From: Marinicella marina
Lineage (GTDB): Bacteria; Pseudomonadota; Gammaproteobacteria; Xanthomonadales; Marinicellaceae
Length of the DNA stretch: 64,000 nucleotides
NCBI RefSeq assembly: GCF_030065545.1
Contig: NZ_JASJNC010000003.1
Coordinates: 1 to 64,000 of the forward strand
Reading direction: 5' to 3'
Each line of letters starts with the position of its first letter. The first letter of the stretch is position 1. Shown piece by piece: positions 1 to 64,000 of this stretch. The notes beneath the pieces are model-generated. The model had not been told where the DNA came from and did not search any database. It saw only the letters and a program-made list of their open reading frames with translations. The translations under genes were made by a program, and so were the position numbers.

Positions 1-310
1 TCAACAAATGGAGAAAACACTACAACCACATTAGGCCACACAGTTCATTGAAATATATGACGCCAGTGGCATTTGCTAATCAGGCAGCATAAAATGAATT
101 ATCTCATCCAAGCCGCGGTACTAAGTTGGGGGAAAGGTCATTTGGTAGACGTATCTTTCATTACTTTTGATCAATATTATTTTGAGGGTGAAATGATTTC
201 CCTCTGTTTCATTGCAGTCAATGTTGCTGTTACCACTTTAGACACAGAGTATACCTACGAGGGTTTATAATATTTAATTTCATCCCTTTAGTTAAGTCAC
301 TAATGTTTTC

Positions 311-332
311 TGTTGGTACATTTGTTGGTACA
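311..332. repeat. Direct repeat TGTTGGTACA x2
   Basis: TGTTGGTACA occurs at 311-320 and again at 323-332, a 12-bp period. Short tandem direct repeats near the end of an element are typical of integrase arm-type binding sites. The nearby tRNA fragment at 491-546 supports that reading. No integrase gene is in the window on this side, so the role is inferred. Confidence 0.4.
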
Positions 333-490
333 TGCATATATTTAAGTATTTCATTGAGCGACAAATTAGCGACACCAATAAACAAAAAGTGGTGATAAGA
401 CACAACTATGCTTAACAACAAAAACACCTTATCCTTTTGATACTATTGTTATTTATTGCCATCAGACATTATGGGTAATTGACCGTTTAA

Positions 491-546
491 GACTTAAAAT
501 CCCCCGGTAGAAATACCGTGACGGTTCGAGTAAGTCCCCGACCCCT
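491..546 (+). other. tRNA-Leu(UAA) 3' fragment, probable old attachment scar
   Basis: From 491 the sequence reads like the 3' two thirds of a tRNA-Leu: an anticodon loop CTTAAAA followed by TCCCC, a long variable arm with a GGTA/TACC stem, then a T-arm-like GACGGTTCGAGT. The 5' side of the anticodon stem is not complementary, and no D-arm or 5' acceptor strand precedes it. The 3' strand of the T stem is also imperfect. This is the pattern left when an element integrates into a tRNA gene and the displaced 3' end decays. It is not a functional tRNA. Confidence 0.4.
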
Positions 547-667
547 TTCCACCTCCCACCCTCACCATCCCAACCCCAAAACCAGCCACATATGACTTCT
601 ATCACTTAAAAATTCAGCTGCAACATGCGAGAATAATTATAAGTTAAACCTCAAGGAGCGGGCCGCC

Positions 668-979
668 ATGACCATCAAAGACACTCTCAAACAAAGATAC
701 AGGGATTTAAGCATTTTTAACTATGGTTTAGGTGCGTTTATACTTTTGTTGGTCATATTAAAAATCGATGGTACCTTAGGGCTCATTCTTGTCTTGCTGA
801 TCATAGACTCAGGCTCATATTTATACAGAGTTTATATGGTTCAATGCCCTGAGTGTGCTGCCAGTGTTATTAAATCAGAACGTAAACACAACCCTTTCAC
901 TGTTTTCAAAGTGCCTGATGTATGTGCCGATTGCGGCTGTAATTACCTCGATGAGGCCACTGATGAGATGCTGATTTGA
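668..979 (+). CDS. Small membrane protein with zinc-ribbon-like tail
   Basis: A 103-residue protein with a good ribosome-binding site (AAGGAGCGGG) just before the ATG. Residues about 18-58 form two hydrophobic segments. The C-terminal half holds two Cys pairs, CPEC near residue 60 and CADCGC near residue 85, spaced as in a small zinc ribbon. It is probably an inner-membrane protein with a cytoplasmic metal-binding knuckle. The next gene is convergent with only a 40-bp gap. The family is not recognised and no function is assigned. Confidence 0.7.
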   Translation: MTIKDTLKQRYRDLSIFNYGLGAFILLLVILKIDGTLGLILVLLIIDSGSYLYRVYMVQCPECAASVIKSERKHNPFTVFKVPDVCADCGCNYLDEATDEMLI

Positions 980-1019
980 GGATGAAGCGCATACCTGACC
1001 AATCGGCTTTTGAGCTGAC

Positions 1020-2441
1020 TTAAACCGTCGGCCGCTCAACCAATACCCCGTGAACATAGGCGGTTGAATTGATCGAGGCGTGTGACTTTTCAAGTGGCTG
1101 CAACTTAATCAGCAGCGAGTCTGAGCGACCTCGGCTTTTGATAACTGATAGGCTGTAGTTAACGTCATCATCATCGCCGATGGGCTGTTCTAGGAAGTTG
1201 ATTTTTACCGCTTTGGCAGCTGAAATTTTCTGTACCCATGCCGATTGTTGGCTTTGTTTCACTGTTAAGGTCACTGTGGGGTATTTTGAAATCGCCACAG
1301 CGTACAGGTAACCAAAGGGGCCTGATTTTGAGAAGTCAATTTGTGGCTGGGGCGAGAATTTATAGCCTGAGACATCATCATCACCGTTACGAATGGCCGC
1401 ATTGATTGGCCCCACCCAATACCAGTATTGCAAAGAGGACATCAGGAAACTCACCGGCGTGAAATAAACCGTGGTCAGCCCTGAAAAGTCGAATTGCACC
1501 GTTACCTCATCAGAATCGGCAGGGAGCACCTGCTGGTCAAACAGTTCTTGTTCGTCCTTGGTTTTGATTGATAAGAACGACTCACTGGGCAGTTTTACCG
1601 ATGGCTGATTAGACTGGCTGATGATCAGCTCATCATGCTGACTGCGACTGACTTGCATGGAGACACTGAATGCAGTATTTCTGTCTTTCGCGTTCAAACC
1701 CGCAATGATTTTTTTTAATGGCGTTTTTACCGCATAGGCAGGTCGCAGTTTGCCGTCATTGGTCAGTAAGCCACCATTGGATTCATCGGGTCTTTGCACT
1801 GCCAACAGGGCGTGATGCAGGTAGGCATCGTTCATGGTCACGGCATTCAACAAGGACACGCCAGCGCCCAATGCATTCAAATAATCAACCAACACCGGTA
1901 CCACTGATTGGCCCGCCTCGGGAGTTTGGTTTAACAACTGTCGGGGTTGTGGGTTGTGCTGTAAATCAGTCAGTGAGACCGGCGGTGATGCCCAGGTTTG
2001 GGTGATTTTATTGATGATGGTATCAATGGCTTGTTGGTTGTTGGAGATTGATGGTAACTGCCCAAAAGCATCCTTCCAGGCCTGCAGTAAAGCGGTTTGT
2101 TGCAGCAGGATTTTACTTCTGTCTTGATTCAGTTTGTTTTGATCGGCTTGTGACAAAGAATAACTCACTTTACTTAAGGCAGCAATGAACAGGTTGGTGA
2201 ATGGTTGGCCTTGTTGAATGGGTGAGGTGTTGGCTTTCAAACTGGCGTCAATCCAGTCATAGGTTTTGGCATTAAATACCAGTGACTGCGGATCCTGCCA
2301 GTAATAAGGAAAATTACCCAATGGTCCTACGGTGAATGGTTGCATGCCGGTGGTGGCTGATACTGCAGTTCTGGCTTGTTTGGATAAAACTTGGTTGGCA
2401 GCAGTTGTGAGGTTCAATGCAATGGATTTGGCTTGATTCAT
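1020..2441 (-). CDS. Hypothetical protein, tandem paralog 1
   Basis: A 473-residue protein clearly homologous along its full length to the next gene upstream (2565-3980). Shared landmarks in order are: N-PYYW-DP with FNAKTYDWI near residue 50; TNL/I-F/Y-I-ALSKVSY; VTMNDAYL near residue 205; VSRS; QYWYWVGPI; DDDVSGYKFSPQPQIDFSK-GPFGYL; and a C-terminal beta-rich segment. No signal peptide or membrane helix is evident. It is likely all-beta at the C terminus. I do not recognise the family. The same-strand tandem arrangement points to a local duplication followed by marked divergence. Confidence 0.75.
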   Translation of the reverse strand: MNQAKSIALNLTTAANQVLSKQARTAVSATTGMQPFTVGPLGNFPYYWQDPQSLVFNAKTYDWIDASLKANTSPIQQGQPFTNLFIAALSKVSYSLSQADQNKLNQDRSKILLQQTALLQAWKDAFGQLPSISNNQQAIDTIINKITQTWASPPVSLTDLQHNPQPRQLLNQTPEAGQSVVPVLVDYLNALGAGVSLLNAVTMNDAYLHHALLAVQRPDESNGGLLTNDGKLRPAYAVKTPLKKIIAGLNAKDRNTAFSVSMQVSRSQHDELIISQSNQPSVKLPSESFLSIKTKDEQELFDQQVLPADSDEVTVQFDFSGLTTVYFTPVSFLMSSLQYWYWVGPINAAIRNGDDDVSGYKFSPQPQIDFSKSGPFGYLYAVAISKYPTVTLTVKQSQQSAWVQKISAAKAVKINFLEQPIGDDDDVNYSLSVIKSRGRSDSLLIKLQPLEKSHASINSTAYVHGVLVERPTV

Positions 2442-2472
2442 CTGATTTCTCTGGGTGGTTAAGGAAGATGAC

Positions 2473-2556
2473 AGCGGTGCATGATTTCACCGCTATCATA
2501 GACTGAATTGTGAGGCTTGGTCATGCAATCCCCCTTGCAGCGGACCAAGCACCTCA
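2473..2556. other. Two hairpins between tandem paralogs
   Basis: The 123-bp gap between the two paralogs holds two inverted repeats. AGCGGTG/CACCGCT spans 2473-2494 (7-bp stem). TGAGG-CTTGGT pairs with ACCAAGC-CCTCA across 2511-2556 (about 11 bp with a small bulge). Neither is followed by a T-run on the minus strand. They are more likely attenuating or mRNA-stabilising structures, or a weak terminator, than a classical intrinsic terminator. Confidence 0.4.
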
Positions 2557-2564
2557 CAGGTGGC

Positions 2565-3980
2565 TCAGGCAGCTGGATAATCAGACTGTACGCCCAATAC
2601 CCAACCCACTGAATCAGTGGCAGTACCCGCAACCAATTCCTTGGGTGGTTTCAGGGTAATGGTGACCGTTGATTTTGAGGCATCCACGGTGACTTTATTG
2701 GAGTAGGATGACTCACTGCCACCGATGCCCAAAGGAATACCCAAGAAAGAGATACCCACCGAAGCAGACTGTTCAAAGGTTTTTTGAATCCTCTGGTAAT
2801 CAGCACTTTTCACAGTGATTTCAACCGTTGGGTAGTTACTGATGGCGGCACCCGTTAAGAAACCAAAAGGACCCTTCTTACTGAAGTCAATTTGTGGTGC
2901 AGGTGAAAACTTGAAGCCTGATACATCATTGTCCTTGTTGTTGATGGCATCTTGGATTGGTTTCATCCAATACCAGTTCTGCAACGGTGCTTTGGTGAAG
3001 CTGGGGGCACCATAGTTAACCAATGTGACACCAGGAAAACTCATCTTCACTGTGGTTTCATTGTCAGTGGTGGCAATGTTCGACTCGAAGTAACTGGAAC
3101 TGCCGCCGGCATTGACACTGAAAAAACCCAAAACGGGGTAACTGAATGACGCCCCGCCAGATACCGAAAGCTCATACTCATTGACTGTTGAGCGCGAAAC
3201 CGTCATTGACAGCTCAACGGCTTGGTCGTCATTTTCTAGGCCGTTGATGATGTCACTGGTTGGGGTGTTGACGCGGTAGGCAGGAAAGTAATTGTCGTTG
3301 CCTGGGGTGTTTAACTGGATGCCGCCGTTGCCTTTTTTGGGTGATTGCGCAGCGGCTAAGGCTTTGGCCAAATAAGCATCGTTCATGGTGACGTTGTTCT
3401 GCAATGAAACGGCATCACCGATGGCATTCAGCCAATTCACAAACACCGGTACGATGGGTTTGCCAGCTGCTGGTACCTTGTTCAACAGTTCATTGATGTT
3501 GATGGCGTTTTGAATGTCTGTCAGCGTGGTGGCTGGATCAGCCCATTCGGTTTGAATGATTGATGCAATTTCATCGATTGGCTGACCTTCACCTTCAGGT
3601 AAACTGCCATAAGCTTCAGTCCATGCCCTCAATACCGCGCCTTGTTGATCGGTGGCAGCTGACTTGGCTTGGTTAAGCTTTTCTTGGTCATCGGATGACA
3701 GGTGATAACTGACTTTACTCAATGCATCGATGTATATGTTGGTGAAATTCTGATCCAGTTGTAGTGGCGAGGTGTCTGCTTTTAAATTAGAGCTGATCCA
3801 ATCATAAGTTTTGGCATTGAATTTAAGGTTTCTGGGGTCTTCCCAGTAATACGGCATGTTGCCTTGACTACCGACGTTGAAACCCTCTAATTTTGCGCTG
3901 CCCAATACCGTGCTTAAAATGGTATTGGCTTGTTTTTTTAGCTCATCAATGATTTGTGTTGGTTCTAATGAATGACTCAT
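2565..3980 (-). CDS. Hypothetical protein, tandem paralog 2
   Basis: The open frame could begin at 4061, but ATG at 3980 is preceded by a strong AGGAGGG site and gives a 471-residue protein matching the 473-residue paralog downstream. The two share the PYYWEDP/FNAKTYDWI block, VTMNDAYL, SVSRS, QNWYWMKPI, and the DNDVSGFKFSPAPQIDFSK-GPFGFL block. It has no secretion signal. Glycine/serine-rich beta-type stretches around residues 275-310 and 400-430 resemble those of pore-forming or structural beta proteins, but that is only an impression. The function is unknown. Confidence 0.75.
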   Translation of the reverse strand: MSHSLEPTQIIDELKKQANTILSTVLGSAKLEGFNVGSQGNMPYYWEDPRNLKFNAKTYDWISSNLKADTSPLQLDQNFTNIYIDALSKVSYHLSSDDQEKLNQAKSAATDQQGAVLRAWTEAYGSLPEGEGQPIDEIASIIQTEWADPATTLTDIQNAININELLNKVPAAGKPIVPVFVNWLNAIGDAVSLQNNVTMNDAYLAKALAAAQSPKKGNGGIQLNTPGNDNYFPAYRVNTPTSDIINGLENDDQAVELSMTVSRSTVNEYELSVSGGASFSYPVLGFFSVNAGGSSSYFESNIATTDNETTVKMSFPGVTLVNYGAPSFTKAPLQNWYWMKPIQDAINNKDNDVSGFKFSPAPQIDFSKKGPFGFLTGAAISNYPTVEITVKSADYQRIQKTFEQSASVGISFLGIPLGIGGSESSYSNKVTVDASKSTVTITLKPPKELVAGTATDSVGWVLGVQSDYPAA

Positions 3981-4432
3981 AATATTACCCTCCTGAGGTA
4001 GATTGATTGTGGTGATAGGCCCTGAGCTTATTGACTCAGTTAAAACCCATCTGAATACCACAGACTTTTTTTGCCTGTGTTTGCCGCCAAACCCATGGCG
4101 GTACTTTTTCAGTTGCTGATTAACAACAGGCCTCTATCTTGTGAATTACTACCAATTAAGTCCTTACAACTTCATTGTGCTTTCTTACCAAGTTCTTACC
4201 AAACTTTTATTTAACATACATATCAATAACTTATGCCATTTTTAAAAGTTCATAAAAAGTGCTTGATTGATTGGAATCAAAACCATGACAAAACCCAGTC
4301 GATGGCCCAATTGGCTAGGCAGGCGAACAAGACTTGTTTAATCAGTGCACTGACAGATAATGTGGGTGATTATTTTGGCTACTGCTGGGTGAATATTTGC
4401 CGGAAAGGCTGCGCCAAGGACAGCAGTTGGGT
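3981..4432. other. Intergenic region upstream of the paralog pair
   Basis: This 450-bp gap carries the leader of the leftward paralog genes. On the minus strand TTGGTAAGAA occurs twice in tandem (about 4183-4203), which could be a regulatory direct repeat. A 100-codon rightward open frame at 4233-4535 runs into Sua5 antisense and lacks a ribosome-binding site, so I do not call it. Nothing else is evident. Confidence 0.35.
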
Positions 4433-5410
4433 TCAGATCAAGCGGCTGCCAGCCCGGTTCAAGCGGTCATGCACATCCCGCCATTCATCGGTTGAGGGAG
4501 GCAACTCTAACCATATGCATTGGGCTGCGCTTTGATCCATTTGGTATAAGGTGTGGTACAAGGATTGAGCATAAGCGACTTTATCTGCTGACATCACTTC
4601 ATCCTCATCAGTCATCAAGTCTTTGAGCTCTGCACTGTAGTATACACAAACCGTACCATCGCTGCGGTTGGCTAACTGGTCTTTTAATTGCTCGGTGCTG
4701 AGCAACAACATGGGTTTGCTGGGTTGATAATGCGCCTCAACATTACCTGGTACTGCCACATCATGATTTTCAGGTACTGCCACAGGCGTTCCTAATACAT
4801 TCGCTATTTGTGATGCTGTGATAGGCCCAGGGCGCAGCACTGTTGGTTGTTCCGATGACAAGTCTAAAATAGTTGACTCAATGCCAACCTCACACGGGCC
4901 ACCATCCAAGACCGCATCAATTTTTCCAGCGAGGGTTTCGAACACTTGATCTGCAGTGGTGGGACTGAGTTTTTTATACGGGTTGGCAGAAGGTGCCGCC
5001 ACCGCCAATTGAGTTAAGTGAAGTAATTCCAGCATCACTGGATGGGCTGGATTTCTTAAACCAATGGTATCGAGTCCACCCGTAATGATGGAACTGATGT
5101 GGGGTTGTTTGTTCAGTAATAAGGTCAAAGGCCCAGGCCAAAATGCCTCAGCCAGTTGGTAGGCTTGCGGAGGAATGTCTCGAGCCCAATGGGTCAAATG
5201 ACTGGCATCAGCAATGTGCACAATCAGTGGGTGGTTGGCAGGCCGGCCTTTGGCCTCAAATATTTTGCTCAACGCATCCTCATCGGCGGCATTGGCAGCC
5301 AAACCATAGACAGTTTCAGTCGGTACAGCAACCACACCACCTTTATTAAGCATGTTTGCTGCTGCGACCATGTCTGTAGAACTGGTGCTGTTTAATTTTT
5401 TGGTTTTCAT
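4433..5410 (-). CDS. sua5: L-threonylcarbamoyladenylate synthase (Sua5 type)
   Basis: This enzyme makes threonylcarbamoyl-AMP from threonine, bicarbonate and ATP, the first step of t6A37 modification of ANN-decoding tRNAs, in the cytosol. The N-terminal YrdC fold is clear: GGVVAVPTETVYGLAANA near residue 28, FEAKGRPANHPLIVH near 50, FWPGPLTLLL near 90, TIGLR-P, and APSAN-SG-like SANPYKKLSPT near 140. At 325 residues it is longer than TsaC (about 190), and the extra C-terminal Sua5 domain (after about 200) identifies the long form. It is a monocistronic-looking leftward gene. Confidence 0.9.
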   Translation of the reverse strand: MKTKKLNSTSSTDMVAAANMLNKGGVVAVPTETVYGLAANAADEDALSKIFEAKGRPANHPLIVHIADASHLTHWARDIPPQAYQLAEAFWPGPLTLLLNKQPHISSIITGGLDTIGLRNPAHPVMLELLHLTQLAVAAPSANPYKKLSPTTADQVFETLAGKIDAVLDGGPCEVGIESTILDLSSEQPTVLRPGPITASQIANVLGTPVAVPENHDVAVPGNVEAHYQPSKPMLLLSTEQLKDQLANRSDGTVCVYYSAELKDLMTDEDEVMSADKVAYAQSLYHTLYQMDQSAAQCIWLELPPSTDEWRDVHDRLNRAGSRLI

Positions 5411-5450
5411 ATCACTTCTTCATCAGGCCATTGGCACCATTAACAATGAC

Positions 5451-6845
5451 TCATGGTGATTGATCAAAACCATCTACGAATAAAATATCCGCAAAACTGA
5501 AAACCTGATATTTGTGTTCGAGCAATTCAGTATATTGAGCCAAAAGACCCTGTCCAGCGCCGGCATTCCGGTATTTTTGCACCGCAAATCCAATGATCGG
5601 TAAACCAAGCAAGCCTTGGTCCTCATTATCAACCATGTAATGGCTGTTGCCATCAAAGTGGAGCGATGCCCAGCCGATATCACTGTTATTACTCGTTTGT
5701 TCAATCAGAATTTCATTGGCTGCATTTGTTTGGAAAACCCCAGGACCACCAAATTGGTCTTTGAAACTGACTATAGCAATGGCACCACAAGACGCCAGCT
5801 GCACTGGATCAGCAGCCAGGGTATTGACATCATTGCGGCTTAGGCTATACGACTCGCAGGAAGATTCACCGTCCCACAGCTCACTGAATGGAGTGGATGG
5901 CGCTTTTAATTCGGGGTTGGTATGAAAAGTTTTGGTCGGCCAACTGATGACCCAGTCCGTGCGACCCGTTATGAATGGGCTGATATTGTATTGATTATTC
6001 ACAACCGATTTCATTAACACAGCCGAGACCGCTTGGTAACCATTGACCCAGGTGGCAGAGGAATAACCTGAGGCGGTTTGAAGCAAAGACACAGGCGCCC
6101 CTTGGCTCAGATCGGGAAGCGCGTCATCGGGTTGGGTGTGCACTGCATCAGCTGCCCAGAAGTCATCCAGGGCCACTGCGTCATACGCCACCATTTGGCC
6201 CTCTGACATATTCAGTAACACCCCAGCACCGGACAACTTACCTGTCGGTAAAGTTAAGTCCACACTGCCATCAAGCTCCCAATAACCAGCAGCAGACCAG
6301 GCTGACTCTAACAGCTCGCAATCACTGGGTATACCGGCACTGTCATGTTGTAATGCGGCAGCAGATGTACCTACGACCACACCCATTTCAAGCACTTCAA
6401 TCAAACCTTCAGTAGCTCGTCCAATCGACTGATTAGAATCTGTAGCAGGAATATTCACGGCGGTGAACTCTTCGCCAGCCTTATGGAGAAATGGGGCACA
6501 TGAGTTATCGACTGTGCTGTGTAAAACACTGATTGTTCCCTCCTGTTGTGGGTCTGATGGCGCCGTTGGGGTCAACACCCCAGTCCACACATCTCGGGGT
6601 GATAGGTAGACATTAAACTGTAACACTGGCACCAGATTAACGCCCTCTCGAAAACGCACTTTAATGGCTTTGGCCTCATCACTGTTGTTGACCACTGAAT
6701 AGATGCTGTTGTAACCGCCTTTGACATTATAGTAAGGGAATAACAGCACTTGACCACTGCCGTCGGTGCTGAGGTTAACTGCCGTTGCACCTAAAGCGTT
6801 CATCAAGCACAGCCACATGATCACAAGTTTTTGATAACGTTTCAT
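5451..6845 (-). CDS. Secreted protein, tandem paralog with DGFD tail
   Basis: A 464-residue exported protein. It has a signal peptide (residues 1-22, ending near A-T-A), then a conserved block with GSGQVLLFPYYNVKGGYNSIYSVVNN, which includes the core repeated in the next gene. The end is ...ADILFVDGFDQSP. The same DGFD/E-type tail ends two other secreted proteins in this window (18462-21113 and 31597-32595). Its start overlaps the upstream paralog's stop by 4 bp (ATGA), with GGGAG as ribosome-binding site, so the pair is co-translated. The family function is unknown. It is likely a periplasmic or surface beta protein. Confidence 0.75.
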   Translation of the reverse strand: MKRYQKLVIMWLCLMNALGATAVNLSTDGSGQVLLFPYYNVKGGYNSIYSVVNNSDEAKAIKVRFREGVNLVPVLQFNVYLSPRDVWTGVLTPTAPSDPQQEGTISVLHSTVDNSCAPFLHKAGEEFTAVNIPATDSNQSIGRATEGLIEVLEMGVVVGTSAAALQHDSAGIPSDCELLESAWSAAGYWELDGSVDLTLPTGKLSGAGVLLNMSEGQMVAYDAVALDDFWAADAVHTQPDDALPDLSQGAPVSLLQTASGYSSATWVNGYQAVSAVLMKSVVNNQYNISPFITGRTDWVISWPTKTFHTNPELKAPSTPFSELWDGESSCESYSLSRNDVNTLAADPVQLASCGAIAIVSFKDQFGGPGVFQTNAANEILIEQTSNNSDIGWASLHFDGNSHYMVDNEDQGLLGLPIIGFAVQKYRNAGAGQGLLAQYTELLEHKYQVFSFADILFVDGFDQSP

Positions 6846-8245
6846 TCTCTACTCCCTGTTTGGTCAGCTTGGTTCTTGGCTGTGGCAATCAGTTTTGACT
6901 GCACATGTTTTCTGGCAGACATGAATGTTGCCGTCAATCCCTCAGTTGCGTTGTTGTTTGTAAACTTCTCAAATTGGAACGCTATGGCCGGCAAGCCTTG
7001 TAGCCCGTCACCGGATGTTGGCAATAATCGGCGGGGTGCACTGGTCAAATCCAAAGCCATCCAACCCGCCGTGCCTGCATTCTGGTCATCTGGTGTGAAT
7101 ACCGGTTGCGCCTTGAATGAACCCAAAATTCCAGACTCATTAGGCTGCACATCACCCGGCCGTAAAAACTCAATCACATTGGTGCTGTAACAGAGCGACA
7201 AAGATTCACCATTGGTGCCTGAATCGCTGATTTGTTCACGGTCCCAAATGAAATATGTTAAATCCTCACAAGCTGAAGCACCATTCCACAGCGCTGAGAA
7301 AGGAGGAACCACTACATCACCATTGGTATAGAATGGTTTGGTTGGGAAATTGATGACCCACTCAGAGGTTGTCTCATTGATCGGGTTGAGGCTGAATTCG
7401 TTGCTCAATTGATTCGACATCATCAAGGCAGACACTGCATCTATACCCCTGACCCAAGTGGCGCTGGAAACCACATCACCAACCCGAACTTCGGTCGACG
7501 CCTGAGCTGCTGCCAAAGAGGGAACCAGGGCACCAGGGGAGGTGTGGCTGCCCAAGTCATTCGACCAAAACCCCCGCAGCGCAGTGGCTGGCAAATTAAC
7601 TGTTAAACCATTGGCCACATCAACAATCGCCGCCGCACCAAATAAGCCACCTGAGACTTGAGCCTCATCTGCTATATCATAAACATCATTATCAATCCAA
7701 TCGTTGGTAATCCCATCACAATTGGCCGGAACACCGACTTGGCCATGACTTGCCCAGGCGGCAGTGGTGCCATCAAATGTGGCCATCTCAATGACTTCTA
7801 TGTGACCCTCTCTACTCCTTTGTAGGTCGTTATTGGGTGTATCGGCATCAATAATAAAAGGTAAAAACTCCTGTTGATCAGACAGAAAAGGGGTGCAAGA
7901 ATTATCGTTATCAACATGTAAAACTGATAACTCTCCTGTGTGACCATTGACCGTGGATGTGGTTGGAACCAAGACGCCCCACCAGACATCATAAGCATCA
8001 AGATAAACATTGAATTCCAGCACCTCAAGACCGTTTTCCCCTTCCAGAAAACGCACTTTGATGGCCTTGGTGTCGGCAGTGGTGTTGACCACTGAGTATG
8101 TGGTGTTTAAGCCATTATTTACGGTGTAATAGGGGTAAATGAGAACTTCACCTATCCCGCCTTCGCTAAGCGCCATGCTTGCCAATGATAACTGTGGCAA
8201 GGCCAACGCCATTACCAGCATCCAATGAATTTTCCTATGTGACAT
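6842..8245 (-). CDS. Secreted protein, tandem paralog without DGFD tail
   Basis: A 467-residue homolog of the downstream gene. It has a signal peptide (1-22), then GIGEVLIYPYYTVNNGLNTTYS, AIKVRFLEGENGLEVLEFNVYLDAYDVW and SVLH-DNSCTPFL, all mirrored in the partner. It ends in a polar, basic stretch (QADQTGSRE) rather than a DGFD tail, so the two copies may be handled differently after export. Upstream (8246-8290) the sequence is AT-rich with a ribosome-binding site (AAGGAG) close to the ATG. The two genes form an operon. Function unknown. Confidence 0.75.
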   Translation of the reverse strand: MSHRKIHWMLVMALALPQLSLASMALSEGGIGEVLIYPYYTVNNGLNTTYSVVNTTADTKAIKVRFLEGENGLEVLEFNVYLDAYDVWWGVLVPTTSTVNGHTGELSVLHVDNDNSCTPFLSDQQEFLPFIIDADTPNNDLQRSREGHIEVIEMATFDGTTAAWASHGQVGVPANCDGITNDWIDNDVYDIADEAQVSGGLFGAAAIVDVANGLTVNLPATALRGFWSNDLGSHTSPGALVPSLAAAQASTEVRVGDVVSSATWVRGIDAVSALMMSNQLSNEFSLNPINETTSEWVINFPTKPFYTNGDVVVPPFSALWNGASACEDLTYFIWDREQISDSGTNGESLSLCYSTNVIEFLRPGDVQPNESGILGSFKAQPVFTPDDQNAGTAGWMALDLTSAPRRLLPTSGDGLQGLPAIAFQFEKFTNNNATEGLTATFMSARKHVQSKLIATAKNQADQTGSRE

Positions 8246-8349
8246 ATATACTCCTTGGTTTTATGAACATAATGATAACTTATTTTTTCATTTTCGAGCC
8301 AGAAAAACATGGCTATTGACAACATTCAACTCATACCCAAATAGACTTA

Positions 8350-8616
8350 ATGAAATTACTTTTACTCTCACTGGTGTTGTTCACTAGCACATCAATTGAA
8401 CACACAACAACCAAAGCCCCAATTAATTTTGGTCACAGTCCTATCGCCCACAATCACTGTTTTGATGCAGTCATGCCATTGAACAATCGAAAAATTCAAA
8501 CAACTGACAGCATGCCAAATGACCAACCACCAATCAACCATGAAATGGAACTGTTAAACGCCTGTTTATCAAGTCTGGTGGCTTTAACGCCACATTTCAT
8601 CATCGGCTATTTCTGA
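8350..8616 (+). CDS. Possible small secreted protein
   Basis: An 88-residue open frame beginning with a hydrophobic, signal-like stretch (MKLLLLSLVLFTSTS), followed by a His/Pro/Asn-rich body with two Cys residues. There is no clear Shine-Dalgarno before the ATG and no family is recognised. It sits alone between a divergent leftward operon and the next rightward gene. It could be a chance open frame. Confidence 0.35.
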   Translation: MKLLLLSLVLFTSTSIEHTTTKAPINFGHSPIAHNHCFDAVMPLNNRKIQTTDSMPNDQPPINHEMELLNACLSSLVALTPHFIIGYF

Positions 8617-8716
8617 CCCACATCAAGTCAATAACAGGTTTCAAACATAACTTCTGGCACTCAATAAAACGCGCCCCATGTGGTATTTTATTTATAACGT
8701 CATACAGGAGTTAATT

Positions 8717-8905
8717 ATGTGGTTATTCATCAAATCATTGTTCATGATAAAAGACCGAAGTATTGCCAAGGAAATGGTCGCCAGTCAACAGTCAAAAAAC
8801 ACCGCTGCTGTGAAATTCAGACTCAGCCGCTTGATGCGTCGCCGCGCCAGGCGCAATAAATTCAAAGCACACATCAACACCCAATTATCATACAAGGTAA
8901 AATAA
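8717..8905 (+). CDS. Small basic protein
   Basis: The frame is open from 8678, but ATG at 8717 follows CAGGAG at a good distance, giving 62 residues. The N terminus is hydrophobic (MWLFIKSLFMI). The C-terminal half is strongly basic (RLSRLMRRRARRNKFK). It is followed after 4 bp by another small membrane protein, so they are probably one transcript. The family is not recognised. Confidence 0.5.
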   Translation: MWLFIKSLFMIKDRSIAKEMVASQQSKNTAAVKFRLSRLMRRRARRNKFKAHINTQLSYKVK

Positions 8906-8909
8906 TAAC

Positions 8910-9188
8910 ATGCGCAAAAAGAGACCGACCCAATCAACCACGCAACTCAGCAAACAACAACGCATCACGGCTGCTGCCAAGTCTTTGTTGTGCTTGTTTG
9001 CGGCGATTGCGGTGTTACTTTACGGTTTGGTTTTTGCCACCAATTTAAGCACGGTACTAAACCCGGTTAATACCACATTGAATGTGCTCATAACCGTTTT
9101 GTGTTACGGCACAGTGGCCGTGTTGTTTGTGCTGTTGTGGCATGGCTTCAACCGCTTCATGACACAAGCTTTTTCCGGCTTGAAGTAA
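8910..9188 (+). CDS. Small two-helix membrane protein
   Basis: A 92-residue protein with a basic, polar N terminus (about 1-25) followed by two hydrophobic helices (about 27-48 and 57-80). It starts 4 bp after the preceding small gene. It is probably an inner-membrane protein of unknown function. The gene downstream is convergent. Confidence 0.55.
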   Translation: MRKKRPTQSTTQLSKQQRITAAAKSLLCLFAAIAVLLYGLVFATNLSTVLNPVNTTLNVLITVLCYGTVAVLFVLLWHGFNRFMTQAFSGLK

Positions 9189-9197
9189 GCCATTGAA

Positions 9198-9428
9198 TCA
9201 TTTCGGTTTGAGTTGTTCTCGCAAGCCAGGCAGGATGCCATTGTGATCCAACTCAAACACCAAAGCCAGTTGCCGACCCAATTGGTTATCAGGAAAACCT
9301 TGTCGATTGAACCAAGCCAAGTAATGGCCAGGCAAATCCATCAAACGCCGCCCTTGGTATTTACCAAAAGGCATTTTTACCTGTAGGGCTTTGAGGAATT
9401 CGGCTTGTTGCTGCTGACTGAAAGTCAC
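9198..9428 (-). CDS. DUF3820-family protein
   Basis: A 76-residue protein with the characteristic block MPFGKYQGRRLMDLPGHYLAWF, then a leucine-rich ending with H-NGILP. DUF3820 is a small family related to the C-terminal part of exodeoxyribonuclease X and sometimes labelled a putative virulence regulator; its activity is not established. Its start overlaps the stop of the upstream transporter by 4 bp (ATGA), so the two are translationally coupled. Confidence 0.8.
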   Translation of the reverse strand: MTFSQQQQAEFLKALQVKMPFGKYQGRRLMDLPGHYLAWFNRQGFPDNQLGRQLALVFELDHNGILPGLREQLKPK

Positions 9429-10330
9429 GAACTTACTTTGGCTTGCATGGCACGGCGCTTATTCAGCTGGGCCTCTCGGCGAGCAATGTAAACGCCTGAA
9501 GCAAAGACAATGCCAGCCCCAATGATGGTCCACTGATCAACCGCCTGATCGAACACAATCCATGCCATGACGATGATGAAAGGCAAACGTGCAAAATCAA
9601 ATGGCATGACGATTGAGACATCTGAAATTTTCAGTGAACTGGTGAACATCAAATGCGCAAAACTACCCAAAAAGCCCATCAAAGCCACCAGCAGCCAGGT
9701 TTCCATGGTTGGCCACTGCCACACCGTCATCGCCACCGGCAAGGACAACGGCGTCATCAATAACACCATGTACATCACGATGACATTGGCATCTTCGGTT
9801 CGCGACAAGCTTTTGATCACCAGCACCGACGCAGCCATGGTTACAGATGAGGCGATGACCACCAATGAAGCAAACAAATCCCCATCAATACTGGGACGCA
9901 AGATAATCAAAGTACCGATAAAACCGACCAACACAGCGGCCCAACGGCGCCCATTCACATCTTCTTTAAGGAATACAGCAGCACCAATGGTAACGAACAA
10001 GGGTACGGTAAAACTCAAAGCCACGGCTTTGGCCAATGGCAACACCGTGATGCCCCAGAAATAACAAAACATTGAGAACAGGCCCAACAAGGCGCGAATA
10101 ACGAACAGGCCAATGCGATCAGTTTTGAAACTGCGGTAGCCAAACTTAATCAACCAAGGCAGCATGAAGACCAAACCAAATAAATTCCTGAAAAAAGCAA
10201 TTTGAAACGGGTGCAACTCACCCGATGTCCAGCGAATCAAAACATTCATGAAACTGAAACCCAGTGCAGCCAGAAGCATCAAGGCGATTCCTTTGAATAA
10301 AGCAGAATTGGCTGAGGTTTGAGCAGTCAT
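9425..10330 (-). CDS. EamA/DMT-family transporter
   Basis: A 301-residue inner-membrane protein with about ten hydrophobic helices arranged as two EamA repeats (about 13-145 and 160-290). Landmarks are FSFMNVLIRW and PFQIAFFRNLFGLVFMLPW in the first repeat and FGLGSFAHL/FDFARLPF-type motifs in the second. These carriers export or import small metabolites; the substrate cannot be read from sequence. It is a different subgroup from the second DMT carrier at 10954-11817 and is coupled to the DUF3820 gene. Confidence 0.85.
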   Translation of the reverse strand: MTAQTSANSALFKGIALMLLAALGFSFMNVLIRWTSGELHPFQIAFFRNLFGLVFMLPWLIKFGYRSFKTDRIGLFVIRALLGLFSMFCYFWGITVLPLAKAVALSFTVPLFVTIGAAVFLKEDVNGRRWAAVLVGFIGTLIILRPSIDGDLFASLVVIASSVTMAASVLVIKSLSRTEDANVIVMYMVLLMTPLSLPVAMTVWQWPTMETWLLVALMGFLGSFAHLMFTSSLKISDVSIVMPFDFARLPFIIVMAWIVFDQAVDQWTIIGAGIVFASGVYIARREAQLNKRRAMQAKVSS

Positions 10331-10398
10331 GGGTAATGTGTAGGTGATTGAATGCAGCGCTTAAGTTTAATCAAACTACACGCTAAGCTCCACTTATA

Positions 10399-10902
10399 TT
10401 ATGGCTTTTCTGAGCGGGTCATGTACAAACAATTTTCCAGCGGAATCTCAACTGGGTACTCACGCTGTTCAAAACCCACTTTTTCATACAGTTTCATGGC
10501 ACTGGTGTTATCGCTCAAAACAAACAAAGAGCCTTTATCAAGGTTCAAATCATCTTGACCGGCTTGGAGCAATGCTTCGATCAAATGAACTCCCACGCCC
10601 TGTCCTCTGAATTTTGGTGACACCACCAGCCGGCCCAGATGACAATGATCAAGGCGGTTGTAAATTTGCCCAAAAGCCAACAGGGTGCGGCCTTGTTTCA
10701 GTACATAAGATTGGCTTTTGTGGTATTTGGACTGTGTTTTGAACCGTTTTATCTGCAAAGGGTAGGAAATATCTGGCCCGCCCCAGTAGAAAACCGCTTT
10801 TTCGCTGTTGAACCAGCGAAACACCCCAACCAAATCTTGGTCAGTGCATGGCGAAAGGCTCATGCCGCTCGGATCTAAAGCATGGCTTGTGGATTTACTC
10901 AT
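10399..10902 (-). CDS. GNAT-family N-acetyltransferase
   Basis: A 167-residue GNAT fold. The acetyl-CoA-binding motif A is VSPKFRGQGVGVHLIEALL (near residue 92; R/Q-x-x-G-x-G/A), and motif B-like LFVLSDNTSAMKLYEKVGFEQRE is near residue 125. The N-terminal part resembles enzymes in which the domain follows a FRWF-type substrate-binding region. The substrate is unknown. It lies between two DMT transporter genes on the same strand with short gaps. Confidence 0.8.
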   Translation of the reverse strand: MSKSTSHALDPSGMSLSPCTDQDLVGVFRWFNSEKAVFYWGGPDISYPLQIKRFKTQSKYHKSQSYVLKQGRTLLAFGQIYNRLDHCHLGRLVVSPKFRGQGVGVHLIEALLQAGQDDLNLDKGSLFVLSDNTSAMKLYEKVGFEQREYPVEIPLENCLYMTRSEKP

Positions 10903-10953
10903 TGCACCAGTCTCGCTGCTGAATGATTACACCCACAATGAAAACAGCTTTTC

Positions 10954-11817
10954 TCATGCTCTTTTTGTACGGCGCTTGAGGGTGGCCAAGTAAATGCCCG
11001 AAAGCACCAGCACCAAACCAATCACATCCATCATGCCTGTTGGCCTGGAGAAAAACAGCACATCCCAAATCATCGCCATCGCCGGTTGTAACAGCAATAA
11101 CAAGCCAACAATCGAAGTGGGTAGTAAAGGCATGGTCTTGGTGATCATGGCCCAGCCAATGACCTGACAAAAAACCCCCAACAGAATCACTGACAACCAA
11201 GACTGCCAATCAGGCACCTGAAAAGTACCGCCCTCTAGCTTTAATACCACAGCCAAAACCATGGCACAAATGATGGATAAAACACCCAAGTTTGCCATCG
11301 GCGATAAGGTGTTGGCTTGGGATTGGGTGTGGCGCAAACACAACATAAAACCGGTATAACATAAGGCCGTAGCCAAGCCGTAATAGACCCCGAGTCGATA
11401 AGCTGCTGAAAAACCATCCCACTCCATGCCAACCAATAAAAACAAGCCAGCAAAAGTAAAGGTCAGACCTAAGAAAAACTTAAAGCCAATCACTTCTTTC
11501 AAGAACAGGTAACCAAAAAGGGTCATAAAGAACACTTGCACATTACCTAATACAGTCGCCAACCCAGGGCCAACGTATTGGATCGATTGATGCCAAAACC
11601 ACAAATCAGCAGCAAAAAACACCGCACCCAGCACCAACCATTTGGTGTAGCTGAAGCTGCGTATCAAGGGCTGACCTCGAAGCAAACAAATCAACAACAA
11701 AATCACCCCGCCTATCAGCATGCGATAAAAACCGATGGCAGAAGCACTGAGGTTGGCCAGTTTGACCCAAACACCTGATGAGCTGATGACCACCGCAGCC
11801 ACTAACATCGTTATCAC
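10954..11817 (-). CDS. EamA/DMT-family transporter
   Basis: A 287-residue, ten-helix carrier with two EamA domains: AIGFYRMLIGGVILL and TVLGNVQVFFMTLFGYLFL in the first, then FCQVIGWAMITKTMPLLPTS and LLLLQPAMAMIWDVLFF in the second. The start is ambiguous between GTG at 11817 and ATG at 11808. The substrate is unknown. It is followed by the GNAT gene and preceded by YceH, all leftward. Confidence 0.85.
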   Translation of the reverse strand: MITMLVAAVVISSSGVWVKLANLSASAIGFYRMLIGGVILLLICLLRGQPLIRSFSYTKWLVLGAVFFAADLWFWHQSIQYVGPGLATVLGNVQVFFMTLFGYLFLKEVIGFKFFLGLTFTFAGLFLLVGMEWDGFSAAYRLGVYYGLATALCYTGFMLCLRHTQSQANTLSPMANLGVLSIICAMVLAVVLKLEGGTFQVPDWQSWLSVILLGVFCQVIGWAMITKTMPLLPTSIVGLLLLLQPAMAMIWDVLFFSRPTGMMDVIGLVLVLSGIYLATLKRRTKRA

Positions 11818-11839
11818 TGCCTGGGTGGTGTTGACTGCT

Positions 11840-12478
11840 TTAATTGGATTGATCCAGTAACTGTTTCATTTGAGCCTCGAGCGTTTCGATCCGTGCTTCC
11901 AGCTGGTCGACTCTTGATGTTTTGTTGGTGGTGGCTTTGACTTGTTGCACCACTTCAGTGATATCAACCTCACCACACAACAAATGGGTGTAACGGTCTT
12001 CACGACTACCTGGCCCTTTGGGTATGCGTATGACCAAAGGCCAATCACGCTCAATCAATGAATCAACCACCGCTTTCACCTCATCAGCATCAACAAAATC
12101 TTCCATGCGAGCTGTTTTGGTTTTGATGTCGTTCAAGGTGATGGGTTCTCTGACCATCAGCACCGCCAACACGGCTTGTTGTTTGCGGTCTATTTTAAAT
12201 TCAGTCAGCACCCGGTGGGTGACATGCGTTGCCCTGCCGCCATAATCGACGCCAACCAAACTCCGACCATCCAACTGATTCACCACATGTCCTAATTGGC
12301 CTTCAGTCAAAGACATGACCGGTACGCGGTTGGTCTTTTGGTTACAGGCCAACAGCAAGGAATTCATGCTCAAAGGATAGTTGTTCGGTGTGGTCAGCTG
12401 CTTTTCCATCAAACAGGCAATCACCCGGGCTTCAATGTCACTGAAATAGGCTTCTTTGTTGTTGTTTTCTTCTGTCAT
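11840..12478 (-). CDS. yceH: YceH family protein (DUF480)
   Basis: The frame is open to 12526, but ATG at 12478 overlaps the stop of the upstream kinase by 4 bp (ATGA) and starts the family's usual N terminus, giving 213 residues. The conserved block includes ARVIACLMEKQLTTP-NYPLS, LACNQKTNR-P and GRATHVTHRVLTEF. The fold is two winged helices, and the C-terminal end is a coiled coil (LEARIETLEAQMKQLL). The biochemical role of YceH is not established; it is widespread in proteobacteria. Confidence 0.85.
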   Translation of the reverse strand: MTEENNNKEAYFSDIEARVIACLMEKQLTTPNNYPLSMNSLLLACNQKTNRVPVMSLTEGQLGHVVNQLDGRSLVGVDYGGRATHVTHRVLTEFKIDRKQQAVLAVLMVREPITLNDIKTKTARMEDFVDADEVKAVVDSLIERDWPLVIRIPKGPGSREDRYTHLLCGEVDITEVVQQVKATTNKTSRVDQLEARIETLEAQMKQLLDQSN

Positions 12479-14769
12479 TGTTCTTTTCTCAAATCCCTCA
12501 CTAAACGAAAACCGATGTGTGTCCAAGACTCATCAAAATCTATTTTTTTCATACCACCATCATCACCCAAACTCGAGAGCCATGATCGGCCCATCACTGA
12601 ATTGCTGTCGCACAGGTCATCTGGCTTTAAAATGGCCTTGAACTTACCCAAACGTTCACAGCCTGATATCCATTCACTGACATTACCGTTGAGGCCGTAA
12701 AGGCCCAATGCATTTTTGCTGAACTGGCTGCGTCGAGCCACATGTGTGACACCATCATTGCAGCCGTAAAGTCCCTCGACCTCATCTTTATCTGGAAATT
12801 CCTGACCGGCCAGATTGGCATCTCCACATTGGCTGTTGTTGCCGGCCAAGCGCACCAAATGTCGCCATTCTCTCGCACTCGGCAAGCGGTATGTGTGTCC
12901 TGTTTGTTGGCTCAACCAAGCGGCATATGCCTTGGCATCTTGCCAGCTGACACAAACGACTGGCATGTCATTGAAAATTTTAAAGCCCGGTTTAAGGTAG
13001 TTTCTTTGGCTGAAAATCAGGTTGACTTTCAGGCTGCTTTTACAGCGATTCAAGTCACGTTGGGTGGCGCTGGCAAAACGGTCATACTGTTGCCAAGTTA
13101 TTTCGCTTTGGGTCACCGCCAATCCATAATTGAGTAAGCCTTTTTTATGACCTAACTGCGGCGTAACCACCACCGACTTGATACCAAGTTTGTCGGTCAA
13201 GACTTGACCGGATCTGAGCATGCTGTCAATGTTATTCAATAACTCATCAACCAGTTCTTGTCCTGGTATGACACGATCAATCAAGCTGATATAACTTTTG
13301 GCTTTGGCCTGATTGAGGTTGTTTCTCGCCGCTTGTACTTTTTCCACCACGGCGCCAATCATCAAGCTGCGTTGCATTTCGGTATTTGTTTCCAATGACA
13401 GCAACAAATCTTCATTGGTTAAGATGGTGCGATGTCGAACTTCAGCCACGGCATCAGCAAAAGACTCTGCTTGTTTCAAATCATTTTTTAACACCGCTTG
13501 GTACAACAGTTCATAATATCCCGCCATGACCTCTGACAGCAGTTTCAAGCCCTCAGGATGCTGGGGTATGTTGCGTAAGAGTTTTAATAAATCATCCAGT
13601 GCATTGTTACTTTCTGGGGTGGTCAATTGTTTGCGCTCGATATTTCTCTGCGCAGCCTTGAGCAGTTTTGCTTCCTCATCGGCACTCAGGGTATTGACCA
13701 CTGGCGAAATGGTTTTTTGTTCTGTGGATTGATTTGCTGCCAGTTGTTCAGCATCTGCCTCGGGTTCTGCCGGCACTGATTCAGCCACATTAAGCACTGT
13801 TTCAGCACCAATCGAATCAGTTGTTTCAACGCTGTTTTCGTTGTTAACTACTTCTGGCGGTTTTTCCTTTGCTGCATCATCTGCAAACTGAAGGAAAGTA
13901 ACAAGTGCAACAAGCGCTAAAACCACAGCCAGGGTTGACCATTGAATCAACCGGTGCCCAGTTTTTTGTTGGTGCACGGCTTTGATTGCTGCTCGCAAAG
14001 TTTTAATGTCCTGAAAACGACCGTCGGGCGATTTAGCCAAACAACCATCAATGATGCCCTGCCAATGGGCTTTTTCTGCCGGCAGCGCTGGCACTGGATC
14101 AGATAAATGAGCCATCATGATGGACAGGTCACTGTCACGATCAAACACAGGTTCACCGGTTAATAACTCGTATAAAATCGCCCCCAAACTGTAAACATCC
14201 GAGCGGGCATCTATGTGTTTTGATTCGGCCTGTTCAGGGCTCATGTAGTGGACACTGCCGACAATTTTTCGATCCTTAGTGAAACGTTGTTGGCCGGTGC
14301 TCAGCGCAATGCCAAAATCAGCTATTTGAACGTTACCAAATTGATCGAATAGTATATTCTCAGGCTTGATGTCACGATGAATAACGCCTTGGTTATGTGC
14401 GTGCTCCAAACCATTACAGATACCTATGAGCATGTTTTTCAATCCAGCATCATCGTGGTACTGGAAAGTGGTCAAATCACCGTGCTGCAGGTAGGGCATG
14501 GAGTAAAACAATAAGGTCTCATCGACATGACCCACTTCATAAATACTAACAATATTAGGGTGGTATAACTGCGCAATGATTTCAGCTTCTTGCTCAAAGC
14601 GTTTGACCACACTTTCTTCTTCAGTGATAACCGGGCGCATGACTTTCAGTGCCACTTCGCGTTTCAAGGACTCCTGAAAGGCCAAGTAAACCACACTCAT
14701 ACCACCTTCACCTACCTTCCTGATGATGCGGTATCCGGGGATGACTATTTTCGGTTTTTGCGAACTCAT
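12475..14769 (-). CDS. Ser/Thr protein kinase with C-terminal FGE-sulfatase-type domain
   Basis: A 764-residue membrane-anchored kinase. The N-terminal kinase domain (about 10-265) is intact: GEGGMSVVY P-loop, ALKVM lysine, HRDIKPEN catalytic loop, ADFGIAL, SPEQ and DVYSLGAILYELLTG. A single transmembrane helix lies at about 274-294. An acidic linker and an alpha-helical region follow. The C-terminal 200 residues form a formylglycine-generating-enzyme/SUMF1-type domain (VVCVSWQDAKAYAAWLS, YRLPSAREW, GLYGLNGNVSEW, IGFRLVRD). In such fusions the FGE-type domain usually binds ligand rather than oxidising cysteine. It probably senses a periplasmic signal. It is coupled to yceH by ATGA. Confidence 0.85.
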   Translation of the reverse strand: MSSQKPKIVIPGYRIIRKVGEGGMSVVYLAFQESLKREVALKVMRPVITEEESVVKRFEQEAEIIAQLYHPNIVSIYEVGHVDETLLFYSMPYLQHGDLTTFQYHDDAGLKNMLIGICNGLEHAHNQGVIHRDIKPENILFDQFGNVQIADFGIALSTGQQRFTKDRKIVGSVHYMSPEQAESKHIDARSDVYSLGAILYELLTGEPVFDRDSDLSIMMAHLSDPVPALPAEKAHWQGIIDGCLAKSPDGRFQDIKTLRAAIKAVHQQKTGHRLIQWSTLAVVLALVALVTFLQFADDAAKEKPPEVVNNENSVETTDSIGAETVLNVAESVPAEPEADAEQLAANQSTEQKTISPVVNTLSADEEAKLLKAAQRNIERKQLTTPESNNALDDLLKLLRNIPQHPEGLKLLSEVMAGYYELLYQAVLKNDLKQAESFADAVAEVRHRTILTNEDLLLSLETNTEMQRSLMIGAVVEKVQAARNNLNQAKAKSYISLIDRVIPGQELVDELLNNIDSMLRSGQVLTDKLGIKSVVVTPQLGHKKGLLNYGLAVTQSEITWQQYDRFASATQRDLNRCKSSLKVNLIFSQRNYLKPGFKIFNDMPVVCVSWQDAKAYAAWLSQQTGHTYRLPSAREWRHLVRLAGNNSQCGDANLAGQEFPDKDEVEGLYGCNDGVTHVARRSQFSKNALGLYGLNGNVSEWISGCERLGKFKAILKPDDLCDSNSVMGRSWLSSLGDDGGMKKIDFDESWTHIGFRLVRDLRKEQ

Positions 14770-14898
14770 TGCTGGGCTATTTTAGCCTAAACTTATGGCT
14801 TTATATTGATGAAAAGTAATTTACCGCAAAAATTTAAAAACACTTAACTAATTCTCTCAGGTAGCGGATAATAGATACACTTTAAATGAATTGAGCAA

Positions 14899-15087
14899 AT
14901 GTTAGAAGGCGAAGCGCAAGCAGACAGCAGTATCATCAAGGTCATGTGCGCAACCTGTCACAACAACACCATTTACCTCAAATTCATGAACCCCGAAAAC
15001 AACCAAAAACCATTCAAAGCCGACCAATACATTTGTACCGAATGCCACCAAGGGCTGACACCAAGTATTGAAACGGCAGCAGATTAA
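14899..15087 (+). CDS. Small zinc-ribbon protein
   Basis: A 62-residue protein with CATC near residue 17 and CTEC near residue 49, the spacing of a treble-clef or zinc ribbon. No membrane helix. It is divergent from the kinase gene and lies 35 bp upstream of mnmC, so it may share the mnmC promoter. The family is not recognised. Confidence 0.6.
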   Translation: MLEGEAQADSSIIKVMCATCHNNTIYLKFMNPENNQKPFKADQYICTECHQGLTPSIETAAD

Positions 15088-15122
15088 ACCTCAAACCACC
15101 ATCAGCTGTCCTTTACAAAGCA

Positions 15123-17087
15123 ATGAAGCCGTCTAATTCGCCATTCAAATACCTCAAAGCCACACCACTATCAAGCCAACACCAACAACCGCATTCAATC
15201 GATTTTGATGACATCTATTTTAACCAAGAAAACGGTGTAGCAGAAACCAAACACGTATTTATCAACGGTAATGACTTAATCAATCATTGGCAGAAAAATC
15301 GTGAGATGGATGATTTTGTGGTCGCAGAAACAGGCTTTGGAACGGGCTTGAACTTGTTGGTACTGTTACACCAATGGCACTTAGCCAAAGACAAACCCAA
15401 ACACCTGCACTTTATCAGTGTAGAAAAACACCCGCTGAGTTTCGATGACATACAAAAAACCCATCAGGCTTTTCCAGAACTCCACCCTTTCAGCCAACAG
15501 CTGTTATCAATTTGGCATCGCTTTGACGATCATTTTCCTTGTGGCATCCAACGTTTCGACCTCAATGAACAGGTCTCTTTGACCCTGGCTTTTGGTGATG
15601 CCACCGAAAACTTTAAACAGTTACATGCCACAGTTGACGCTTGGTTTCTTGATGGTTTTGCACCAAAGAAAAACCCCGACATGTGGCACGATGAACTGAT
15701 CACCGAAATCAACCGTTTATCAAGACCAGGGTCAACTTTGGCCACCTTCACCGCAGCTGGAGACATTCGACGGCGACTTGAAGCTCATGGTTTTGTGATC
15801 AAAAAAGTTCCTGGGTTTGGTAAAAAAAGAGAGATGATCACGGCTGTTTTTGACCACAAAACAAAGCTTCAAAAGGCTGGCCACCGCTGGTACCCATTGC
15901 CCAGTATGCTGTCAGACAATGAACAGACTGACAACAAGCGTATCACCATCTTGGGCGCTGGCATCGCCGGCTTATGCTTGGCATATTATTTTAAACAGGC
16001 TGGCTTTCACACCACCGTCATCGAGCAAAATGCACAACCCATGCAACAAGCATCAGGCAATGCTTTGGCCATGGTCATGCCAGTTATCACCGCACAAAAT
16101 TCACCTGAAACACAGTTTTATCAGCGGGCCTTTGCCCATGCGCAAAGGTTTTATACGCAACAGGAGTTCAATGCCATTGGCGTCGAACAACTCATCACTG
16201 ATGAAAAGACAAAACTGTGGGTACAAGCCATAAACAAGGCACAACCACCTACTCAAGTTTTGACCATCAACCAGCAAAAACTAACGGCCCTACACCCCAA
16301 TGCCGGATACTTAGACACGCAAAAAATTGCTGGACGGCTCAGCCAGTCAGTAGATCAATTAATAACCCAGAAAATCAGCCGCATCACCCAAGATCAGTCA
16401 GGCCATTGGCAACTGTATGCAGGCAATGAAATCATCGCAACAACCGAATTATTGATCATAGCCAACGGCATCCAAGCCCAAATGATTGCTCAAAGTCATG
16501 GCTTTGATCTGGGACTAACTGCCAAACACGGCATGACCAGTGTGATCAAAGCATCAGCAATCGACATGCCACACATAATGCTTTCATCCGGATATTTGAT
16601 TCCTGATGCAGCCAACAATCGATGGGTTTGTGGTGCCACTTTCGATCACTTGCCCGCAGCCCAATGGGATGATGATGCTGAATTAGCAGCTGATCATTGG
16701 CAGCGCAACAAACAATTTTGGCAGGGCCACGCGATCGCTGGTGTTTTAGAAAGCGCTGAAGTGATTGCGGGGCATGCTGCGATCAGGGCCACCACCGCGG
16801 ATCACCTGCCGCTTTGTGGTCCAATTGTTGACCAAGCACAGTTTCAAGCCGATTATCATGATTTACACCACGGGCGGCATTGGCAAGACTATCCTGAAGC
16901 AAAGGTGAAAAAGAACCTCTATGTTTTGAATGGACTGGGTTCACGTGGCTTCACCAGTGCACCTTTATTGGCACAACATTTATGCGCAATGATTTGTGCG
17001 CAACCTTTGCCACTTGAGGATGATTTGTGTAAGATAATCCACCCAAATCGCTTCTTATATCGAAGCTTAAAAAAACCACCAAAATAA
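15123..17087 (+). CDS. mnmC: Bifunctional tRNA 5-methylaminomethyl-2-thiouridine enzyme MnmC
   Basis: This enzyme completes mnm5s2U at the wobble position of tRNAs for Lys, Glu and Gln. The C-terminal FAD domain removes the carboxymethyl group, and the N-terminal domain methylates the amine with SAM. At 654 residues it is full length. The N-terminal methyltransferase (about 1-245) shows ETGFGTGLNLLVL and WFLDGFAPKKNPDMW. The oxidoreductase starts near residue 275 with ILGAGIAGLCLAYYF and ends with GLGSRGFTSAPLLA. The order matches E. coli MnmC. The next gene starts 3 bp after its stop. Confidence 0.95.
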   Translation: MKPSNSPFKYLKATPLSSQHQQPHSIDFDDIYFNQENGVAETKHVFINGNDLINHWQKNREMDDFVVAETGFGTGLNLLVLLHQWHLAKDKPKHLHFISVEKHPLSFDDIQKTHQAFPELHPFSQQLLSIWHRFDDHFPCGIQRFDLNEQVSLTLAFGDATENFKQLHATVDAWFLDGFAPKKNPDMWHDELITEINRLSRPGSTLATFTAAGDIRRRLEAHGFVIKKVPGFGKKREMITAVFDHKTKLQKAGHRWYPLPSMLSDNEQTDNKRITILGAGIAGLCLAYYFKQAGFHTTVIEQNAQPMQQASGNALAMVMPVITAQNSPETQFYQRAFAHAQRFYTQQEFNAIGVEQLITDEKTKLWVQAINKAQPPTQVLTINQQKLTALHPNAGYLDTQKIAGRLSQSVDQLITQKISRITQDQSGHWQLYAGNEIIATTELLIIANGIQAQMIAQSHGFDLGLTAKHGMTSVIKASAIDMPHIMLSSGYLIPDAANNRWVCGATFDHLPAAQWDDDAELAADHWQRNKQFWQGHAIAGVLESAEVIAGHAAIRATTADHLPLCGPIVDQAQFQADYHDLHHGRHWQDYPEAKVKKNLYVLNGLGSRGFTSAPLLAQHLCAMICAQPLPLEDDLCKIIHPNRFLYRSLKKPPK

Positions 17088-17090
17088 ACA

Positions 17091-17876
17091 ATGACAAGCC
17101 TTATGACCACTGATACAAACTTCAAAGACCACTTTTCTATCCAGGCCGAGGATTACAGTTTATATCGACCTGAATACCCAACAGAACTTTATGACTGGCT
17201 GGCATCACTGTGTCCTGAGCGGGCCTTGGCCTGGGACTGTGCCACCGGCACCGGTCAGGTTGCTGTGGCGCTGACCAATCGCTTTGGTTATGTCATTGGT
17301 ACCGATGCCAGTGAGTCACAAATATACCATGCCACCACCTACCCTCGGGTTGAGTATGAAGTGGCATTGGCCCACCAAAGTCCGTTGCAAGACAACAGTG
17401 TCGATTTAATCACAGTTGGCCAAGCCTTACATTGGTTTGAGTTTGATTTGTTTTTCAAAGAAGTTGAGCGAGTCGCCAAAGCCGATGCCGTGCTGGCCGT
17501 TTGGTGCTATGAATTACACCAAATTTCTGCTGCAGTCGATGCTGTGGTGAAAAAGTACTACCATGACATCATTGGCGATTGTTGGCCACCAGAGCGCCAT
17601 CACATCGAACAACGTTATGCCACCATAGACTTTCCTTTCGAAACCATCAAAGCACCAAAATGCACGATGGAAAAACAATGGACATTCAAGCATTTGGTGG
17701 GCTATTTAGGTACTTGGTCTGCGACCCAAAAATACATCCAAATAAACGGCGAAGACCCCAGAAGTTTGATCTTAGATGAACTGAAACAAGCTTGGGGCAA
17801 TGATGAAACCAAGGCTGTTACATGGCCGGTTACGATTAAAACATTCCGCATCAAACCCACTGAAGGTCAATCATGA
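17091..17876 (+). CDS. Class I SAM-dependent methyltransferase
   Basis: A 261-residue enzyme of the type II methyltransferase family. Motif I reads ALAWDCATGTGQVAVAL (near residue 44), followed by IGTDASESQI and then VDLITVGQALHWF near residue 105. The HWF motif and YRPEYP near the N terminus match the yeast Tmt1/trans-aconitate methyltransferase-like group. The substrate is unknown. The start could also be ATG at 17103. It is packed between mnmC (3-bp gap) and the LOG gene (4-bp ATGA overlap). Confidence 0.8.
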   Translation: MTSLMTTDTNFKDHFSIQAEDYSLYRPEYPTELYDWLASLCPERALAWDCATGTGQVAVALTNRFGYVIGTDASESQIYHATTYPRVEYEVALAHQSPLQDNSVDLITVGQALHWFEFDLFFKEVERVAKADAVLAVWCYELHQISAAVDAVVKKYYHDIIGDCWPPERHHIEQRYATIDFPFETIKAPKCTMEKQWTFKHLVGYLGTWSATQKYIQINGEDPRSLILDELKQAWGNDETKAVTWPVTIKTFRIKPTEGQS

Positions 17877-18451
17877 GCATCAAGAAACTCGCTGTTTATT
17901 GTTCCTCATCAGACCACATCAAGAAAATATATTTTGATCATGCCGATGCCTTGGGTGCCCTGATGGCAGATAATCAAATTGATTTGGTCTATGGTGGTGG
18001 CATGGTCGGCTTGATGGGAGAAGTGGCCAAATCAATCAAAAACCACCGCGGTAAAACCATCGGTGTGGTGCCTGAGGCATTGCGCATCGATGGCGTGGTG
18101 AATACCATCGATGATGAACTGATCATCACCGCTGACATGCACACCCGCAAAGCCAAGATGATTGAGCTGGCTGATGGCTTTATTGGCCTAGCAGGTGGCT
18201 TTGGCACCTTGGAAGAAATGCTCGAAGTGATGACCTTGAAACAATTGGGTTACCACGAAAAACCGATTGTGTTTTTGAACACCGACGGCTACTACAACAG
18301 CATTTTTGAGATGTTTGAGCACATATACGCGGAAAACTTTGCCAAAGCTGAATACCGGCAGCTGTATCACATTTGTGACACCCCAGAAGCGGCCATTGAA
18401 TACTTAGAGAGCTACCAGCCGCCGGATCTACCCGATAAGTGGTTCATTTAA
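17873..18451 (+). CDS. LOG family protein (nucleoside monophosphate phosphoribohydrolase)
   Basis: A 192-residue Rossmann-fold enzyme of the LOG family, which removes ribose 5-phosphate from cytokinin riboside monophosphate or from AMP-like nucleotides. The diagnostic motifs are present: VYGGGMVGLMGEVA near residue 40 and, in place of PGGxGTxxE, LAGGFGTLEEMLEV near residue 106. MHTRKAKM precedes that motif. The physiological substrate in bacteria is often uncertain. It is the third gene of the mnmC cluster and starts within the methyltransferase stop codon. Confidence 0.85.
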   Translation: MSIKKLAVYCSSSDHIKKIYFDHADALGALMADNQIDLVYGGGMVGLMGEVAKSIKNHRGKTIGVVPEALRIDGVVNTIDDELIITADMHTRKAKMIELADGFIGLAGGFGTLEEMLEVMTLKQLGYHEKPIVFLNTDGYYNSIFEMFEHIYAENFAKAEYRQLYHICDTPEAAIEYLESYQPPDLPDKWFI

Positions 18452-18461
18452 ACCAACCCAG

Positions 18462-21113
18462 TCAATCAAAACCATCAGCAAAAATCAGGTCATCAACTGA
18501 ATCCACCACTGAAAAAGCAATCGTTTGACTTGATACAATGGCACCACCAGCACTTGCTGCATCATAAGCGGTCAGCACCAAAGTATAGTTACCCAACAAC
18601 AGCTGCATACCTGTAAAATCACCATTGTTATCACCAAACAGTGCATAAGGCGCCACATTCTCAACTTGGCTGTGAATGATGGGACCTGTGAGTTCGAAAC
18701 CAACGCTGGCCGTACCAGCTGGTGTTGATGTGGCTTCGATTGAAAAGCTGGTGAAGCCCAGTTGTGACAGGTTGAGTTGTTGGTCATCAGACAGCGACAC
18801 GACTTGCTTGTTTTCAACGGCATCAATCAAAACTGCCGACATCGATGGCACCCCAACTTGGATGGTAACCTGAGTGCTTGCTGAGTTTAGTTCACCATCT
18901 GTGGCTTGATAAGTGAACTGAAAGACCCCTTCGGTATTCAACTCAGGCGAATAACTGAAACTGCCATTGGGGTTCAACTCAAGCGCTCCATCGCTCACAG
19001 GCATCACCAACACAGCAGTCATGTCATCGCCATCTTGATCCACATCATTGATCAACACGCCTGGCGCAGATACAGCCAAGGTTTCATTGGTGGCTATCTT
19101 GTAGGCATCAGCAAATGCCTGTGGCGCACGATTTTGTTGTGGTCCGATTCGCTCAATGTACAACGCCACTTCAGAACCCATGGTCACTGGAACCGTAAAA
19201 GGACTCGATGATCCGTTGGCTTCATCCTCAATGCGCTCCCCAGTGAGTGGGTTGAACCAATTCAATCGATAATTCACAGCAGCCAAACCGCTCACACCGA
19301 CCGCATCAGGCTCATCTTTGGCATAGACCACATACAAACCCTGGTCGCTGTCTTCCATGGCCCAAAGTCCATCACCAGTGACTATCGAATCATTCGGGCT
19401 GAGTTCATTGAAACGACTGGACAGCATGAAATTCTTCAGTCGATTCAAGTCGCCCAACACCTCAGCACTGGGATCATGGGGGTCATTGGCAGAAGCTGGG
19501 TCGCCATTGGCATTTCGGCTGCATAATTTGCCAGACTCTTGACACTCATAAGCGTTATACAACAGCGCATAGCCACCACCCGTGGCGCTGCCCCAGTTGG
19601 ACTGTCGAATATTGGTTCTGTCATCCACGTGCAGCAAATTCAAATGCCAAGGGTGACACTCTGCCATGACATAGACCCAGTCTCCTTGACTGGCCCGGGC
19701 ATGAACCCCTTCAGGACTGCGGTCGTTGTTGTTGCCACAAATCTGTTGCGCAAAAACATTGATGTTCTCATCAGCACCAAACTGCATGGCTTGGCCATTG
19801 TTGTGGTGGACACCGATGGGGTGAATCGGGTCATGCAGTTTTATTTCAGCTGCTATCGCCTCCATCAAGGCTTTATCCTCAGCACTGGAACAACTGCCCA
19901 TCAGGTATTCCTCACCAGAGAGCCAAACCAAATGATCCAAATCACGGAAAGCCTCAACCAATGCTTTGATGTAACGCTTGGCATCTTGATTCAATGGCAC
20001 CTCACAACCCCATGGCCTGGCCGTGTCATCAATCACATGCAGCCAAGTGACGATACCGGCTGCATCTAACTGCAACAAGTATTCCCGCCAGGCCGCAAAA
20101 ACCCCAGCCCTGATGTCACTGCTGGCATCATTATTGATCACAAAAGGGTCTTCAAAATCATAACCATCACCCTCAAAAGAACGAATCGAATGCATGTACA
20201 ACGCATTGGCGCCTGATGCAATCAATTCATCGACTATCTCTTGTCTGCGTTGATCAGTCTCATACAAAAAGCCCTCAGGGCCACCAACCCCAGCCATAAA
20301 GAAGGCTTGGTTGGAGTTTTGTTTTTTGAACCACTGGCCACCCTCATCAACCACCAATGGATCAGCAGGTGCTACTCCGGCTGCATAAAGTAGGCCACCC
20401 AACAAGTGTGAGCGAAAATCAGCATCGGCATAACTGGCATTGGTGTGTCCCATACCGGTATACCAAGACCTGCCGCCATCGTATTCATGGTACCAACTGA
20501 TGGGGTGATCATCACCCATTTGACCACCGTTGTAGCTGTCTTCATCCAGAGTCAAAAGCACCTTGATGTCTGAGGCAACAGACGCTCTGGGATTGGATTG
20601 AAAGTTGTACCATTCATCGTTGCGCTGCCAAGTGGCAGGCAGGTTTTGGGTTGATGGGTGGGTGGCATCTTCAACCAATACATCGGCGTTTTGGATGGAC
20701 GGGTGGTTATCAAAATAACTGCCTACCAGTTGCCCATACCAAGGCCAACTGTACTCTGTGTCACTGGCCGAGTGCACACCGACATAACCGCCGCCATCGC
20801 GGATGTAGACCTCAAAAGCGGCTTGTTCAATGGCATTGAGCACATCTCCACTGGTCAATAAAAACACCACTGCTTCATACTGCGCTAAATTGGCTGCACT
20901 GAAAGCCGATGCATCTTCAGTGAAACTCACTTCAAAGCCGTGGGCCTGAGATAACTCAGTCAATGCATTGATGGCTGATGGAATCGAGCCGTGTCTGAAA
21001 CCGCTGGTCTTGCTGAATACCAAGACATCAAATGTCGGCGTGTTTTGGGCCTTGAGCACTGGGCTTACCAGCCAACACAAGCCTAAAAATAGCCAGAAAG
21101 TGATCGATTTCAT
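18462..21113 (-). CDS. Secreted ThuA-domain and glycosidase-like multidomain protein
   Basis: An 883-residue exported protein. It has a signal peptide (1-22). A ThuA/GATase-like domain follows (about 27-245: SKTSGFRHGSIPSAI, DGGGYVGVHSASDTEYSWPWYGQLVG, GRSWYTGMGHT). Then comes a TIM-barrel-like region (about 265-620: RRQEIVDELIASGANALYMHS, DHLVWLSGEE) reminiscent of DUF4038-type glycosidases. A cadherin/VCBS-like beta domain (about 665-765: ADAYKIATNETL, GSFSYSPELNTEGVFQFTYQATDG) is next, and a further beta domain ends with DDLIFADGFD. It probably degrades or binds a polysaccharide outside the cell. The catalytic assignment is inferred. Confidence 0.75.
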   Translation of the reverse strand: MKSITFWLFLGLCWLVSPVLKAQNTPTFDVLVFSKTSGFRHGSIPSAINALTELSQAHGFEVSFTEDASAFSAANLAQYEAVVFLLTSGDVLNAIEQAAFEVYIRDGGGYVGVHSASDTEYSWPWYGQLVGSYFDNHPSIQNADVLVEDATHPSTQNLPATWQRNDEWYNFQSNPRASVASDIKVLLTLDEDSYNGGQMGDDHPISWYHEYDGGRSWYTGMGHTNASYADADFRSHLLGGLLYAAGVAPADPLVVDEGGQWFKKQNSNQAFFMAGVGGPEGFLYETDQRRQEIVDELIASGANALYMHSIRSFEGDGYDFEDPFVINNDASSDIRAGVFAAWREYLLQLDAAGIVTWLHVIDDTARPWGCEVPLNQDAKRYIKALVEAFRDLDHLVWLSGEEYLMGSCSSAEDKALMEAIAAEIKLHDPIHPIGVHHNNGQAMQFGADENINVFAQQICGNNNDRSPEGVHARASQGDWVYVMAECHPWHLNLLHVDDRTNIRQSNWGSATGGGYALLYNAYECQESGKLCSRNANGDPASANDPHDPSAEVLGDLNRLKNFMLSSRFNELSPNDSIVTGDGLWAMEDSDQGLYVVYAKDEPDAVGVSGLAAVNYRLNWFNPLTGERIEDEANGSSSPFTVPVTMGSEVALYIERIGPQQNRAPQAFADAYKIATNETLAVSAPGVLINDVDQDGDDMTAVLVMPVSDGALELNPNGSFSYSPELNTEGVFQFTYQATDGELNSASTQVTIQVGVPSMSAVLIDAVENKQVVSLSDDQQLNLSQLGFTSFSIEATSTPAGTASVGFELTGPIIHSQVENVAPYALFGDNNGDFTGMQLLLGNYTLVLTAYDAASAGGAIVSSQTIAFSVVDSVDDLIFADGFD

Positions 21114-21265
21114 GCATTACTCCAGTTGAATCTCTGTTTAGGTTAAGAATTATGCCACTGGGTTTTTGCTGACCAGTTCTCAATTAAGAAAACCACACGA
21201 CTGGATGGTTATGAACTTAATCATTTATTAACCCATTGAACCCAATGGTCAAAGTTTCAATCGCT

Positions 21266-22066
21266 TCAAGGGTCGTTGTTGATCACATCGGAAGCATTTA
21301 AAAACCATTCGGGATTGTTGATTTGTTTCAGTTTTTCAGAAGTGGGCAACACCTTGGGATCTAGGTGAGTGGCGGTCAATGGATGGGGGTTACCAACACA
21401 CAAATCCAAGGCCCGTCGGGTTTCATTGAAGGCATAATTACCACGATGTAACATCTGGGCATCAAACACCAACACATCACCCACATCCAAACTGATCAAT
21501 TCAGCACCCGACAATGGTTCGGTGTTGTGGTGTCCGTTCTGCTCCAACCTAACTTCACGTTCATTCGGACTGTCCCATCTTTTGTGGCTGCCCGGTACCA
21601 ACTCAACACCCTTTTCCGTCACCAAAGGTATGCGCACATGTAAACTGAGCATGTTCTTCTGCTCAGCGATGAACACCGATTCATCAATTGAATCATACTG
21701 CATATCACGGTGCCAGTAAGGCAATTTGTGTTGATCCAGCGGGTTGAAAAACAACTGGGTGTTATGAAAATAAAGTCCTGTACCAAAAATATCAGTCAAC
21801 GTTTTAACCAAAACATCTGCTGTGATCGCATTGAAGAAATCCACGCGCGTTCTGCCATCATCAAAGAAGTATTGTTGCAGTGTCAGGGCATGCATGTTGA
21901 CCATGTCATACTGTTTGATATCGGCTTGATTGGCGGTGAACCAGCCGTCAAAAACTGGGTTCACCGCACTGGCAATCGCACTCGAATTTTTGGTGTTGAG
22001 TAAGGATGGCAGCACCACATACCCATGCTGCTCGAAATGGTCACGCCTTCCTATCAAGTCAGACAC
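21266..22066 (-). CDS. Phytanoyl-CoA dioxygenase (PhyH) family protein
   Basis: A 266-residue Fe(II)/2-oxoglutarate oxygenase. The metal-binding triad is visible: H-x-D in PYWHRDMQYD (near residue 118) and the distal His in FDAQMLHRGNYAFNETRRAL (near residue 206), where the following Arg would hold 2-oxoglutarate. VPGSHKRWDSP near 160 is also typical. The substrate cannot be deduced. It stands upstream of nothing obvious in the same pathway and lies 26 bp from tpx on the same strand. Confidence 0.8.
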   Translation of the reverse strand: MSDLIGRRDHFEQHGYVVLPSLLNTKNSSAIASAVNPVFDGWFTANQADIKQYDMVNMHALTLQQYFFDDGRTRVDFFNAITADVLVKTLTDIFGTGLYFHNTQLFFNPLDQHKLPYWHRDMQYDSIDESVFIAEQKNMLSLHVRIPLVTEKGVELVPGSHKRWDSPNEREVRLEQNGHHNTEPLSGAELISLDVGDVLVFDAQMLHRGNYAFNETRRALDLCVGNPHPLTATHLDPKVLPTSEKLKQINNPEWFLNASDVINNDP

Positions 22067-22092
22067 TGCCTAACAACCAGTAGATGTACTAC

Positions 22093-22590
22093 TTACAAAG
22101 TGGCCAATGCCGCAGCATAATCAGGTTCATTAACCACATCATCAACCAGCTCGCTGTAAACCACCTCGCCATTCTCATTGATTACCAGCGTGGCACGCGC
22201 ATACAAACCATTGAGTGGTCCATCAGTCATCTTCACACCATAATTTTTGGCCAATGACTGATGCCTAAAATCTGAGGTAGTCACAGCATTTTCGATGCCC
22301 TCAGCAGCACAAAAACGATTCAAGGCAAACGGCAAGTCCATTGAAGCGAATAACAGCACCACATCATCAAGTGCTGCGGCTTTTTGGCTGAAAGTTTTTA
22401 ACTGCAGCGCACAAACAGCGGTATCCACACTGGGGAAAATATTAAAAATGACTTTCTTGTTCTTAAATTCAGCCAAAGTGGCATCACTCAAGTCTGCTTT
22501 GATCAATTGAAAATCAGGTGCTTGTGAGCCGACCTTCGGAAAGTCACCTTCGGTGTTGATTGGGTTGCCTTTGAATTTTGTTTGAGCCAT
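22093..22590 (-). CDS. tpx: Thiol peroxidase
   Basis: An atypical 2-Cys peroxiredoxin that reduces hydroperoxides using thioredoxin. The 165 residues match the family length. The peroxidatic Cys is in FPSVDTAVCALQLKTF (near residue 60) and the resolving Cys in LPFALNRFCAAEG (near residue 95). The N terminus TKFKGNPINTEGDFPKVG is also characteristic. It is probably cytosolic, with no signal peptide. It is transcribed away from the sRNA candidate at 22820-22990. Confidence 0.93.
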   Translation of the reverse strand: MAQTKFKGNPINTEGDFPKVGSQAPDFQLIKADLSDATLAEFKNKKVIFNIFPSVDTAVCALQLKTFSQKAAALDDVVLLFASMDLPFALNRFCAAEGIENAVTTSDFRHQSLAKNYGVKMTDGPLNGLYARATLVINENGEVVYSELVDDVVNEPDYAAALATL

Positions 22591-22819
22591 TGATGTATTC
22601 CTTAATTAAATCAAAGATTATAGCACCATCAACTGTAACTTAAATCTGGATTTGAACAGCTGTTACTTGAATTAACCATTGGCTACTGATTTGATCAAAA
22701 TGGACCGTGCTTCATACATTGGCATACTTTTCTCTCGTGTTTACCTGTTAAAAATGTCATTAGGCCGTATTTTGTTATTATGGGTCCTTAATTTGAAAAA
22801 AATATGGTGTGAAATCCAT

Positions 22820-22990
22820 ACAATAGGAACTGTTGGTAAGACACTCACACACACAAGGAACAGACAGGAGGTCGCGCTCTGAAAGGATTCAGGGTTTAGC
22901 ATCTAGGAAAGCAAGGATCGAAACGGGTGTCTTCATCAACAACAGGAATACTGCACAAGGATGTGATTTTACCCCAAGAAAACAGCCAGC
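22820..22990 (+). ncRNA. Candidate CsrA/RsmA-sequestering sRNA (CsrB/RsmY-like)
   Basis: The 420-bp gap between tpx and the phosphatase gene contains no convincing protein, but its plus strand carries eight GGA motifs between 22826 and 22961. Two sit exactly as AGGA tetraloops on perfect stems: CTGAA-AGGA-TTCAG (22879-22892, extendable to 7 bp) and CACA-AGGA-TGTG (22954-22965). The latter contains ACAAGGATGT, which matches the known CsrA consensus. Others (TAGGAAAGC, CAAGGATCG, ACAGGAATAC, CAAGGAACAG, ACAGGAGG) are in likely single-stranded stretches. A TACAAT -10-like element sits at 22820. Exact ends are uncertain and no strong intrinsic terminator is evident. The minus strand is gene-free. 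Confidence 0.6.
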
Positions 22991-23010
22991 ATAGTTGCCT
23001 AAAATCTACT

Positions 23011-23490
23011 TCATTTAAACATTTTCGGTTTTAAAAAACAGGCCATCGCACCACCACCGGCTTCGATGTCTTCAAAAGTGAGTTTTGCATAAGCGCAGGT
23101 TGGGAAATTAGCCAAATCAGCATCACTCAAGTGGTTGATCAGATTGGTGAATGCCGGGTTGTGTCCCACCAACAACAGCTCATCATGGGTCAACAGGGCC
23201 GTTGATAACCAGCTGATTAAATTCGACGCCGAAAATTCATACAAATCATCCACCACTTGCCAGTCAAATGCATCACCAGCCCAGTTTTCTGCAATGGTTG
23301 TTATGGTTTCTCGGGCTCTGGTGGCCGGGCTACAAAAGACTTTTGGCCACCGTTCAAAAACATCGTCCAATGCCTTGGCCATGATAACGGCATCTTTGCG
23401 CCCCCTGCTGTTCAATGGCCTGTGTTGGTCACTGAGTCTTGGATTATCCCAACTGGACTTGGCGTGTCTGATCAGGTGCAGTGTTTTCAT
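23011..23490 (-). CDS. SixA-like histidine phosphatase
   Basis: A 159-residue histidine-phosphatase-superfamily protein. The start chosen is ATG at 23490, which overlaps the Rieske gene's stop by 4 bp (ATGA); the frame is open 26 codons further but that extension is unconserved. The RHG-type catalytic motif is LIRHAKSSWDN (residues 5-15). VFCSPATRARETITTIAE near residue 58 and LLVGHNPAFTNLINHL near residue 110 supply the second catalytic His. SixA enzymes dephosphorylate phosphohistidine; the substrate here is inferred. Confidence 0.85.
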   Translation of the reverse strand: MKTLHLIRHAKSSWDNPRLSDQHRPLNSRGRKDAVIMAKALDDVFERWPKVFCSPATRARETITTIAENWAGDAFDWQVVDDLYEFSASNLISWLSTALLTHDELLLVGHNPAFTNLINHLSDADLANFPTCAYAKLTFEDIEAGGGAMACFLKPKMFK

Positions 23491-24572
23491 GACTGATCGG
23501 TATAGCGGCGGTAAGCGGCTCTGATTAACTCTTGGTAGTGGTACAAACCCGTTTCTCTTTTCATACACAACCTGCCCTTGTCATAGCTGCCTGAATCCAA
23601 ACCCTTTTGCACCGCCTCACAAATCATGATGTCCTCATCTTGTACCTCATCACTGAACACCCGGTCTTGTTCAATCAAAGCCTCCCTGTCCTCAAATTCC
23701 GGATAATAATAATCAAAGATCACTTTGGTTTGGTTGTGCTTCAGGGGCAGCACTTGATTGGTTTGTAGTCTATTGGGCAGGATATTCAGCATGGTGTTGG
23801 GGTAGATAAAATAGTAATGCGCCTGACCCTCACCATAAAAACCGCTGCCCGCATCCAAGGGACTGAATTGATAGGAATACCACTTGGATAACTCGGTTTG
23901 GTAACTTTTATAATCCAACAATTGATTCAAGCCCGGATGGACATGCGGCAGGTGATAGCCCTCCAGAAAGTTTTCGATATAAACTTTCCAGTTACAATCC
24001 AGAATGAATTCATCGCGCCGGTGAAAACGCATGGCGTTCAAATCAATCGGTTCAATGCGTTGGCTGATGCCATCAACCACAGCATCAAGTTCAGGTACAT
24101 CATCATGCAAAGCAACAAACACCATACCCTGCCAAGACTGTAATTTAACCTCTGGTAATTGATAGTCACTGACCTCAAAGCCAGGGGTGGTGTGCATTTC
24201 AGGAGCGCTTTTTAACTCACCGGTTAAATGGTAATTCCAGCCATGGTATTTACACATCAATGTTTTGCCATGACCATTCTCAAAAGCCAACGGTCCCGCT
24301 CGGTGACGGCAAACATTATGGAAAGCTTTCAAACCCTGACCCGTGTTCACCACGATGATGGGCAGATCGCCAAGCTGATGCACCACATAATCACCAACCT
24401 GAGTCAACTGACTGACGTGCGCGGCCAATTGCCAACTGCGATGCAACACATGGGTCTGGTCTAAAGCAGTGAATAGCCCAGCCTGATAAAATTCAGCAGG
24501 TAAACTGTGAGCCAAGTGCTGTGGCTCTGATTGTGCCACTTGGGCGATTTTCTGTCGGTCTTGTGGATTCAT
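23487..24572 (-). CDS. Rieske-type ring-hydroxylating oxygenase alpha subunit
   Basis: A 361-residue non-haem iron oxygenase. The Rieske [2Fe-2S] ligands are in NVCRHRAGPL and MCKYHGWNYHLTGEL (about residues 85-110). The catalytic domain has NWKVYIENFLEGYHLPHVHPGL (about residues 185-205), supplying Asn/His/His mononuclear iron ligands. The single-subunit form and sequence resemble choline-monooxygenase or glycine-betaine-demethylase type enzymes, but the substrate is not determinable. The frame begins at a TTG at 24587; I prefer the ATG at 24572. It is coupled to the phosphatase gene. Confidence 0.8.
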   Translation of the reverse strand: MNPQDRQKIAQVAQSEPQHLAHSLPAEFYQAGLFTALDQTHVLHRSWQLAAHVSQLTQVGDYVVHQLGDLPIIVVNTGQGLKAFHNVCRHRAGPLAFENGHGKTLMCKYHGWNYHLTGELKSAPEMHTTPGFEVSDYQLPEVKLQSWQGMVFVALHDDVPELDAVVDGISQRIEPIDLNAMRFHRRDEFILDCNWKVYIENFLEGYHLPHVHPGLNQLLDYKSYQTELSKWYSYQFSPLDAGSGFYGEGQAHYYFIYPNTMLNILPNRLQTNQVLPLKHNQTKVIFDYYYPEFEDREALIEQDRVFSDEVQDEDIMICEAVQKGLDSGSYDKGRLCMKRETGLYHYQELIRAAYRRYTDQS

Positions 24573-24654
24573 AGCAGTTGATAACAAAGTACTGCTGCCA
24601 TCTTAATTGAAAGTCGTAACTAAAATACAGGTTTTCCTTGGGCTTAGAAGTAAC

Positions 24655-24745
24655 GTAGGGTGGGCTCTGCCCACCATTTAATGGCACTGCTTTAATTAAA
24701 CAAAAATCATAACTGGTTTTTTTTGGTGGGCGGAGCCCACCCTAC
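24655..24745. repeat. REP-like inverted pair
   Basis: GTAGGGTGGGCTCTGCCCACCA (22 bp, arm split 20+2) at 24655-24676 is repeated in inverted orientation at 24724-24745 with one mismatch, 47 bp apart. Each arm is itself palindromic (GTGGGC-TCT/TCC-GCCCAC). Such paired GGGTGGGC palindromes in intergenic regions are typical of REP/BIME elements mobilised by REP-associated tyrosine transposases. No such transposase is in the window. As RNA it would form a long hairpin between the Rieske gene's leader and the next small gene. Confidence 0.7.
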
Positions 24746-24762
24746 ATACTAAAGCTCAACGA

Positions 24763-24939
24763 TCAAATATGATCGGCATCACCTGTCATCTTAGCCAATA
24801 TCCGCCTGGCCTCTTTAAGTTGTTTCAATAACAAAGGCACACGCTGACGATCACCCCCAAACGATGCTTGAGAAAGTTCAAACTCCATTTGTTCGATCAT
24901 TTTTTCCATTGGCGCAATGTTGGGATCAGGTTTTTTCAT
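24763..24939 (-). CDS. Small helical protein
   Basis: The frame is open from 25032, but ATG at 24939 gives a better-composed 58-residue product (MKKPDPNIAPMEKMIEQM...). It is predominantly helical and charged (LLLKQLKEARRILAKM). There is no strong ribosome-binding site and no recognised family. Confidence 0.4.
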   Translation of the reverse strand: MKKPDPNIAPMEKMIEQMEFELSQASFGGDRQRVPLLLKQLKEARRILAKMTGDADHI

Positions 24940-25301
24940 AAGAGCGGTGTTTGGCTTGAAAACAATCAATTGGCTATTTATCAATTGATTATTTTGATTC
25001 AGTTGTAAGCAGAAAAAAATGGATTCTATCAAAAATAATCATCTGACGAGAGTAAAAAGTCTCAATTACAAGCAGACTTTACCCATAGATAATTAGAAAT
25101 CAAAAAAAACCGGTCTTATCTGTATGTAATTCAGTTTTATAAATTACCTGTCCCAAAACATTTTCATAGCATTTCCAAAAAAGTATTTGTCATCCTCTTT
25201 TAGATGTGAACACTTTTTGATACAGTGAGTCATACAACAGTGGAATCACTGCGTTACGGTTTTGATACCTACTTCAAAGGAAGGTTTTACGGAGAATTAT
25301 A

Positions 25302-26036
25302 GTGTTTAATTATATGTTGCTTTTCTTAGGGCTTTTACAAACCGAGTACAATGATAAAGATACCTGTCATTTATGGACGGAAGCCTTAAAAATTCAAGTT
25401 CTAGAAATGCAAAACAGCTATGGCAAAGAATTTTCACTGAGTAAGGTCTACTCCAGTACATTCGAGTCAAGTCTGTGGATTAGTGATTCGAATATTGATT
25501 TCTTAGAATATGAGTTACCTTACTACAATGAAGAATATTTGGATGCTTCAATTACCAGTAACAACAATATTCGCAACAATGAATACAAACTGATTAATAA
25601 CGAAATGAGTATTTACCTTACTCATTATAAACTGTCTGAGCTTGACCAATTCGATCCTGAGGATGAACAGTTCATACACCAGGATTTTCTTGAAATTGAA
25701 GGTTACTTGGAAATTGTAAAAAATACCAGCCATTGGGAATTGATGGATTACATGCTCACAAATGACTTTGAAAATTTTGATTGCAACTTGAATTCCAGCA
25801 CTCCACTTTTCATCTATGGTAGTAAATCAAAATTTGCATTATTCAGAAGTAATTCTGATTGGTATAAAGTAACTACAAAAGACTTACGAGTGATTATTGA
25901 AGTGAATTTTCGACTTGGAGAAATAACTTATGAGTATTTCATTGGTGACGATTTGATGCAAGTATTCATACAGCATTCACAACCAATAGAAAAAAATAAA
26001 TTTATTTCATGGATTTCAAATGGCTTGATCGAATGA
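25302..26036 (+). CDS. Hypothetical protein, AT-rich
   Basis: A 244-residue acidic protein with GTG start preceded by ACGGAG at a proper distance. There is no clear signal peptide, although the first 12 residues are hydrophobic. The body is rich in Glu, Asp, Asn, Tyr and Phe (LEYELPYYNEEYLD, DQFDPEDEQFIHQDFLEIEG). Base composition is markedly more AT-rich than the neighbours, suggesting recent acquisition together with the convergent gene at 26136-26495. The family is not recognised. Confidence 0.6.
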   Translation: MFNYMLLFLGLLQTEYNDKDTCHLWTEALKIQVLEMQNSYGKEFSLSKVYSSTFESSLWISDSNIDFLEYELPYYNEEYLDASITSNNNIRNNEYKLINNEMSIYLTHYKLSELDQFDPEDEQFIHQDFLEIEGYLEIVKNTSHWELMDYMLTNDFENFDCNLNSSTPLFIYGSKSKFALFRSNSDWYKVTTKDLRVIIEVNFRLGEITYEYFIGDDLMQVFIQHSQPIEKNKFISWISNGLIE

Positions 26037-26135
26037 CTAACCAAGCGACTTATCAGGAACACCAATCATCGCTTTAAAGAGGTCAAACTATGGCAGGTTT
26101 ATTGTGGCCCCTTTTAGTTGTGACCCTTTTTAGTT

Positions 26136-26495
26136 TTAATTTTGTTGTTGCAAAAACTCTAATTTTAAGCACTTCCATTCTTCATCATCAAGTTGCTTCA
26201 TATACTCATGAATAACTTTTTTAAGTTGTAATTTCTTTGGATAAACATTTTGGCCACTAGTATTTTTAGCAAGGTTCACAGCTTCGTCATGTAGAACTCC
26301 GTATATTACCCAAACCATTAACACTTCCCAAGGATCATCATCAATCATATCCTCTGCATTATCCCATGCTTTTGATAACATGGGAAAAATGCGAGAATTA
26401 TCCTTAGAACATTCAACATTAATTTGTTCGGGCCAAAGCTTTATCACATTATTAAAAACTGCTTTTATTTTAAAATTAATAGCGTTATTTTCCAT
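26136..26495 (-). CDS. Hypothetical protein
   Basis: A 119-residue, mostly helical acidic protein (AWDNAEDMIDDDPWEVLMVWVIYGVLHDEAVNLAK; landmarks W at several positions). It is convergent with the AT-rich gene at 25302-26036, 100 bp apart. Small acidic helical proteins beside AT-rich orphans are sometimes immunity proteins, but nothing here identifies a toxin. The family is not recognised. Confidence 0.5.
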   Translation of the reverse strand: MENNAINFKIKAVFNNVIKLWPEQINVECSKDNSRIFPMLSKAWDNAEDMIDDDPWEVLMVWVIYGVLHDEAVNLAKNTSGQNVYPKKLQLKKVIHEYMKQLDDEEWKCLKLEFLQQQN

Positions 26496-26736
26496 CTCTC
26501 TTAATCACTCTACCATCATATCTAGAAACTGAAACTAATTTAGGAAAGGCACCTCAATCTACAAATTCTTGCACGCTCATCAGACATTTGCCACAGATAT
26601 TTTTGAAGTTAATCCCAGAAACCTAAGACTCAGTTCCCCAAACATCAATTTGAACAAATCGTAGCGAAGCTGTGAGAATTCTGTGATTTTTGTGCGGCAA
26701 ACTGTCGCTTCTTGATTCAATTACGAGGAGTAAAGC

Positions 26737-28587
26737 ATGAAATTCAGTAAGAACTTACGTTCATTTTTATTACCCGCCAGTTTGTTATTGGCGACCCAAA
26801 TACAAGCCGTCGAGCTTAAAGTCAAAGTTGAGAATTTAGGCCCTGAAGGTGGTTTGTATTTCACCCCACTATGGGTCGGTTTTCATGATGGCAGTTTTGA
26901 TTTGTACGATCGCGGTGCTGCGGCCTCAGCAGGCGTTGAACGCTTTGCGGAGGATGGTGACTTTGCTGCTTTGAGGGATGAGTTTGCGCCTTCTGGTGGC
27001 TTTGATGCAGTTATTTTAAACCCAGAAGGTTTTGCTGGTGCACCGGTGTTTGATCCCGGTTTAGCCAGTTATGAGGTGTTCGATGTTGATCCCAGTAACC
27101 AATACTTCAGTTATGGTGCGATGATTCTGCCATCCAACGACGCCTTCATCGCCAATGGTGACCCAATGGCCCACCAAATATTCAATGCCGCTGGTGAATT
27201 CACCGGACCTGTTTCATTTGTGGTTTACGGCGCCGATGTTCTGGATGCAGGCACCGAGGCAAATACCGAATCTGATGCCGCATTTTTGAACCAAATGGCA
27301 CCAGATACCGGTGAGGCAACTGCTGATACGGTGCAACTGCACCCGGGTTTCAATGGTTCAGCAGCTAATCCCAGTGCCACACCGGTTAACATTCTCGGTG
27401 CCACTGTGCCTCCGGGTACCGCCATCGATGCCACCGCTGGTGACTTCACCCGAGGTATCTACCCCATCATGCGTGTGACCATCCAACAAAACAGCACACC
27501 TGTTCGCGTCTCTGTCAAAAACACTGCCAGCGAAGGTGGCACCTTCTTCACGCCTCTTTGGGTGGGTTTTCATGACGGCGAATTTGATATTTATGACCGT
27601 GGTGCATCGGCCAGTGTCGGCTTGGAGCGTTTCGCTGAAGACGGCAGCTTTGATGCCTTGCGCAGTGATTTTGCTGGATTCAATGGTCAAGATGCGGTGA
27701 TTTTAAATCCAGAAGGATTTGCTGGCGCACCGGTGTTTGATCCCGGTTTGGTCAGCAGCGAGGTATTCAATCTGAATCCAAGCACCGACAGGTACTTTTC
27801 ATACGGCGCCATGTTATTACCCTCAAATGATGCTTTTTTTGCCAATGGTGACCCCAAAGCACATGCACTGTTCAATGCCAATGGTGATTTTGTTGGACCG
27901 GTGGCATTCAAAGTCTATGGTTCAGACATATTAGATGCAGGTACCGAGGCGAATACCGAAAGTGATGCAGCCTTCTTTAACCAATCAGCACCAGACAGCG
28001 GTGAGGCTACCAATGATGTGGTTACAACTCACCCAGGTTACAATGGTTCAGTCGGTAATCCTGATGGCACACCACAAGTGTTCTTGGGCGGCACCGGCGG
28101 CCCAGGTATCAGCTTTGATGAGACCGCAGCCGATTTCACCACCGCAGGTTACCAAGTGGCAGAAGTCAGGGTCTCAAGTTTAGTTGATGGTGGCTTCAGT
28201 GGCTCTTGGTATGACCCAGCAAGGGACGGTCATGGTTTGGTGATTGAGATCACTGAAACTGATGCCGGTAATCAGGCTGTGATCTCTTGGTACCACTATG
28301 CAGCCGATGGTTCTGGTGAACAAATTTGGTTAATCGGTACCGGTCCAGTGGTTGGCGATACGGCCATTGTTGAGTTGATTCAATCCTCAGGTGCTGTCTT
28401 TGGTGATGCTTTCAATGCTGATGATGTAACCCGCACCAACTGGGGCCAAGTCCGCATCAAGTTCAACTCTTGTACAACGGCTTCATTGTCTTACGACTCA
28501 TTGGTTGAGGGCTTTGGTTCTGGCACTGAAACACTGACGCGATTGACTTCTGGTCCAGCCGCTTTCAATGGTGCCTGTCAGCTGTAA
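26737..28587 (+). CDS. Secreted protein with two spondin_N domains
   Basis: A 616-residue exported protein with a clear ribosome-binding site (CGAGGAG). After a signal peptide (1-24) come two homologous spondin_N-like repeats, about 26-250 and 254-490. Each has the block E-GG-xFTPLWVGFHDG-FD-YDRGA, then NPEGFAGAPVFDPGL, YFSYGAM-LPSNDAF-ANGDP and DAGTEANTESDAAF. A separate C-terminal domain (about 495-616) begins GSWYDPARDGHGLVIEI. Spondin_N proteins are extracellular matrix or surface proteins; the bacterial role is unknown. There is no DGFD tail. Confidence 0.8.
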   Translation: MKFSKNLRSFLLPASLLLATQIQAVELKVKVENLGPEGGLYFTPLWVGFHDGSFDLYDRGAAASAGVERFAEDGDFAALRDEFAPSGGFDAVILNPEGFAGAPVFDPGLASYEVFDVDPSNQYFSYGAMILPSNDAFIANGDPMAHQIFNAAGEFTGPVSFVVYGADVLDAGTEANTESDAAFLNQMAPDTGEATADTVQLHPGFNGSAANPSATPVNILGATVPPGTAIDATAGDFTRGIYPIMRVTIQQNSTPVRVSVKNTASEGGTFFTPLWVGFHDGEFDIYDRGASASVGLERFAEDGSFDALRSDFAGFNGQDAVILNPEGFAGAPVFDPGLVSSEVFNLNPSTDRYFSYGAMLLPSNDAFFANGDPKAHALFNANGDFVGPVAFKVYGSDILDAGTEANTESDAAFFNQSAPDSGEATNDVVTTHPGYNGSVGNPDGTPQVFLGGTGGPGISFDETAADFTTAGYQVAEVRVSSLVDGGFSGSWYDPARDGHGLVIEITETDAGNQAVISWYHYAADGSGEQIWLIGTGPVVGDTAIVELIQSSGAVFGDAFNADDVTRTNWGQVRIKFNSCTTASLSYDSLVEGFGSGTETLTRLTSGPAAFNGACQL

Positions 28588-28745
28588 AAGCATGTTATTA
28601 ACCCACCGACAAGTCACAGTCTTTTCCCCAAGGCTGTGATTTGTTGCATATTTTTTTGATAAATTTGTAAGCAACCATGTCTTTTACCTTTCATGTATTT
28701 AATAACAACCATTTAAATCAAGCTGATGAGGGAGTAGAACCAATC

Positions 28746-29471
28746 ATGTCCAACAATAAGATATTGGTGATTGAGGATGAATTTGATATTGCTCAATTAA
28801 TCAAAATTCATCTGTCTGAAATTTGTGACCAAGTCCAGCTGGTTCACGATGGCGAACAGGGGCTGAAGATGGCTTTGCAACATGAATGGAGCGCTGTGGT
28901 CTTGGACTTGAAGCTACCCGGCATGGACGGCTTGGAAATTTGTCGACGCATTCGCAGCCAATCAAACTACGTCCCCATATTGATGCTCACCGCAAAATCC
29001 ACGGAACTGGATCGTGTGTTGGGCTTAGAGCTGGGTGCCGATGATTATTTAACCAAACCGTTCAGTGTGATGGAGTTAACCGCACGGGTGAAAGCCTTAA
29101 TCAGGCGGTTTGATGCCAGCAGGGGTTATCAACAAAACAGCATTGCTGCTGATCTTTCTTATCCAGGACTTCAAATCCTCACTGAACAACGCACGGTGGT
29201 AGTTGATGGCAACGAAATTAAGCTGACAGCAAAAGAATTTGATCTACTACACTTTTTTGCCTCACACCCGGACAAAGTATTCAACCGTTCACAATTACTA
29301 GATCAGGTTTGGGGCTATGGGCATGAAGGATACGAACACACCGTGAATTCGCACATGAATCGCCTCCGAACCAAAATAGAAGCCGACAGCAATGAACCCA
29401 AATACATCAAAACAGTCTGGGGGGTTGGCTATAAATTCATCGGCACCTCACAGGTAACCAACCACGCATAA
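28746..29471 (+). CDS. OmpR-family response regulator
   Basis: A two-component DNA-binding regulator of 241 residues. The frame extends to 28677, but ATG at 28746 starts exactly at the receiver domain (NNKILVIEDEFDIAQLI). The phosphoacceptor Asp is in VVLDLKLPGMDGLE, the Thr in ILMLTAKS and the Lys in DDYLTKPFS. The C-terminal winged helix (about 140-235) shows LTAKEFDLLHFFASHPDKVFNR and TVNSHMNRLRTKIE. The partner kinase starts 4 bp after its stop. Confidence 0.92.
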   Translation: MSNNKILVIEDEFDIAQLIKIHLSEICDQVQLVHDGEQGLKMALQHEWSAVVLDLKLPGMDGLEICRRIRSQSNYVPILMLTAKSTELDRVLGLELGADDYLTKPFSVMELTARVKALIRRFDASRGYQQNSIAADLSYPGLQILTEQRTVVVDGNEIKLTAKEFDLLHFFASHPDKVFNRSQLLDQVWGYGHEGYEHTVNSHMNRLRTKIEADSNEPKYIKTVWGVGYKFIGTSQVTNHA

Positions 29472-29475
29472 AACA

Positions 29476-30933
29476 ATGAACTCAATAGCTAAAAAATTAT
29501 CTTTCGTTTTGCTCACCTTATTCATCGTTATAGGTATCATCCTGGCCTTCATCACACGCTATGCCAGCGTCCAATACAATCACGAGATGACCCAGCGGCT
29601 CAATGGCTCGATAGCCATGTACGTGGCTGCTGAAGAGCAACTGATCCAAAATGGCCAGCACAATGAGGCCGCAATTAAGAAACTGGCAGAACGCGCCATG
29701 GTGATTAATCCCACGGTCGAAGTGTATTTGCTGGATAACGAAGGCCGCATATTGAGCCACAACTTACCGACTGGTACAGCGCTGCCTGACCAGATTCCAT
29801 TGTCACAGATTAAGACTTTCATCAGTGAGCCAGAACAGCGCCCTATATTGAATTTAGACCCCAGAAGTCCGCAAACCGAGAAAGCCTTCTCAGCAGCCAA
29901 AGTGACTTTCAACGGACAAGATGAGGGTTATGTATATGCCATTCTGGGTGGCCAAACTTATGAGCTGTTGGCCAAGGACATCAGTAAAAATTGGGTACTA
30001 AAAGTCGCCTTGGCCAGCATTGCAGCGGTACTGATTCTGACCTACCTGATAGGCATCCTGATGGTCAATCAACTGACCAAACCGTTAACCCATGTAACGA
30101 AAAAAGTACGCCGTTTTCAACAACAAATGACCGGTGAAACACCGAACAATCAAAAAGTAGGTGATGAAATCAAAGTGCTGGAGACGGCTTTTCAAAACAT
30201 GCAACGCAAGATCAAACAACAGGTTAAACAGATTCAGGCTGCTGATCAAAACCGCCGTGATTTGATCACCAATGTCTCACACGATCTGCGCACACCTTTG
30301 GCATCAATACAAGGTTATATGGATACCCTGCTGATCAAAAAGGATCAACTGGATGAAAAACAACGTGATTATTACCTGGCCACGGCCAGCAAGCACTGTA
30401 TCCGCTTGAATCAGCTGGTGAATGATTTATTTGAATTATCTAAACTGGATTCATTGGTGATTCAACCCAAGCTAGAGTCGTTCTCACTGTCGGAGTTGAT
30501 GCAGGATGTCAGCATGGAATTTAAAATGCTCGCGCAGCAGCGCAATGTAGATCTGAAAATAGACTTGCTTGATGGCAACACCGAAGTAAGGGCTGATATC
30601 GGATTGATGCAGCGTGTTTTTGAAAACCTCATCAACAATGCCATCAAACACACGCCAAAAAATGGCCAAGTGATGCTCAAGCTACAACAGCATAATGACC
30701 GCTTCAAAGTCATCATCCAAGACACCGGACGCGGTATCAGTGAAAAAGAGCTACCGCACATTTTTGATCGCCTGTTTCAGGCTGAAAACAGTTCTAACCA
30801 CAACCAAAATTCATCGGGTTTGGGTTTAGCCATCGTGAAAAAAATCATGGATTTACACCACACCAAGATCAAAGTCATCAGTCAGTTGAACCGCGGTACA
30901 CAGTTTTCTTTTCAACTGCCAGTGGCAGCATGA
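29476..30933 (+). CDS. Sensor histidine kinase
   Basis: A 485-residue inner-membrane kinase partnered with the response regulator just upstream. Two transmembrane helices (about 9-28 and 176-197) bracket a periplasmic sensor region. HAMP follows (about 197-255). HisKA has the H box NVSHDLRTPLASIQGYMDTL (near residue 270). The ATPase domain has N box NLINNAIKHT, DTGRGIS (G1) and GLGLAIVKKIM (G2). The signal is not known. Downstream is a 150-bp gap, then an unrelated operon. Confidence 0.92.
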   Translation: MNSIAKKLSFVLLTLFIVIGIILAFITRYASVQYNHEMTQRLNGSIAMYVAAEEQLIQNGQHNEAAIKKLAERAMVINPTVEVYLLDNEGRILSHNLPTGTALPDQIPLSQIKTFISEPEQRPILNLDPRSPQTEKAFSAAKVTFNGQDEGYVYAILGGQTYELLAKDISKNWVLKVALASIAAVLILTYLIGILMVNQLTKPLTHVTKKVRRFQQQMTGETPNNQKVGDEIKVLETAFQNMQRKIKQQVKQIQAADQNRRDLITNVSHDLRTPLASIQGYMDTLLIKKDQLDEKQRDYYLATASKHCIRLNQLVNDLFELSKLDSLVIQPKLESFSLSELMQDVSMEFKMLAQQRNVDLKIDLLDGNTEVRADIGLMQRVFENLINNAIKHTPKNGQVMLKLQQHNDRFKVIIQDTGRGISEKELPHIFDRLFQAENSSNHNQNSSGLGLAIVKKIMDLHHTKIKVISQLNRGTQFSFQLPVAA

Positions 30934-31084
30934 ACTTTGAGGCAACGGAATAAGAATCGTTACAATCATAAATAAATGTGCACTCCGTTGTATTTTTGAG
31001 AATTATTATACATTTAGTTCTAAAAGAAATTGACACCCAACTGAGTTTATGACATTTTAAATTCGCACATTGCGGAGAAAGAAA

Positions 31085-31600
31085 ATGAAACATGTATTAT
31101 GTTTGTTGCTGTTGGTTGTCAGCTCAGTTGCCAGCAGTTACGAAATTGAATTGACCAGAACGTATAACAAGGTGTTGGTTGAAAATAATCATATGGTGGT
31201 CAAGATGAATGCCACCGGTGAAGTCAGTATCAGTTATCCCGAATTCATTAAGGACGCCAAAACCAGAGCATTCAATGCATCGGTGAATAAATTGGCAGTG
31301 ATTGATGGTTTGGTCAATCAATTGGATTTCAATACCACTGGCAATATGCTGCAAAACAAATTGAAAGTCATCAAAAGAAATCACAACACCCCTTTGTTTT
31401 ATTCATCTGAGGTTGATTTGATTCAGTTGGTGATTAAACAAGACGATGTGGTTTGGAAAGTTTCCATGGATAATTTAGCAGAGTTACAACAGCATTATGA
31501 ATACATGGGCAGTTGGCAACCTTTGTTGGACCTCATCAAAGAAATACAAAGCTGGTCACAACAAGCCTTACAGCCATCAGCAGCGGGAGCAACACCATGA
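31085..31600 (+). CDS. Small exported protein
   Basis: The start at ATG 31085 follows TGCGGAG; the frame is open 5 codons earlier. The 171-residue product has a signal peptide (about 1-18, CLLLLVVSSVASS) and a mixed alpha/beta body without Cys. It overlaps the downstream protease gene by 4 bp (ATGA), so it is likely to function with it, perhaps as a partner or propeptide-like chaperone. The family is not recognised. Confidence 0.7.
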   Translation: MKHVLCLLLLVVSSVASSYEIELTRTYNKVLVENNHMVVKMNATGEVSISYPEFIKDAKTRAFNASVNKLAVIDGLVNQLDFNTTGNMLQNKLKVIKRNHNTPLFYSSEVDLIQLVIKQDDVVWKVSMDNLAELQQHYEYMGSWQPLLDLIKEIQSWSQQALQPSAAGATP

Positions 31601-32595
31601 AATTTTTAGTGACTATTGCTGTGGTATTATTCAGTAACAACCTCCATGCCGGTGCATACATCTTTGCCGGTGAGTCCAATGGCATTGATATCATCACCCA
31701 TCCCAGTAATTACACGGGTAATTCAGGCGTGGTCGAGGTGAATGTTTGCATCAACCCAAGTTCTGTTGATGCCGCCGACATGGTGATTCCAACACTGAAT
31801 ATCATCAACACCTTTAATGAACTACAGGGCTTTAACAATAATTTGGTATTTGGTGGGGCCAATAATATTCCTTCGGGTCAAATAGACTGGGAGTCTGTGG
31901 CTTTACATGAAGTCGGGCATTGTATTGGTTTGGCGCACCCCAATCTGGGTTCACAAACTGGCGTCAGCGGTTCCAACACCAATTACACCAATTCAACCAA
32001 TGGAGTCGATGATGTGTTCACTTTTAACGATGGCAGTGACAACATCATTGGTTCAGGTGACGATGTCAGAGGCGATGATCAAAACCTGTTCTGGTTCAAC
32101 GACAACGTCAACAACCCATTCGTAGCATCACCACCATTTGATGCAACCACCTATACAAGAGAACTGGCAGATTTACCCAATGGTGACAGTTTCGCAACCA
32201 ATCCAGATATCAATGTGGCCGCAGATTTGGGATTTGCAAACACCGAAGGTGTGATGCAACAAGGTTCACGAGGTGATGAGGATCAGAGGTTATTGGGCGT
32301 TGATGATGTCGCTACTTTGAGGCTGGCCATGAGCGGTTTGGATGAAACGGCTAATACCAATGATGATTACACCATCAGGCTGGTTTATGGCGGTTTGACC
32401 AACAATTGTGACATCAATATTTACAACGACCCAGGTTATTCAGGGTTTGCGGTTTGTGGCGTCGGTGGCTCCTTTCTCAGTAATAACCACGTCGGTATTA
32501 CAACTGGTGATATTCAAACTAATCCGAATACCAATTGGTTTTTTAACGATGTGTCCAATTTTGATGATGTCATTTTTGAGGATGGTTTCGAGTAA
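31597..32595 (+). CDS. Secreted zinc metalloprotease (metzincin) with DGFE tail
   Basis: A 332-residue exported protein. The signal peptide (1-18) is followed by a protease domain with the metzincin zinc site HEVGHCIGLAHPN (about residues 105-117), whose third ligand is the last His. Matrixin-like features fit an extracellular peptidase. The C terminus ends with DDVIFEDGFE, the same kind of tail as in two other secreted proteins in this window. The start at 31597 is chosen because its ATG overlaps the preceding stop, and the true signal peptide begins there. A Met-turn is not obvious by eye. Confidence 0.8.
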   Translation: MKFLVTIAVVLFSNNLHAGAYIFAGESNGIDIITHPSNYTGNSGVVEVNVCINPSSVDAADMVIPTLNIINTFNELQGFNNNLVFGGANNIPSGQIDWESVALHEVGHCIGLAHPNLGSQTGVSGSNTNYTNSTNGVDDVFTFNDGSDNIIGSGDDVRGDDQNLFWFNDNVNNPFVASPPFDATTYTRELADLPNGDSFATNPDINVAADLGFANTEGVMQQGSRGDEDQRLLGVDDVATLRLAMSGLDETANTNDDYTIRLVYGGLTNNCDINIYNDPGYSGFAVCGVGGSFLSNNHVGITTGDIQTNPNTNWFFNDVSNFDDVIFEDGFE

Positions 32596-32622
32596 CAGCA
32601 TCGCGCGCTGGTTCTCTCACCA

Positions 32623-33189
32623 TCAGGTGTTACGAATTTTCTCAGCTTTCACCTGATAATAAACCACTTCCATATCTCCCAACGGGTCTTTATGCATCGC
32701 AGTTTTGGTGTATTGCATGCCCAATTTTTTCATCACTGCTATGGATGCCAGATTATCTGGCATCGCAATGGCGGAAAAAATCCCAACATCTTGGCTTGAT
32801 GCCAACGTCTGCATGATGTGTTGCGCCGCTTCGGTGGCATAACCAGCGCCCCAAGCTTTGCGCTTGAATCGCCAACCCAACTCCCAATCATCCCAAGACG
32901 GATTGTCAGTGAAATAATTCATCGGCCTGACCAATATCCAACCAATAAACTCATCATTTGCTGTGACCCTTACCTGCCACAAGCCCCAGCCTTTGGTGGG
33001 GTTGGTGTATTTGACCATTCTTGGGATGAAGACATCATGAATCTCTTGCATCGAGGTCATTTTGCCACCGTTGATGTAGCGCATGACTTCAGCATCTTGG
33101 TCCAATTCAAACAACAGCTGGGTATCGGCTGGCCCCATCAAAGCATAGCTCAATCTGTTTGAGGGCGGCATGCTGAGTTGATCATTCAT
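32623..33189 (-). CDS. GNAT-family N-acetyltransferase (RimJ/RimL-like)
   Basis: A 188-residue acetyltransferase resembling the ribosomal-protein-acetylating group: RLSYALMGPADTQLLFELDQD at the N terminus, WELGWRFKRKAWGAGYATEAAQHIM (motif A, near residue 95) and AIAMPDNLASIAVMKKLGM (near residue 145). The target is unknown. It overlaps the upstream gene by 8 bp, so the two acetyltransferases are co-transcribed. Confidence 0.85.
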   Translation of the reverse strand: MNDQLSMPPSNRLSYALMGPADTQLLFELDQDAEVMRYINGGKMTSMQEIHDVFIPRMVKYTNPTKGWGLWQVRVTANDEFIGWILVRPMNYFTDNPSWDDWELGWRFKRKAWGAGYATEAAQHIMQTLASSQDVGIFSAIAMPDNLASIAVMKKLGMQYTKTAMHKDPLGDMEVVYYQVKAEKIRNT

Positions 33190-33460
33190 TGAGCAGGTCT
33201 TGATACACTTTGTTTTTGTCTATCATCGAAGCCACGAATGAACATGTGGGCTTAACCTTGAGGTGGTTAACCCTGGCAAAAGCCAAGCCATATTTAACCA
33301 AATCGGTACCCAGCCCTTGACCGCCCAATTCCTTGGGTACGATGGTGTGGGTGTAATCAATGTAATCACTGTATGACTGGTATGTCATATACCCCATGTA
33401 ATCTCCCACATGAATTTCGAACCTTTGTTTGTCTTGGTTATGTTGGATGTCTGTGTTCAT
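33182..33460 (-). CDS. Small GNAT-like acetyltransferase
   Basis: A 92-residue protein of the minimal GNAT group (YjdJ-like). Start chosen at ATG 33460; the frame extends to a TTG at 33478. The motif is HTIVPKELGGQGLGTDLVKYGLAFARVN, with VKPTCSFVASMI after it. These minimal proteins bind acetyl-CoA but their substrates are mostly unknown. It overlaps the RimJ/L-like gene. Confidence 0.75.
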   Translation of the reverse strand: MNTDIQHNQDKQRFEIHVGDYMGYMTYQSYSDYIDYTHTIVPKELGGQGLGTDLVKYGLAFARVNHLKVKPTCSFVASMIDKNKVYQDLLNE

Positions 33461-33575
33461 ATAATTAAATGTAGTCAATTAAACATTATTGTAGCAAAAA
33501 CCGCCATTAAACCTTCACCTAAATCTCATCAAAACATGCTAAGCTTTTCAATGTGATCCAGTGATAATTTTACCC

Positions 33576-34580
33576 ATGAAAAATACCTTACTTTGTTTAT
33601 TGATTTTGTTCACTGTTGGTTGCAGCCAACCCATCAAGCCCACTCAACAGACCCTACAAACCATCGCCTTTGGTTCTTGTAACAAGGAATATGAAGACCA
33701 ATCATTCTGGCCGCTAATCGCTGCGCAACAACCCGATTTGTGGGTTTGGCTGGGTGATAACATCTACGCAGACACCGACGACATGGTGTTAATGGGCAAC
33801 AAATACCACCAACAAAAAACCAATCCATATTACAGTCAATTCATTGCACAAGTACCTGTAACCGGCATTTGGGATGACCATGATTATGGCATCAACGACG
33901 GCAACAAAACATTCCCCATGAAAGCCCAAGCCGAAGACCATTTTTTGGCCTTCATGGACATCACTGAAGATGCAGCTGTTAACCAGTACCCAGGTATTTA
34001 TCGCAGCCAAGTCTTTGGAACTGTGCCCAATCAAGTTAAAATTTTTCACTTGGATACCAGATACTTCCAAGACCCATTGGTGAAGACGCCCAAAGGATCA
34101 GCCAAAAATTATGTGGCTCAACCAGATGGTCAAGTTTTAGGTAAAGAACAATGGCAGTGGTTACAAAATGAATTAACCCAATCACAAGCCAATATCAACA
34201 TCATCGCCAGCAGCATCCAAGTGATTGCCGAGGATCACAAATATGAAATGTGGGCTAATTTCCCCAATGAGCGAAAAAAATTATTGGACTTGATAGTCAG
34301 TTCAGGCGCCAACAACCCCATCATCCTCAGTGGTGATCGGCACCTGTCTGAAATTTCAAAAATCAATTGGCAGGGTCAAGAGTTGATAGATGTCACTTCC
34401 AGCGGCATGACACATTCTTTTTCAGGTACTGATGAATACAACCGCCACCGCATCCATGATTTAATCACCACAGAATCATTTGCCACCCTTGCCATAGATT
34501 GGTCCAATAAGACTTTAGAAATTTTACAAATTGGTATGGATGGTCAAACGATAAACGCGCACAAGATGAACCTCAACTGA
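33576..34580 (+). CDS. PhoD-like alkaline phosphatase lipoprotein
   Basis: A 334-residue metallophosphatase from ATG 33576; the frame opens at 33561. It has a lipoprotein signal with lipobox-like TVGC near residue 17. The core shows FGSCNKEYEDQSFWPLI, DLWVWLGDNIYAD, GIWDDHDYGINDG, ILSGDRHLSEI. These supply the Asp/Asn/His metal ligands of alkaline phosphatase D. It probably hydrolyses phosphodiesters or phosphomonoesters at the outer membrane. The gene stands alone, convergent with its downstream neighbour. Confidence 0.85.
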   Translation: MKNTLLCLLILFTVGCSQPIKPTQQTLQTIAFGSCNKEYEDQSFWPLIAAQQPDLWVWLGDNIYADTDDMVLMGNKYHQQKTNPYYSQFIAQVPVTGIWDDHDYGINDGNKTFPMKAQAEDHFLAFMDITEDAAVNQYPGIYRSQVFGTVPNQVKIFHLDTRYFQDPLVKTPKGSAKNYVAQPDGQVLGKEQWQWLQNELTQSQANINIIASSIQVIAEDHKYEMWANFPNERKKLLDLIVSSGANNPIILSGDRHLSEISKINWQGQELIDVTSSGMTHSFSGTDEYNRHRIHDLITTESFATLAIDWSNKTLEILQIGMDGQTINAHKMNLN

Positions 34581-34612
34581 AATTTGAATACCATGTGAGT
34601 TTGGTTAGCGCC

Positions 34613-34978
34613 TCAACCCAATGCAGCATTCACACAGTCAGTATTGCACTCGCTTAAACTGCTAACAACCATGATGGTTTGTTCCTGAGATTGGAGCTGC
34701 GTTATCAGCGAGTGTTCCCGGATGTCTTGAAAAACCAGCCAAAAGATCACCATCAGAATTATCACCAGCAGCGGTAAAATCAGCAGCAGCAATGACAACT
34801 TGATAGGTTTTATCCGGCCGTTTTTTTGTTGGTCCTGCTTTTTTAGTCTGTTAGTAGGCATAGAATAGTTGATTTCCGAGCCACAATTTTCACAGGTAGA
34901 TATCGGCTTTCTTGGCTCATTGGTATGACAGGGGTGGCCGCAAGATGGGCATTGGTATGATTCATTTAGGTGCATCAT
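34613..34978 (-). CDS. Zinc-ribbon membrane protein
   Basis: A 121-residue protein. Two CxxC pairs (CPSCGHPC at about 10-17 and CENCGS near 28-33) form an N-terminal zinc ribbon. A single helix (about 65-90) anchors it, and a short periplasmic tail follows. The start is ATG 34978; a GTG at 34993 is also in frame. It lies next to the prophage junction. Function unknown. Confidence 0.6.
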   Translation of the reverse strand: MMHLNESYQCPSCGHPCHTNEPRKPISTCENCGSEINYSMPTNRLKKQDQQKNGRIKPIKLSLLLLILPLLVIILMVIFWLVFQDIREHSLITQLQSQEQTIMVVSSLSECNTDCVNAALG

Positions 34979-35054
34979 GGCATTATAATTCACAGCCAGT
35001 ATTGAAAGTGAGAATTAGCCTTTAATTTATATGATGCATTGGGTTTGAATAAAA

Positions 35055-35102
35055 TGGTGCCCGGAGGCGGAATCGAACCACCGACACGGGGATTTTCAAT
35101 CC
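35055..35102 (-). other. attL: tRNA-Phe 3' fragment
   Basis: On the minus strand this reads GGATTGAAAATCCCC, then GTGTC, a T arm around GGTTCGATTCC, an acceptor half and terminal CACCA. It is the 3' half of tRNA-Phe with anticodon GAA, as in E. coli. To its right, the would-be 5' anticodon stem is replaced by unrelated phage sequence. This is the duplicate fragment left at one end when a phage integrates into a tRNA gene and restores the gene at the other end. Confidence 0.85.
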
Positions 35103-35162
35103 TGACTGGTATCGACTGGGATAATCCAGGTCTTTAAGATCAATAGGTTACGTTATGGTCTC

Positions 35163-35236
35163 CGTTGGGTTTCCTGTGGATTGTTAAGTTATCTGATAAC
35201 TGTTAGTGGTTCGTTGGTATCCTGTGGGATGTTATT
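35163..35236. repeat. Imperfect direct repeat, candidate integrase arm sites
   Basis: CGTTGGGTTTCCTGTGG (35163-35179) and CGTTGGTATCCTGTGGG (35212-35228) are near-identical, and the similarity extends a few bases with TGTTA. They are about 49 bp apart, close to five helical turns, and lie just inside the attL core and beside the integrase. Arm-type integrase binding sites have this placement. The second copy overlaps the end of the 57-residue gene. Confidence 0.5.
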
Positions 35237-35405
35237 CGCTTGGCACCTCGCTTATTTTTACTGGTACAACCTGAAAACGGCCATCAACTTCCTGATTCAA
35301 ATCCATACATGTGTTTTTAACCAATGTGGGTATGTCGTTAGTTGTTTCTGGCATCAGCTCATTGTCGAATGTGTCTTTAACACACCACGCTTCTACTTCA
35401 CTCAT
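35232..35405 (-). CDS. Small phage protein, paralog of the gene at 39713-39889
   Basis: A 57-residue protein starting MSEVEAWCVKDTF and ending VPVKISEVPSE. It matches the other prophage protein (MSEVKIWCVKD...VEVKISEVRSK) at both ends while the middle differs. Its ATG overlaps the stop of the upstream 55-residue gene (ATGA). Function unknown. It is the phage gene nearest the attachment site. Confidence 0.6.
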   Translation of the reverse strand: MSEVEAWCVKDTFDNELMPETTNDIPTLVKNTCMDLNQEVDGRFQVVPVKISEVPSE

Positions 35406-35569
35406 GATTGCCTCACAATAAACTGGTTCTCTCTAATGGCCTCAAGCTGTCTACGGTACCAGATAACCTTAAGTTTCCTGAGGAACGTCTGCTTCTTCTT
35501 GACCTCCTGTTTTAGTTTGAATCTGATTCGTTGGTAGGGTGTTAAGTGTTTCTCTTTGTATTTATTCAT
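35402..35569 (-). CDS. Small basic phage protein
   Basis: A 55-residue strongly basic protein (RIRFKLKQEVKKKQTFLRKLK; Lys/Arg-rich throughout). The ATG at 35569 overlaps the integrase stop codon; an ATG at 35572 is also in frame. It is translationally coupled to the integrase above and the 57-residue gene below. A small basic protein in an int operon beside attP could be an excisionase or architectural protein, but no motif proves it. Confidence 0.6.
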   Translation of the reverse strand: MNKYKEKHLTPYQRIRFKLKQEVKKKQTFLRKLKVIWYRRQLEAIRENQFIVRQS

Positions 35570-36600
35570 CATTCATTCTCCTGGGCATCTCTCGCCCTTA
35601 ATAGTTCATTATCATTAGTTTCTACATAAATCTGTGTAGTCGTGATAGACGCATGTCCTAACCAGTCCATCACAAAGGCCACAGAATAACCTTGGTTCAA
35701 TAAAGCCTTAGCCTTAGTGTGTCGCATAGAATAAGCAGTGAACTTAGGGTTATCCATCTGCCCTAAAGCCTTCCTACCTTTGTCAAACTGTGCCCTATAA
35801 GAGCTACCAGTTACATTCAAGAAAGGACGTACCTCTCCACGGTTCAATCTGACCAACTTATCCATCAAGGCTCTCTTGACAGGTATAGTTCTCGCCTTAC
35901 CTCCTTTAGAGTCCTCAAGTTTCAATGCAGCATCAATGGTATCCAGCTCATCCCCTGTGAGATTAATTAGCTCACTAGGACGACAACCAGTGTCCCATAA
36001 GACTAGAAAGAACACCTCATGTTCGTAGTCTGTGCAGTGCTGGAGGATCACCTGGAATTCAGCTGCTGTCATGGTCTGTCGGTGTCCTCTCATCTTCTCT
36101 CGATACTGAGGGATATAAGGCACTTTGTCTATCTCTTCCCATGAATGACAAGCAACATTTAAGGTACGCTTAAGCACTGATGTCTTACGGTTTATGGTGG
36201 CATCTGAGTTCCCTAAGTCGTCTCTGAGATACTCAATGTAATCATTTATCCATGAGGATGTTATGTCCTTTAGGAGAGTATCAGACCCAAACCAATCTTC
36301 AATAGCCTTGGCTTGTTGTCTCCTTTTACGGTGGTCTTTTTGCTTATGCCATTCATTTTTCCACATCTTATTGAATGCCTGACCAATTGAAATAGAGCCT
36401 TTCTGAGGCTTTGATTCTCTCTTAAGGTAGGATAGGTGCTCCTCTAGGATAATCATGGCCTCAGGAAGGTCTGAAGTGCCTGTACGCTTGAATTTGCGTA
36501 TGCCTTCATCAGTATAGAACCTACCAAGGATTAAATCTCCATCATAGTAGCCAATTTTAATCTGCCAAGGTTGTACCCTTGGTTTTCTCTTTGCTTTCAT
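35569..36600 (-). CDS. int: Tyrosine-recombinase integrase
   Basis: A 343-residue site-specific recombinase that would insert and excise the prophage at tRNA-Phe. The SAM-like N-terminal core-binding domain (about 65-170) precedes the catalytic domain. The active site has Arg in LWDTGCRPSELINLTGDEL (near 206), His-x-x-Arg-type TAYSMRHTKAKALLNQG (near 295), GH in DWLGHASITTTQIYVE, with the Tyr nucleophile in that last segment. It is the last large gene before attL, preceded by a wHTH gene that overlaps it by 4 bp, all driven from a good promoter at 36942-36970. Confidence 0.95.
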   Translation of the reverse strand: MKAKRKPRVQPWQIKIGYYDGDLILGRFYTDEGIRKFKRTGTSDLPEAMIILEEHLSYLKRESKPQKGSISIGQAFNKMWKNEWHKQKDHRKRRQQAKAIEDWFGSDTLLKDITSSWINDYIEYLRDDLGNSDATINRKTSVLKRTLNVACHSWEEIDKVPYIPQYREKMRGHRQTMTAAEFQVILQHCTDYEHEVFFLVLWDTGCRPSELINLTGDELDTIDAALKLEDSKGGKARTIPVKRALMDKLVRLNRGEVRPFLNVTGSSYRAQFDKGRKALGQMDNPKFTAYSMRHTKAKALLNQGYSVAFVMDWLGHASITTTQIYVETNDNELLRARDAQENE

Positions 36601-36914
36601 ATTGTTTCTATAAACTCCTTACCTTTTTCTGTTATGGTTATTATGTTAGATGACAGGTTCATGTAGTCCTGTTTTATGTCTAACATCCCAAAGCCTTCTC
36701 GTTTCCGATAGCTGTCATACTTACTATACATCCTAAGATGTTTTGAACCTGCCGCTACCCTTAAGTTAGACTTCTCAATTATAGTAGTTTGATCGGCTCC
36801 ATCATTCTCATAGGCCACTAAGAATATGATGATCTGTTGTGCGGTCATGCTACTCTTGAGTCCCTGGAATTTCTTTAATGTCTTAATGACATTTAATCGC
36901 TCTTTATGTGTCAC
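36597..36914 (-). CDS. Winged-helix DNA-binding protein
   Basis: A 105-residue protein starting at GTG 36914, preceded by AGAGGAG at seven bases. The middle resembles a MarR-type winged helix: SSMTAQQIIIFLVAYENDGADQTTIIEKSNLRVAAGSKHL, followed by a wing with ITITEKGKEFI at the C terminus. It overlaps the integrase start by 4 bp. It could be a regulator of integration, lysogeny or excision. No repressor family is identified. Confidence 0.7.
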   Translation of the reverse strand: MTHKERLNVIKTLKKFQGLKSSMTAQQIIIFLVAYENDGADQTTIIEKSNLRVAAGSKHLRMYSKYDSYRKREGFGMLDIKQDYMNLSSNIITITEKGKEFIETI

Positions 36915-36941
36915 ACTTACACTCCTCTAAAAGATTCACAC

Positions 36942-36970
36942 TTTATAACATAAATTATCTTCCTTGACAA
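36942..36970 (-). promoter_or_regulatory. Sigma70 promoter for the int operon
   Basis: The minus strand has TTGTCA (36965-36970), a 17-bp spacer and TATAAA (36942-36947), about 25 bp before the GTG start of the wHTH gene. This is close to the consensus and would let host RNA polymerase express wHTH-int even in the lysogen. Confidence 0.6.
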
Positions 36971-37031
36971 ACTATCGGGAATGTAGATGTCTTATTGATT
37001 GTTGTTATTTCACCTCGAATTTAGTTGTTTG

Positions 37032-37241
37032 TTATCTCTGAGTAGATAGGAATTCATTGGCTGCTCTCCTTTCATCACTACAGATGGTGTAATCATTATC
37101 TGAACTATATTCTACTGTAGGGATTTCCCAATCTAAGGCATCCATTATTTCTAAGTATAAATCGACGGCCATATTTTTGGTTAATCTTTTATTTTGAATC
37201 GCTCTGTTAAAAACAACTAAAAGGTTTCTATGCGCACTCAT
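37032..37241 (-). CDS. Hypothetical early phage protein
   Basis: A 69-residue protein, helical at its N terminus (LVVFNRAIQNKRLTKNMAVDLYLEIMDALDW). The start overlaps the stop of the upstream gene by 1 bp (TAATG). It is the last gene of the coupled early block before the int promoter. Family not recognised. Confidence 0.6.
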   Translation of the reverse strand: MSAHRNLLVVFNRAIQNKRLTKNMAVDLYLEIMDALDWEIPTVEYSSDNDYTICSDERRAANEFLSTQR

Positions 37242-37501
37242 TAAACATCCTCCTGAAAAATAGGTGTGAATATATAGCTATGGTTCATGGTTTTTATCTG
37301 TACTTTCTCACCATGTTTTAAAGAAATTATTTTATCTTCTTTATTCGCATCACCTGCTACAGATAAAGCCTTTCTAATTTGTTCCTCATTGACTGATTTT
37401 GATTGTAATAATACTCGACCAAGGCGTACCTCCACGACTGCTAAGTTTTTAGATTTATTACTTTTGTACTTTTCCTGCTCTGTTGTCTCTGTGTTGCTCA
37501 T
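37241..37501 (-). CDS. Hypothetical early phage protein
   Basis: An 86-residue basic protein: a charged N terminus (TETTEQEKYKSNKSK), then VVEVRLGRVLLQSKSVNEEQIRKAL and a short beta-like tail. It is coupled to the 69-residue gene downstream and follows the next gene upstream after 9 bp. Family not recognised. Confidence 0.6.
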   Translation of the reverse strand: MSNTETTEQEKYKSNKSKNLAVVEVRLGRVLLQSKSVNEEQIRKALSVAGDANKEDKIISLKHGEKVQIKTMNHSYIFTPIFQEDV

Positions 37502-37510
37502 TTTATAATC

Positions 37511-37891
37511 CTATAAATTCCAATGAATTATCATATCTGGATTGTTACTATATGAGCCGCCACAAGCGCCAAAAGGGTTAGCCACTCTATGCTCTCGCAA
37601 TCTACTCCCCCTGTTTGCCTTACGCAGTTCCCACCATTCGCGCTCTTGTTGTGCTTTTGTTTTCTTCTCAAAGTCCTTAGCGTGTTCTATGGTGTACATA
37701 GGTTCGACATCTTGGTTATCAGTTAAATGAAGACTGTAACCAGTGTTATCAGCCCTGAAGCATTTAAGACCCACTGGATGTCCTGACAGTAGACCATTGC
37801 GAATCGCTTTGACAATTGTACGCCTGTTAGGCGCCTTGATGGTTATATATGTTGTTGTGTCGAATTCTGACAGTAGTGTGAATGTTCTCAT
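37511..37891 (-). CDS. Hypothetical early phage protein
   Basis: A 126-residue protein with an N-terminal beta/alpha part (TYITIKAPNRRTIVKAIRNGLLSGHPVGLKCF), then a Lys/Glu/Arg/Trp-rich helix (KKTKAQQEREWWELRKANRG) and a Gly/Asn-rich tail. The start overlaps the upstream stop (ATGA). Family not recognised. Confidence 0.6.
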   Translation of the reverse strand: MRTFTLLSEFDTTTYITIKAPNRRTIVKAIRNGLLSGHPVGLKCFRADNTGYSLHLTDNQDVEPMYTIEHAKDFEKKTKAQQEREWWELRKANRGSRLREHRVANPFGACGGSYSNNPDMIIHWNL

Positions 37892-38124
37892 GTTGTTAGC
37901 TCCTTATGTAGTCTACGACCTAAGTCGATTATTAGTTTTGCTGTGTCCATTCCTTTCTTTTGATTGTCTTCTGTGAGGCCATAAGCATCTGCAAAGCCTC
38001 CAAGTGTTAGAAAGTCGTTGAAGTACTCAAGATAGCAGTCAATCAAGTCTTGAATGGTTAAAGCTCGAATTTTGTTGAAGTCACTGCCTATGGCGTTAAG
38101 TTTGAATATTGTTTCTTTGTTCAT
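37888..38124 (-). CDS. Hypothetical early phage protein
   Basis: A 78-residue helical protein (IRALTIQDLIDCYLEYFNDFLTLGGF, MDTAKLIIDLGRRLHKEL). It overlaps both neighbours by 4 bp (ATGA), so it is part of a continuous coupled translation run. Family not recognised. Confidence 0.6.
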   Translation of the reverse strand: MNKETIFKLNAIGSDFNKIRALTIQDLIDCYLEYFNDFLTLGGFADAYGLTEDNQKKGMDTAKLIIDLGRRLHKELTT

Positions 38125-38315
38125 TGGTTCACCTCGAATTTGTCTATAAAAATGCGGTCTGTGGTCACTCTAATCCATCTATCCTCTTGGATAATCTCGC
38201 ATGTGGTTGCGGCGCAATTTGGGCAGCCTATAATTGGTGTGTAATAGATTTGGCCGTCTATGGTTGTATAGTAATCATTGGTTACTGCTGTTATTAATAG
38301 GATTAATAGTTTCAT
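38121..38315 (-). CDS. Small exported or lipobox-less CxxC phage protein
   Basis: A 64-residue protein with a hydrophobic N terminus (MKLLILLITAVTN), then a CPNC motif near residue 31 and another Cys at about 38. It may be exported or membrane-tethered and able to bind metal or form a disulfide. It overlaps both neighbours by ATGA. Family not recognised. Confidence 0.55.
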   Translation of the reverse strand: MKLLILLITAVTNDYYTTIDGQIYYTPIIGCPNCAATTCEIIQEDRWIRVTTDRIFIDKFEVNQ

Positions 38316-38491
38316 GATTCTGTTACCTCAATTTTGCCAATGGTGTTCCCGTTGTAGTCTTTAATTGTTCTATAATCAGGATCGACAACGCTGGTATAAT
38401 CAAGGGCTTTTTCAATGGCTCGCTTGACTTCAAACAGCGGATCAAAATCAAAAGCCGAATTGTCTGTGTTTAGTTCGATTTTAATATTCAT
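38312..38491 (-). CDS. Small acidic phage protein
   Basis: A 59-residue protein that is below common ORF-length cut-offs. It is acidic and begins MNIKIELNTDNSAFDFDP, ending NTIGKIEVTES. Its ATG lies in the stop of the 52-residue gene upstream, and its own TGA lies in the ATG of the gene downstream, the same ATGA coupling seen throughout the block. Function unknown. Confidence 0.6.
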   Translation of the reverse strand: MNIKIELNTDNSAFDFDPLFEVKRAIEKALDYTSVVDPDYRTIKDYNGNTIGKIEVTES

Positions 38492-38646
38492 GGTTTTGTT
38501 ACCTCTTTAATTGAGTTATAGCCTTGCATGTACCATTTAAACCATGCTGAATGCTCCAATGCTTCTGGTGTTGGTTCATGTCCGTTTTGTTTGTCTTGCT
38601 TCCCTTGTTTGGTCGCTAATGCTTTTGTTCTTTTGTAGTTACTCAT
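38488..38646 (-). CDS. Small phage protein resembling ribosome modulation factor
   Basis: A 52-residue protein with start preceded by CGGAGTAAACAAC. The layout, basic N terminus with KALATKQGKQDKQNG then a Pro-rich turn and AWFKWYMQGYNS, resembles the RMF family (A/G-rich QG, P, then W-x-x-GW/Y-x-G), which dimerises ribosomes in E. coli. The match is by eye and partial. A phage protein of this type could bind host ribosomes. It is coupled to the 59-residue gene downstream. Confidence 0.55.
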   Translation of the reverse strand: MSNYKRTKALATKQGKQDKQNGHEPTPEALEHSAWFKWYMQGYNSIKEVTKP

Positions 38647-38650
38647 GTTG

Positions 38651-38685
38651 TTTACTCCGATATTATATTTAATTAGATAGTGTTA
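38651..38685 (-). repeat. Early-gene leader repeat, copy 1
   Basis: A 35-bp sequence, reading on the minus strand TAACACTATCTAATTAAA then TATAATATCGGAGTAAA, identical but for one base to 39894-39928. It starts just after the stop of the gene at 38687 and ends at the ribosome-binding site of the 52-residue gene. TATAAT is a good -10, with no strong -35. It is a repeated leader or promoter element. Confidence 0.6.
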
Positions 38686-38686
38686 A

Positions 38687-39130
38687 TTAATCCTGAAGAC
38701 ACTCAATGGCTTTATACTGCTTCACCATGTCCGCCTCATCTTCATTTTCTAACTGAATGTCACCAATTGCCTCATGCAAATCTGATTCAATTGAATTCCA
38801 CCACTCCCAACACTCTTGTTCTATGTAGAGATATATAGCAGTCATACCACTGTTTTGTGTGGCTTGTCCATCTAACCCAGCGTTCTCAAAGGCTTCGATG
38901 AAGTCATGTTTGTAGAGATACCAAAGGCCATCAATCTCATAGTAGTAGATGGGTGTGTTGCTGTACACAATCTGATGTAAGCGCCCATCATAATCAATGT
39001 CATTTGATAGACATAAATCGTCCGTATCTGGGTTCTCAATCATATATTCAATGATGTACTCTTTTAACTCGCTGATTGCTTGGTCTACTCGTTCTTGTAG
39101 TGTGTCGTTTATTTCAATTGTTCTTTTCAT
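38687..39130 (-). CDS. Hypothetical acidic early phage protein
   Basis: A 147-residue, strongly acidic protein (EYMIENPDTDDLCLSNDIDYDG, WEWWNSIESDLHEA, ENEDEADMV). The start overlaps the stop of the gene at 39127 (ATGA). Acidic phage early proteins sometimes mimic DNA to block restriction or host RNA polymerase, but that is a guess. No family is recognised. Confidence 0.65.
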   Translation of the reverse strand: MKRTIEINDTLQERVDQAISELKEYIIEYMIENPDTDDLCLSNDIDYDGRLHQIVYSNTPIYYYEIDGLWYLYKHDFIEAFENAGLDGQATQNSGMTAIYLYIEQECWEWWNSIESDLHEAIGDIQLENEDEADMVKQYKAIECLQD

Positions 39131-39711
39131 GCTGCTATCTCCTCAAAAAATTCATGACTTACTTCATGTATTAAGTCCAAAACGTTATCTTCAAACTCCT
39201 TTTGAATGTCCGCAAAAAATCCCCCATGATAAGCATCCCAATAGTTTATAAAGGCTGCTATGGCTCTCTCTTCCCTAGAATTTGCTTGTACCAGCCAATC
39301 AACAGCGTTATTTGGCGTGAATGAAAAGAACCCATCATGACTGGTATAGTTATCCGTAAGGTATTGGTCAAATTGCGCATAATTAGCCTTAACAAGTGCT
39401 TTCATCTCATCTAAATCATAGGCCACAAGAAACTGAATGGAATCAGTAGTAAAGTTATACTCTCTTGGACTATGGATTTTTGCACCCTTCAAACCCTCAA
39501 ATTTGATTGATACCCCTGATGCTTCAAGGGTTCCGTAGTCTTCGATTGTTTCGTTGAATTTATCAGTGATATACTCCTTGTATGCGCCAAAGTTAAAACC
39601 TCGGTCATCATCATTCCATTCATCCATAAAATCTGGATCTATAAGGGTGCCATACATGCCAACACAAAGATGATTGATAAGGCTTGTATTTAGTGTTATT
39701 ACTGTTTTCAT
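39127..39711 (-). CDS. Conserved-type phage protein with SPREYNFTTD motif
   Basis: A 194-residue acidic protein. Its centre has KFEGLKGAKIHSPREYNFTTD, then NYTSHDGFFSF, a combination I recognise from phage and mobile-element proteins of unknown function. A helical C terminus (FINYWDAYHGGFFADIQ) completes it. It follows a 58-residue gene by one base and overlaps the next by ATGA. It is probably an early host-interaction protein. Confidence 0.65.
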   Translation of the reverse strand: MKTVITLNTSLINHLCVGMYGTLIDPDFMDEWNDDDRGFNFGAYKEYITDKFNETIEDYGTLEASGVSIKFEGLKGAKIHSPREYNFTTDSIQFLVAYDLDEMKALVKANYAQFDQYLTDNYTSHDGFFSFTPNNAVDWLVQANSREERAIAAFINYWDAYHGGFFADIQKEFEDNVLDLIHEVSHEFFEEIAA

Positions 39712-39712
39712 G

Positions 39713-39889
39713 TTATTTACTCCTCACCTCGCTTATTTTTACTTCTACCGCTTTGTACTTGTTATTCCCTACATACGACCTGTTCATGAAAATAGCTTTA
39801 TTTTCACATTTTTGCTTATCGCCTGTGACTGTCATAGGGCATAGGCCATACTCGATGTCTTTTACGCACCAGATTTTCACTTCGCTCAT
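39713..39889 (-). CDS. Small phage protein, paralog of the gene at 35232-35405
   Basis: A 58-residue protein from ATG 39889, preceded by TCGGAGTAAATAAA. N and C termini (SEVKIWCVKD; VEVKISEVRSK) match those of the 57-residue gene beside attL, while the middle is unrelated. It is the second of a paralogous pair that brackets the early gene block. Function unknown. Confidence 0.65.
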   Translation of the reverse strand: MSEVKIWCVKDIEYGLCPMTVTGDKQKCENKAIFMNRSYVGNNKYKAVEVKISEVRSK

Positions 39890-39893
39890 TTTA

Positions 39894-39928
39894 TTTACTC
39901 CGATATTATATTTTATTAGATAGTGTTA
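39894..39928 (-). repeat. Early-gene leader repeat, copy 2
   Basis: Second copy of the 35-bp leader at 38651-38685, one mismatch. It precedes the 58-residue gene and ends in the same CGGAGTAAA ribosome-binding sequence. A likely -10 (TATAAT) is included. Confidence 0.6.
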
Positions 39929-39930
39929 GA

Positions 39931-40017
39931 TTAAGAAAAAGCGACAACAATAGTCATAACTAAAGTAAATCCGATTGTTGATGCTTTAATGATTGCGTTG
40001 TAATCTAAGTATTTCAT
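39931..40017 (-). CDS. Tiny membrane protein
   Basis: A 28-residue open frame (MKYLDYNAIIKASTIGFTLVMT... ending in VVAFS) with CGGAGAAACAAC before the ATG. Its second half is one hydrophobic helix. It sits just downstream of a strong promoter (40063-40091). It is plausible as a small membrane-acting early protein but too short for certainty. Confidence 0.45.
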   Translation of the reverse strand: MKYLDYNAIIKASTIGFTLVMTIVVAFS

Positions 40018-40062
40018 GTTGTTTCTCCGATTTGTTGTTTGTTGTTTCTAGTTGATGATTGT

Positions 40063-40091
40063 ATCTTATAGGATATTATTTAGTGATGCAA
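40063..40091 (-). promoter_or_regulatory. Host sigma70-type early promoter, copy 2
   Basis: TTGCAT (40086-40091), 17-bp spacer, TAAGAT (40063-40068) on the minus strand. The surrounding sequence from about 40052 to 40095 is nearly identical to the promoter at 40580-40608. It overlaps the end of the gene at 40076 and would drive the 28-residue gene and the early block beyond. Confidence 0.65.
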
Positions 40092-40543
40092 GTATTATTT
40101 ACTCTAAATTCACCGTTTTCTTTAAAATAGTAATCATTAGCTTCAAGCATCTCTGTCAAACCTTCATCGCTATAGACATATTCAGTTGAATCGTGTAGGA
40201 TTTTAAGACAGTGACTGCCAAGCTCTCTGTTAATCAATCCCTTAATAACTTCATAATCCCAAAAGCAACCAGTTAAAGGGTACTCCTCTATTTTTTCATT
40301 TAGCTCTTTAAGTGCTTCTCTATTATAATCAGTGATTGAAATAAATTCACCTCTATCTGGTACTTGGCTTATGCCGTAATCTAAACTACCTCCAATGTTA
40401 CTAACTAAAGCCTTTAGACTTTTGATTAACTCATCAACTTCATATTGATTTAAATCATGCCAGTTATCTCGAACCCAATTAAAAACAGCGTCTTTATTAG
40501 GGTGCTCATTGATACTATAGATATTATATGTGACTGTTTGCAT
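40076..40543 (-). CDS. Hypothetical early phage protein
   Basis: A 155-residue acidic protein. Features: NEHPNKDAVFNWVRDNWHDLNQYEVDE near the N terminus, DYGISQVPDRGEFISITDY in the middle and STEYVYSDEGLTEMLEANDYYF towards the end. I recognise this kind of layout from T7-like early proteins of unknown function. It is preceded by the early promoter copy 1 and a CGGAGTTAATAAA ribosome-binding site. Confidence 0.65.
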   Translation of the reverse strand: MQTVTYNIYSINEHPNKDAVFNWVRDNWHDLNQYEVDELIKSLKALVSNIGGSLDYGISQVPDRGEFISITDYNREALKELNEKIEEYPLTGCFWDYEVIKGLINRELGSHCLKILHDSTEYVYSDEGLTEMLEANDYYFKENGEFRVNNTCITK

Positions 40544-40579
40544 TTTATTAACTCCGATTAATATTTAATTGATGATTGT

Positions 40580-40608
40580 ATCTTATAGGATATTGATTAG
40601 TGATGCAA
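40580..40608 (-). promoter_or_regulatory. Host sigma70-type early promoter, copy 1
   Basis: TTGCAT (40603-40608), 17-bp spacer, TAAGAT (40580-40585) on the minus strand. The 40570-40613 sequence repeats that at 40052-40095. It would drive the 155-residue gene at once. Confidence 0.65.
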
Positions 40609-40631
40609 GTCATATTTGAAAATAAATGCAA

Positions 40632-40814
40632 TTAATTGATAAAAACAGCTACTCTTATAATGTTTAATAGGGATATTATTAATATCAGTGAGTAGACAGT
40701 ACCTTTTATAATGGTGTGTGATTGTTTCTTATCGGATATGGTGAGCATTGTTATCTTGTAGGCTGAGAAGGCCATTAATAGCATGTAAATGAATAGATAA
40801 GTGCCTAAGGACAT
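40632..40814 (-). CDS. Small membrane protein
   Basis: A 60-residue protein with two hydrophobic helices (about 4-23 and 36-58). There is no Shine-Dalgarno before the first ATG. It is the most upstream of the leftward early genes. Family not recognised. Confidence 0.45.
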   Translation of the reverse strand: MSLGTYLFIYMLLMAFSAYKITMLTISDKKQSHTIIKGTVYSLILIISLLNIIRVAVFIN

Positions 40815-40945
40815 TATTAATTGTTAAATAAATTGAAATGAATACTAACTTTAAAAGTATGTGCTGTCTATTAATATGTCTAGATTCTCAAGGAATGAGA
40901 TTCAGATCAATAGAATGGATAAATTAATATTTCAAAGGGGATTTA

Positions 40946-41194
40946 ATGTTTAATGATTTAAAGAAGTGCAGTGGTTTGGTGGGTGTGCTTAATAGTGGTG
41001 TTGTGGATGATGTGGATTTTTTAGGGGCTTGTGAGATTCTTAAAGGATTGCTTGAGGATTTGATGTGTCTTGAGGATGTGATTGTGGTTGATGCGGTGGT
41101 TGATGTGATGATGGGATATGCAGATGTGAAAGGTTATGATGATGTATTTATGGTGCTGAGTGTAGTTAAGGGATGCGTGTGTTTGTTGGAATAG
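40946..41194 (+). CDS. Only rightward phage gene, candidate lysogeny-linked protein
   Basis: An 82-residue acidic, Val/Asp/Leu-rich protein (DDVDFLGACEILKGLLEDLM...). The ATG follows AAAGGGG at a good distance. It is the only phage gene of reasonable size transcribed against all others, divergent from the early block and downstream of nothing. No DNA-binding motif is visible and codon choice is rich in GTG/GAT, so it could also be a by-product of strand-biased composition. A terminator lies about 150 bp after it. Confidence 0.45.
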   Translation: MFNDLKKCSGLVGVLNSGVVDDVDFLGACEILKGLLEDLMCLEDVIVVDAVVDVMMGYADVKGYDDVFMVLSVVKGCVCLLE

Positions 41195-41345
41195 TGGTGT
41201 TTTGTACGGGTTCTGGTGGGTTCAATAGGGTCTGTACGTGCCTGGTGGTGTGTGATTACCTTGCTGATTCTAAAGTATTCACGTACGGCGCTTTATTTTG
41301 CGTACCATCTTGTACACAACACCATATTAGCCATCCATGAGCGAC

Positions 41346-41371
41346 AAAAAGCGAACGTTTGCTCGCTTTTT
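41346..41371. terminator. Symmetric bidirectional terminator
   Basis: AAAAAGCGA (41346-41354) pairs perfectly with TCGCTTTTT (41363-41371) around an 8-nt loop. Both strands give a stem followed by five Us. It would stop the rightward transcript of the 40946 gene and the leftward late transcript entering the early region. Confidence 0.7.
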
Positions 41372-41780
41372 AAGCAATAAAAGCCCCATTTAGGAGCTTG
41401 AGGGATTCTTAATCCCCGCCTTATCGCAGTGTTTATAGTGGTTTGGGTGATGATATGACAGTTAAATTGTCAATAATGATGGGTGAGGCCATGAGAAGAC
41501 CCCAAGGGGGGAAGTGGTTTTCGATTGTTATTTAATGTGGGGTACCACAAATTTATAATAAAAATAAGCCCTCAGGATCTTCCATGACCCTTCAGACTCT
41601 TTAGTCCATTCATAGACTTCGCAAGGACAGTGCGGAGCTATATGTTCAATTAGTCTATAGCAACTAGCCAGAACCACGTCTAGGACTTAATGAGAGGCTC
41701 CTCAGGGCATTATAGACCCTATAGGAACCCTAACGTACCAGTAGGACATTATATCCTCTTAGATACGCTTAGAATTAAAA

Positions 41781-41861
41781 TCACACCTACTACTTAAACA
41801 AAAGAAAGATAAGAAATCTAGGAGAGGTGTGAACATGTTGCCTCACGGCAAGAAGATTTAG
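41781..41861 (+). promoter_or_regulatory. Hairpin-flanked ribosome-binding site and 8-codon open frame
   Basis: TCACACCT (41781-41788) pairs with AGGTGTGA (41825-41832). The second arm lies directly between a strong AGGAG and ATG at 41835, which starts the eight-codon frame MLPHGKKI ending in TAG at 41861. The arrangement resembles a leader whose initiation is controlled by RNA structure. It is on the strand opposite to the late genes, and its relevance is uncertain. Confidence 0.35.
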
Positions 41862-41946
41862 TTATATATACATAGATCCTTCTATGTAATCGTGGAAGCC
41901 TTCTATGAGGCCATAGTCATCATCTAATGTTATATCCCAAAATTCA

Positions 41947-42147
41947 TCATTCATCAGTATCATCATATAATTTCTCCACTTCTTCGTAGATTTGATCTAC
42001 TAAAAACACCGCAGCTTTGGCAGTCCTACAGATTTCAGCTGATCCTACATTTAATCGACCTCTTAATATAGAAGCAGCTATCTGAACTGCCTGACTACGT
42101 ATAGTTTCCTTTGGTATTTCAAACTCACATGGTGTCTCTTCATTCAT
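41947..42147 (-). CDS. Hypothetical late phage protein
   Basis: A 66-residue protein from ATG 42147 (the frame is open to 42162). It is helical: IPKETIRSQAVQIAASILRGRL and VFLVDQIYEEVEKLYDD. The ATG lies within the end of the 29-residue gene. Position after the terminase corresponds to the T7 19.x genes. Family not recognised. Confidence 0.6.
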   Translation of the reverse strand: MNEETPCEFEIPKETIRSQAVQIAASILRGRLNVGSAEICRTAKAAVFLVDQIYEEVEKLYDDTDE

Positions 42148-42229
42148 CAGTATCACTCCCATAAGCTATTAAGAATAAGCCCATTCCCATTAGTAAGAAT
42201 AGACCTGTAATGAACGTGAAGATCATCAT
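42140..42229 (-). CDS. Tiny single-helix membrane protein
   Basis: A 29-residue product (MMIFTFITGLFLLMGMGLFL..., ending GSDTDE) made almost entirely of one membrane helix. The ATG overlaps the upstream stop by 4 bp. It looks like a holin-sized or membrane-disruptive peptide. A longer 89-residue reading in the same frame, starting at 42409, is rejected because the true upstream gene occupies another frame. Confidence 0.5.
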   Translation of the reverse strand: MMIFTFITGLFLLMGMGLFLIAYGSDTDE

Positions 42230-42381
42230 GTGACGATCCAGTCCCTGTTCTTCTCTCTGGCTCTGTCCAGGCCTCTCTGAATCTTTAAGTCCCTTAACCA
42301 GAACCAATGAGCTATAAGAGGTGTGATTGCTCCTATAACTGCTGAAAGGGCTATGATTAGTATAGTGTCTATAATTGCCAT
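42226..42381 (-). CDS. Small membrane protein, T7 19.5 or holin-like position
   Basis: A 51-residue protein with ATG 42381 preceded by AGGATT at seven bases. One hydrophobic helix (about 5-25) is followed by a basic, charged tail (LRDLKIQRGLDRAREKNRDW). It overlaps the 29-residue gene by ATGA. Topology (short N terminus, helix, basic cytoplasmic tail) is that of a class III holin or spanin-type peptide. Function not proven. Confidence 0.55.
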   Translation of the reverse strand: MAIIDTILIIALSAVIGAITPLIAHWFWLRDLKIQRGLDRAREKNRDWIVT

Positions 42382-42765
42382 AATTTAATCCTATAAAAAA
42401 GTGGCTCATCCTTGAGCCGAATATAATCCTTTAGTTTTCTACAATCGGAGTTAGTAGAATATATGAGAAATAAAAATGAAATACAAAAACACGACACTAA
42501 GTAAACTTATAGATACATTAGTACCCATATAGTCCATTAAAGACTAGTTTCCTATACCTTAATGATTTATATGTACCCTAATGATCTATAGGTTCTATAG
42601 TTTATTTTTATTTATTTTTTAATAAATAATATAATAATTAAATATAATATCTATAGATATCTTTAGTACCTATAGTATAGAGTCTATTCACTCTACCCTA
42701 TACCGCACTTTTGTCTTATGTCTTTGAAATTAAACGTTTTTATTTTTTGCTATTTTTGACCTATT
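42382..42765. other. AT-rich gap downstream of terminase, candidate phage promoter
   Basis: No gene is seen. The region is rich in TATAG-type words. On the minus strand GACTCTATACTATAGGTAC (42666-42684) resembles the core of a T7-type promoter (GACTCACTATAGG). CTATAGGTTCTATAG at about 42588 is a short palindrome. It may drive the small genes 42381-41947. Confidence 0.4.
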
Positions 42766-44442
42766 TTAACGCCTATTATTCCAGTTTGCTGTGGTCTTCC
42801 TCTTCTTCCCACAGGCCGCCATGAAATCATCAAGATCCTTCTGTAATGCCTCGGCTCTAAGGCGGTCTTCAGTGCTCTCAACGTCTATACCTAATTGGTT
42901 GCTCCAGTACCTAATGGCACCTGCAAAGGCATCTAAGGTATCATCATGGGTCAGTGAGTTCCTGTCCCTGGTTATTCGAGACAGCTGATAGACAAACTGG
43001 TGTTTCTCTTCTTGGCATGAATCAGCAACTAGAATGTCTTTACTGATAATGATCCTATGAGAGTTCAGTAGAGGCTCTAAGGCTTCAATGATCCTTAGCT
43101 CCTTCTGCATACTACCAACCTTATCACCAGTAATGGTGCAGGGGTGTATCCTGGCACATACAGGCTTAAACAGCTCTGTGATTGCACCATCACCAAAGTT
43201 CTCCTCTAGGACAATCTCATTCACATTCTCATTCTTAGCAATGTTAGCAAGAGCCTTTAAAGTCGTATCGTCATAACCACCCTCCATAGAACCCATTCGG
43301 GTCACATAGAAGTAGCCATGAAGCACCTTAACCACTGCATAGGCTGTCCTGTCCTTACCACGACCACTGGGGTCAATGTACATAAGGGAACCTTGGTACT
43401 CTTCAAACTCTGTAGAGACATACATCGGTGAGTACCACCTGTCTCCTTTGAGTCCTAAGCACTCTGGTTCTTCCAGCATCTGATCCACATGAGACCCATA
43501 GGCCACCTTCACTGGTGCTACCTTAGAGTCCAAGTCCATCACAATGAAGTCTGAACATCTCAGAGGGAACCTTAAGGCATCCTCAAGAGCCGTATCAAGC
43601 ATGAACTGTAATAAGAATCCTGACTTACCTTGAGCTAACTCTTTGTTCGTCAGGGTTTCTTCATCGAACCTGAGGGGATCTACAGGAGTTCCTACAGGAT
43701 ATTCCTTCTTCATCTCACGAACCATAGGTGCCAATGCGCCGTCATAGTTACTCTCAGGGACTCTGGCAGGATAGATTCGTTGATCGAACCCTGTCTGTGC
43801 TCTCTTGTTGTAGAGGCTGTCCTGATTGTGAGGTGTTCCTAGGTAGATGATTTGAGATGTTGGTAATGGTTTAATAATAGAATCAAACTCATCAGTTAAA
43901 TGCACAAGTTTCTCTCGCATCCCTTGTGTCATACAGTTGTTCTTGGTCTCTATGTCGTCTCCAATAATTATATCTGCCCTGGAGCCTACGATCTGACCTG
44001 TGATGCCTACAGATTTCAGACTAGGAGAATGGTCTGGCTTACAACCATTCACGTCAAAAGAGACTACTGATTTCCTATTGTTACCTTGAGGGTACAAGTG
44101 CTGTACTGGTTCCCATTCAAAGATAACTTTCAAACAGAAGTTGGTGAAGTCTTTAGCACGTTCACCTGCACCTGAGACCACCATGATCTTCAGGTTCTGA
44201 TTCCAAAATAAACACCAGATTACAAACCCAGAAGTAATGTAAGACTTACCACAGCCCCTATATGCCTCAACGATTTTACGTTGACCATCTTTAGGAAGGT
44301 GCTCGAAGTCCACTGGATTCTGTAGATAATATGCGATATCATATTGAACTGGTGTTGGCTCAGGTAGACCCAAGTGTTCCCACATGTCTGCTAGGAAATT
44401 CCTGAAGTCTGCCCAAGGGTGTTTAGTGTCTACTACAACCAC
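42766..44442 (-). CDS. Terminase large subunit (T7 gp19-like)
   Basis: A 558-residue DNA-packaging motor. The ATPase domain has Walker A VEAYRGCGKSY (near residue 65) and Walker B-like ADIIIGDDIE (near 155). The nuclease domain follows (SLMYIDPSGRGKDRTAYAVV near 350, and NSLTHDDTLDAFAGAI near 515, both containing acidic metal-binding residues). Length matches T7 gp19 (586). The start is GTG 44442 directly after a stop; a 13-codon frame with an AAGGA site ends in that stop, suggesting coupling. Confidence 0.92.
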   Translation of the reverse strand: MVVVDTKHPWADFRNFLADMWEHLGLPEPTPVQYDIAYYLQNPVDFEHLPKDGQRKIVEAYRGCGKSYITSGFVIWCLFWNQNLKIMVVSGAGERAKDFTNFCLKVIFEWEPVQHLYPQGNNRKSVVSFDVNGCKPDHSPSLKSVGITGQIVGSRADIIIGDDIETKNNCMTQGMREKLVHLTDEFDSIIKPLPTSQIIYLGTPHNQDSLYNKRAQTGFDQRIYPARVPESNYDGALAPMVREMKKEYPVGTPVDPLRFDEETLTNKELAQGKSGFLLQFMLDTALEDALRFPLRCSDFIVMDLDSKVAPVKVAYGSHVDQMLEEPECLGLKGDRWYSPMYVSTEFEEYQGSLMYIDPSGRGKDRTAYAVVKVLHGYFYVTRMGSMEGGYDDTTLKALANIAKNENVNEIVLEENFGDGAITELFKPVCARIHPCTITGDKVGSMQKELRIIEALEPLLNSHRIIISKDILVADSCQEEKHQFVYQLSRITRDRNSLTHDDTLDAFAGAIRYWSNQLGIDVESTEDRLRAEALQKDLDDFMAACGKKRKTTANWNNRR

Positions 44443-44559
44443 TCAGACGCTCTCTGAGGGCTTTAAATGTGTTAGTGGTGTCATCGTATTCAAATTCCTT
44501 TTAAACGCGTCAGAAGCAGCCAGGTTAGCTTTAAAGGCCATTCCTGACTGCTAGACTTG

Positions 44560-44808
44560 TTACTTTACTGAGGATAGTGCTGTCTGAACCTGAGATGGGT
44601 CAAACTTGGGTGCTTGTTTCTGCACCTCTTCTTTTAACGCTTCCATCTCTGGAGACGTTGCACCTTCGCAGGTGATGTTGTTGTCCTTAAGGAACTTTAG
44701 GATCACACTGAGCACTGAGGCTGGTGTGTCATCTTTAGTAAGTTCTCCCTTAAGGTGTTGAGCTAACAATCCATGTAGCTCGGACAGTTCTTGTTCTGGT
44801 GCTGCCAT
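44560..44808 (-). CDS. Terminase small subunit (T7 gp18-like)
   Basis: An 82-residue DNA-recognition subunit of the packaging machine. The start at 44808 overlaps the upstream stop by one base (TAATG); the frame is open to 44868. The conserved pattern LHGLLAQHLKGEL-TPASVLSVILKFLKDNNI matches the T7-family gp18. The large subunit follows 117 bp later. Confidence 0.85.
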   Translation of the reverse strand: MAAPEQELSELHGLLAQHLKGELTKDDTPASVLSVILKFLKDNNITCEGATSPEMEALKEEVQKQAPKFDPSQVQTALSSVK

Positions 44809-45044
44809 TACATTAAGCCTCCTGCGTATGTGGTTATCAGAGCACCTACCGAGATCGTAGATGCCCACTTAACCGTCTTCCATGTGATTAAGGGTTTCTC
44901 TTGTTGTTCTAGCTGCCCTACTCTTCCTTCGAGCTTAGAGAACCCCTCCCTCATTTCTTCTTTTAAATCGTCATGTCTCTTTTCACTTCTATTGTCGTTT
45001 ATCTCAAACAATGCCGTTACTTCCTGCAAAGTCAGGTTGGACAT
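44808..45044 (-). CDS. Holin-like / XhlA-like lysis protein
   Basis: A 78-residue protein with a coiled coil (about 15-50: EKRHDDLKEEMREGFSKLEGRVGQLEQQ) and one C-terminal helix (WASTISVGALITTYAGGL). This layout is like XhlA-type lysis proteins. Located in the T7 17.5 (holin) region between tail fibres and terminase. Holin function is inferred. Confidence 0.6.
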   Translation of the reverse strand: MSNLTLQEVTALFEINDNRSEKRHDDLKEEMREGFSKLEGRVGQLEQQEKPLITWKTVKWASTISVGALITTYAGGLM

Positions 45045-45046
45045 AG

Positions 45047-45226
45047 TTAGTTACGATCTTTGTATCTCAGATACAAGTAGTAGGGTAAGAAGACAGGCCA
45101 ACCTAAAGCATAATACCAGCGTTGTTCCTTCTGTAAGCTGTTGAACCAGTTGGTTTTATTGGCTACTACGTAGACCACGAATATGCCAATGAACCAGGTA
45201 GCCATAATGTTGTTTAAAATTTCCAT
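45047..45226 (-). CDS. Small membrane protein, lysis module
   Basis: A 59-residue protein with ATG 45226 (a TTG at 45238 is also in frame), AAAGGA upstream. Two hydrophobic segments (about 6-22 and 36-52) separated by a charged loop. It lies between the tail fibre and the holin-like gene and may be part of the lysis module. Confidence 0.55.
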   Translation of the reverse strand: MEILNNIMATWFIGIFVVYVVANKTNWFNSLQKEQRWYYALGWPVFLPYYLYLRYKDRN

Positions 45227-45230
45227 ATAA

Positions 45231-47102
45231 TTAATCAATCCTTTCTATTATTAAAATCGTACCTGCATTCAAGCCTGTACATGTTCCATCAGAGTCCCCT
45301 AATCCCTCAAAGGAGAGCACTGTTCCTGCGCCTAGAGCCAAGGCTGTTGTGTGAGTCACACTACCTGTGTTTTGATCTACATCTCTCGCACAGTAGTTAG
45401 AAGATATTTCTGCTGCTAGAGGACTACCATTAAAAACAACCTGAACAGAGAGTTCTGTCCTGTTATTATTATTTGTTCTAAATGAGACTGTGATCTTGTA
45501 GGTACCATTGTTGTTGATCGTAGCATCAGTACCTGAGATAGACACATCCGACCCTGTGTTTATGGAGGGTGTCCAACTCAACTCACTGGCAACATTGGCA
45601 AAGTTATTACCATTGATATTACCAGTAGCTTTCATCAGAGAGTATGCCCCTATAGAGGCAGCACTGGCAGCAGCATTCGCTTCACTTGTGGCTGCGTTAC
45701 TGGCAGAGGTAGAGGCACTTGAAGCACTGCTGGAGGCACTAGACGCTGAGCCACTTGCATTACTTGCAGAAGTTGCGGCAGCACTTGCGCTCTGTGCAGC
45801 ATCTGTAGCTTCATCAGCAGCTGTAGTGGCCTGTGTTGCAGCATTAGCAGCACTGGTTGCAGACTTAGCTGCATAGTGTTTAGATGAATATTCCCCTTTA
45901 TCAACAATCACATCCTCAGCTGTAATTGCCCAATCCTCTGATAAGGCTGCTGAGTTACTAGAAGACAGTGAGCTATTGAAGGCAGTGTCGGCACTGCTCG
46001 ATGCCTGTGAAGCAGAAGCAGCTGCATTAGTCTCACTGGTGGCAGCATTAGACTCAGAGGTACTAGCAGCATTTGCTGAGGACAGGGCGCTACTACTACT
46101 TTGAGCAGCATCTATGGCCTCATCAGAAGCAGTAGTTGCACTACTAGCAGCAGCTAACGCACTTGTATTGGCATTGCTCTCACTGGCAGCAGCGTTCGCC
46201 TCACTGGTAGCAGCGTTAGTCGCACTTGTTGATGCCTCACTTGCCTTATTAGAGGCGGTGAAGGAGTGTGTCAATGCTGTGTGAGAACTGGCATTAGATG
46301 CACTAGCACTAGCAGCAGAATCTACAGAGAAACCTTCTGCCTTAGCTGCGTGGTGTTTAGCAGAGAATTGTCCTGTTTCTACTTCCACATCCTCAGCTTC
46401 TTCAGCCCAGTCCTGAGCCTTATCTACAAAGGATTGAAGATTAGCATCAACCTCAGAAGCCACTTCAGCATAGTGTTTAGCAGAGAACTTACCAGGCTCT
46501 ACTTCTACATCCCTATCTTCCTCAGCCCAGTTCTCTGCTTGTTGTGCAAATTGACCAGACTCGTTACGACTCGTTAAGGCGTTAGCAGCCTCAGACTCTG
46601 CATCTGTTTTAGCAGTCTGCGCCTGGGTTCGCGCAGTTTGGGCTTCATCTCTGAACCCTAAGGCTTCTGTTGCGCTTGTACTCGCATCAGAGGCAGAACT
46701 TGCAGCCGCCAAAGCACTTGCAGCAGCCGCTACAGCACTATCGTTACAGTCAGAAACATCCTGAGCAGCTTGACTCAAGTAGCCTTGGAATGTGGTGTCA
46801 TAGCTTACCACTGAGGCTTCTATGGTTATCACATTCTGCTGTAGGGTCTGAGCATCATTCAGTAACTGAGTGGCTACCGCTAAGGAACTAGAGGCACCAT
46901 TCAAGGTGTTCTCATAGTCCTCAGAGATTTTATATAGCGTAGTTATTGTGGTACTTGTATCAAGAACTGGATTGTATAAGTCCTCAGTATCGTTGGTACT
47001 TGTGAGCCATCTAATTGCTTCAGTGTTGAATGTTTGCCATGTCTCTGTCTGGTCTATCAGCTGCTGTGCTAACTCTGAGTTCGTCAGTGTATTAGTTGGC
47101 AT
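45231..47102 (-). CDS. Second tail fibre, Ala/Ser-rich stalk with C1q-like tip
   Basis: A 623-residue fibre. The shaft is a long Ala/Ser/Thr/Asn heptad-like tract (SATNAATSEANAAASESNA and similar) that should trimerise as a coiled coil. It is interrupted by three copies of a WAE-x(1-3)-EDV-V-G-FSAKHYA-type module at about 190, 228 and 395. The last 125 residues (from about 500) look like a C1q/TNF-type jelly-roll receptor-binding head. No N-terminal adaptor domain like T7 gp17 is seen, so it may attach through the larger fibre. Confidence 0.8.
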   Translation of the reverse strand: MPTNTLTNSELAQQLIDQTETWQTFNTEAIRWLTSTNDTEDLYNPVLDTSTTITTLYKISEDYENTLNGASSSLAVATQLLNDAQTLQQNVITIEASVVSYDTTFQGYLSQAAQDVSDCNDSAVAAAASALAAASSASDASTSATEALGFRDEAQTARTQAQTAKTDAESEAANALTSRNESGQFAQQAENWAEEDRDVEVEPGKFSAKHYAEVASEVDANLQSFVDKAQDWAEEAEDVEVETGQFSAKHHAAKAEGFSVDSAASASASNASSHTALTHSFTASNKASEASTSATNAATSEANAAASESNANTSALAAASSATTASDEAIDAAQSSSSALSSANAASTSESNAATSETNAAASASQASSSADTAFNSSLSSSNSAALSEDWAITAEDVIVDKGEYSSKHYAAKSATSAANAATQATTAADEATDAAQSASAAATSASNASGSASSASSSASSASTSASNAATSEANAAASAASIGAYSLMKATGNINGNNFANVASELSWTPSINTGSDVSISGTDATINNNGTYKITVSFRTNNNNRTELSVQVVFNGSPLAAEISSNYCARDVDQNTGSVTHTTALALGAGTVLSFEGLGDSDGTCTGLNAGTILIIERID

Positions 47103-47262
47103 CAGGTTCCTTAGTCAAAGACTCAGCTTGGGTTAAAGCTGTAATCTGAGCATTAACATTCTTCATGACCTCCTCAGCCTGTTCCTTTTCCTTACATGCC
47201 TTGTAGTACATAAGGGCAGCTTGGGCTTGTCGTGCCTGAAGTTGTTGTTTTAATTCTTCCAT
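47092..47262 (-). CDS. Small coiled-coil protein between tail fibres
   Basis: A 56-residue helical protein (MEELKQQLQARQAQAALMYYK then ACKEKEQAEEVMKNVNAQI). It begins 4 bp after the large fibre and overlaps the second fibre's start by 11 bp. A chaperone or fibre-linking role would fit its position. Family not recognised. Confidence 0.6.
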   Translation of the reverse strand: MEELKQQLQARQAQAALMYYKACKEKEQAEEVMKNVNAQITALTQAESLTKEPDAN

Positions 47263-47265
47263 AAA

Positions 47266-50064
47266 TTAACTCGCTAAAATTATTGTTCCATCAAATTTGT
47301 TACTAGAGGGATACTGCCATGAGCCGTTGTTAGCCTGTTCAGCTTTGATCTGCACACGCAGTTTAAATCTACCTAGACCTGGTGTTGGGTGGGTGCCCGA
47401 TAGAGTGAGAGCTGTCCCAATATCAATTCCAATTGGATACTCACTAACAGTTGTCCAGCTTCCATAGACGTTAGATCCTAAGTTAGACTCACGACTCATT
47501 TGAATCCTGACTCTTGCAGCATTCTGGTTGCTACCAAAGACCCCTACAGATACGGTGGCAGTTGCCCTACGTGACCTAGGTACTCCAGGATCTGAAGTGA
47601 TTACCTCATTTCCCACTTGGAACCAGTCAGTCTGATTACCATTAGGTACAGTTGTTGTTGCACCTTCAAAAGATACAGAGGTAGCACTACCCACAGCACC
47701 ATCAATATTTGATGCAGATACTTGTCCTCCAAAGAAGGCATTACCATCTGTGTCAATGTAGAACACAGCATTGTTATGGGACATGGTTCCTGTACCAGCC
47801 CACATGAGTACCTTGAAGTCTGTCTCACCACCAGGGAATACAGAACCACCAACACCTAAGTTATAGTCGTTCGTATCACTGGCTAAGACCAGTCGAGATC
47901 CAGTAGCATTGAAGTTTCCGTCACGGACTATAGGGTATCCATTACCATCAAGATCTGTGAAGGTGAATCTACCTGCCATACCATCAATAGCTGACAAGGT
48001 GTTTCGTACAAACAAGTCCCCATTAACAGTCACATCTGGTTCACCAGGTACATTACCTGTGTTCACAATAAAGGGAACAAAAGCATTCTCTGGGGAGTTC
48101 CAAGTGCCATTAACTAAGTTACCAGCATCAGGAGGTCTGACCACTGAAAAGTAATCAGCCATGACCATGAAGTCTGATCGACTACCTGCCTCTGGGTTGT
48201 TAGGGTCTTGTTGCATCCCTAAGCCTACTCCTGCAACTACAGGAACTCCACCATTGTATTGGTTGATCCTAACGTTCCATGTGGAGTACAGTAGGCCATT
48301 CTCAGTATCTACATAAGCCTCTAATGTCTCAGAGATAGCTGATATGTCATCACCTACAACTGCCTGAATGGTATCCTGTACGGTGGCACCTGCCAGACCT
48401 GTGGAGTTGTAGAGCTGTTGAAGGCTCTGCACAATCACACCTTGAGCAGTGATTGCTTGATCCTGAGTTTCCACCCATGCCCCTGTGATACCAGGGAACG
48501 TAACAAACTCAAGACCTGCAGGTATGCTGTTACTTGTCTGCCAATAAAACAGCTTATGTCCTAAATCAGACAGCTTCTTGAACCATGCAGATCCCTCTGG
48601 GAATCCCACGTTGTACCAAGGTTGGTCTTCAAACTCAGCAGCCGTTGGGTCTGGTGCTATCTGCCTGAAGAATATTGGCTGTGTGTTTAATTGTAGCTCT
48701 GTTAAAGACTGAGCCAGTCCGCTCTCCTCATCCACATAGACCTGCCATGTTTCTTCCATAGCTGCTACCATCTGTGTGGCATCACTGCCTTGAGCTGGAG
48801 AGAAAGCTGCGAACAAAGCTGTACGCATATCAGCATTAGCATTGATTGTGGATGCCTGAGCATTCACCGTTGTTGTAAGCCCTGCTAAGGATGCTGCCTG
48901 TGATCCAGGTTGCCAAGTGCTTGGGTTGTCAATACTACCACCCGCACCAACTAAGAATGATTCAATACCATTGATGTTGGCAGCATTAGCGTTAGCTGTT
49001 CCTCTGATTCCAAAGATGTAGTCAGAAGATTGAAACAAGCCTTCCCAATCATTGTTATCAAACCTAGCATTAATCTGAGTTGTTGCAATGGCAGTAGCTT
49101 CATTCTCATCCACATAAGTAGATTCAACGGTACCTATACGAGCACTTAAGTTCGCAACGTCACCTTGGAAGTCTACCTCAATCGTATCAACCCTAGAGGA
49201 CAATGCACTGTCTGCATCCACATAGGCTTGCTCCACAGTCAATATTAGCGCCTCGTTATCTGCAATCTCCGCTTGGAGCTGAGAGACGGAGGTAGCTGTT
49301 GCGGAGTCTAAGTCCGTTATGGCTTGACTGAGCTGTAAAGCATTCGCCTCAGCATCATCAAGACGTGTAGCAACCCCAGTGATCTGTGTGGCAATCGTTT
49401 GGAACTGTGAGGTCGTGGTGGTCTCTAAGTTGATTATCTGGGCATCAATGGCACCTAAGTTCACTCCAATGTCTGCAAGTTCAATAGTATGTGCATCTAC
49501 CACAGCATCTATCTGCTGAGTGATCTGCCAGTTGTTGTGGGTATTAATAGCATTCTGAATTGCATTCTCAGCATTAATGTCAGTCAATTCAATGAGTTGC
49601 ACTAAGTCTGCGAATAACTGAGTGTTCAGTAATTCAGTGATGATGCTATCAATCAGAGCAGGTAAGGTGTTATCTCCCTCTCCTGGGTCTCCCCCTGAAC
49701 CTGGAGGTGCATCTGGATCAGTACCAGCTGTTGCTGCATCCCAGATCTCCTGAATCAGATATAACAGTTGGGTGGTTACTAAGTTAAGAGGATCCTCTCC
49801 AAAAGAACCTGCATTACTAAACTCCACCCACTTCTGGTCTCTACGTGTGTACCTTCTGAGGTATATCTCATCACCAGCTACGGTGTTCGCAATTTGTACA
49901 GTAGAGGCTGAAGTCCATGTTATGTCCGACTCAGGACGATCTGTTCCATTAACAAATAAGAAGACATCTGACTTGAAAATGTAGGGGAAAGTTACAGTGT
50001 AATTCTCCCCTGGAGTACCAACCGTATAACTTACCAGTGAATAGTAAGATATGATTTGTGACAT
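47266..50064 (-). CDS. Tail fibre (T7 gp17-like N terminus)
   Basis: A 932-residue fibre. The first 150 residues match the T7 gp17 adaptor (SYTVGTPGENYTVTFPYIF, VFLFVNG, EIYLRRYTRRDQKWVEF, PLNLVTTQLLYLIQEIWDA) that docks on the tail. A long coiled-coil shaft follows, then (about 400-700) the region with TAWVETQDQAITAQGVIVQSL similar to phage host-specificity proteins (DUF1983), and a beta-type tip. It determines host binding. Confidence 0.85.
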   Translation of the reverse strand: MSQIISYYSLVSYTVGTPGENYTVTFPYIFKSDVFLFVNGTDRPESDITWTSASTVQIANTVAGDEIYLRRYTRRDQKWVEFSNAGSFGEDPLNLVTTQLLYLIQEIWDAATAGTDPDAPPGSGGDPGEGDNTLPALIDSIITELLNTQLFADLVQLIELTDINAENAIQNAINTHNNWQITQQIDAVVDAHTIELADIGVNLGAIDAQIINLETTTTSQFQTIATQITGVATRLDDAEANALQLSQAITDLDSATATSVSQLQAEIADNEALILTVEQAYVDADSALSSRVDTIEVDFQGDVANLSARIGTVESTYVDENEATAIATTQINARFDNNDWEGLFQSSDYIFGIRGTANANAANINGIESFLVGAGGSIDNPSTWQPGSQAASLAGLTTTVNAQASTINANADMRTALFAAFSPAQGSDATQMVAAMEETWQVYVDEESGLAQSLTELQLNTQPIFFRQIAPDPTAAEFEDQPWYNVGFPEGSAWFKKLSDLGHKLFYWQTSNSIPAGLEFVTFPGITGAWVETQDQAITAQGVIVQSLQQLYNSTGLAGATVQDTIQAVVGDDISAISETLEAYVDTENGLLYSTWNVRINQYNGGVPVVAGVGLGMQQDPNNPEAGSRSDFMVMADYFSVVRPPDAGNLVNGTWNSPENAFVPFIVNTGNVPGEPDVTVNGDLFVRNTLSAIDGMAGRFTFTDLDGNGYPIVRDGNFNATGSRLVLASDTNDYNLGVGGSVFPGGETDFKVLMWAGTGTMSHNNAVFYIDTDGNAFFGGQVSASNIDGAVGSATSVSFEGATTTVPNGNQTDWFQVGNEVITSDPGVPRSRRATATVSVGVFGSNQNAARVRIQMSRESNLGSNVYGSWTTVSEYPIGIDIGTALTLSGTHPTPGLGRFKLRVQIKAEQANNGSWQYPSSNKFDGTIILAS

Positions 50065-50079
50065 ATATTCATCCTTGAA

Positions 50080-53000
50080 TTAGTTAAATAGATCTTTCAA
50101 TCCCTCTGCATAGTCAATCTTATCTGACTCTCTGCTTGTAGGAGCCGCTTCCACTGCTGCATCCCTGATACCTCTGGTACCATAAAAAGTATCTAACATT
50201 AAGACTGAGAAGATAGCCCTTACTTGTTCCTGTGTTAGCTCTCCTTGAGTTGCTAGTTTCGCAGGAGCACCTACAGCTGTTATCATGTCATCAATCATTG
50301 AGACACCTGGAACATTAGAGGTGAACTCCTTGGCACTGAAGCCTGTAGGGAGTCCTGAAGTCCTCTTCTTACCTACCAATGGCTCTCCATTCAGTATCTG
50401 AGTAGTGGTATCAACCATTGCAGGTAGTAGGGACACGTTGACCCCATAAGTCGCTCCTGACCTTAGGGCGTTCTCCAGTGTCAACTTCTCCTCTCGTTTC
50501 TTTTCGCTGAAAGGGTGAGAGATGTAGACTCGATTGGCATACATGAACATTCCTAGACCTGCAGTGAATATCAGCTTCTGAGCAGCTAGAGAGTCCGCAA
50601 AGTTAGCATCAGCTAACGTGTGCTTACCCCAGGCAGCAGTAGTGAATGACCTGAACTTCATAATGAAAGCACCTAAGGGTGTTTGCATCATGCGTGGTAA
50701 ATCACCACTGTAGATCTTCTGAATATTATTAGAGTTTACACGGTGAATGACTTGCCTGAAGGCTGTCTCAGTCTCATAGTCCATTTTGTCAAGTCCTATG
50801 TCTGTGATGCCGCCGCCTTTACCTCTTTTAACATTCTTGCTTTTTAACCACTTCTGGATCAGAACATCTCTACCATCTCCTAAGCCCCAAGCCTTTGAAC
50901 GGTTCTTCCACCATCTAGGCATCTTGGCACCACTAGCCCACTGGTCTAATCGACTGACAACAGTAGCCGTGGAGTATCTTGTAGAAACATCTGTGATATG
51001 ACTTAACAGGTTGGTCTCATTCGCTAGTCTCTTACCTGCATCTGTAGCCTTCTCAAACTTACCCATGAAGCCTCTCATTGAAGATTGAACATCATTTTCA
51101 AGTTTAAAAGAAGATCTACTCTCAGCCAGTTTAGAACCAGCTCCAGAGGTCAGTGCCTCTATCTGAGCCACATAAACCTTATCAGCCTTACCTTTCACGT
51201 AGGACTTCAACAGATCCTTAATCATTGGCATGTCCTTCACGACTCCTGAGAGTCCCCTGAAGGCCATAAGTGTTCCAGCCTCTGTGATGGCATTAAGGCC
51301 TGAGCCCCCCATTTTAGAGGCGTACACATGGTTTCCTGAGGTTCTAAAGAATGAGTCAATTAACTCATTGTCTGCACGTACCCCTTGGTGGGTCATACGA
51401 TCCAGTGAGAACCTTAGGTTTTCCACATCACTTGGTTTAGCCTTACCAGCATCCCAAGAGCCGTGCTTCTCCTTGTGGAGTTTATTGATTGCGGCCTCTT
51501 TATCTAACTCATTTACTATCTTCTCAAAAGACTTTGTGGTGTAGCCTTTGTTTCTGAAAGCAAGTTCAGCAGACATCTTATTGGCATAACCATTGGCTAA
51601 CTTATGCACGTTGTTTTCATAAAGATCAGCCATTGTGAAGGTTTGACCGTTGATGTTCATTGCTGCATCTTTATCTAGCAGTAGGCGTGACTTCATGTTA
51701 TCAATCTCACCAGCATCCTTAGGCTTCTTAGAGACAGCTGCAGACTCAATGATCTCCAGTGCCTTAGCCTGTTCAGCTTCTGGTAGGTTCTCTTTAATTA
51801 ATTCCTTCAAAGAGGATACATCATCTAAGTCTAACTCACCTGACTGTTTAACTGTGAAGCCCCCTTCCCCTTGAGACCATGCACGGTTCAAGTAAGCAGT
51901 AGCAACTACATCAGTCAGTTGGTCATTGACTTCCAATCCAGCAGCCTCTCGGCCTTTTCGGATTGCGTTGGATACCAAAGGTTTGAAGTCCATGTGAGAT
52001 CTTACATTTGCCTTGGTCATCATCCCATATAGTTTGTCTCTTGAGATTACTCTCGACATCCAGTTTGGGTCTTGTGAGAATCGGCTTGCGTCATACGCCC
52101 CTGATCGGATTGCTTCTTCTTTAAATGCTTGATAAAAAGCTCTGTCTGCATCTGCGACCTGTTTGATCTGCTCTGGCGCATCTTGGATCTTACCAAGGCG
52201 GTAATCCCCAACCATCTCCATAAATTCATCAAAATCTTCATGGCTCCATTGTCTTCTTAAGAATCCTTTTCCTTTTGTATCCTTTAACCACTCTGCGTAA
52301 TTTGAATTCATGGCCTCATAATAAGGAGACATGTGCTGTTCTTTCAATCTACCAGAGTCCATTTCCATAGGAATATCAACCACATTACCTGGGGTCTCAT
52401 TACCTACACCATGAACATCAGCAGACATCTTCCTAACTACATCTGAGTCAGAACGCTGTGCCCAGGCAGCATGGCTGATCTGAGCTTTCCTTGTGCGTCC
52501 ACCTGGCTCTGGGATACCTTCTACAGCAGCCTTAGCCCTCATCTCTCCTAAGAGGTCTGAGTCATCTGCATCACCTATATTTTTCTTAGGGAATGAAGAT
52601 ACAGCTGCAGCACCTGCAGAACCGTTGTTAGTTTCCTGTTCTGGGATGGCATCCTTCATCTTCTTTAGAACTGCAGATTCCTCTGCCTCTAATTTAGCAG
52701 CAGCCTTGTTACCAGGGATTCCAAAGAGTCCACCAGTACCAAAGGCTGTAATGGTGCCCATAGCTAACTCAGAGAGTTCTACAGGCTCACCATCTGTGGT
52801 TCTCATAGCCTCTGTGATAAGATCAGCAGCAGCTGCCTTACCTCCAGACTCTAGGAATCTGCGCAACATGCCTACCTTGGTGGAACCACCAGCTGCGGCA
52901 TCAACTGCGACACCTATAGGATCTGTAGCATAAGCAGCCATATAAGCAGCCATAGACTTCAAGCCTCCAGCCTTCGCCATCTCCTGATCTAAATGCTGCA

Positions 53001-53343
53001 CTTCAGCAGCTCTAGCTAACAGTCTGGTGTACTCTTGCTGGTTGTTCACATTCTCAAACAGTCCCATGTATTGCTCATCAATACCTTGGGTCTCGAAGTC
53101 TTGTTGCAGCTTCTCTAACGTGTAGGTGTCCATGAAATCTGGGTCATACTTATTGACGCTCATGTCTTGCCTAATCAATGTATTCACTACATGAACATCA
53201 TCAACTGCTGACCCCATCAGGTCTAAGAACTCTGGTGATTCTTCTTCCTGCTTGTTGTAGTCAGGCATGTATAACTCTTTAATGGTGCCAGGATCTACTG
53301 AACCTGGTGCATCATCAAAAATCAGATTATCGGTTTCTTCCAT
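50080..53343 (-). CDS. Internal virion protein (T7 gp16-like)
   Basis: A 1087-residue protein in the gp16 position. It is mostly helical with Ala-rich segments and a hydrophobic stretch near residue 160-180 (SMAAYMAAYATDPIG). It is shorter than T7 gp16 (1318), and no lytic-transglycosylase motif is visible at the N terminus, so the muralytic activity may be elsewhere. Such proteins are ejected into the host periplasm and form the DNA channel. It overlaps gp15-like by 17 bp. Confidence 0.75.
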   Translation of the reverse strand: MEETDNLIFDDAPGSVDPGTIKELYMPDYNKQEEESPEFLDLMGSAVDDVHVVNTLIRQDMSVNKYDPDFMDTYTLEKLQQDFETQGIDEQYMGLFENVNNQQEYTRLLARAAEVQHLDQEMAKAGGLKSMAAYMAAYATDPIGVAVDAAAGGSTKVGMLRRFLESGGKAAAADLITEAMRTTDGEPVELSELAMGTITAFGTGGLFGIPGNKAAAKLEAEESAVLKKMKDAIPEQETNNGSAGAAAVSSFPKKNIGDADDSDLLGEMRAKAAVEGIPEPGGRTRKAQISHAAWAQRSDSDVVRKMSADVHGVGNETPGNVVDIPMEMDSGRLKEQHMSPYYEAMNSNYAEWLKDTKGKGFLRRQWSHEDFDEFMEMVGDYRLGKIQDAPEQIKQVADADRAFYQAFKEEAIRSGAYDASRFSQDPNWMSRVISRDKLYGMMTKANVRSHMDFKPLVSNAIRKGREAAGLEVNDQLTDVVATAYLNRAWSQGEGGFTVKQSGELDLDDVSSLKELIKENLPEAEQAKALEIIESAAVSKKPKDAGEIDNMKSRLLLDKDAAMNINGQTFTMADLYENNVHKLANGYANKMSAELAFRNKGYTTKSFEKIVNELDKEAAINKLHKEKHGSWDAGKAKPSDVENLRFSLDRMTHQGVRADNELIDSFFRTSGNHVYASKMGGSGLNAITEAGTLMAFRGLSGVVKDMPMIKDLLKSYVKGKADKVYVAQIEALTSGAGSKLAESRSSFKLENDVQSSMRGFMGKFEKATDAGKRLANETNLLSHITDVSTRYSTATVVSRLDQWASGAKMPRWWKNRSKAWGLGDGRDVLIQKWLKSKNVKRGKGGGITDIGLDKMDYETETAFRQVIHRVNSNNIQKIYSGDLPRMMQTPLGAFIMKFRSFTTAAWGKHTLADANFADSLAAQKLIFTAGLGMFMYANRVYISHPFSEKKREEKLTLENALRSGATYGVNVSLLPAMVDTTTQILNGEPLVGKKRTSGLPTGFSAKEFTSNVPGVSMIDDMITAVGAPAKLATQGELTQEQVRAIFSVLMLDTFYGTRGIRDAAVEAAPTSRESDKIDYAEGLKDLFN

Positions 53344-55480
53344 AATTAGTTTCTAACTCTTCCTCTATTTTGAGTAATTTCTCTCGTCTCAGACGTGTAG
53401 CCTCTGGCATTCCTTTATCCAGCTGCATCTTCTCTTTATTGGACTCAAACCATTCACTTGTGTACTCAGTCTCTGGGTTCACGTGGTTCTCAGCCATAGC
53501 CTTAACGACCTCATGGTATGAGAAGACCACAAGTTCTCCCTGTGAGTTTCTAATGGCATCACCATCTTTCTTATTAATAATGAAACTGCCTTGTACATCT
53601 CGTTTTGGCTGAATAATGAAGTCATCTGGGTCTAGCTTAGGATCTATTGATTTAATCCAATCATCGTAGACTGCAGGGAAGCTGGTAGGCATGTTCTTAC
53701 TTGAAACCCAGGCACCTCCTACTGGTTGATGTGTTGATAAGAATCTATCCTTAGCAGCTTTCATAGAAGACTCTAAGGTCATACCTTTCCCATAGAACAC
53801 TGCAGCATCATCTCTAATTACTTCTCTGAGATATGCAGTAGGCGCTATGTTTGTCTTTTTATCAAACCACAAGAAGGTATTTTCTATCTGTGATTTATTA
53901 CCAACTAAGTCACCAATAGTCTCCTCAAAAGCCTCATTGAAGCCATCCATTCTCATGTTAGCCTGTAGCTCACTTAGAGGGGTCTCTTGACGTTGCTTCA
54001 GGATCTCCACAGCTTCTTCAGGGCTATAACGCTCTGTCAGCTCATTGTATGCTTTCAGCTCTGCCAGTTTCTCTGTGTTCACTCCTACGAAAGGAGAGAC
54101 ACCTTCAATACTTTCCAAAGCCTCAACAACTGTAGCGGTGTGCTGGAACTGAGGTGTACCTAAGACAGCAGAGTCTGTGAGACGCTTAATGTTGCCAGGA
54201 GTATGTCCTGCAGCTTGGGATCTCTCGAAGTACTCTTTATAAGCAGTCAGTATCTGGCCTCTCTGAGCTTCGATTTCTCTGAGATCTTCAGGTGCCTGAG
54301 CAGACTCATAGGATATAGCATTATTAATAATAGCCTCACCTAAGGCTTCATAATCAGCATCCATAGAATCATAGACAGCCTTACGGACTTTAGGGTCACT
54401 CTCGTTGAATAAGGTTCTAGGGTCTCTCTTGTACTCCTCAATAATAGCAGTACGATCAAGTTCCAATCCTCGCTTCTTCAAGGCTTCCTCATGTCTTCTG
54501 TATAGTGAGACATTCTGATCGGGTGTGATGACATCATTCTCAGTGGCTTCATCAATAGCAGCCATGTTGAAATCTTCAGTACCTACGGTGGACTCAAAGG
54601 CTCTACGTGTCTGAGCTTTCTCTAAGTCTGAGACCTTCATGGCCTCCTTCTCAGCAGCTTCCTGACGTGCCTTAGCTACGGCTATTTGTTTCTCTAACTG
54701 AGCACCATACTTACCACTGACAGCCTTTCCTTTTGACAGTAAGTGCTCTGCAGCAGCTTCGGCACCTGCAATGTTTCCCATGTCTAAAGCATGTGTAATG
54801 CCTTTAAACATAGCATCGTGGCGTTCATCCAGATTGGTGCCTAAGTTATCTAAAGTAGTATCTAAGTTCTTGAAGAACCCTTGTGGTGCATTACCATCTG
54901 GAATGGCTGCTAACTGAGAGTTCACAGTATCCACAGCAGTGAAGTTGATTTGCTCATCTTCAGCCTGTGCTACAAACTGCTCATATACCTTAGACCCAAT
55001 ACTTTGAATAGCAGCTGCTTTATCATTCAATCCCTTCAGATAAAAAGGATCACTCTCCTCTTTCACAAAGCCATTCATGTGCTCATTGATAAACTCATCA
55101 AGATCGAACTTGCCTAAGGTGCCCTCGTCCTTAGCAGTCTGCATAGCGTCCTGCAGGGATTGTGGTAGAGTAGCTGCAGCTTTAGTGGCATCATTGATAC
55201 CTGTCTGTGAGTTTAAGCCTTTAACATAAGCCTCATCCTCAAGACGTTCTGGATCTACTGTCTCAGCGTTAGCATCGAATCTGCCTTGTTCATAAAGAGT
55301 ATTGTCTAACTTCTCTCGTTTTCGTTGTTGAACTGTTTGAACAAAGTTACCTAATGCGCCAAAGTTAGTGTTAGACTGCTTTGCTCTTACCTGTGTGGGT
55401 GCGTAGATGCCCCCTTGTTGCGAGGCAATCTCAGTACCTAAATTTTGAGTATCAACTCTGCGCCTTTTTTCCTTAGGCAT
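53327..55480 (-). CDS. Internal virion protein (T7 gp15-like)
   Basis: A 717-residue, helix-rich protein (T7 gp15 is 747). It lacks hydrophobic segments and shows long charged helices (KAKDEGTLGKFDLDEF, EERHDAMFKGITHAL). The gene overlaps both gp14-like (1 bp) and gp16-like (17 bp). It should form part of the ejected core structure. Confidence 0.75.
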   Translation of the reverse strand: MPKEKRRRVDTQNLGTEIASQQGGIYAPTQVRAKQSNTNFGALGNFVQTVQQRKREKLDNTLYEQGRFDANAETVDPERLEDEAYVKGLNSQTGINDATKAAATLPQSLQDAMQTAKDEGTLGKFDLDEFINEHMNGFVKEESDPFYLKGLNDKAAAIQSIGSKVYEQFVAQAEDEQINFTAVDTVNSQLAAIPDGNAPQGFFKNLDTTLDNLGTNLDERHDAMFKGITHALDMGNIAGAEAAAEHLLSKGKAVSGKYGAQLEKQIAVAKARQEAAEKEAMKVSDLEKAQTRRAFESTVGTEDFNMAAIDEATENDVITPDQNVSLYRRHEEALKKRGLELDRTAIIEEYKRDPRTLFNESDPKVRKAVYDSMDADYEALGEAIINNAISYESAQAPEDLREIEAQRGQILTAYKEYFERSQAAGHTPGNIKRLTDSAVLGTPQFQHTATVVEALESIEGVSPFVGVNTEKLAELKAYNELTERYSPEEAVEILKQRQETPLSELQANMRMDGFNEAFEETIGDLVGNKSQIENTFLWFDKKTNIAPTAYLREVIRDDAAVFYGKGMTLESSMKAAKDRFLSTHQPVGGAWVSSKNMPTSFPAVYDDWIKSIDPKLDPDDFIIQPKRDVQGSFIINKKDGDAIRNSQGELVVFSYHEVVKAMAENHVNPETEYTSEWFESNKEKMQLDKGMPEATRLRREKLLKIEEELETNYGRNR

Positions 55481-55926
55481 TAACTTCCTCCTGGTAGTTT
55501 ACTTCCAATCTTTGAGTCACCATAAAGACCTCCAGCAATCTGAAGACCTGTGCCTAACCAATCAGCACCTTGCACTGAGTTTAAGTTAGACTGTAGTTGC
55601 TGATCGTTGCCTTCAATCTGTAGCTCTCTGTTACCTTCAATGGTCGCTAGATCCGTTCCGATCTGCATGTCCGCATTGTTCAGTAAAGAGCTTATAGACA
55701 GACCTGAGGCACCTGAACCAGCTGCTCTGGCTTTAATCTTAGCTCTGGCATTCCTGGCTCTTGTGGCTTCATTCTGAGCCTTAATAGATTGAGACCTGTT
55801 AATCTCTTTTTCTTTCTGCCGACTTGCCTTGCGGTAAGCCTTCCTTTGCTTACTCGCATTCCTATCAGCCTGTACTGCACCTGCTATGGCAGTGGTGGCT
55901 AACAAGATAGTAGTGGGTTCACACAT
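55480..55926 (-). CDS. Internal virion protein (T7 gp14-like)
   Basis: A 148-residue protein with a hydrophobic N-terminal stretch (TTILLATTAIAGAVQ), a basic helix (KQRKAYRKASRQKEKEINRSQ) and a Gly-rich tail (LGTGLQIAGGLYGD). The T7 gp14 counterpart is 196 residues and is inserted in the outer membrane during ejection. The start overlaps the GNAT-like gene by 8 bp. Confidence 0.75.
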   Translation of the reverse strand: MCEPTTILLATTAIAGAVQADRNASKQRKAYRKASRQKEKEINRSQSIKAQNEATRARNARAKIKARAAGSGASGLSISSLLNNADMQIGTDLATIEGNRELQIEGNDQQLQSNLNSVQGADWLGTGLQIAGGLYGDSKIGSKLPGGS

Positions 55927-56416
55927 ATATCAATACAGTTCCTTTAATATTTGGGAGATTCACTTGGGTGTCCTGTTTGAATCCAATCTTCTTCAAGAAT
56001 GGAATAGAGTACGGATGATCCTCTGAGGCCATGACGTGTAAATAAGAGAAGTATGGTGCCCATCGTTCCTTGATGTAGTACTTAGCAAGTTGCATTACCT
56101 CTTTAGGGTAAAGCTCTAAGTCACCGTTAGACAGAAGCCAAGGATGCCCCACAACTAACTTGTTGGTACCCTCGGCCTCATATTCCATCTCTTTAGACAC
56201 ACAGCCGAATAAGGCAATGGGTTTTAATGATTCGTTATCCACTAGAGTATAGCACTCAAAACTAGACCTAAAATAACCAGTCAAGGCTTCCTTAAGATCC
56301 TTCTTTTTAATACCAGCAATGGTAGCCAACTCAACCCTATCAGCCTCACATAAAGTGTCAGCGAATAGTTCAAAGTCTGCTTCTACTGGGGGTGCTTCAA
56401 AAGTGTTACGTTTCAT
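55919..56416 (-). CDS. GNAT-like virion protein (T7 gp13 position)
   Basis: A 165-residue protein with GNAT-type features: a central sheet and the end HPYSIPFLKKIGFKQDTQVN, resembling GNAT motif B. It lies where T7 gp13 is, between tail tubular B and gp14. Acetyltransferase-like proteins in this slot occur in several T7 relatives; enzymatic activity is not proven, and the acetyl-CoA loop is not obvious. Confidence 0.7.
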   Translation of the reverse strand: MKRNTFEAPPVEADFELFADTLCEADRVELATIAGIKKKDLKEALTGYFRSSFECYTLVDNESLKPIALFGCVSKEMEYEAEGTNKLVVGHPWLLSNGDLELYPKEVMQLAKYYIKERWAPYFSYLHVMASEDHPYSIPFLKKIGFKQDTQVNLPNIKGTVLIYV

Positions 56417-58569
56417 TAAATTCTCCGTGTCCGTGAACTGACCAGGGCTTCCATCTCACCTCGAATGAAGTTAGCTCCATCCCACAGTTTGTTCACTAAT
56501 GTTATTGTTGTATTTGCAGCATTACCAAGCACAGGGAATCTCCTTGATCCTGTTCTGGATGTTGGTGCATTTAAGTTAAAATATTCAGTACCAAGAACCC
56601 TAGCTGAGTAGGTCTCAATTAAGTCAGTGATAAACGTACCACCTACATCATCACGACCTTCTACTTTCACATGAACCTCAAAGGCTGATGTGTCTAAGTA
56701 GCTAATCATGATGTTGCGTATCTGCATCCTTGCAGTCGCCATTGAGTTCCCATTGCCTCTGTAGTACTGTCTGGACAGTTCAAGGCTTTGGGTGTAATTA
56801 GTGCCTAAGAATAGAGTTCCATTAGTCCAGAAGTCTTGAGCAACATAGAAGCTGTACAAGTTGTTTCCTGGCTGGAATGTGAAGATGGTGTCCTTCTCAT
56901 ATAGAACTCCTGGAGTGCCATGTCCTTGCCCTAAAACCACCACAAGGTCATCTCGAACCTCTGGAGCCATGATAGGGAAGTTATGGGTTATTAGTGTTCT
57001 ATTAGTACCACCATCATAGGCTGTACTAGGGACTGTAAGGAAGTCAAGACACACAGGCTTATTGAAGGAGTCATTGTAGTCTCCTGGATCGCCTATCTTC
57101 AAGTTGATCTTGCCTAAGAAGGTCTCTGTAGTCTTTGTGCCTAAGTTCTCATCAATGGTGTAGTTGAATGTGAATATCACAAACAAGTGAGAATCTACTA
57201 CCTTCATATTTAAGATAGAGATGTTCTCATTGAACTCCCACTGACCCCACGCACTTTGGATCTTCTGATCTCCATTGTAGTGATAGAAGTACGTCCACAG
57301 TTTATTCTTTGTTTCCTCTGAGAACACAGCTAAGAAGTCATAGTTGTTCTGGGCTTCCATCAATGTCACGTTCTTAGGGATGTAGCTGTCTACATGCGCC
57401 GTAGCATCTGTGGCATCTGTAGTGACCGTTAAGTCCTGTACGTACATCTCTCGAACATTGGAGTGGTTCCCTGAGTTCACAGTGAAGAATAGATTACTCC
57501 CTGCGTTCGTAGGTTCACACTGGGCTGAAGTTTCAAAACTGGTAGCCAGATCAATCCTTGCAGATCCTGGGGTAATCACAGGTTCTCCAGAGAGATTATA
57601 TTGAGCAGTCTCAGTGAACAGAATTACATTCTTATTCAAAGGTTTAGCCCATCTCAAAGGAGATGTGGTGCCACTCTTAACTTCCAAGTCAATCCTTGCA
57701 GTGTCCAATAAGTCCACCACAGTTGTCCTGAAGAAGTTATGTGGTTCATCTACTTCACTCATACAGATCGTAGAGGGACTTAAGAATCCTAATCGACCAT
57801 TGAGATCAAAGATGGCATTAATAGTTGTGCCTGTGAATGTAGGGAACTTATTAGAATCCTCATCACCTACAAGCCTTTTGTCCCATGTGACAGGTGTGAA
57901 TTCAAATCGAACACCATTAGGATCTACCTCATCAAAGATTAGTTCTAAGACGTGGGGCATCGTAGCTGAGTCCAGCTCATCACTGATACCAGGCTCGACC
58001 CATTCAAACCATTTACCGCCTGTCTTCTTGGCATAGTAAACATCAAACTCAATTGATTCATGACCAATGATTTTATAGATGGCACCTTCTGCAGCACTGC
58101 CAAGTGCATCATCCTGTAAGGACTGCGCAGTACCTGCAATAGATCCTGCAGACGTGGAGGCTGTAGCAGTCACCACAGTCTCTGTGTTCACAATATAGGT
58201 CTTACTTCCTCTGGTGAGAGCACGTATGTACCTCTTAGGATCTGCAGATGTCAGGTAGGTCTGAGCGGTGTCATTAAGGACTGTCAGTTTCTGACCATCA
58301 CTTAGTCGGTAAACAGCTAAGGCTTCTGATTCAATGACCAATAAATACCTATCACCATTCTTATCAGTAATCCAGTGATAGAAGTTATCTGATAAATCAT
58401 TAGAAGACAGTAAATTTACAACTTCTATAGGAGGTCTCTTACTGCACCCCTTAGCAATTGAGAAGCTACAGTTCAGTGCCTCTTCGCATTGATTATCAGC
58501 TCTAACTACAGGAGACTGTTGTGAGACTCCTCCGTGAAAGCCTGATATAACCTGGGGTTCAATGGGCAT
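56416..58569 (-). CDS. Tail tubular protein B (T7 gp12-like)
   Basis: A 717-residue nozzle protein (T7 gp12 is 794). The start, IEPQVISGFHGGVSQQSPVVR, is the family signature. The middle shows GRLGFLSPSTICMSEVDEPHNFF, and the end has an ordinary beta-rich pattern. It forms the distal tail tube and carries the fibres. It follows the gp11-like gene by 2 bp. Confidence 0.9.
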   Translation of the reverse strand: MPIEPQVISGFHGGVSQQSPVVRADNQCEEALNCSFSIAKGCSKRPPIEVVNLLSSNDLSDNFYHWITDKNGDRYLLVIESEALAVYRLSDGQKLTVLNDTAQTYLTSADPKRYIRALTRGSKTYIVNTETVVTATASTSAGSIAGTAQSLQDDALGSAAEGAIYKIIGHESIEFDVYYAKKTGGKWFEWVEPGISDELDSATMPHVLELIFDEVDPNGVRFEFTPVTWDKRLVGDEDSNKFPTFTGTTINAIFDLNGRLGFLSPSTICMSEVDEPHNFFRTTVVDLLDTARIDLEVKSGTTSPLRWAKPLNKNVILFTETAQYNLSGEPVITPGSARIDLATSFETSAQCEPTNAGSNLFFTVNSGNHSNVREMYVQDLTVTTDATDATAHVDSYIPKNVTLMEAQNNYDFLAVFSEETKNKLWTYFYHYNGDQKIQSAWGQWEFNENISILNMKVVDSHLFVIFTFNYTIDENLGTKTTETFLGKINLKIGDPGDYNDSFNKPVCLDFLTVPSTAYDGGTNRTLITHNFPIMAPEVRDDLVVVLGQGHGTPGVLYEKDTIFTFQPGNNLYSFYVAQDFWTNGTLFLGTNYTQSLELSRQYYRGNGNSMATARMQIRNIMISYLDTSAFEVHVKVEGRDDVGGTFITDLIETYSARVLGTEYFNLNAPTSRTGSRRFPVLGNAANTTITLVNKLWDGANFIRGEMEALVSSRTRRI

Positions 58570-58571
58570 CT

Positions 58572-59165
58572 TTATCTCCTATAGACGTTGGGTTTACGAG
58601 AATTCTTCGCATCTTCCTGAGTCATCCTGTACTCAGCTTTGGCAACCACATCTGGATTGAAAGGTTGTCCTAAGATCCCTGAGAACTCTTGAGCAGTCAT
58701 CTTGACCACATAGTCCGTAAAACTGTCAGGGCAGTTCTGTAAGGGTGTGGAGTACACATAATCTATGTACCCTTTATACATGGCAGGATTGTAATCCACA
58801 GTTCTGATCTGATTACCTATGTCATCAGTCCAGAGGGTGTAGTCCTCATCCATGCACTTGTTTCTTGGTTTATTAATCACGTTCAGGACACTTATGAAAG
58901 TCCCTTGAATCTCATGATCTATGGAGTAGAAAGGACTGCTTTCATTTACAGGCACCTCAAAGTCATAAACTGTATTAAACCAAAGACCCTTACTTTGCAC
59001 CATCCTCGCATTCTCAATTAATAGAGAGTATGCAATCTCCTCATCTGCATTAAGTAAGGAGTTGAATATGTGACCTGAAGGGATCTTGGGTAGTCCTGAG
59101 TAAATCAAGACTCTGTTTAACAAAGTTTCTGCTTGGAAGTCATCTGCTATCTGTGGAGCAGCCAT
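58572..59165 (-). CDS. Tail tubular protein A-like protein, second copy
   Basis: A 197-residue protein of the same size as T7 gp11 (196). FQAETLLNRVLIYSGLPKI, ENARMVQSKGLWFNTVYDFEVP, and YIDYVYSTPLQNCP/DYVVKMTAQEFSGIL match the gp11-type plan. It starts on the stop codon of the neighbouring gp11 homolog (1-bp overlap). Having two such genes in a row is unusual, so they may form alternating layers or different rings. Confidence 0.7.
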   Translation of the reverse strand: MAAPQIADDFQAETLLNRVLIYSGLPKIPSGHIFNSLLNADEEIAYSLLIENARMVQSKGLWFNTVYDFEVPVNESSPFYSIDHEIQGTFISVLNVINKPRNKCMDEDYTLWTDDIGNQIRTVDYNPAMYKGYIDYVYSTPLQNCPDSFTDYVVKMTAQEFSGILGQPFNPDVVAKAEYRMTQEDAKNSRKPNVYRR

Positions 59166-59797
59166 TACCTAGTCCTTTGTTGTTGGTTGCCTCCTGAGGT
59201 AACTGGGTCTTGAATAAGAGCAGCAGTTCTCAGCTTATGGCGCATCATGAATATCCCACCTCCAGGTGTGTTCCTGGCGTGTTCAGCTTCCATAGATCGG
59301 AAGGCTTCTAACTCATGAATCTCGGTGAAGACAGCAATTGCGCTGTCGCCTAAAATTTGTTGGTGTGTAATCCTTGCAGCACGTATAGTAATATAACGTC
59401 TCGCAGGTTCTGGTAGTAACTCGAAGTCTGTGGTCTCAATAATATCAAGACTCACTGAGCCACTGAATACATCGGTGTTGTTAGCAATATCATACAGGTA
59501 CCCATCTCGTTCTACAACGTTACGGTTCTCGCCTGTGGCTGTGTATCCACCTGAAGATGGTCTCACTGAAATAACATTAGCTGGTATAGCAATTCTACCT
59601 GCTGAGGGAGCATAGGCAACATTGTATCTGGAGTTGAACCACCATCCCTTTTGTTCCACCTCTGTCTTAACGCTTCGGAGCGTATCCAAAGCAATAGCCG
59701 CATCTGAGTTTGTCGCTACAGCTAAAGAGTTTATGGGGATCTCCCCAATGGCCTTCAGTACTTCATTGACCGCCATTAATTCTGTTGTTTTAGTCAT
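59165..59797 (-). CDS. Tail tubular protein A (T7 gp11-like)
   Basis: A 210-residue adaptor protein linking portal to nozzle. The family pattern is clear: MAVNEVLKAIGEIPINSLA, VKTEVEQKGWWFNSRYN, DIIETTDFELLPEPARRYITIRAARI and HELEAFRSMEAEHARN. It is the first gene after the hairpin following the capsid gene. Confidence 0.9.
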   Translation of the reverse strand: MTKTTELMAVNEVLKAIGEIPINSLAVATNSDAAIALDTLRSVKTEVEQKGWWFNSRYNVAYAPSAGRIAIPANVISVRPSSGGYTATGENRNVVERDGYLYDIANNTDVFSGSVSLDIIETTDFELLPEPARRYITIRAARITHQQILGDSAIAVFTEIHELEAFRSMEAEHARNTPGGGIFMMRHKLRTAALIQDPVTSGGNQQQRTR

Positions 59798-59814
59798 CCT
59801 GTCCCTTTAAGAAT

Positions 59815-59836
59815 GAGAGGAGCCGAAGCCCCTCTC
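59815..59836 (-). terminator. UUCG-capped hairpin after capsid gene
   Basis: On the minus strand the RNA reads GAGAGGGGC-UUCG-GCUCCUCUC: a nine-base-pair stem (one G-U wobble) closed by the exceptionally stable C(UUCG)G tetraloop. It sits just after the capsid stop, exactly where T7 has its Tphi terminator. The following tract AUUCUU is weak, so it may be an attenuating terminator letting part of the transcripts continue. Confidence 0.7.
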
Positions 59837-59854
59837 GTAGTCCATTAGTCCCTA

Positions 59855-60853
59855 TTAAGGGATAACAATTTCAACTGCACATTCAGAACGTAATACGCCA
59901 TGACCTACAGCTTGTTTCGCAACAATCAAGTCACCTTGTCTGCGTACGTCTCTATCTGATTCAACTGAGAAGTCAATCAGCTCGACGGTACCAGCAGCAT
60001 CTGGAGACATAATCAATGCCTGTACTTTTGAGTAATCACCAGCGTACTTAGCATTCAATGAGTCAATATCATCAGTGAAGTTATCACCAACAGTAGTTGA
60101 CGCATCGTTTTGTTGTGGTAAATGGTTAGTAACAACTAAGTTGATACCAGCAACCATAGGCAACTCAGCGCGTGAGTAGCTACCTAAGCCACCCCAATCT
60201 TGATTCAACAAGTCTTTGTTACGTACCAGCCGCATGTAATCTGCTGGAGTCAGGAAGCAGTTAAGCTCACCTGCAGAAGCAGATCGTTTCTCTAAGAAGA
60301 TCTGGTGGGCAGCAAAGATTGCATCAGCTAATTGGACTGCTTTAGTTGCATCATCAGCAGCAGCATAACCTGCATCTAAAGTGATGGTAGAACCACCAGG
60401 TAAAGATGTGATAGGGTTAGCAGATCGTGCAGCATTTAAGCCTACACGTAAGACAGACTTATCTACGATACGTGCCAGGGCATCACCTAACTCGTTGGCG
60501 TAAGGAGCACGTAGCTCATAAGATGCCATCTTAGTGTGAAGATCCGACATGAATACATCGGAGATAACCAAGTCATCAATCGTGATGGTCTGTTCGCCGT
60601 GAGCGATTTCTTGACCGGTGATCTCAGCACCTGGAGTATGTCTTCGACCTACTGCCTTGCCGATAGCTGCAAAGTCTGCAGACTTACCGTGTGAAATTGA
60701 ACGTATGCGGTGATACATACGCATTTGGTTTTGTTCTCTGAATGCAGTGAAGACCTCGCCTGTGAAGATTTCTTCAAACAGGACGCGCTTATCCGCTTCA
60801 GTTGTAGTTGTCAGGTTATCCGCACCTGGAAACGATACATTAGCATTAGCCAT
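59855..60853 (-). CDS. Major capsid protein (T7 gp10A-like)
   Basis: A 332-residue HK97-fold shell protein (T7 gp10A is 345). Family features include VLFEEIFTGEVFTAFREQN at the N-terminal arm, GADFAAIGKAVGRRHTPGAEITG and SDLHTKMASYELRAPYANELG. The ATG follows AAAGGAATTAAATTA. The 181-bp upstream gap (60854-61034) contains CTTATAG- and CCTATAAGG-type words and a small CCAC/GTGG hairpin, and could hold its promoter. Confidence 0.92.
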   Translation of the reverse strand: MANANVSFPGADNLTTTTEADKRVLFEEIFTGEVFTAFREQNQMRMYHRIRSISHGKSADFAAIGKAVGRRHTPGAEITGQEIAHGEQTITIDDLVISDVFMSDLHTKMASYELRAPYANELGDALARIVDKSVLRVGLNAARSANPITSLPGGSTITLDAGYAAADDATKAVQLADAIFAAHQIFLEKRSASAGELNCFLTPADYMRLVRNKDLLNQDWGGLGSYSRAELPMVAGINLVVTNHLPQQNDASTTVGDNFTDDIDSLNAKYAGDYSKVQALIMSPDAAGTVELIDFSVESDRDVRRQGDLIVAKQAVGHGVLRSECAVEIVIP

Positions 60854-61034
60854 TAATTTAATTCCTTTAAATTATTTGTTTTAAAAAGTGTGCTAATCTA
60901 ATATGAAACTTATTCCTTATAGGCGTTGTCCACCGCAGTGGGCACCTCGAATCTAGTCCATTTAGATTTCTATAAGGTGTAGGCATCGCTCTAACTGTTA
61001 TCCTCGCAAGGGCAGTCAGATACCTACGGTATGA

Positions 61035-61826
61035 TTAAGATCGGGCAGTCGCCATGATTCTTTGCTGAACCTCATCTCTCCAACCATCCTGGTTAGTTTT
61101 ATATCGAGGATCTGCCATAGCAGTCTGTTTCTCAGCTTCTGAACTGAAAGGTCTAATTCCGTTTTGAAGGCCATTGCCTCCTTGAATTAGATTACTCTCT
61201 GATCCATTAGCTGCAACATACTTACTGTGCATTGCAAGAATAGCGTTGTCTCTGGTGAACTTATCAGTTGAACTGACAGCAGCGTCATACGCCTTTAATT
61301 CACCTTCAGACACATTGGCCTGTGCCCACTTAGCCATATTAATATATTCAGGTTCTCCACCGACTAAGGCCACGCCTTCCATCTTGGAGATTTTTGATAG
61401 AGCTTCTATACCAGCTACGTATAGGTCTAAGTTTTGTTTAGGAATACCTGCTTTCTCGAAGGTTTCCACAGTGGCCTCGCTGAACTCACCTGTTTCCGTG
61501 AACTCGTTCAGAGCACTGTCCATATTAATCAGAGGCTGATTATCAGTGTCACCTTCCTGGGACTCGTCATCATCCTTACTGAGTTCTAATGACTCTACTG
61601 AATCATTAGGTGTTTCGTCCTCAACATCACCATCGGGTTTAGTATTACCAGAACTTAGTTCTGTGATTTTTCGTTGGGATTCTGTGTAAGCCTTTTCAAG
61701 ATCCTCTTGGGACTTGAACTTACCTAAGATAAGATCACCTCCATTAGTGTCTTGGTTATCAGTAGCTGCTGCTTGTTCTTGTTGAGCAGCATCGAATTCC
61801 TGCGTGTTTATTGTAGTTTCAGCCAT
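61035..61826 (-). CDS. Capsid assembly scaffolding protein (T7 gp9-like)
   Basis: A 263-residue acidic protein (T7 gp9 is 307). It is rich in Glu, Asp, Ser, Gln and has no Cys: DVEDETPNDSVESLELSKDDDESQEG and similar. A C-terminal helical segment (FSSEAEKQTAMADPRYKTN) should bind capsid. It lies between the small basic gene and the capsid gene, as in T7. Confidence 0.85.
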   Translation of the reverse strand: MAETTINTQEFDAAQQEQAAATDNQDTNGGDLILGKFKSQEDLEKAYTESQRKITELSSGNTKPDGDVEDETPNDSVESLELSKDDDESQEGDTDNQPLINMDSALNEFTETGEFSEATVETFEKAGIPKQNLDLYVAGIEALSKISKMEGVALVGGEPEYINMAKWAQANVSEGELKAYDAAVSSTDKFTRDNAILAMHSKYVAANGSESNLIQGGNGLQNGIRPFSSEAEKQTAMADPRYKTNQDGWRDEVQQRIMATARS

Positions 61827-61838
61827 TTCAGTTACTTC

Positions 61839-62000
61839 TTATCGGTGTGTTATTTTTAATTTACCTTCAACTTTCTCACCTTTATTATTCACTGAGGTGG
61901 TGTTGAATTCAGTAGATAGCTTTTCGTTCGCCTTACTCTTGTTGCTTGGGGCTTTACCGCCACCTTTAGTACCAGCGTTTCCTACTTTTGCATCTGCCAT
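61839..62000 (-). CDS. Small basic phage protein
   Basis: A 53-residue Gly/Lys/Asn-rich protein (GNAGTKGGGKAPSNKSKANE), with AAGGAG before the ATG at 62000. It begins 2 bp after the portal stop codon on the minus strand and ends 12 bp before the scaffold gene. It is absent from length-filtered gene lists. Small Gly/Lys-rich proteins at this place occur in other T7-like phages; function unknown. Confidence 0.65.
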   Translation of the reverse strand: MADAKVGNAGTKGGGKAPSNKSKANEKLSTEFNTTSVNNKGEKVEGKLKITHR

Positions 62001-62002
62001 AA

Positions 62003-63547
62003 TTAAGCTCCTTGGTTTTGATTCATCATTGCACCCACTGCCTGTTGTATGGCTCCAGGTGCGCTCTGTTCTGCTATGTTCTGTTGCATTTGTTGTTGCT
62101 GTCTTGCATCCACTTCTTCCTGTGAATATAAGAACTTCTCTACATCAACACCTGCACCATTACCTAACTCTGAAATAACTGCATCAGGTCTAATTCTCTC
62201 CATCACTGCTTCTTGTCCTAAGACTTCCATAGCTGCTCGGAGTACTGACATCAGTTTGTTTGTCTCATGAGATCTACCCAGGGCATCAAGACCTGTGGTA
62301 ATCTTTAGTGAAACTTCTTTTGGTATCGGAGGTATAACTCCCATCTTTGCTAAGATCTTCAGCAATCTGTTTAGAAGAGGTCTCTGTAACTCTTGACCAT
62401 AAACTGAGTAGACACCACCTAAGGCATCCTCCAGCTCCTGAGCCATGTAGCGGATCTCTTCAGCCGTAACTCTTTCTGCGTCTCTCTGAATAGATGAGTG
62501 CAGTAAGAACGCCTCAGATAGAGACTTCTCTAGTTTGTTGCTCTGTTCATAGGTGATTCTGAAGTCACCATTCTTATCCACACGGATAGTCTTGACTTCA
62601 TCAGCATCACCAATCAGTACATCTCCAGACTCAGCGTTTGCTATATCATCCTTATCTAACATACTGTTAGCAGTAACTGTAAAGATAACCTTCGCCGCCT
62701 GTTTAGAGTTCAAAGACATATCAAGACATAGGCCATCGTAGATGCTGAAGTCTCCTATGTACTCCTCCATCAAACCACGTCCATAGTCCTCACCATCCAC
62801 GGCTCTCCATCGAGACACTACGAATCGACTGGCTTCCTTAGGATATGTGGCTGAACTATCTTCAACCTTAATCTTGTTAAGTTCTTGATATACTTGATAT
62901 TTCCCATCTTTAAGAATCTGACGTGTATAGATTTCTACAGTCTCATCAGGATCTTCAGCGAACTTCTTAAGCTCTGAAGCATTGAAGTGCTTCTCAAGTA
63001 ACTCAGGATCTAAGGTTCTTGGGGATATTTCCTCTTTGATAACCAGATCAATGACAGTACCTTTTGGGTCTCGCTCTACTACATAATGTCTGAGATTGAA
63101 TACTCTTATGGTTCCATCTTTATCTATGTCTAACAGTGAGTTACCTGTGATAATATCTAACAAGAACGCATTAGCCATAGAGCTTCTGAGTGTTGTTGAT
63201 TCTAGGTGTCCCACTACGCCCTGCTCTACTTCAGCAAGTGCGTTGGTAATTTCTTTTGCACGTTCTTTATCCTCATCATCCTCAGGATTTAGACCTGCAT
63301 CTAGTCTGAAGAAGGCTGTGTTAGGAGGGAATAATGCTAACAACATCTTTGCAGATAAGTTGTTCACACATTTGGCTCCTAAGCCTTGATTTGGAATATG
63401 AAGTGCTTGACTCTCTGTGTGAGCCATCGGGGGGAAGATTGCAGGTATAGACAGTTTAGCTGCCTGTTCTGCTCGGTGCATTATTTGAGTCTTCTTACTC
63501 TCTAATGTTTTAAATCTTTCTGCACAGGATACATCCTTATAATCCAA
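62003..63547 (-). CDS. Portal protein (T7 gp8-like head-tail connector)
   Basis: A 514-residue portal subunit (T7 gp8 is 536). The start (CAERFKTLESKKTQIMHRAE), FLLDIITGNSLLDI, WRAVDGEDYGRGLMEEYIGDF and YSVYGQELQRPLLNRLLKIL match the family. It forms the twelve-fold DNA gateway of the capsid. The start overlaps the 71-residue gene by 11 bp. Confidence 0.92.
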   Translation of the reverse strand: MDYKDVSCAERFKTLESKKTQIMHRAEQAAKLSIPAIFPPMAHTESQALHIPNQGLGAKCVNNLSAKMLLALFPPNTAFFRLDAGLNPEDDEDKERAKEITNALAEVEQGVVGHLESTTLRSSMANAFLLDIITGNSLLDIDKDGTIRVFNLRHYVVERDPKGTVIDLVIKEEISPRTLDPELLEKHFNASELKKFAEDPDETVEIYTRQILKDGKYQVYQELNKIKVEDSSATYPKEASRFVVSRWRAVDGEDYGRGLMEEYIGDFSIYDGLCLDMSLNSKQAAKVIFTVTANSMLDKDDIANAESGDVLIGDADEVKTIRVDKNGDFRITYEQSNKLEKSLSEAFLLHSSIQRDAERVTAEEIRYMAQELEDALGGVYSVYGQELQRPLLNRLLKILAKMGVIPPIPKEVSLKITTGLDALGRSHETNKLMSVLRAAMEVLGQEAVMERIRPDAVISELGNGAGVDVEKFLYSQEEVDARQQQQMQQNIAEQSAPGAIQQAVGAMMNQNQGA

Positions 63548-63752
63548 TGGTTAAACCTCCCTGTAGTGTTCGTAGATTGCCAAGCCTACTGAATCCTCCA
63601 GAAGAACCACCGCTTCCTTGCGGTCTCCTTCCAGCAGTTGTAATTGAAGAACCTCCTCTACCAAAAGCACCATATTGGTCTCTGGATAATAAGATTCTCA
63701 AGTCGTCTGCTTTCTCTTCTTTCTGGGGTTTTGGTGTGCTAGGAATGCACAT
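63537..63752 (-). CDS. Small Gly/Arg-rich phage protein
   Basis: A 71-residue protein starting MCIPSTPKPQKEEKADDLR with a Gly/Ser/Arg-rich centre (GRGGSSITTAGRRPQGSGG) and the end LGNLRTLQGGLTIGL. Similar short genes often precede the portal in T7-like marine phages. It overlaps the portal start by 11 bp. Confidence 0.65.
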   Translation of the reverse strand: MCIPSTPKPQKEEKADDLRILLSRDQYGAFGRGGSSITTAGRRPQGSGGSSGGFSRLGNLRTLQGGLTIGL

Positions 63753-63761
63753 TAAGTTAAA

Positions 63762-63947
63762 TTAGTTCTCACGTTCTAAGCTCTCCCTGAGGTGATTAAT
63801 CAGCTTCCTTTGAGCTGCACGTTCTATGATTTCTTGTTGACCTTTAGTGTCCCCCATCTTCTTTAAGATAAAATGAGAGTCATGATCTGGGTAGATCGTG
63901 TCTAAAAAGTCAATTAATTCAATAGTTAAGAGAGGTATCTCTGCCAT
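63762..63947 (-). CDS. Small hypothetical phage protein
   Basis: A 61-residue charged helical protein (IDFLDTIYPDHDSHFILKKMG, QEIIERAAQRKLINHLRESLE). The ATG is preceded by AGGAG. It is the right-most complete gene in the window, just upstream of the structural module. Family not recognised. Confidence 0.6.
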   Translation of the reverse strand: MAEIPLLTIELIDFLDTIYPDHDSHFILKKMGDTKGQQEIIERAAQRKLINHLRESLEREN

Positions 63948-64000
63948 ACGCTTCTCCTATTTATACCAAGGAAGCACTTTTGTCAAGATTATTAACCACC

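Follow-up and report, generated by a model that had tools for sequence, protein, structure and literature searches.

The intergenic gap under study, about 420 nt in length, lies in the window, by which the whole 64 kb stretch of Marinicella marina DNA analysed here is meant. A tpx-like gene at one end points away from the region and a histidine phosphatase gene at the other points toward it (Table 1). An earlier note on this DNA described the region as protein-free, which is a reasonable but not an absolute statement, as two TTG-started open reading frames overlap it. Coding by these small frames was rejected: their best tblastn matches against ten related loci reached E-values of 0.013 (67 aa) and 0.009 (53 aa), and the latter match falls over the hairpin segment shared between loci. 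Elsewhere in the window, at 24655-24745, a near-perfect inverted repeat (GTAGGGTGGGC...GCCCACCCTAC) was observed in one intergenic copy; its sequence has the appearance of a repeat or a mobile palindrome.

Table 1. Features of the tpx-phosphatase intergenic region and its surroundings (window coordinates)
Feature	Position	Strand	Remarks
Redoxin/AhpC-TSA family protein, tpx-like	22093..22590	-	neighbour, divergent from the putative sRNA; context only
TTG-started ORF, 67 aa	22679-22882		overlaps the region
GTCC element	22784..22787	+	5 nt 5' of the TTGAAA box; GTCY in 6/6 loci
TTGAAA, -35-like box	22793..22798	+	TTRAWA in 6/6 loci
TACAAT, -10-like box	22819..22824	+	TANAAT in 6/6 loci
GGA start positions	22826, 22857, 22867, 22885, 22906, 22915, 22945, 22959	+	last base 22961
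Putative sRNA, about 135 nt, seven GGA	22830..22965	+	presumed start from the -10 box, presumed end at the last hairpin
Predicted closing stem, 5' strand (UGUUGGUAAGACACUC)	22831..22846	+	from folding
TTG-started ORF, 53 aa	22833-22994		overlaps the region
Small predicted hairpin GAC-AGGAG-GUC	22863..22873	+	GGA in loop; from folding
Predicted hairpin with AGGA tetraloop	22877..22894	+	perfect core 22879-22892
Predicted closing stem, 3' strand (GGGUGUCUUCAUCAACA)	22925..22941	+	from folding
Terminal hairpin CACA-AGGA-UGUG	22954..22965	+	fits ACARGGAUGU, the CsrA SELEX core; in the window copy, pairing predicted at about 0.9
Histidine phosphatase family protein	23011..23490	-	neighbour, convergent with the putative sRNA; context; not adjoining the G007 copy

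The count of eight GGA motifs in 136 nt, taken from first to last base, was confirmed, and every one of them is an AGGA. Two form tetraloops on perfect stems, as had been claimed, with the sequences CTGAA-AGGA-TTCAG (22879-22892) and CACA-AGGA-TGTG (22954-22965). The consensus word assigned to the second hairpin is present as well: ACAAGGATGT is the core of the CsrA SELEX consensus RUACARGGAUGU, as given in the accessible part of its source (PMC7652899). The AGGA density of 8 in 136 nt is the highest of the 64 kb window on either strand, with at most five on the minus strand and fewer than six at other plus-strand places, and in 5000 dinucleotide shuffles of the region (171 nt) it was never reached (shuffle mean 1.9). 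Plain GGA is far less extreme, as eight were reached in 3.1% of dinucleotide shuffles and two minus-strand places in the window hold 8 and 9. Moreover, the site had been chosen by the earlier reader for its GGA words, which introduces a selection bias into all within-window statistics, and the relatives described below therefore weigh more. Folded as one piece, the 171 nt show nothing unusual (z -1.06). Since the first GGA sits directly 3' of the putative -10 box, a start near 22830 would leave seven GGA in the transcript.

The comparison set comprised the genome of origin (G000, 3.46 Mb) and 17 further genomes of the same genus. A blastn search of 251 nt against 60 relatives returned no match except the window itself. 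Synteny with tpx combined with covariance modelling led to five related loci in the 17 genomes, so that a recognisable copy is present in six of the 18, own genome included; none was detected in the other 12. A tpx match (E up to 1e-30) was found in 16 of the 18. Four of the five related loci agree with the window in orientation and in the side of tpx on which they lie, and the fifth, in G014, lies on the 3' side of tpx. The gap between tpx and the phosphatase gene was inspected at nine loci, the window's own among them. In G003 and G009 it contains GGA clusters together with the same last hairpin word, at three loci it is merely 72-113 nt long, and three longer gaps hold 0-3 GGA, including that of G004, where a reduced copy was later found. 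A search for the hairpin word led to a further tpx gene with this arrangement, in G007; there the phosphatase gene is not adjacent. In G003 one predicted gene stands between tpx and the copy.

A covariance model built from the window, G003, G009 and G007 (R1) and run on 34 genomes gave four weak matches beyond its training loci. Two of these, in G004 (E 0.025) and G014 (E 0.49), directly adjoin tpx; the other two were judged to be chance matches, being coding-like or free of a GGA cluster. A second model made from all six members (R2) yielded no further convincing copy in 35 genomes. Marginal model matches away from tpx, including L036 and L069, were set aside on the same grounds. Thus, GGA-bearing loci with the same terminal sequence occur at tpx in five relatives, which is the kind of conservation on which the earlier note had staked its proposal.

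All six loci share a promoter-like block of the form GTCY-N5-TTRAWA-N20-22-TANAAT-N7/8-GTTG, a pattern derived from these loci themselves. It was found in seven of 81 genomes, six times at the sRNA loci and once at a GGA-poor place in G027. Stripped of GTCY, the pattern was rejected as a marker, as its 11 places consist of the four training loci and seven sites with 0-1 RGGA in the next 200 nt. The spacer of 20-22 nt between the -35-like and -10-like boxes exceeds the usual sigma-70 spacing. A simple sigma-70 scan did not return the proposed block; the sole site it listed, at 22754-22781, compares with 1.7 expected by chance. At the other end of the putative gene, no intrinsic terminator (a hairpin followed by a T run) was found at 22580-23120, a feature that the earlier note had proposed to look for. 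In the G003 copy a run of seven T directly follows the terminal sequence.

The invariant columns are concentrated in the promoter and in the terminal part; the interiors are barely alignable, and mean column identity is 59% for four sequences and 51% for six. The GGA content is retained in most copies: strict transcripts of the six loci hold 7, 4, 6, 6, 2 and 5 GGA, i.e. 30 in total, and no TCC. The corresponding shuffle p-values are, in the same order, 0.037, 0.028, 0.004, 0.036, 0.49 and 0.23, and the copies of G004 (two GGA) and G014 thus show no excess over shuffles. When four loci are counted over a slightly longer stretch, which opens near the -10 box and closes a little beyond the last hairpin, they hold 25 GGA and none on the other strand; the shuffle mean is 13.8, and 25 was reached in 0 of 3000 summed shuffles. 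The GGA-poor G004 copy may be decaying or may have changed its function. In the G014 copy (L201, about 1375-1515, minus strand) approximately three repeated GGA modules can be seen by eye, a repetition that suggests growth by duplication.

Predicted folds of the RNA body vary between copies. In the window RNA the GGA words are unpaired with a mean probability of 0.78 compared to 0.44 overall, and three of them lie in hairpin loops of the minimum free energy fold. Predicted exposure is poor in G014 (0.14-0.45) and in G003, where three of five GGA fall below 0.5. The body fold z-scores are -3.7 for the window, -2.2 for G003, -2.8 for G009 and -0.1 for G007. When the body is folded without the last hairpin, the 5' end is predicted to pair with the part just before that hairpin in these same four loci, and the summed energy of this stem is significant (p 0.001). 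Taken singly, the stem gives p-values of 0.011 for the window, 0.076 for G003 (where the tested segments overlap), 0.013 for G009 and 0.35 for G007, so that neither G007 nor G003 is significant alone. The minimum free energy folds of G004 and G014 lack a closing stem and contain a local 5' hairpin instead, which is also predicted in G009.

All six loci close with [C/G]ACARGGAYGU[G/C], the outer pair being C-G in four and G-C in two, and five of them carry the exact SELEX core ACARGGAUGU, from which G004 deviates by one base. In the helix, 23 of 24 pair cells (six sequences, four pairs) are standard; the shuffle control of this pair count is weak (36/500), as expected with so few sequences and pairs. 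The probability of the terminal hairpin was read from its three outermost pairs, with the modelled transcript stopping either at the hairpin or 12 nt past it; in the window copy it is 0.87-0.92. Elsewhere it depends on the assumed 3' end, with 0.76-0.82 or 0 in G003, about 0.5 or 0.98 in G009 and about 0.1 or 0.7 in G014, or it is low, as in G004 (0.18-0.33) and G007 (0.07-0.14). Hence, of the conserved GGA-loop hairpins anticipated in the earlier note, every one of the six copies retains the terminal sequence, but not every one is predicted to form a stable terminal hairpin when folded at full length.

The proposal also required a CsrA gene, and the genome contains one copy of csrA (G000:C2:119373-119528; E 4.5e-26, over cut-off; Pfam CsrA 9.1e-27). 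A UvrY/GacA orthologue with receiver and LuxR-type domains is likewise present, with 52% identity to E. coli UvrY (E 2.1e-68; next best in the genome 32%). Its gene (L213, G000:C21:262242-262880) is not located beside uvrC, unlike in E. coli; the neighbouring products are presumably RpsP, RimM and TrmD, which they resemble. The binding site of this regulator, a palindrome with the consensus TGTAAG-N6-CTTACA (PMC4682653), did not rise above shuffles upstream of -45 at any of the six loci, where the best sites have 4-5 mismatches and are reached by 61-100% of shuffles. In G003 a UvrY-like word with two mismatches overlaps the -10 box, a score reached by 5 of 300 shuffles of another locus. As an observation apart from the six loci, GACAAGGATGTC occurs in G006 just 5' of an AAGGAG site and a short open reading frame (L241, C10, around 47275-47325, minus strand), and from its sequence this site looks like a CsrA-target leader.

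A search of the window with all 4227 Rfam families, CsrB (RF00018) and RsmY (RF00195) included, gave no match over the gathering threshold, and a permissive scan of 22500-23200 produced four chance-level matches, none to a Csr/Rsm family. The locus therefore appears to resemble CsrB and RsmY in kind, as had been proposed, but not as a member of an Rfam family. When applied to the own genome, the CsrB model returned two matches regarded as noise (E 1.5 and 2.3) and the RsmY model five, none over its 57-bit cut-off; in control searches the RsmY model had matches at E up to 10 in 13 of 14 genomes, again none over the cut-off. The best, sub-threshold RsmY-model match (L115, G000:C12:109412-109513, plus strand; 28.7 bits, E 6.1e-5) is intergenic; it holds three GGA and not a single TCC, and it includes a strong terminator hairpin. 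It was set aside as unlike the tpx-side locus and is possibly another small RNA. The second match (L116, 22.9 bits) was dismissed as a terminator without GGA.

What the computations establish is the excess of GGA and its bias to one strand, a promoter-like block and a terminal sequence common to the loci, their conserved position, and genes for both CsrA and UvrY. From these we infer transcription of the locus with the start and end given in Table 1, binding and sequestration of CsrA, and a regulator acting on the promoter. The locus would be a free-standing sRNA gene transcribed rightward from the block at 22784-22824, giving an RNA of roughly 135 nt with its 3' end near 22965 or slightly beyond. 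CsrA dimers would be bound by the GGA words of this RNA, some of which are exposed in hairpin loops, and would be kept off mRNA leaders, as RsmZ and CsrB do, whereby CsrA-controlled mRNAs would be relieved. We regard such a CsrA-sequestering sRNA, working like RsmZ, as the probable identity of the locus, with a confidence tempered by the terminal hairpin, which does not dominate the predicted fold of some copies. The other weak points of this assignment are the lack of a detected terminator, the patchy distribution and the GGA-poor G004 copy. Still, the sponge proposed in the earlier note is largely supported by the GGA words, the relatives and csrA, and it is the UvrY box, the terminator and the Rfam match that did not materialise.

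Three other explanations were weighed. That the promoter-like block and the terminal sequence are kept even in the two-GGA copy of G004 would suit a conserved small RNA acting by base pairing or otherwise, in which GGA is incidental or only modulatory. The nearly unalignable interior is unlike a base-pairing seed, however, GGA persists in four of the six copies and the GGA of the terminal sequence in all six, and we consider this explanation unlikely. The location of all six copies near tpx could instead mean that the region is a leader, an antisense RNA or the 3' end of tpx or of the phosphatase gene, and not an independent gene. This is very improbable in view of the G014 copy on the 3' side of tpx, the G007 copy without an adjacent phosphatase gene, the separate promoter-like block and the fact that the putative sRNA overlaps neither coding region in the window.

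The last alternative, a functionless purine-rich spacer that happens to adjoin a copy of a repeat-like CACARGGATGTG hairpin, draws on the distribution of that word. It occurs 29 times across the 18 same-genus genomes (0-5 per genome), and the 140 nt ending at it contain 7, 5, 4 and 4 RGGA at the four sRNA loci that carry it. Near the 25 other copies there are 1-4 RGGA, i.e. four at two copies, three at two and one or two at 21. The two copies with four (L134 in G005 and L176 in G010) equal those of G003 and G007, so that CACARGGATGTG alone is not diagnostic, and it was rejected as an unspecific family marker. In some order-level relatives, among them G036, G046 and G041, the word is very abundant, with 72 copies in G036 (44 forward, 28 reverse) compared to none for the reversed pattern. 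There it is often paired about 100 nt apart, and the few examples inspected sit in longer stems; by sequence, it has the look of a family of repeats, with a loop that fits the CsrA SELEX core. This abundance and the two RGGA-rich copies favour a spacer with a repeat. Against it, 23 of the 25 other copies hold only 1-3 RGGA, and the word is kept together with the promoter-like block, near tpx, in divergent genomes, which makes an origin of this kind unlikely.

The CsrA-sequestering sRNA is thus retained as the preferred assignment, and the locus seems to represent a new family within a known kind of RNA. A more specific version, which we consider possible but less likely than not, is a CsrA sponge specific to this lineage and not under the usual control through a UvrY box; the conserved GTCY-N5-TTRAWA block and the over-long spacer would then point to another activator. 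In this version the body turns over freely while the terminal CsrA-consensus sequence is fixed; the body ranges from two GGA in G004 to the apparent repeated GGA modules of G014. Because the interiors of Csr/Rsm sponge RNAs evolve fast, homology searches detect such RNAs only with difficulty. With six copies to compare within a single genus, it becomes possible to test directly how many GGA sites are needed in a sponge, as well as what controls a sponge where no UvrY box is visible. In the literature records available, Marinicella together with CsrA gave no result, and together with small RNA only microbial-community studies. A term search of the main text of a machine-learning prediction paper for the CsrA-sponge class did not return Marinicella (PMC5568370, accessible part).

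Compared to known systems, the putative RNA is similar in format to RsmZ of Pseudomonas fluorescens, which is described in the accessible part of PMC4005645 as a 127 nt RNA with eight GGA motifs, many in hairpin loops. Size, GGA number and the placement of GGA in loops are alike, whereas the Marinicella locus has its own promoter-like block and no Rfam match, intrinsic terminator or GacA/UvrY box was found for it. With 5.2 GGA per 100 nt and a mean GGA unpaired probability of 0.78, the window RNA also resembles E. coli CsrB (6.0 and 0.80) and CsrC (5.7 and 0.61). It is shorter than either (369 and 246 nt, respectively) and differs from both in that neither an Rfam match nor a UvrY palindrome was found. 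RsmU of Xanthomonas campestris is, according to the available portion of PMC7694677, a GGA-bearing RsmA-binding RNA without an Rfam homologue that arises by processing of the 3' UTR of a predicted comEA mRNA. The Marinicella locus is likewise GGA-bearing and outside Rfam, and its host belongs to the same NCBI order, Lysobacterales; unlike RsmU, as there described, it carries a separate promoter-like block and is not located downstream of a co-directional gene in the window. According to the same portion of that source, the Xanthomonas genomes sequenced contain no significant homologue of the known Csr/Rsm sponge sequences. If the assignment is correct, a sponge in Marinicella would help to fill this gap in the Lysobacterales, as far as that portion of the source defines it.
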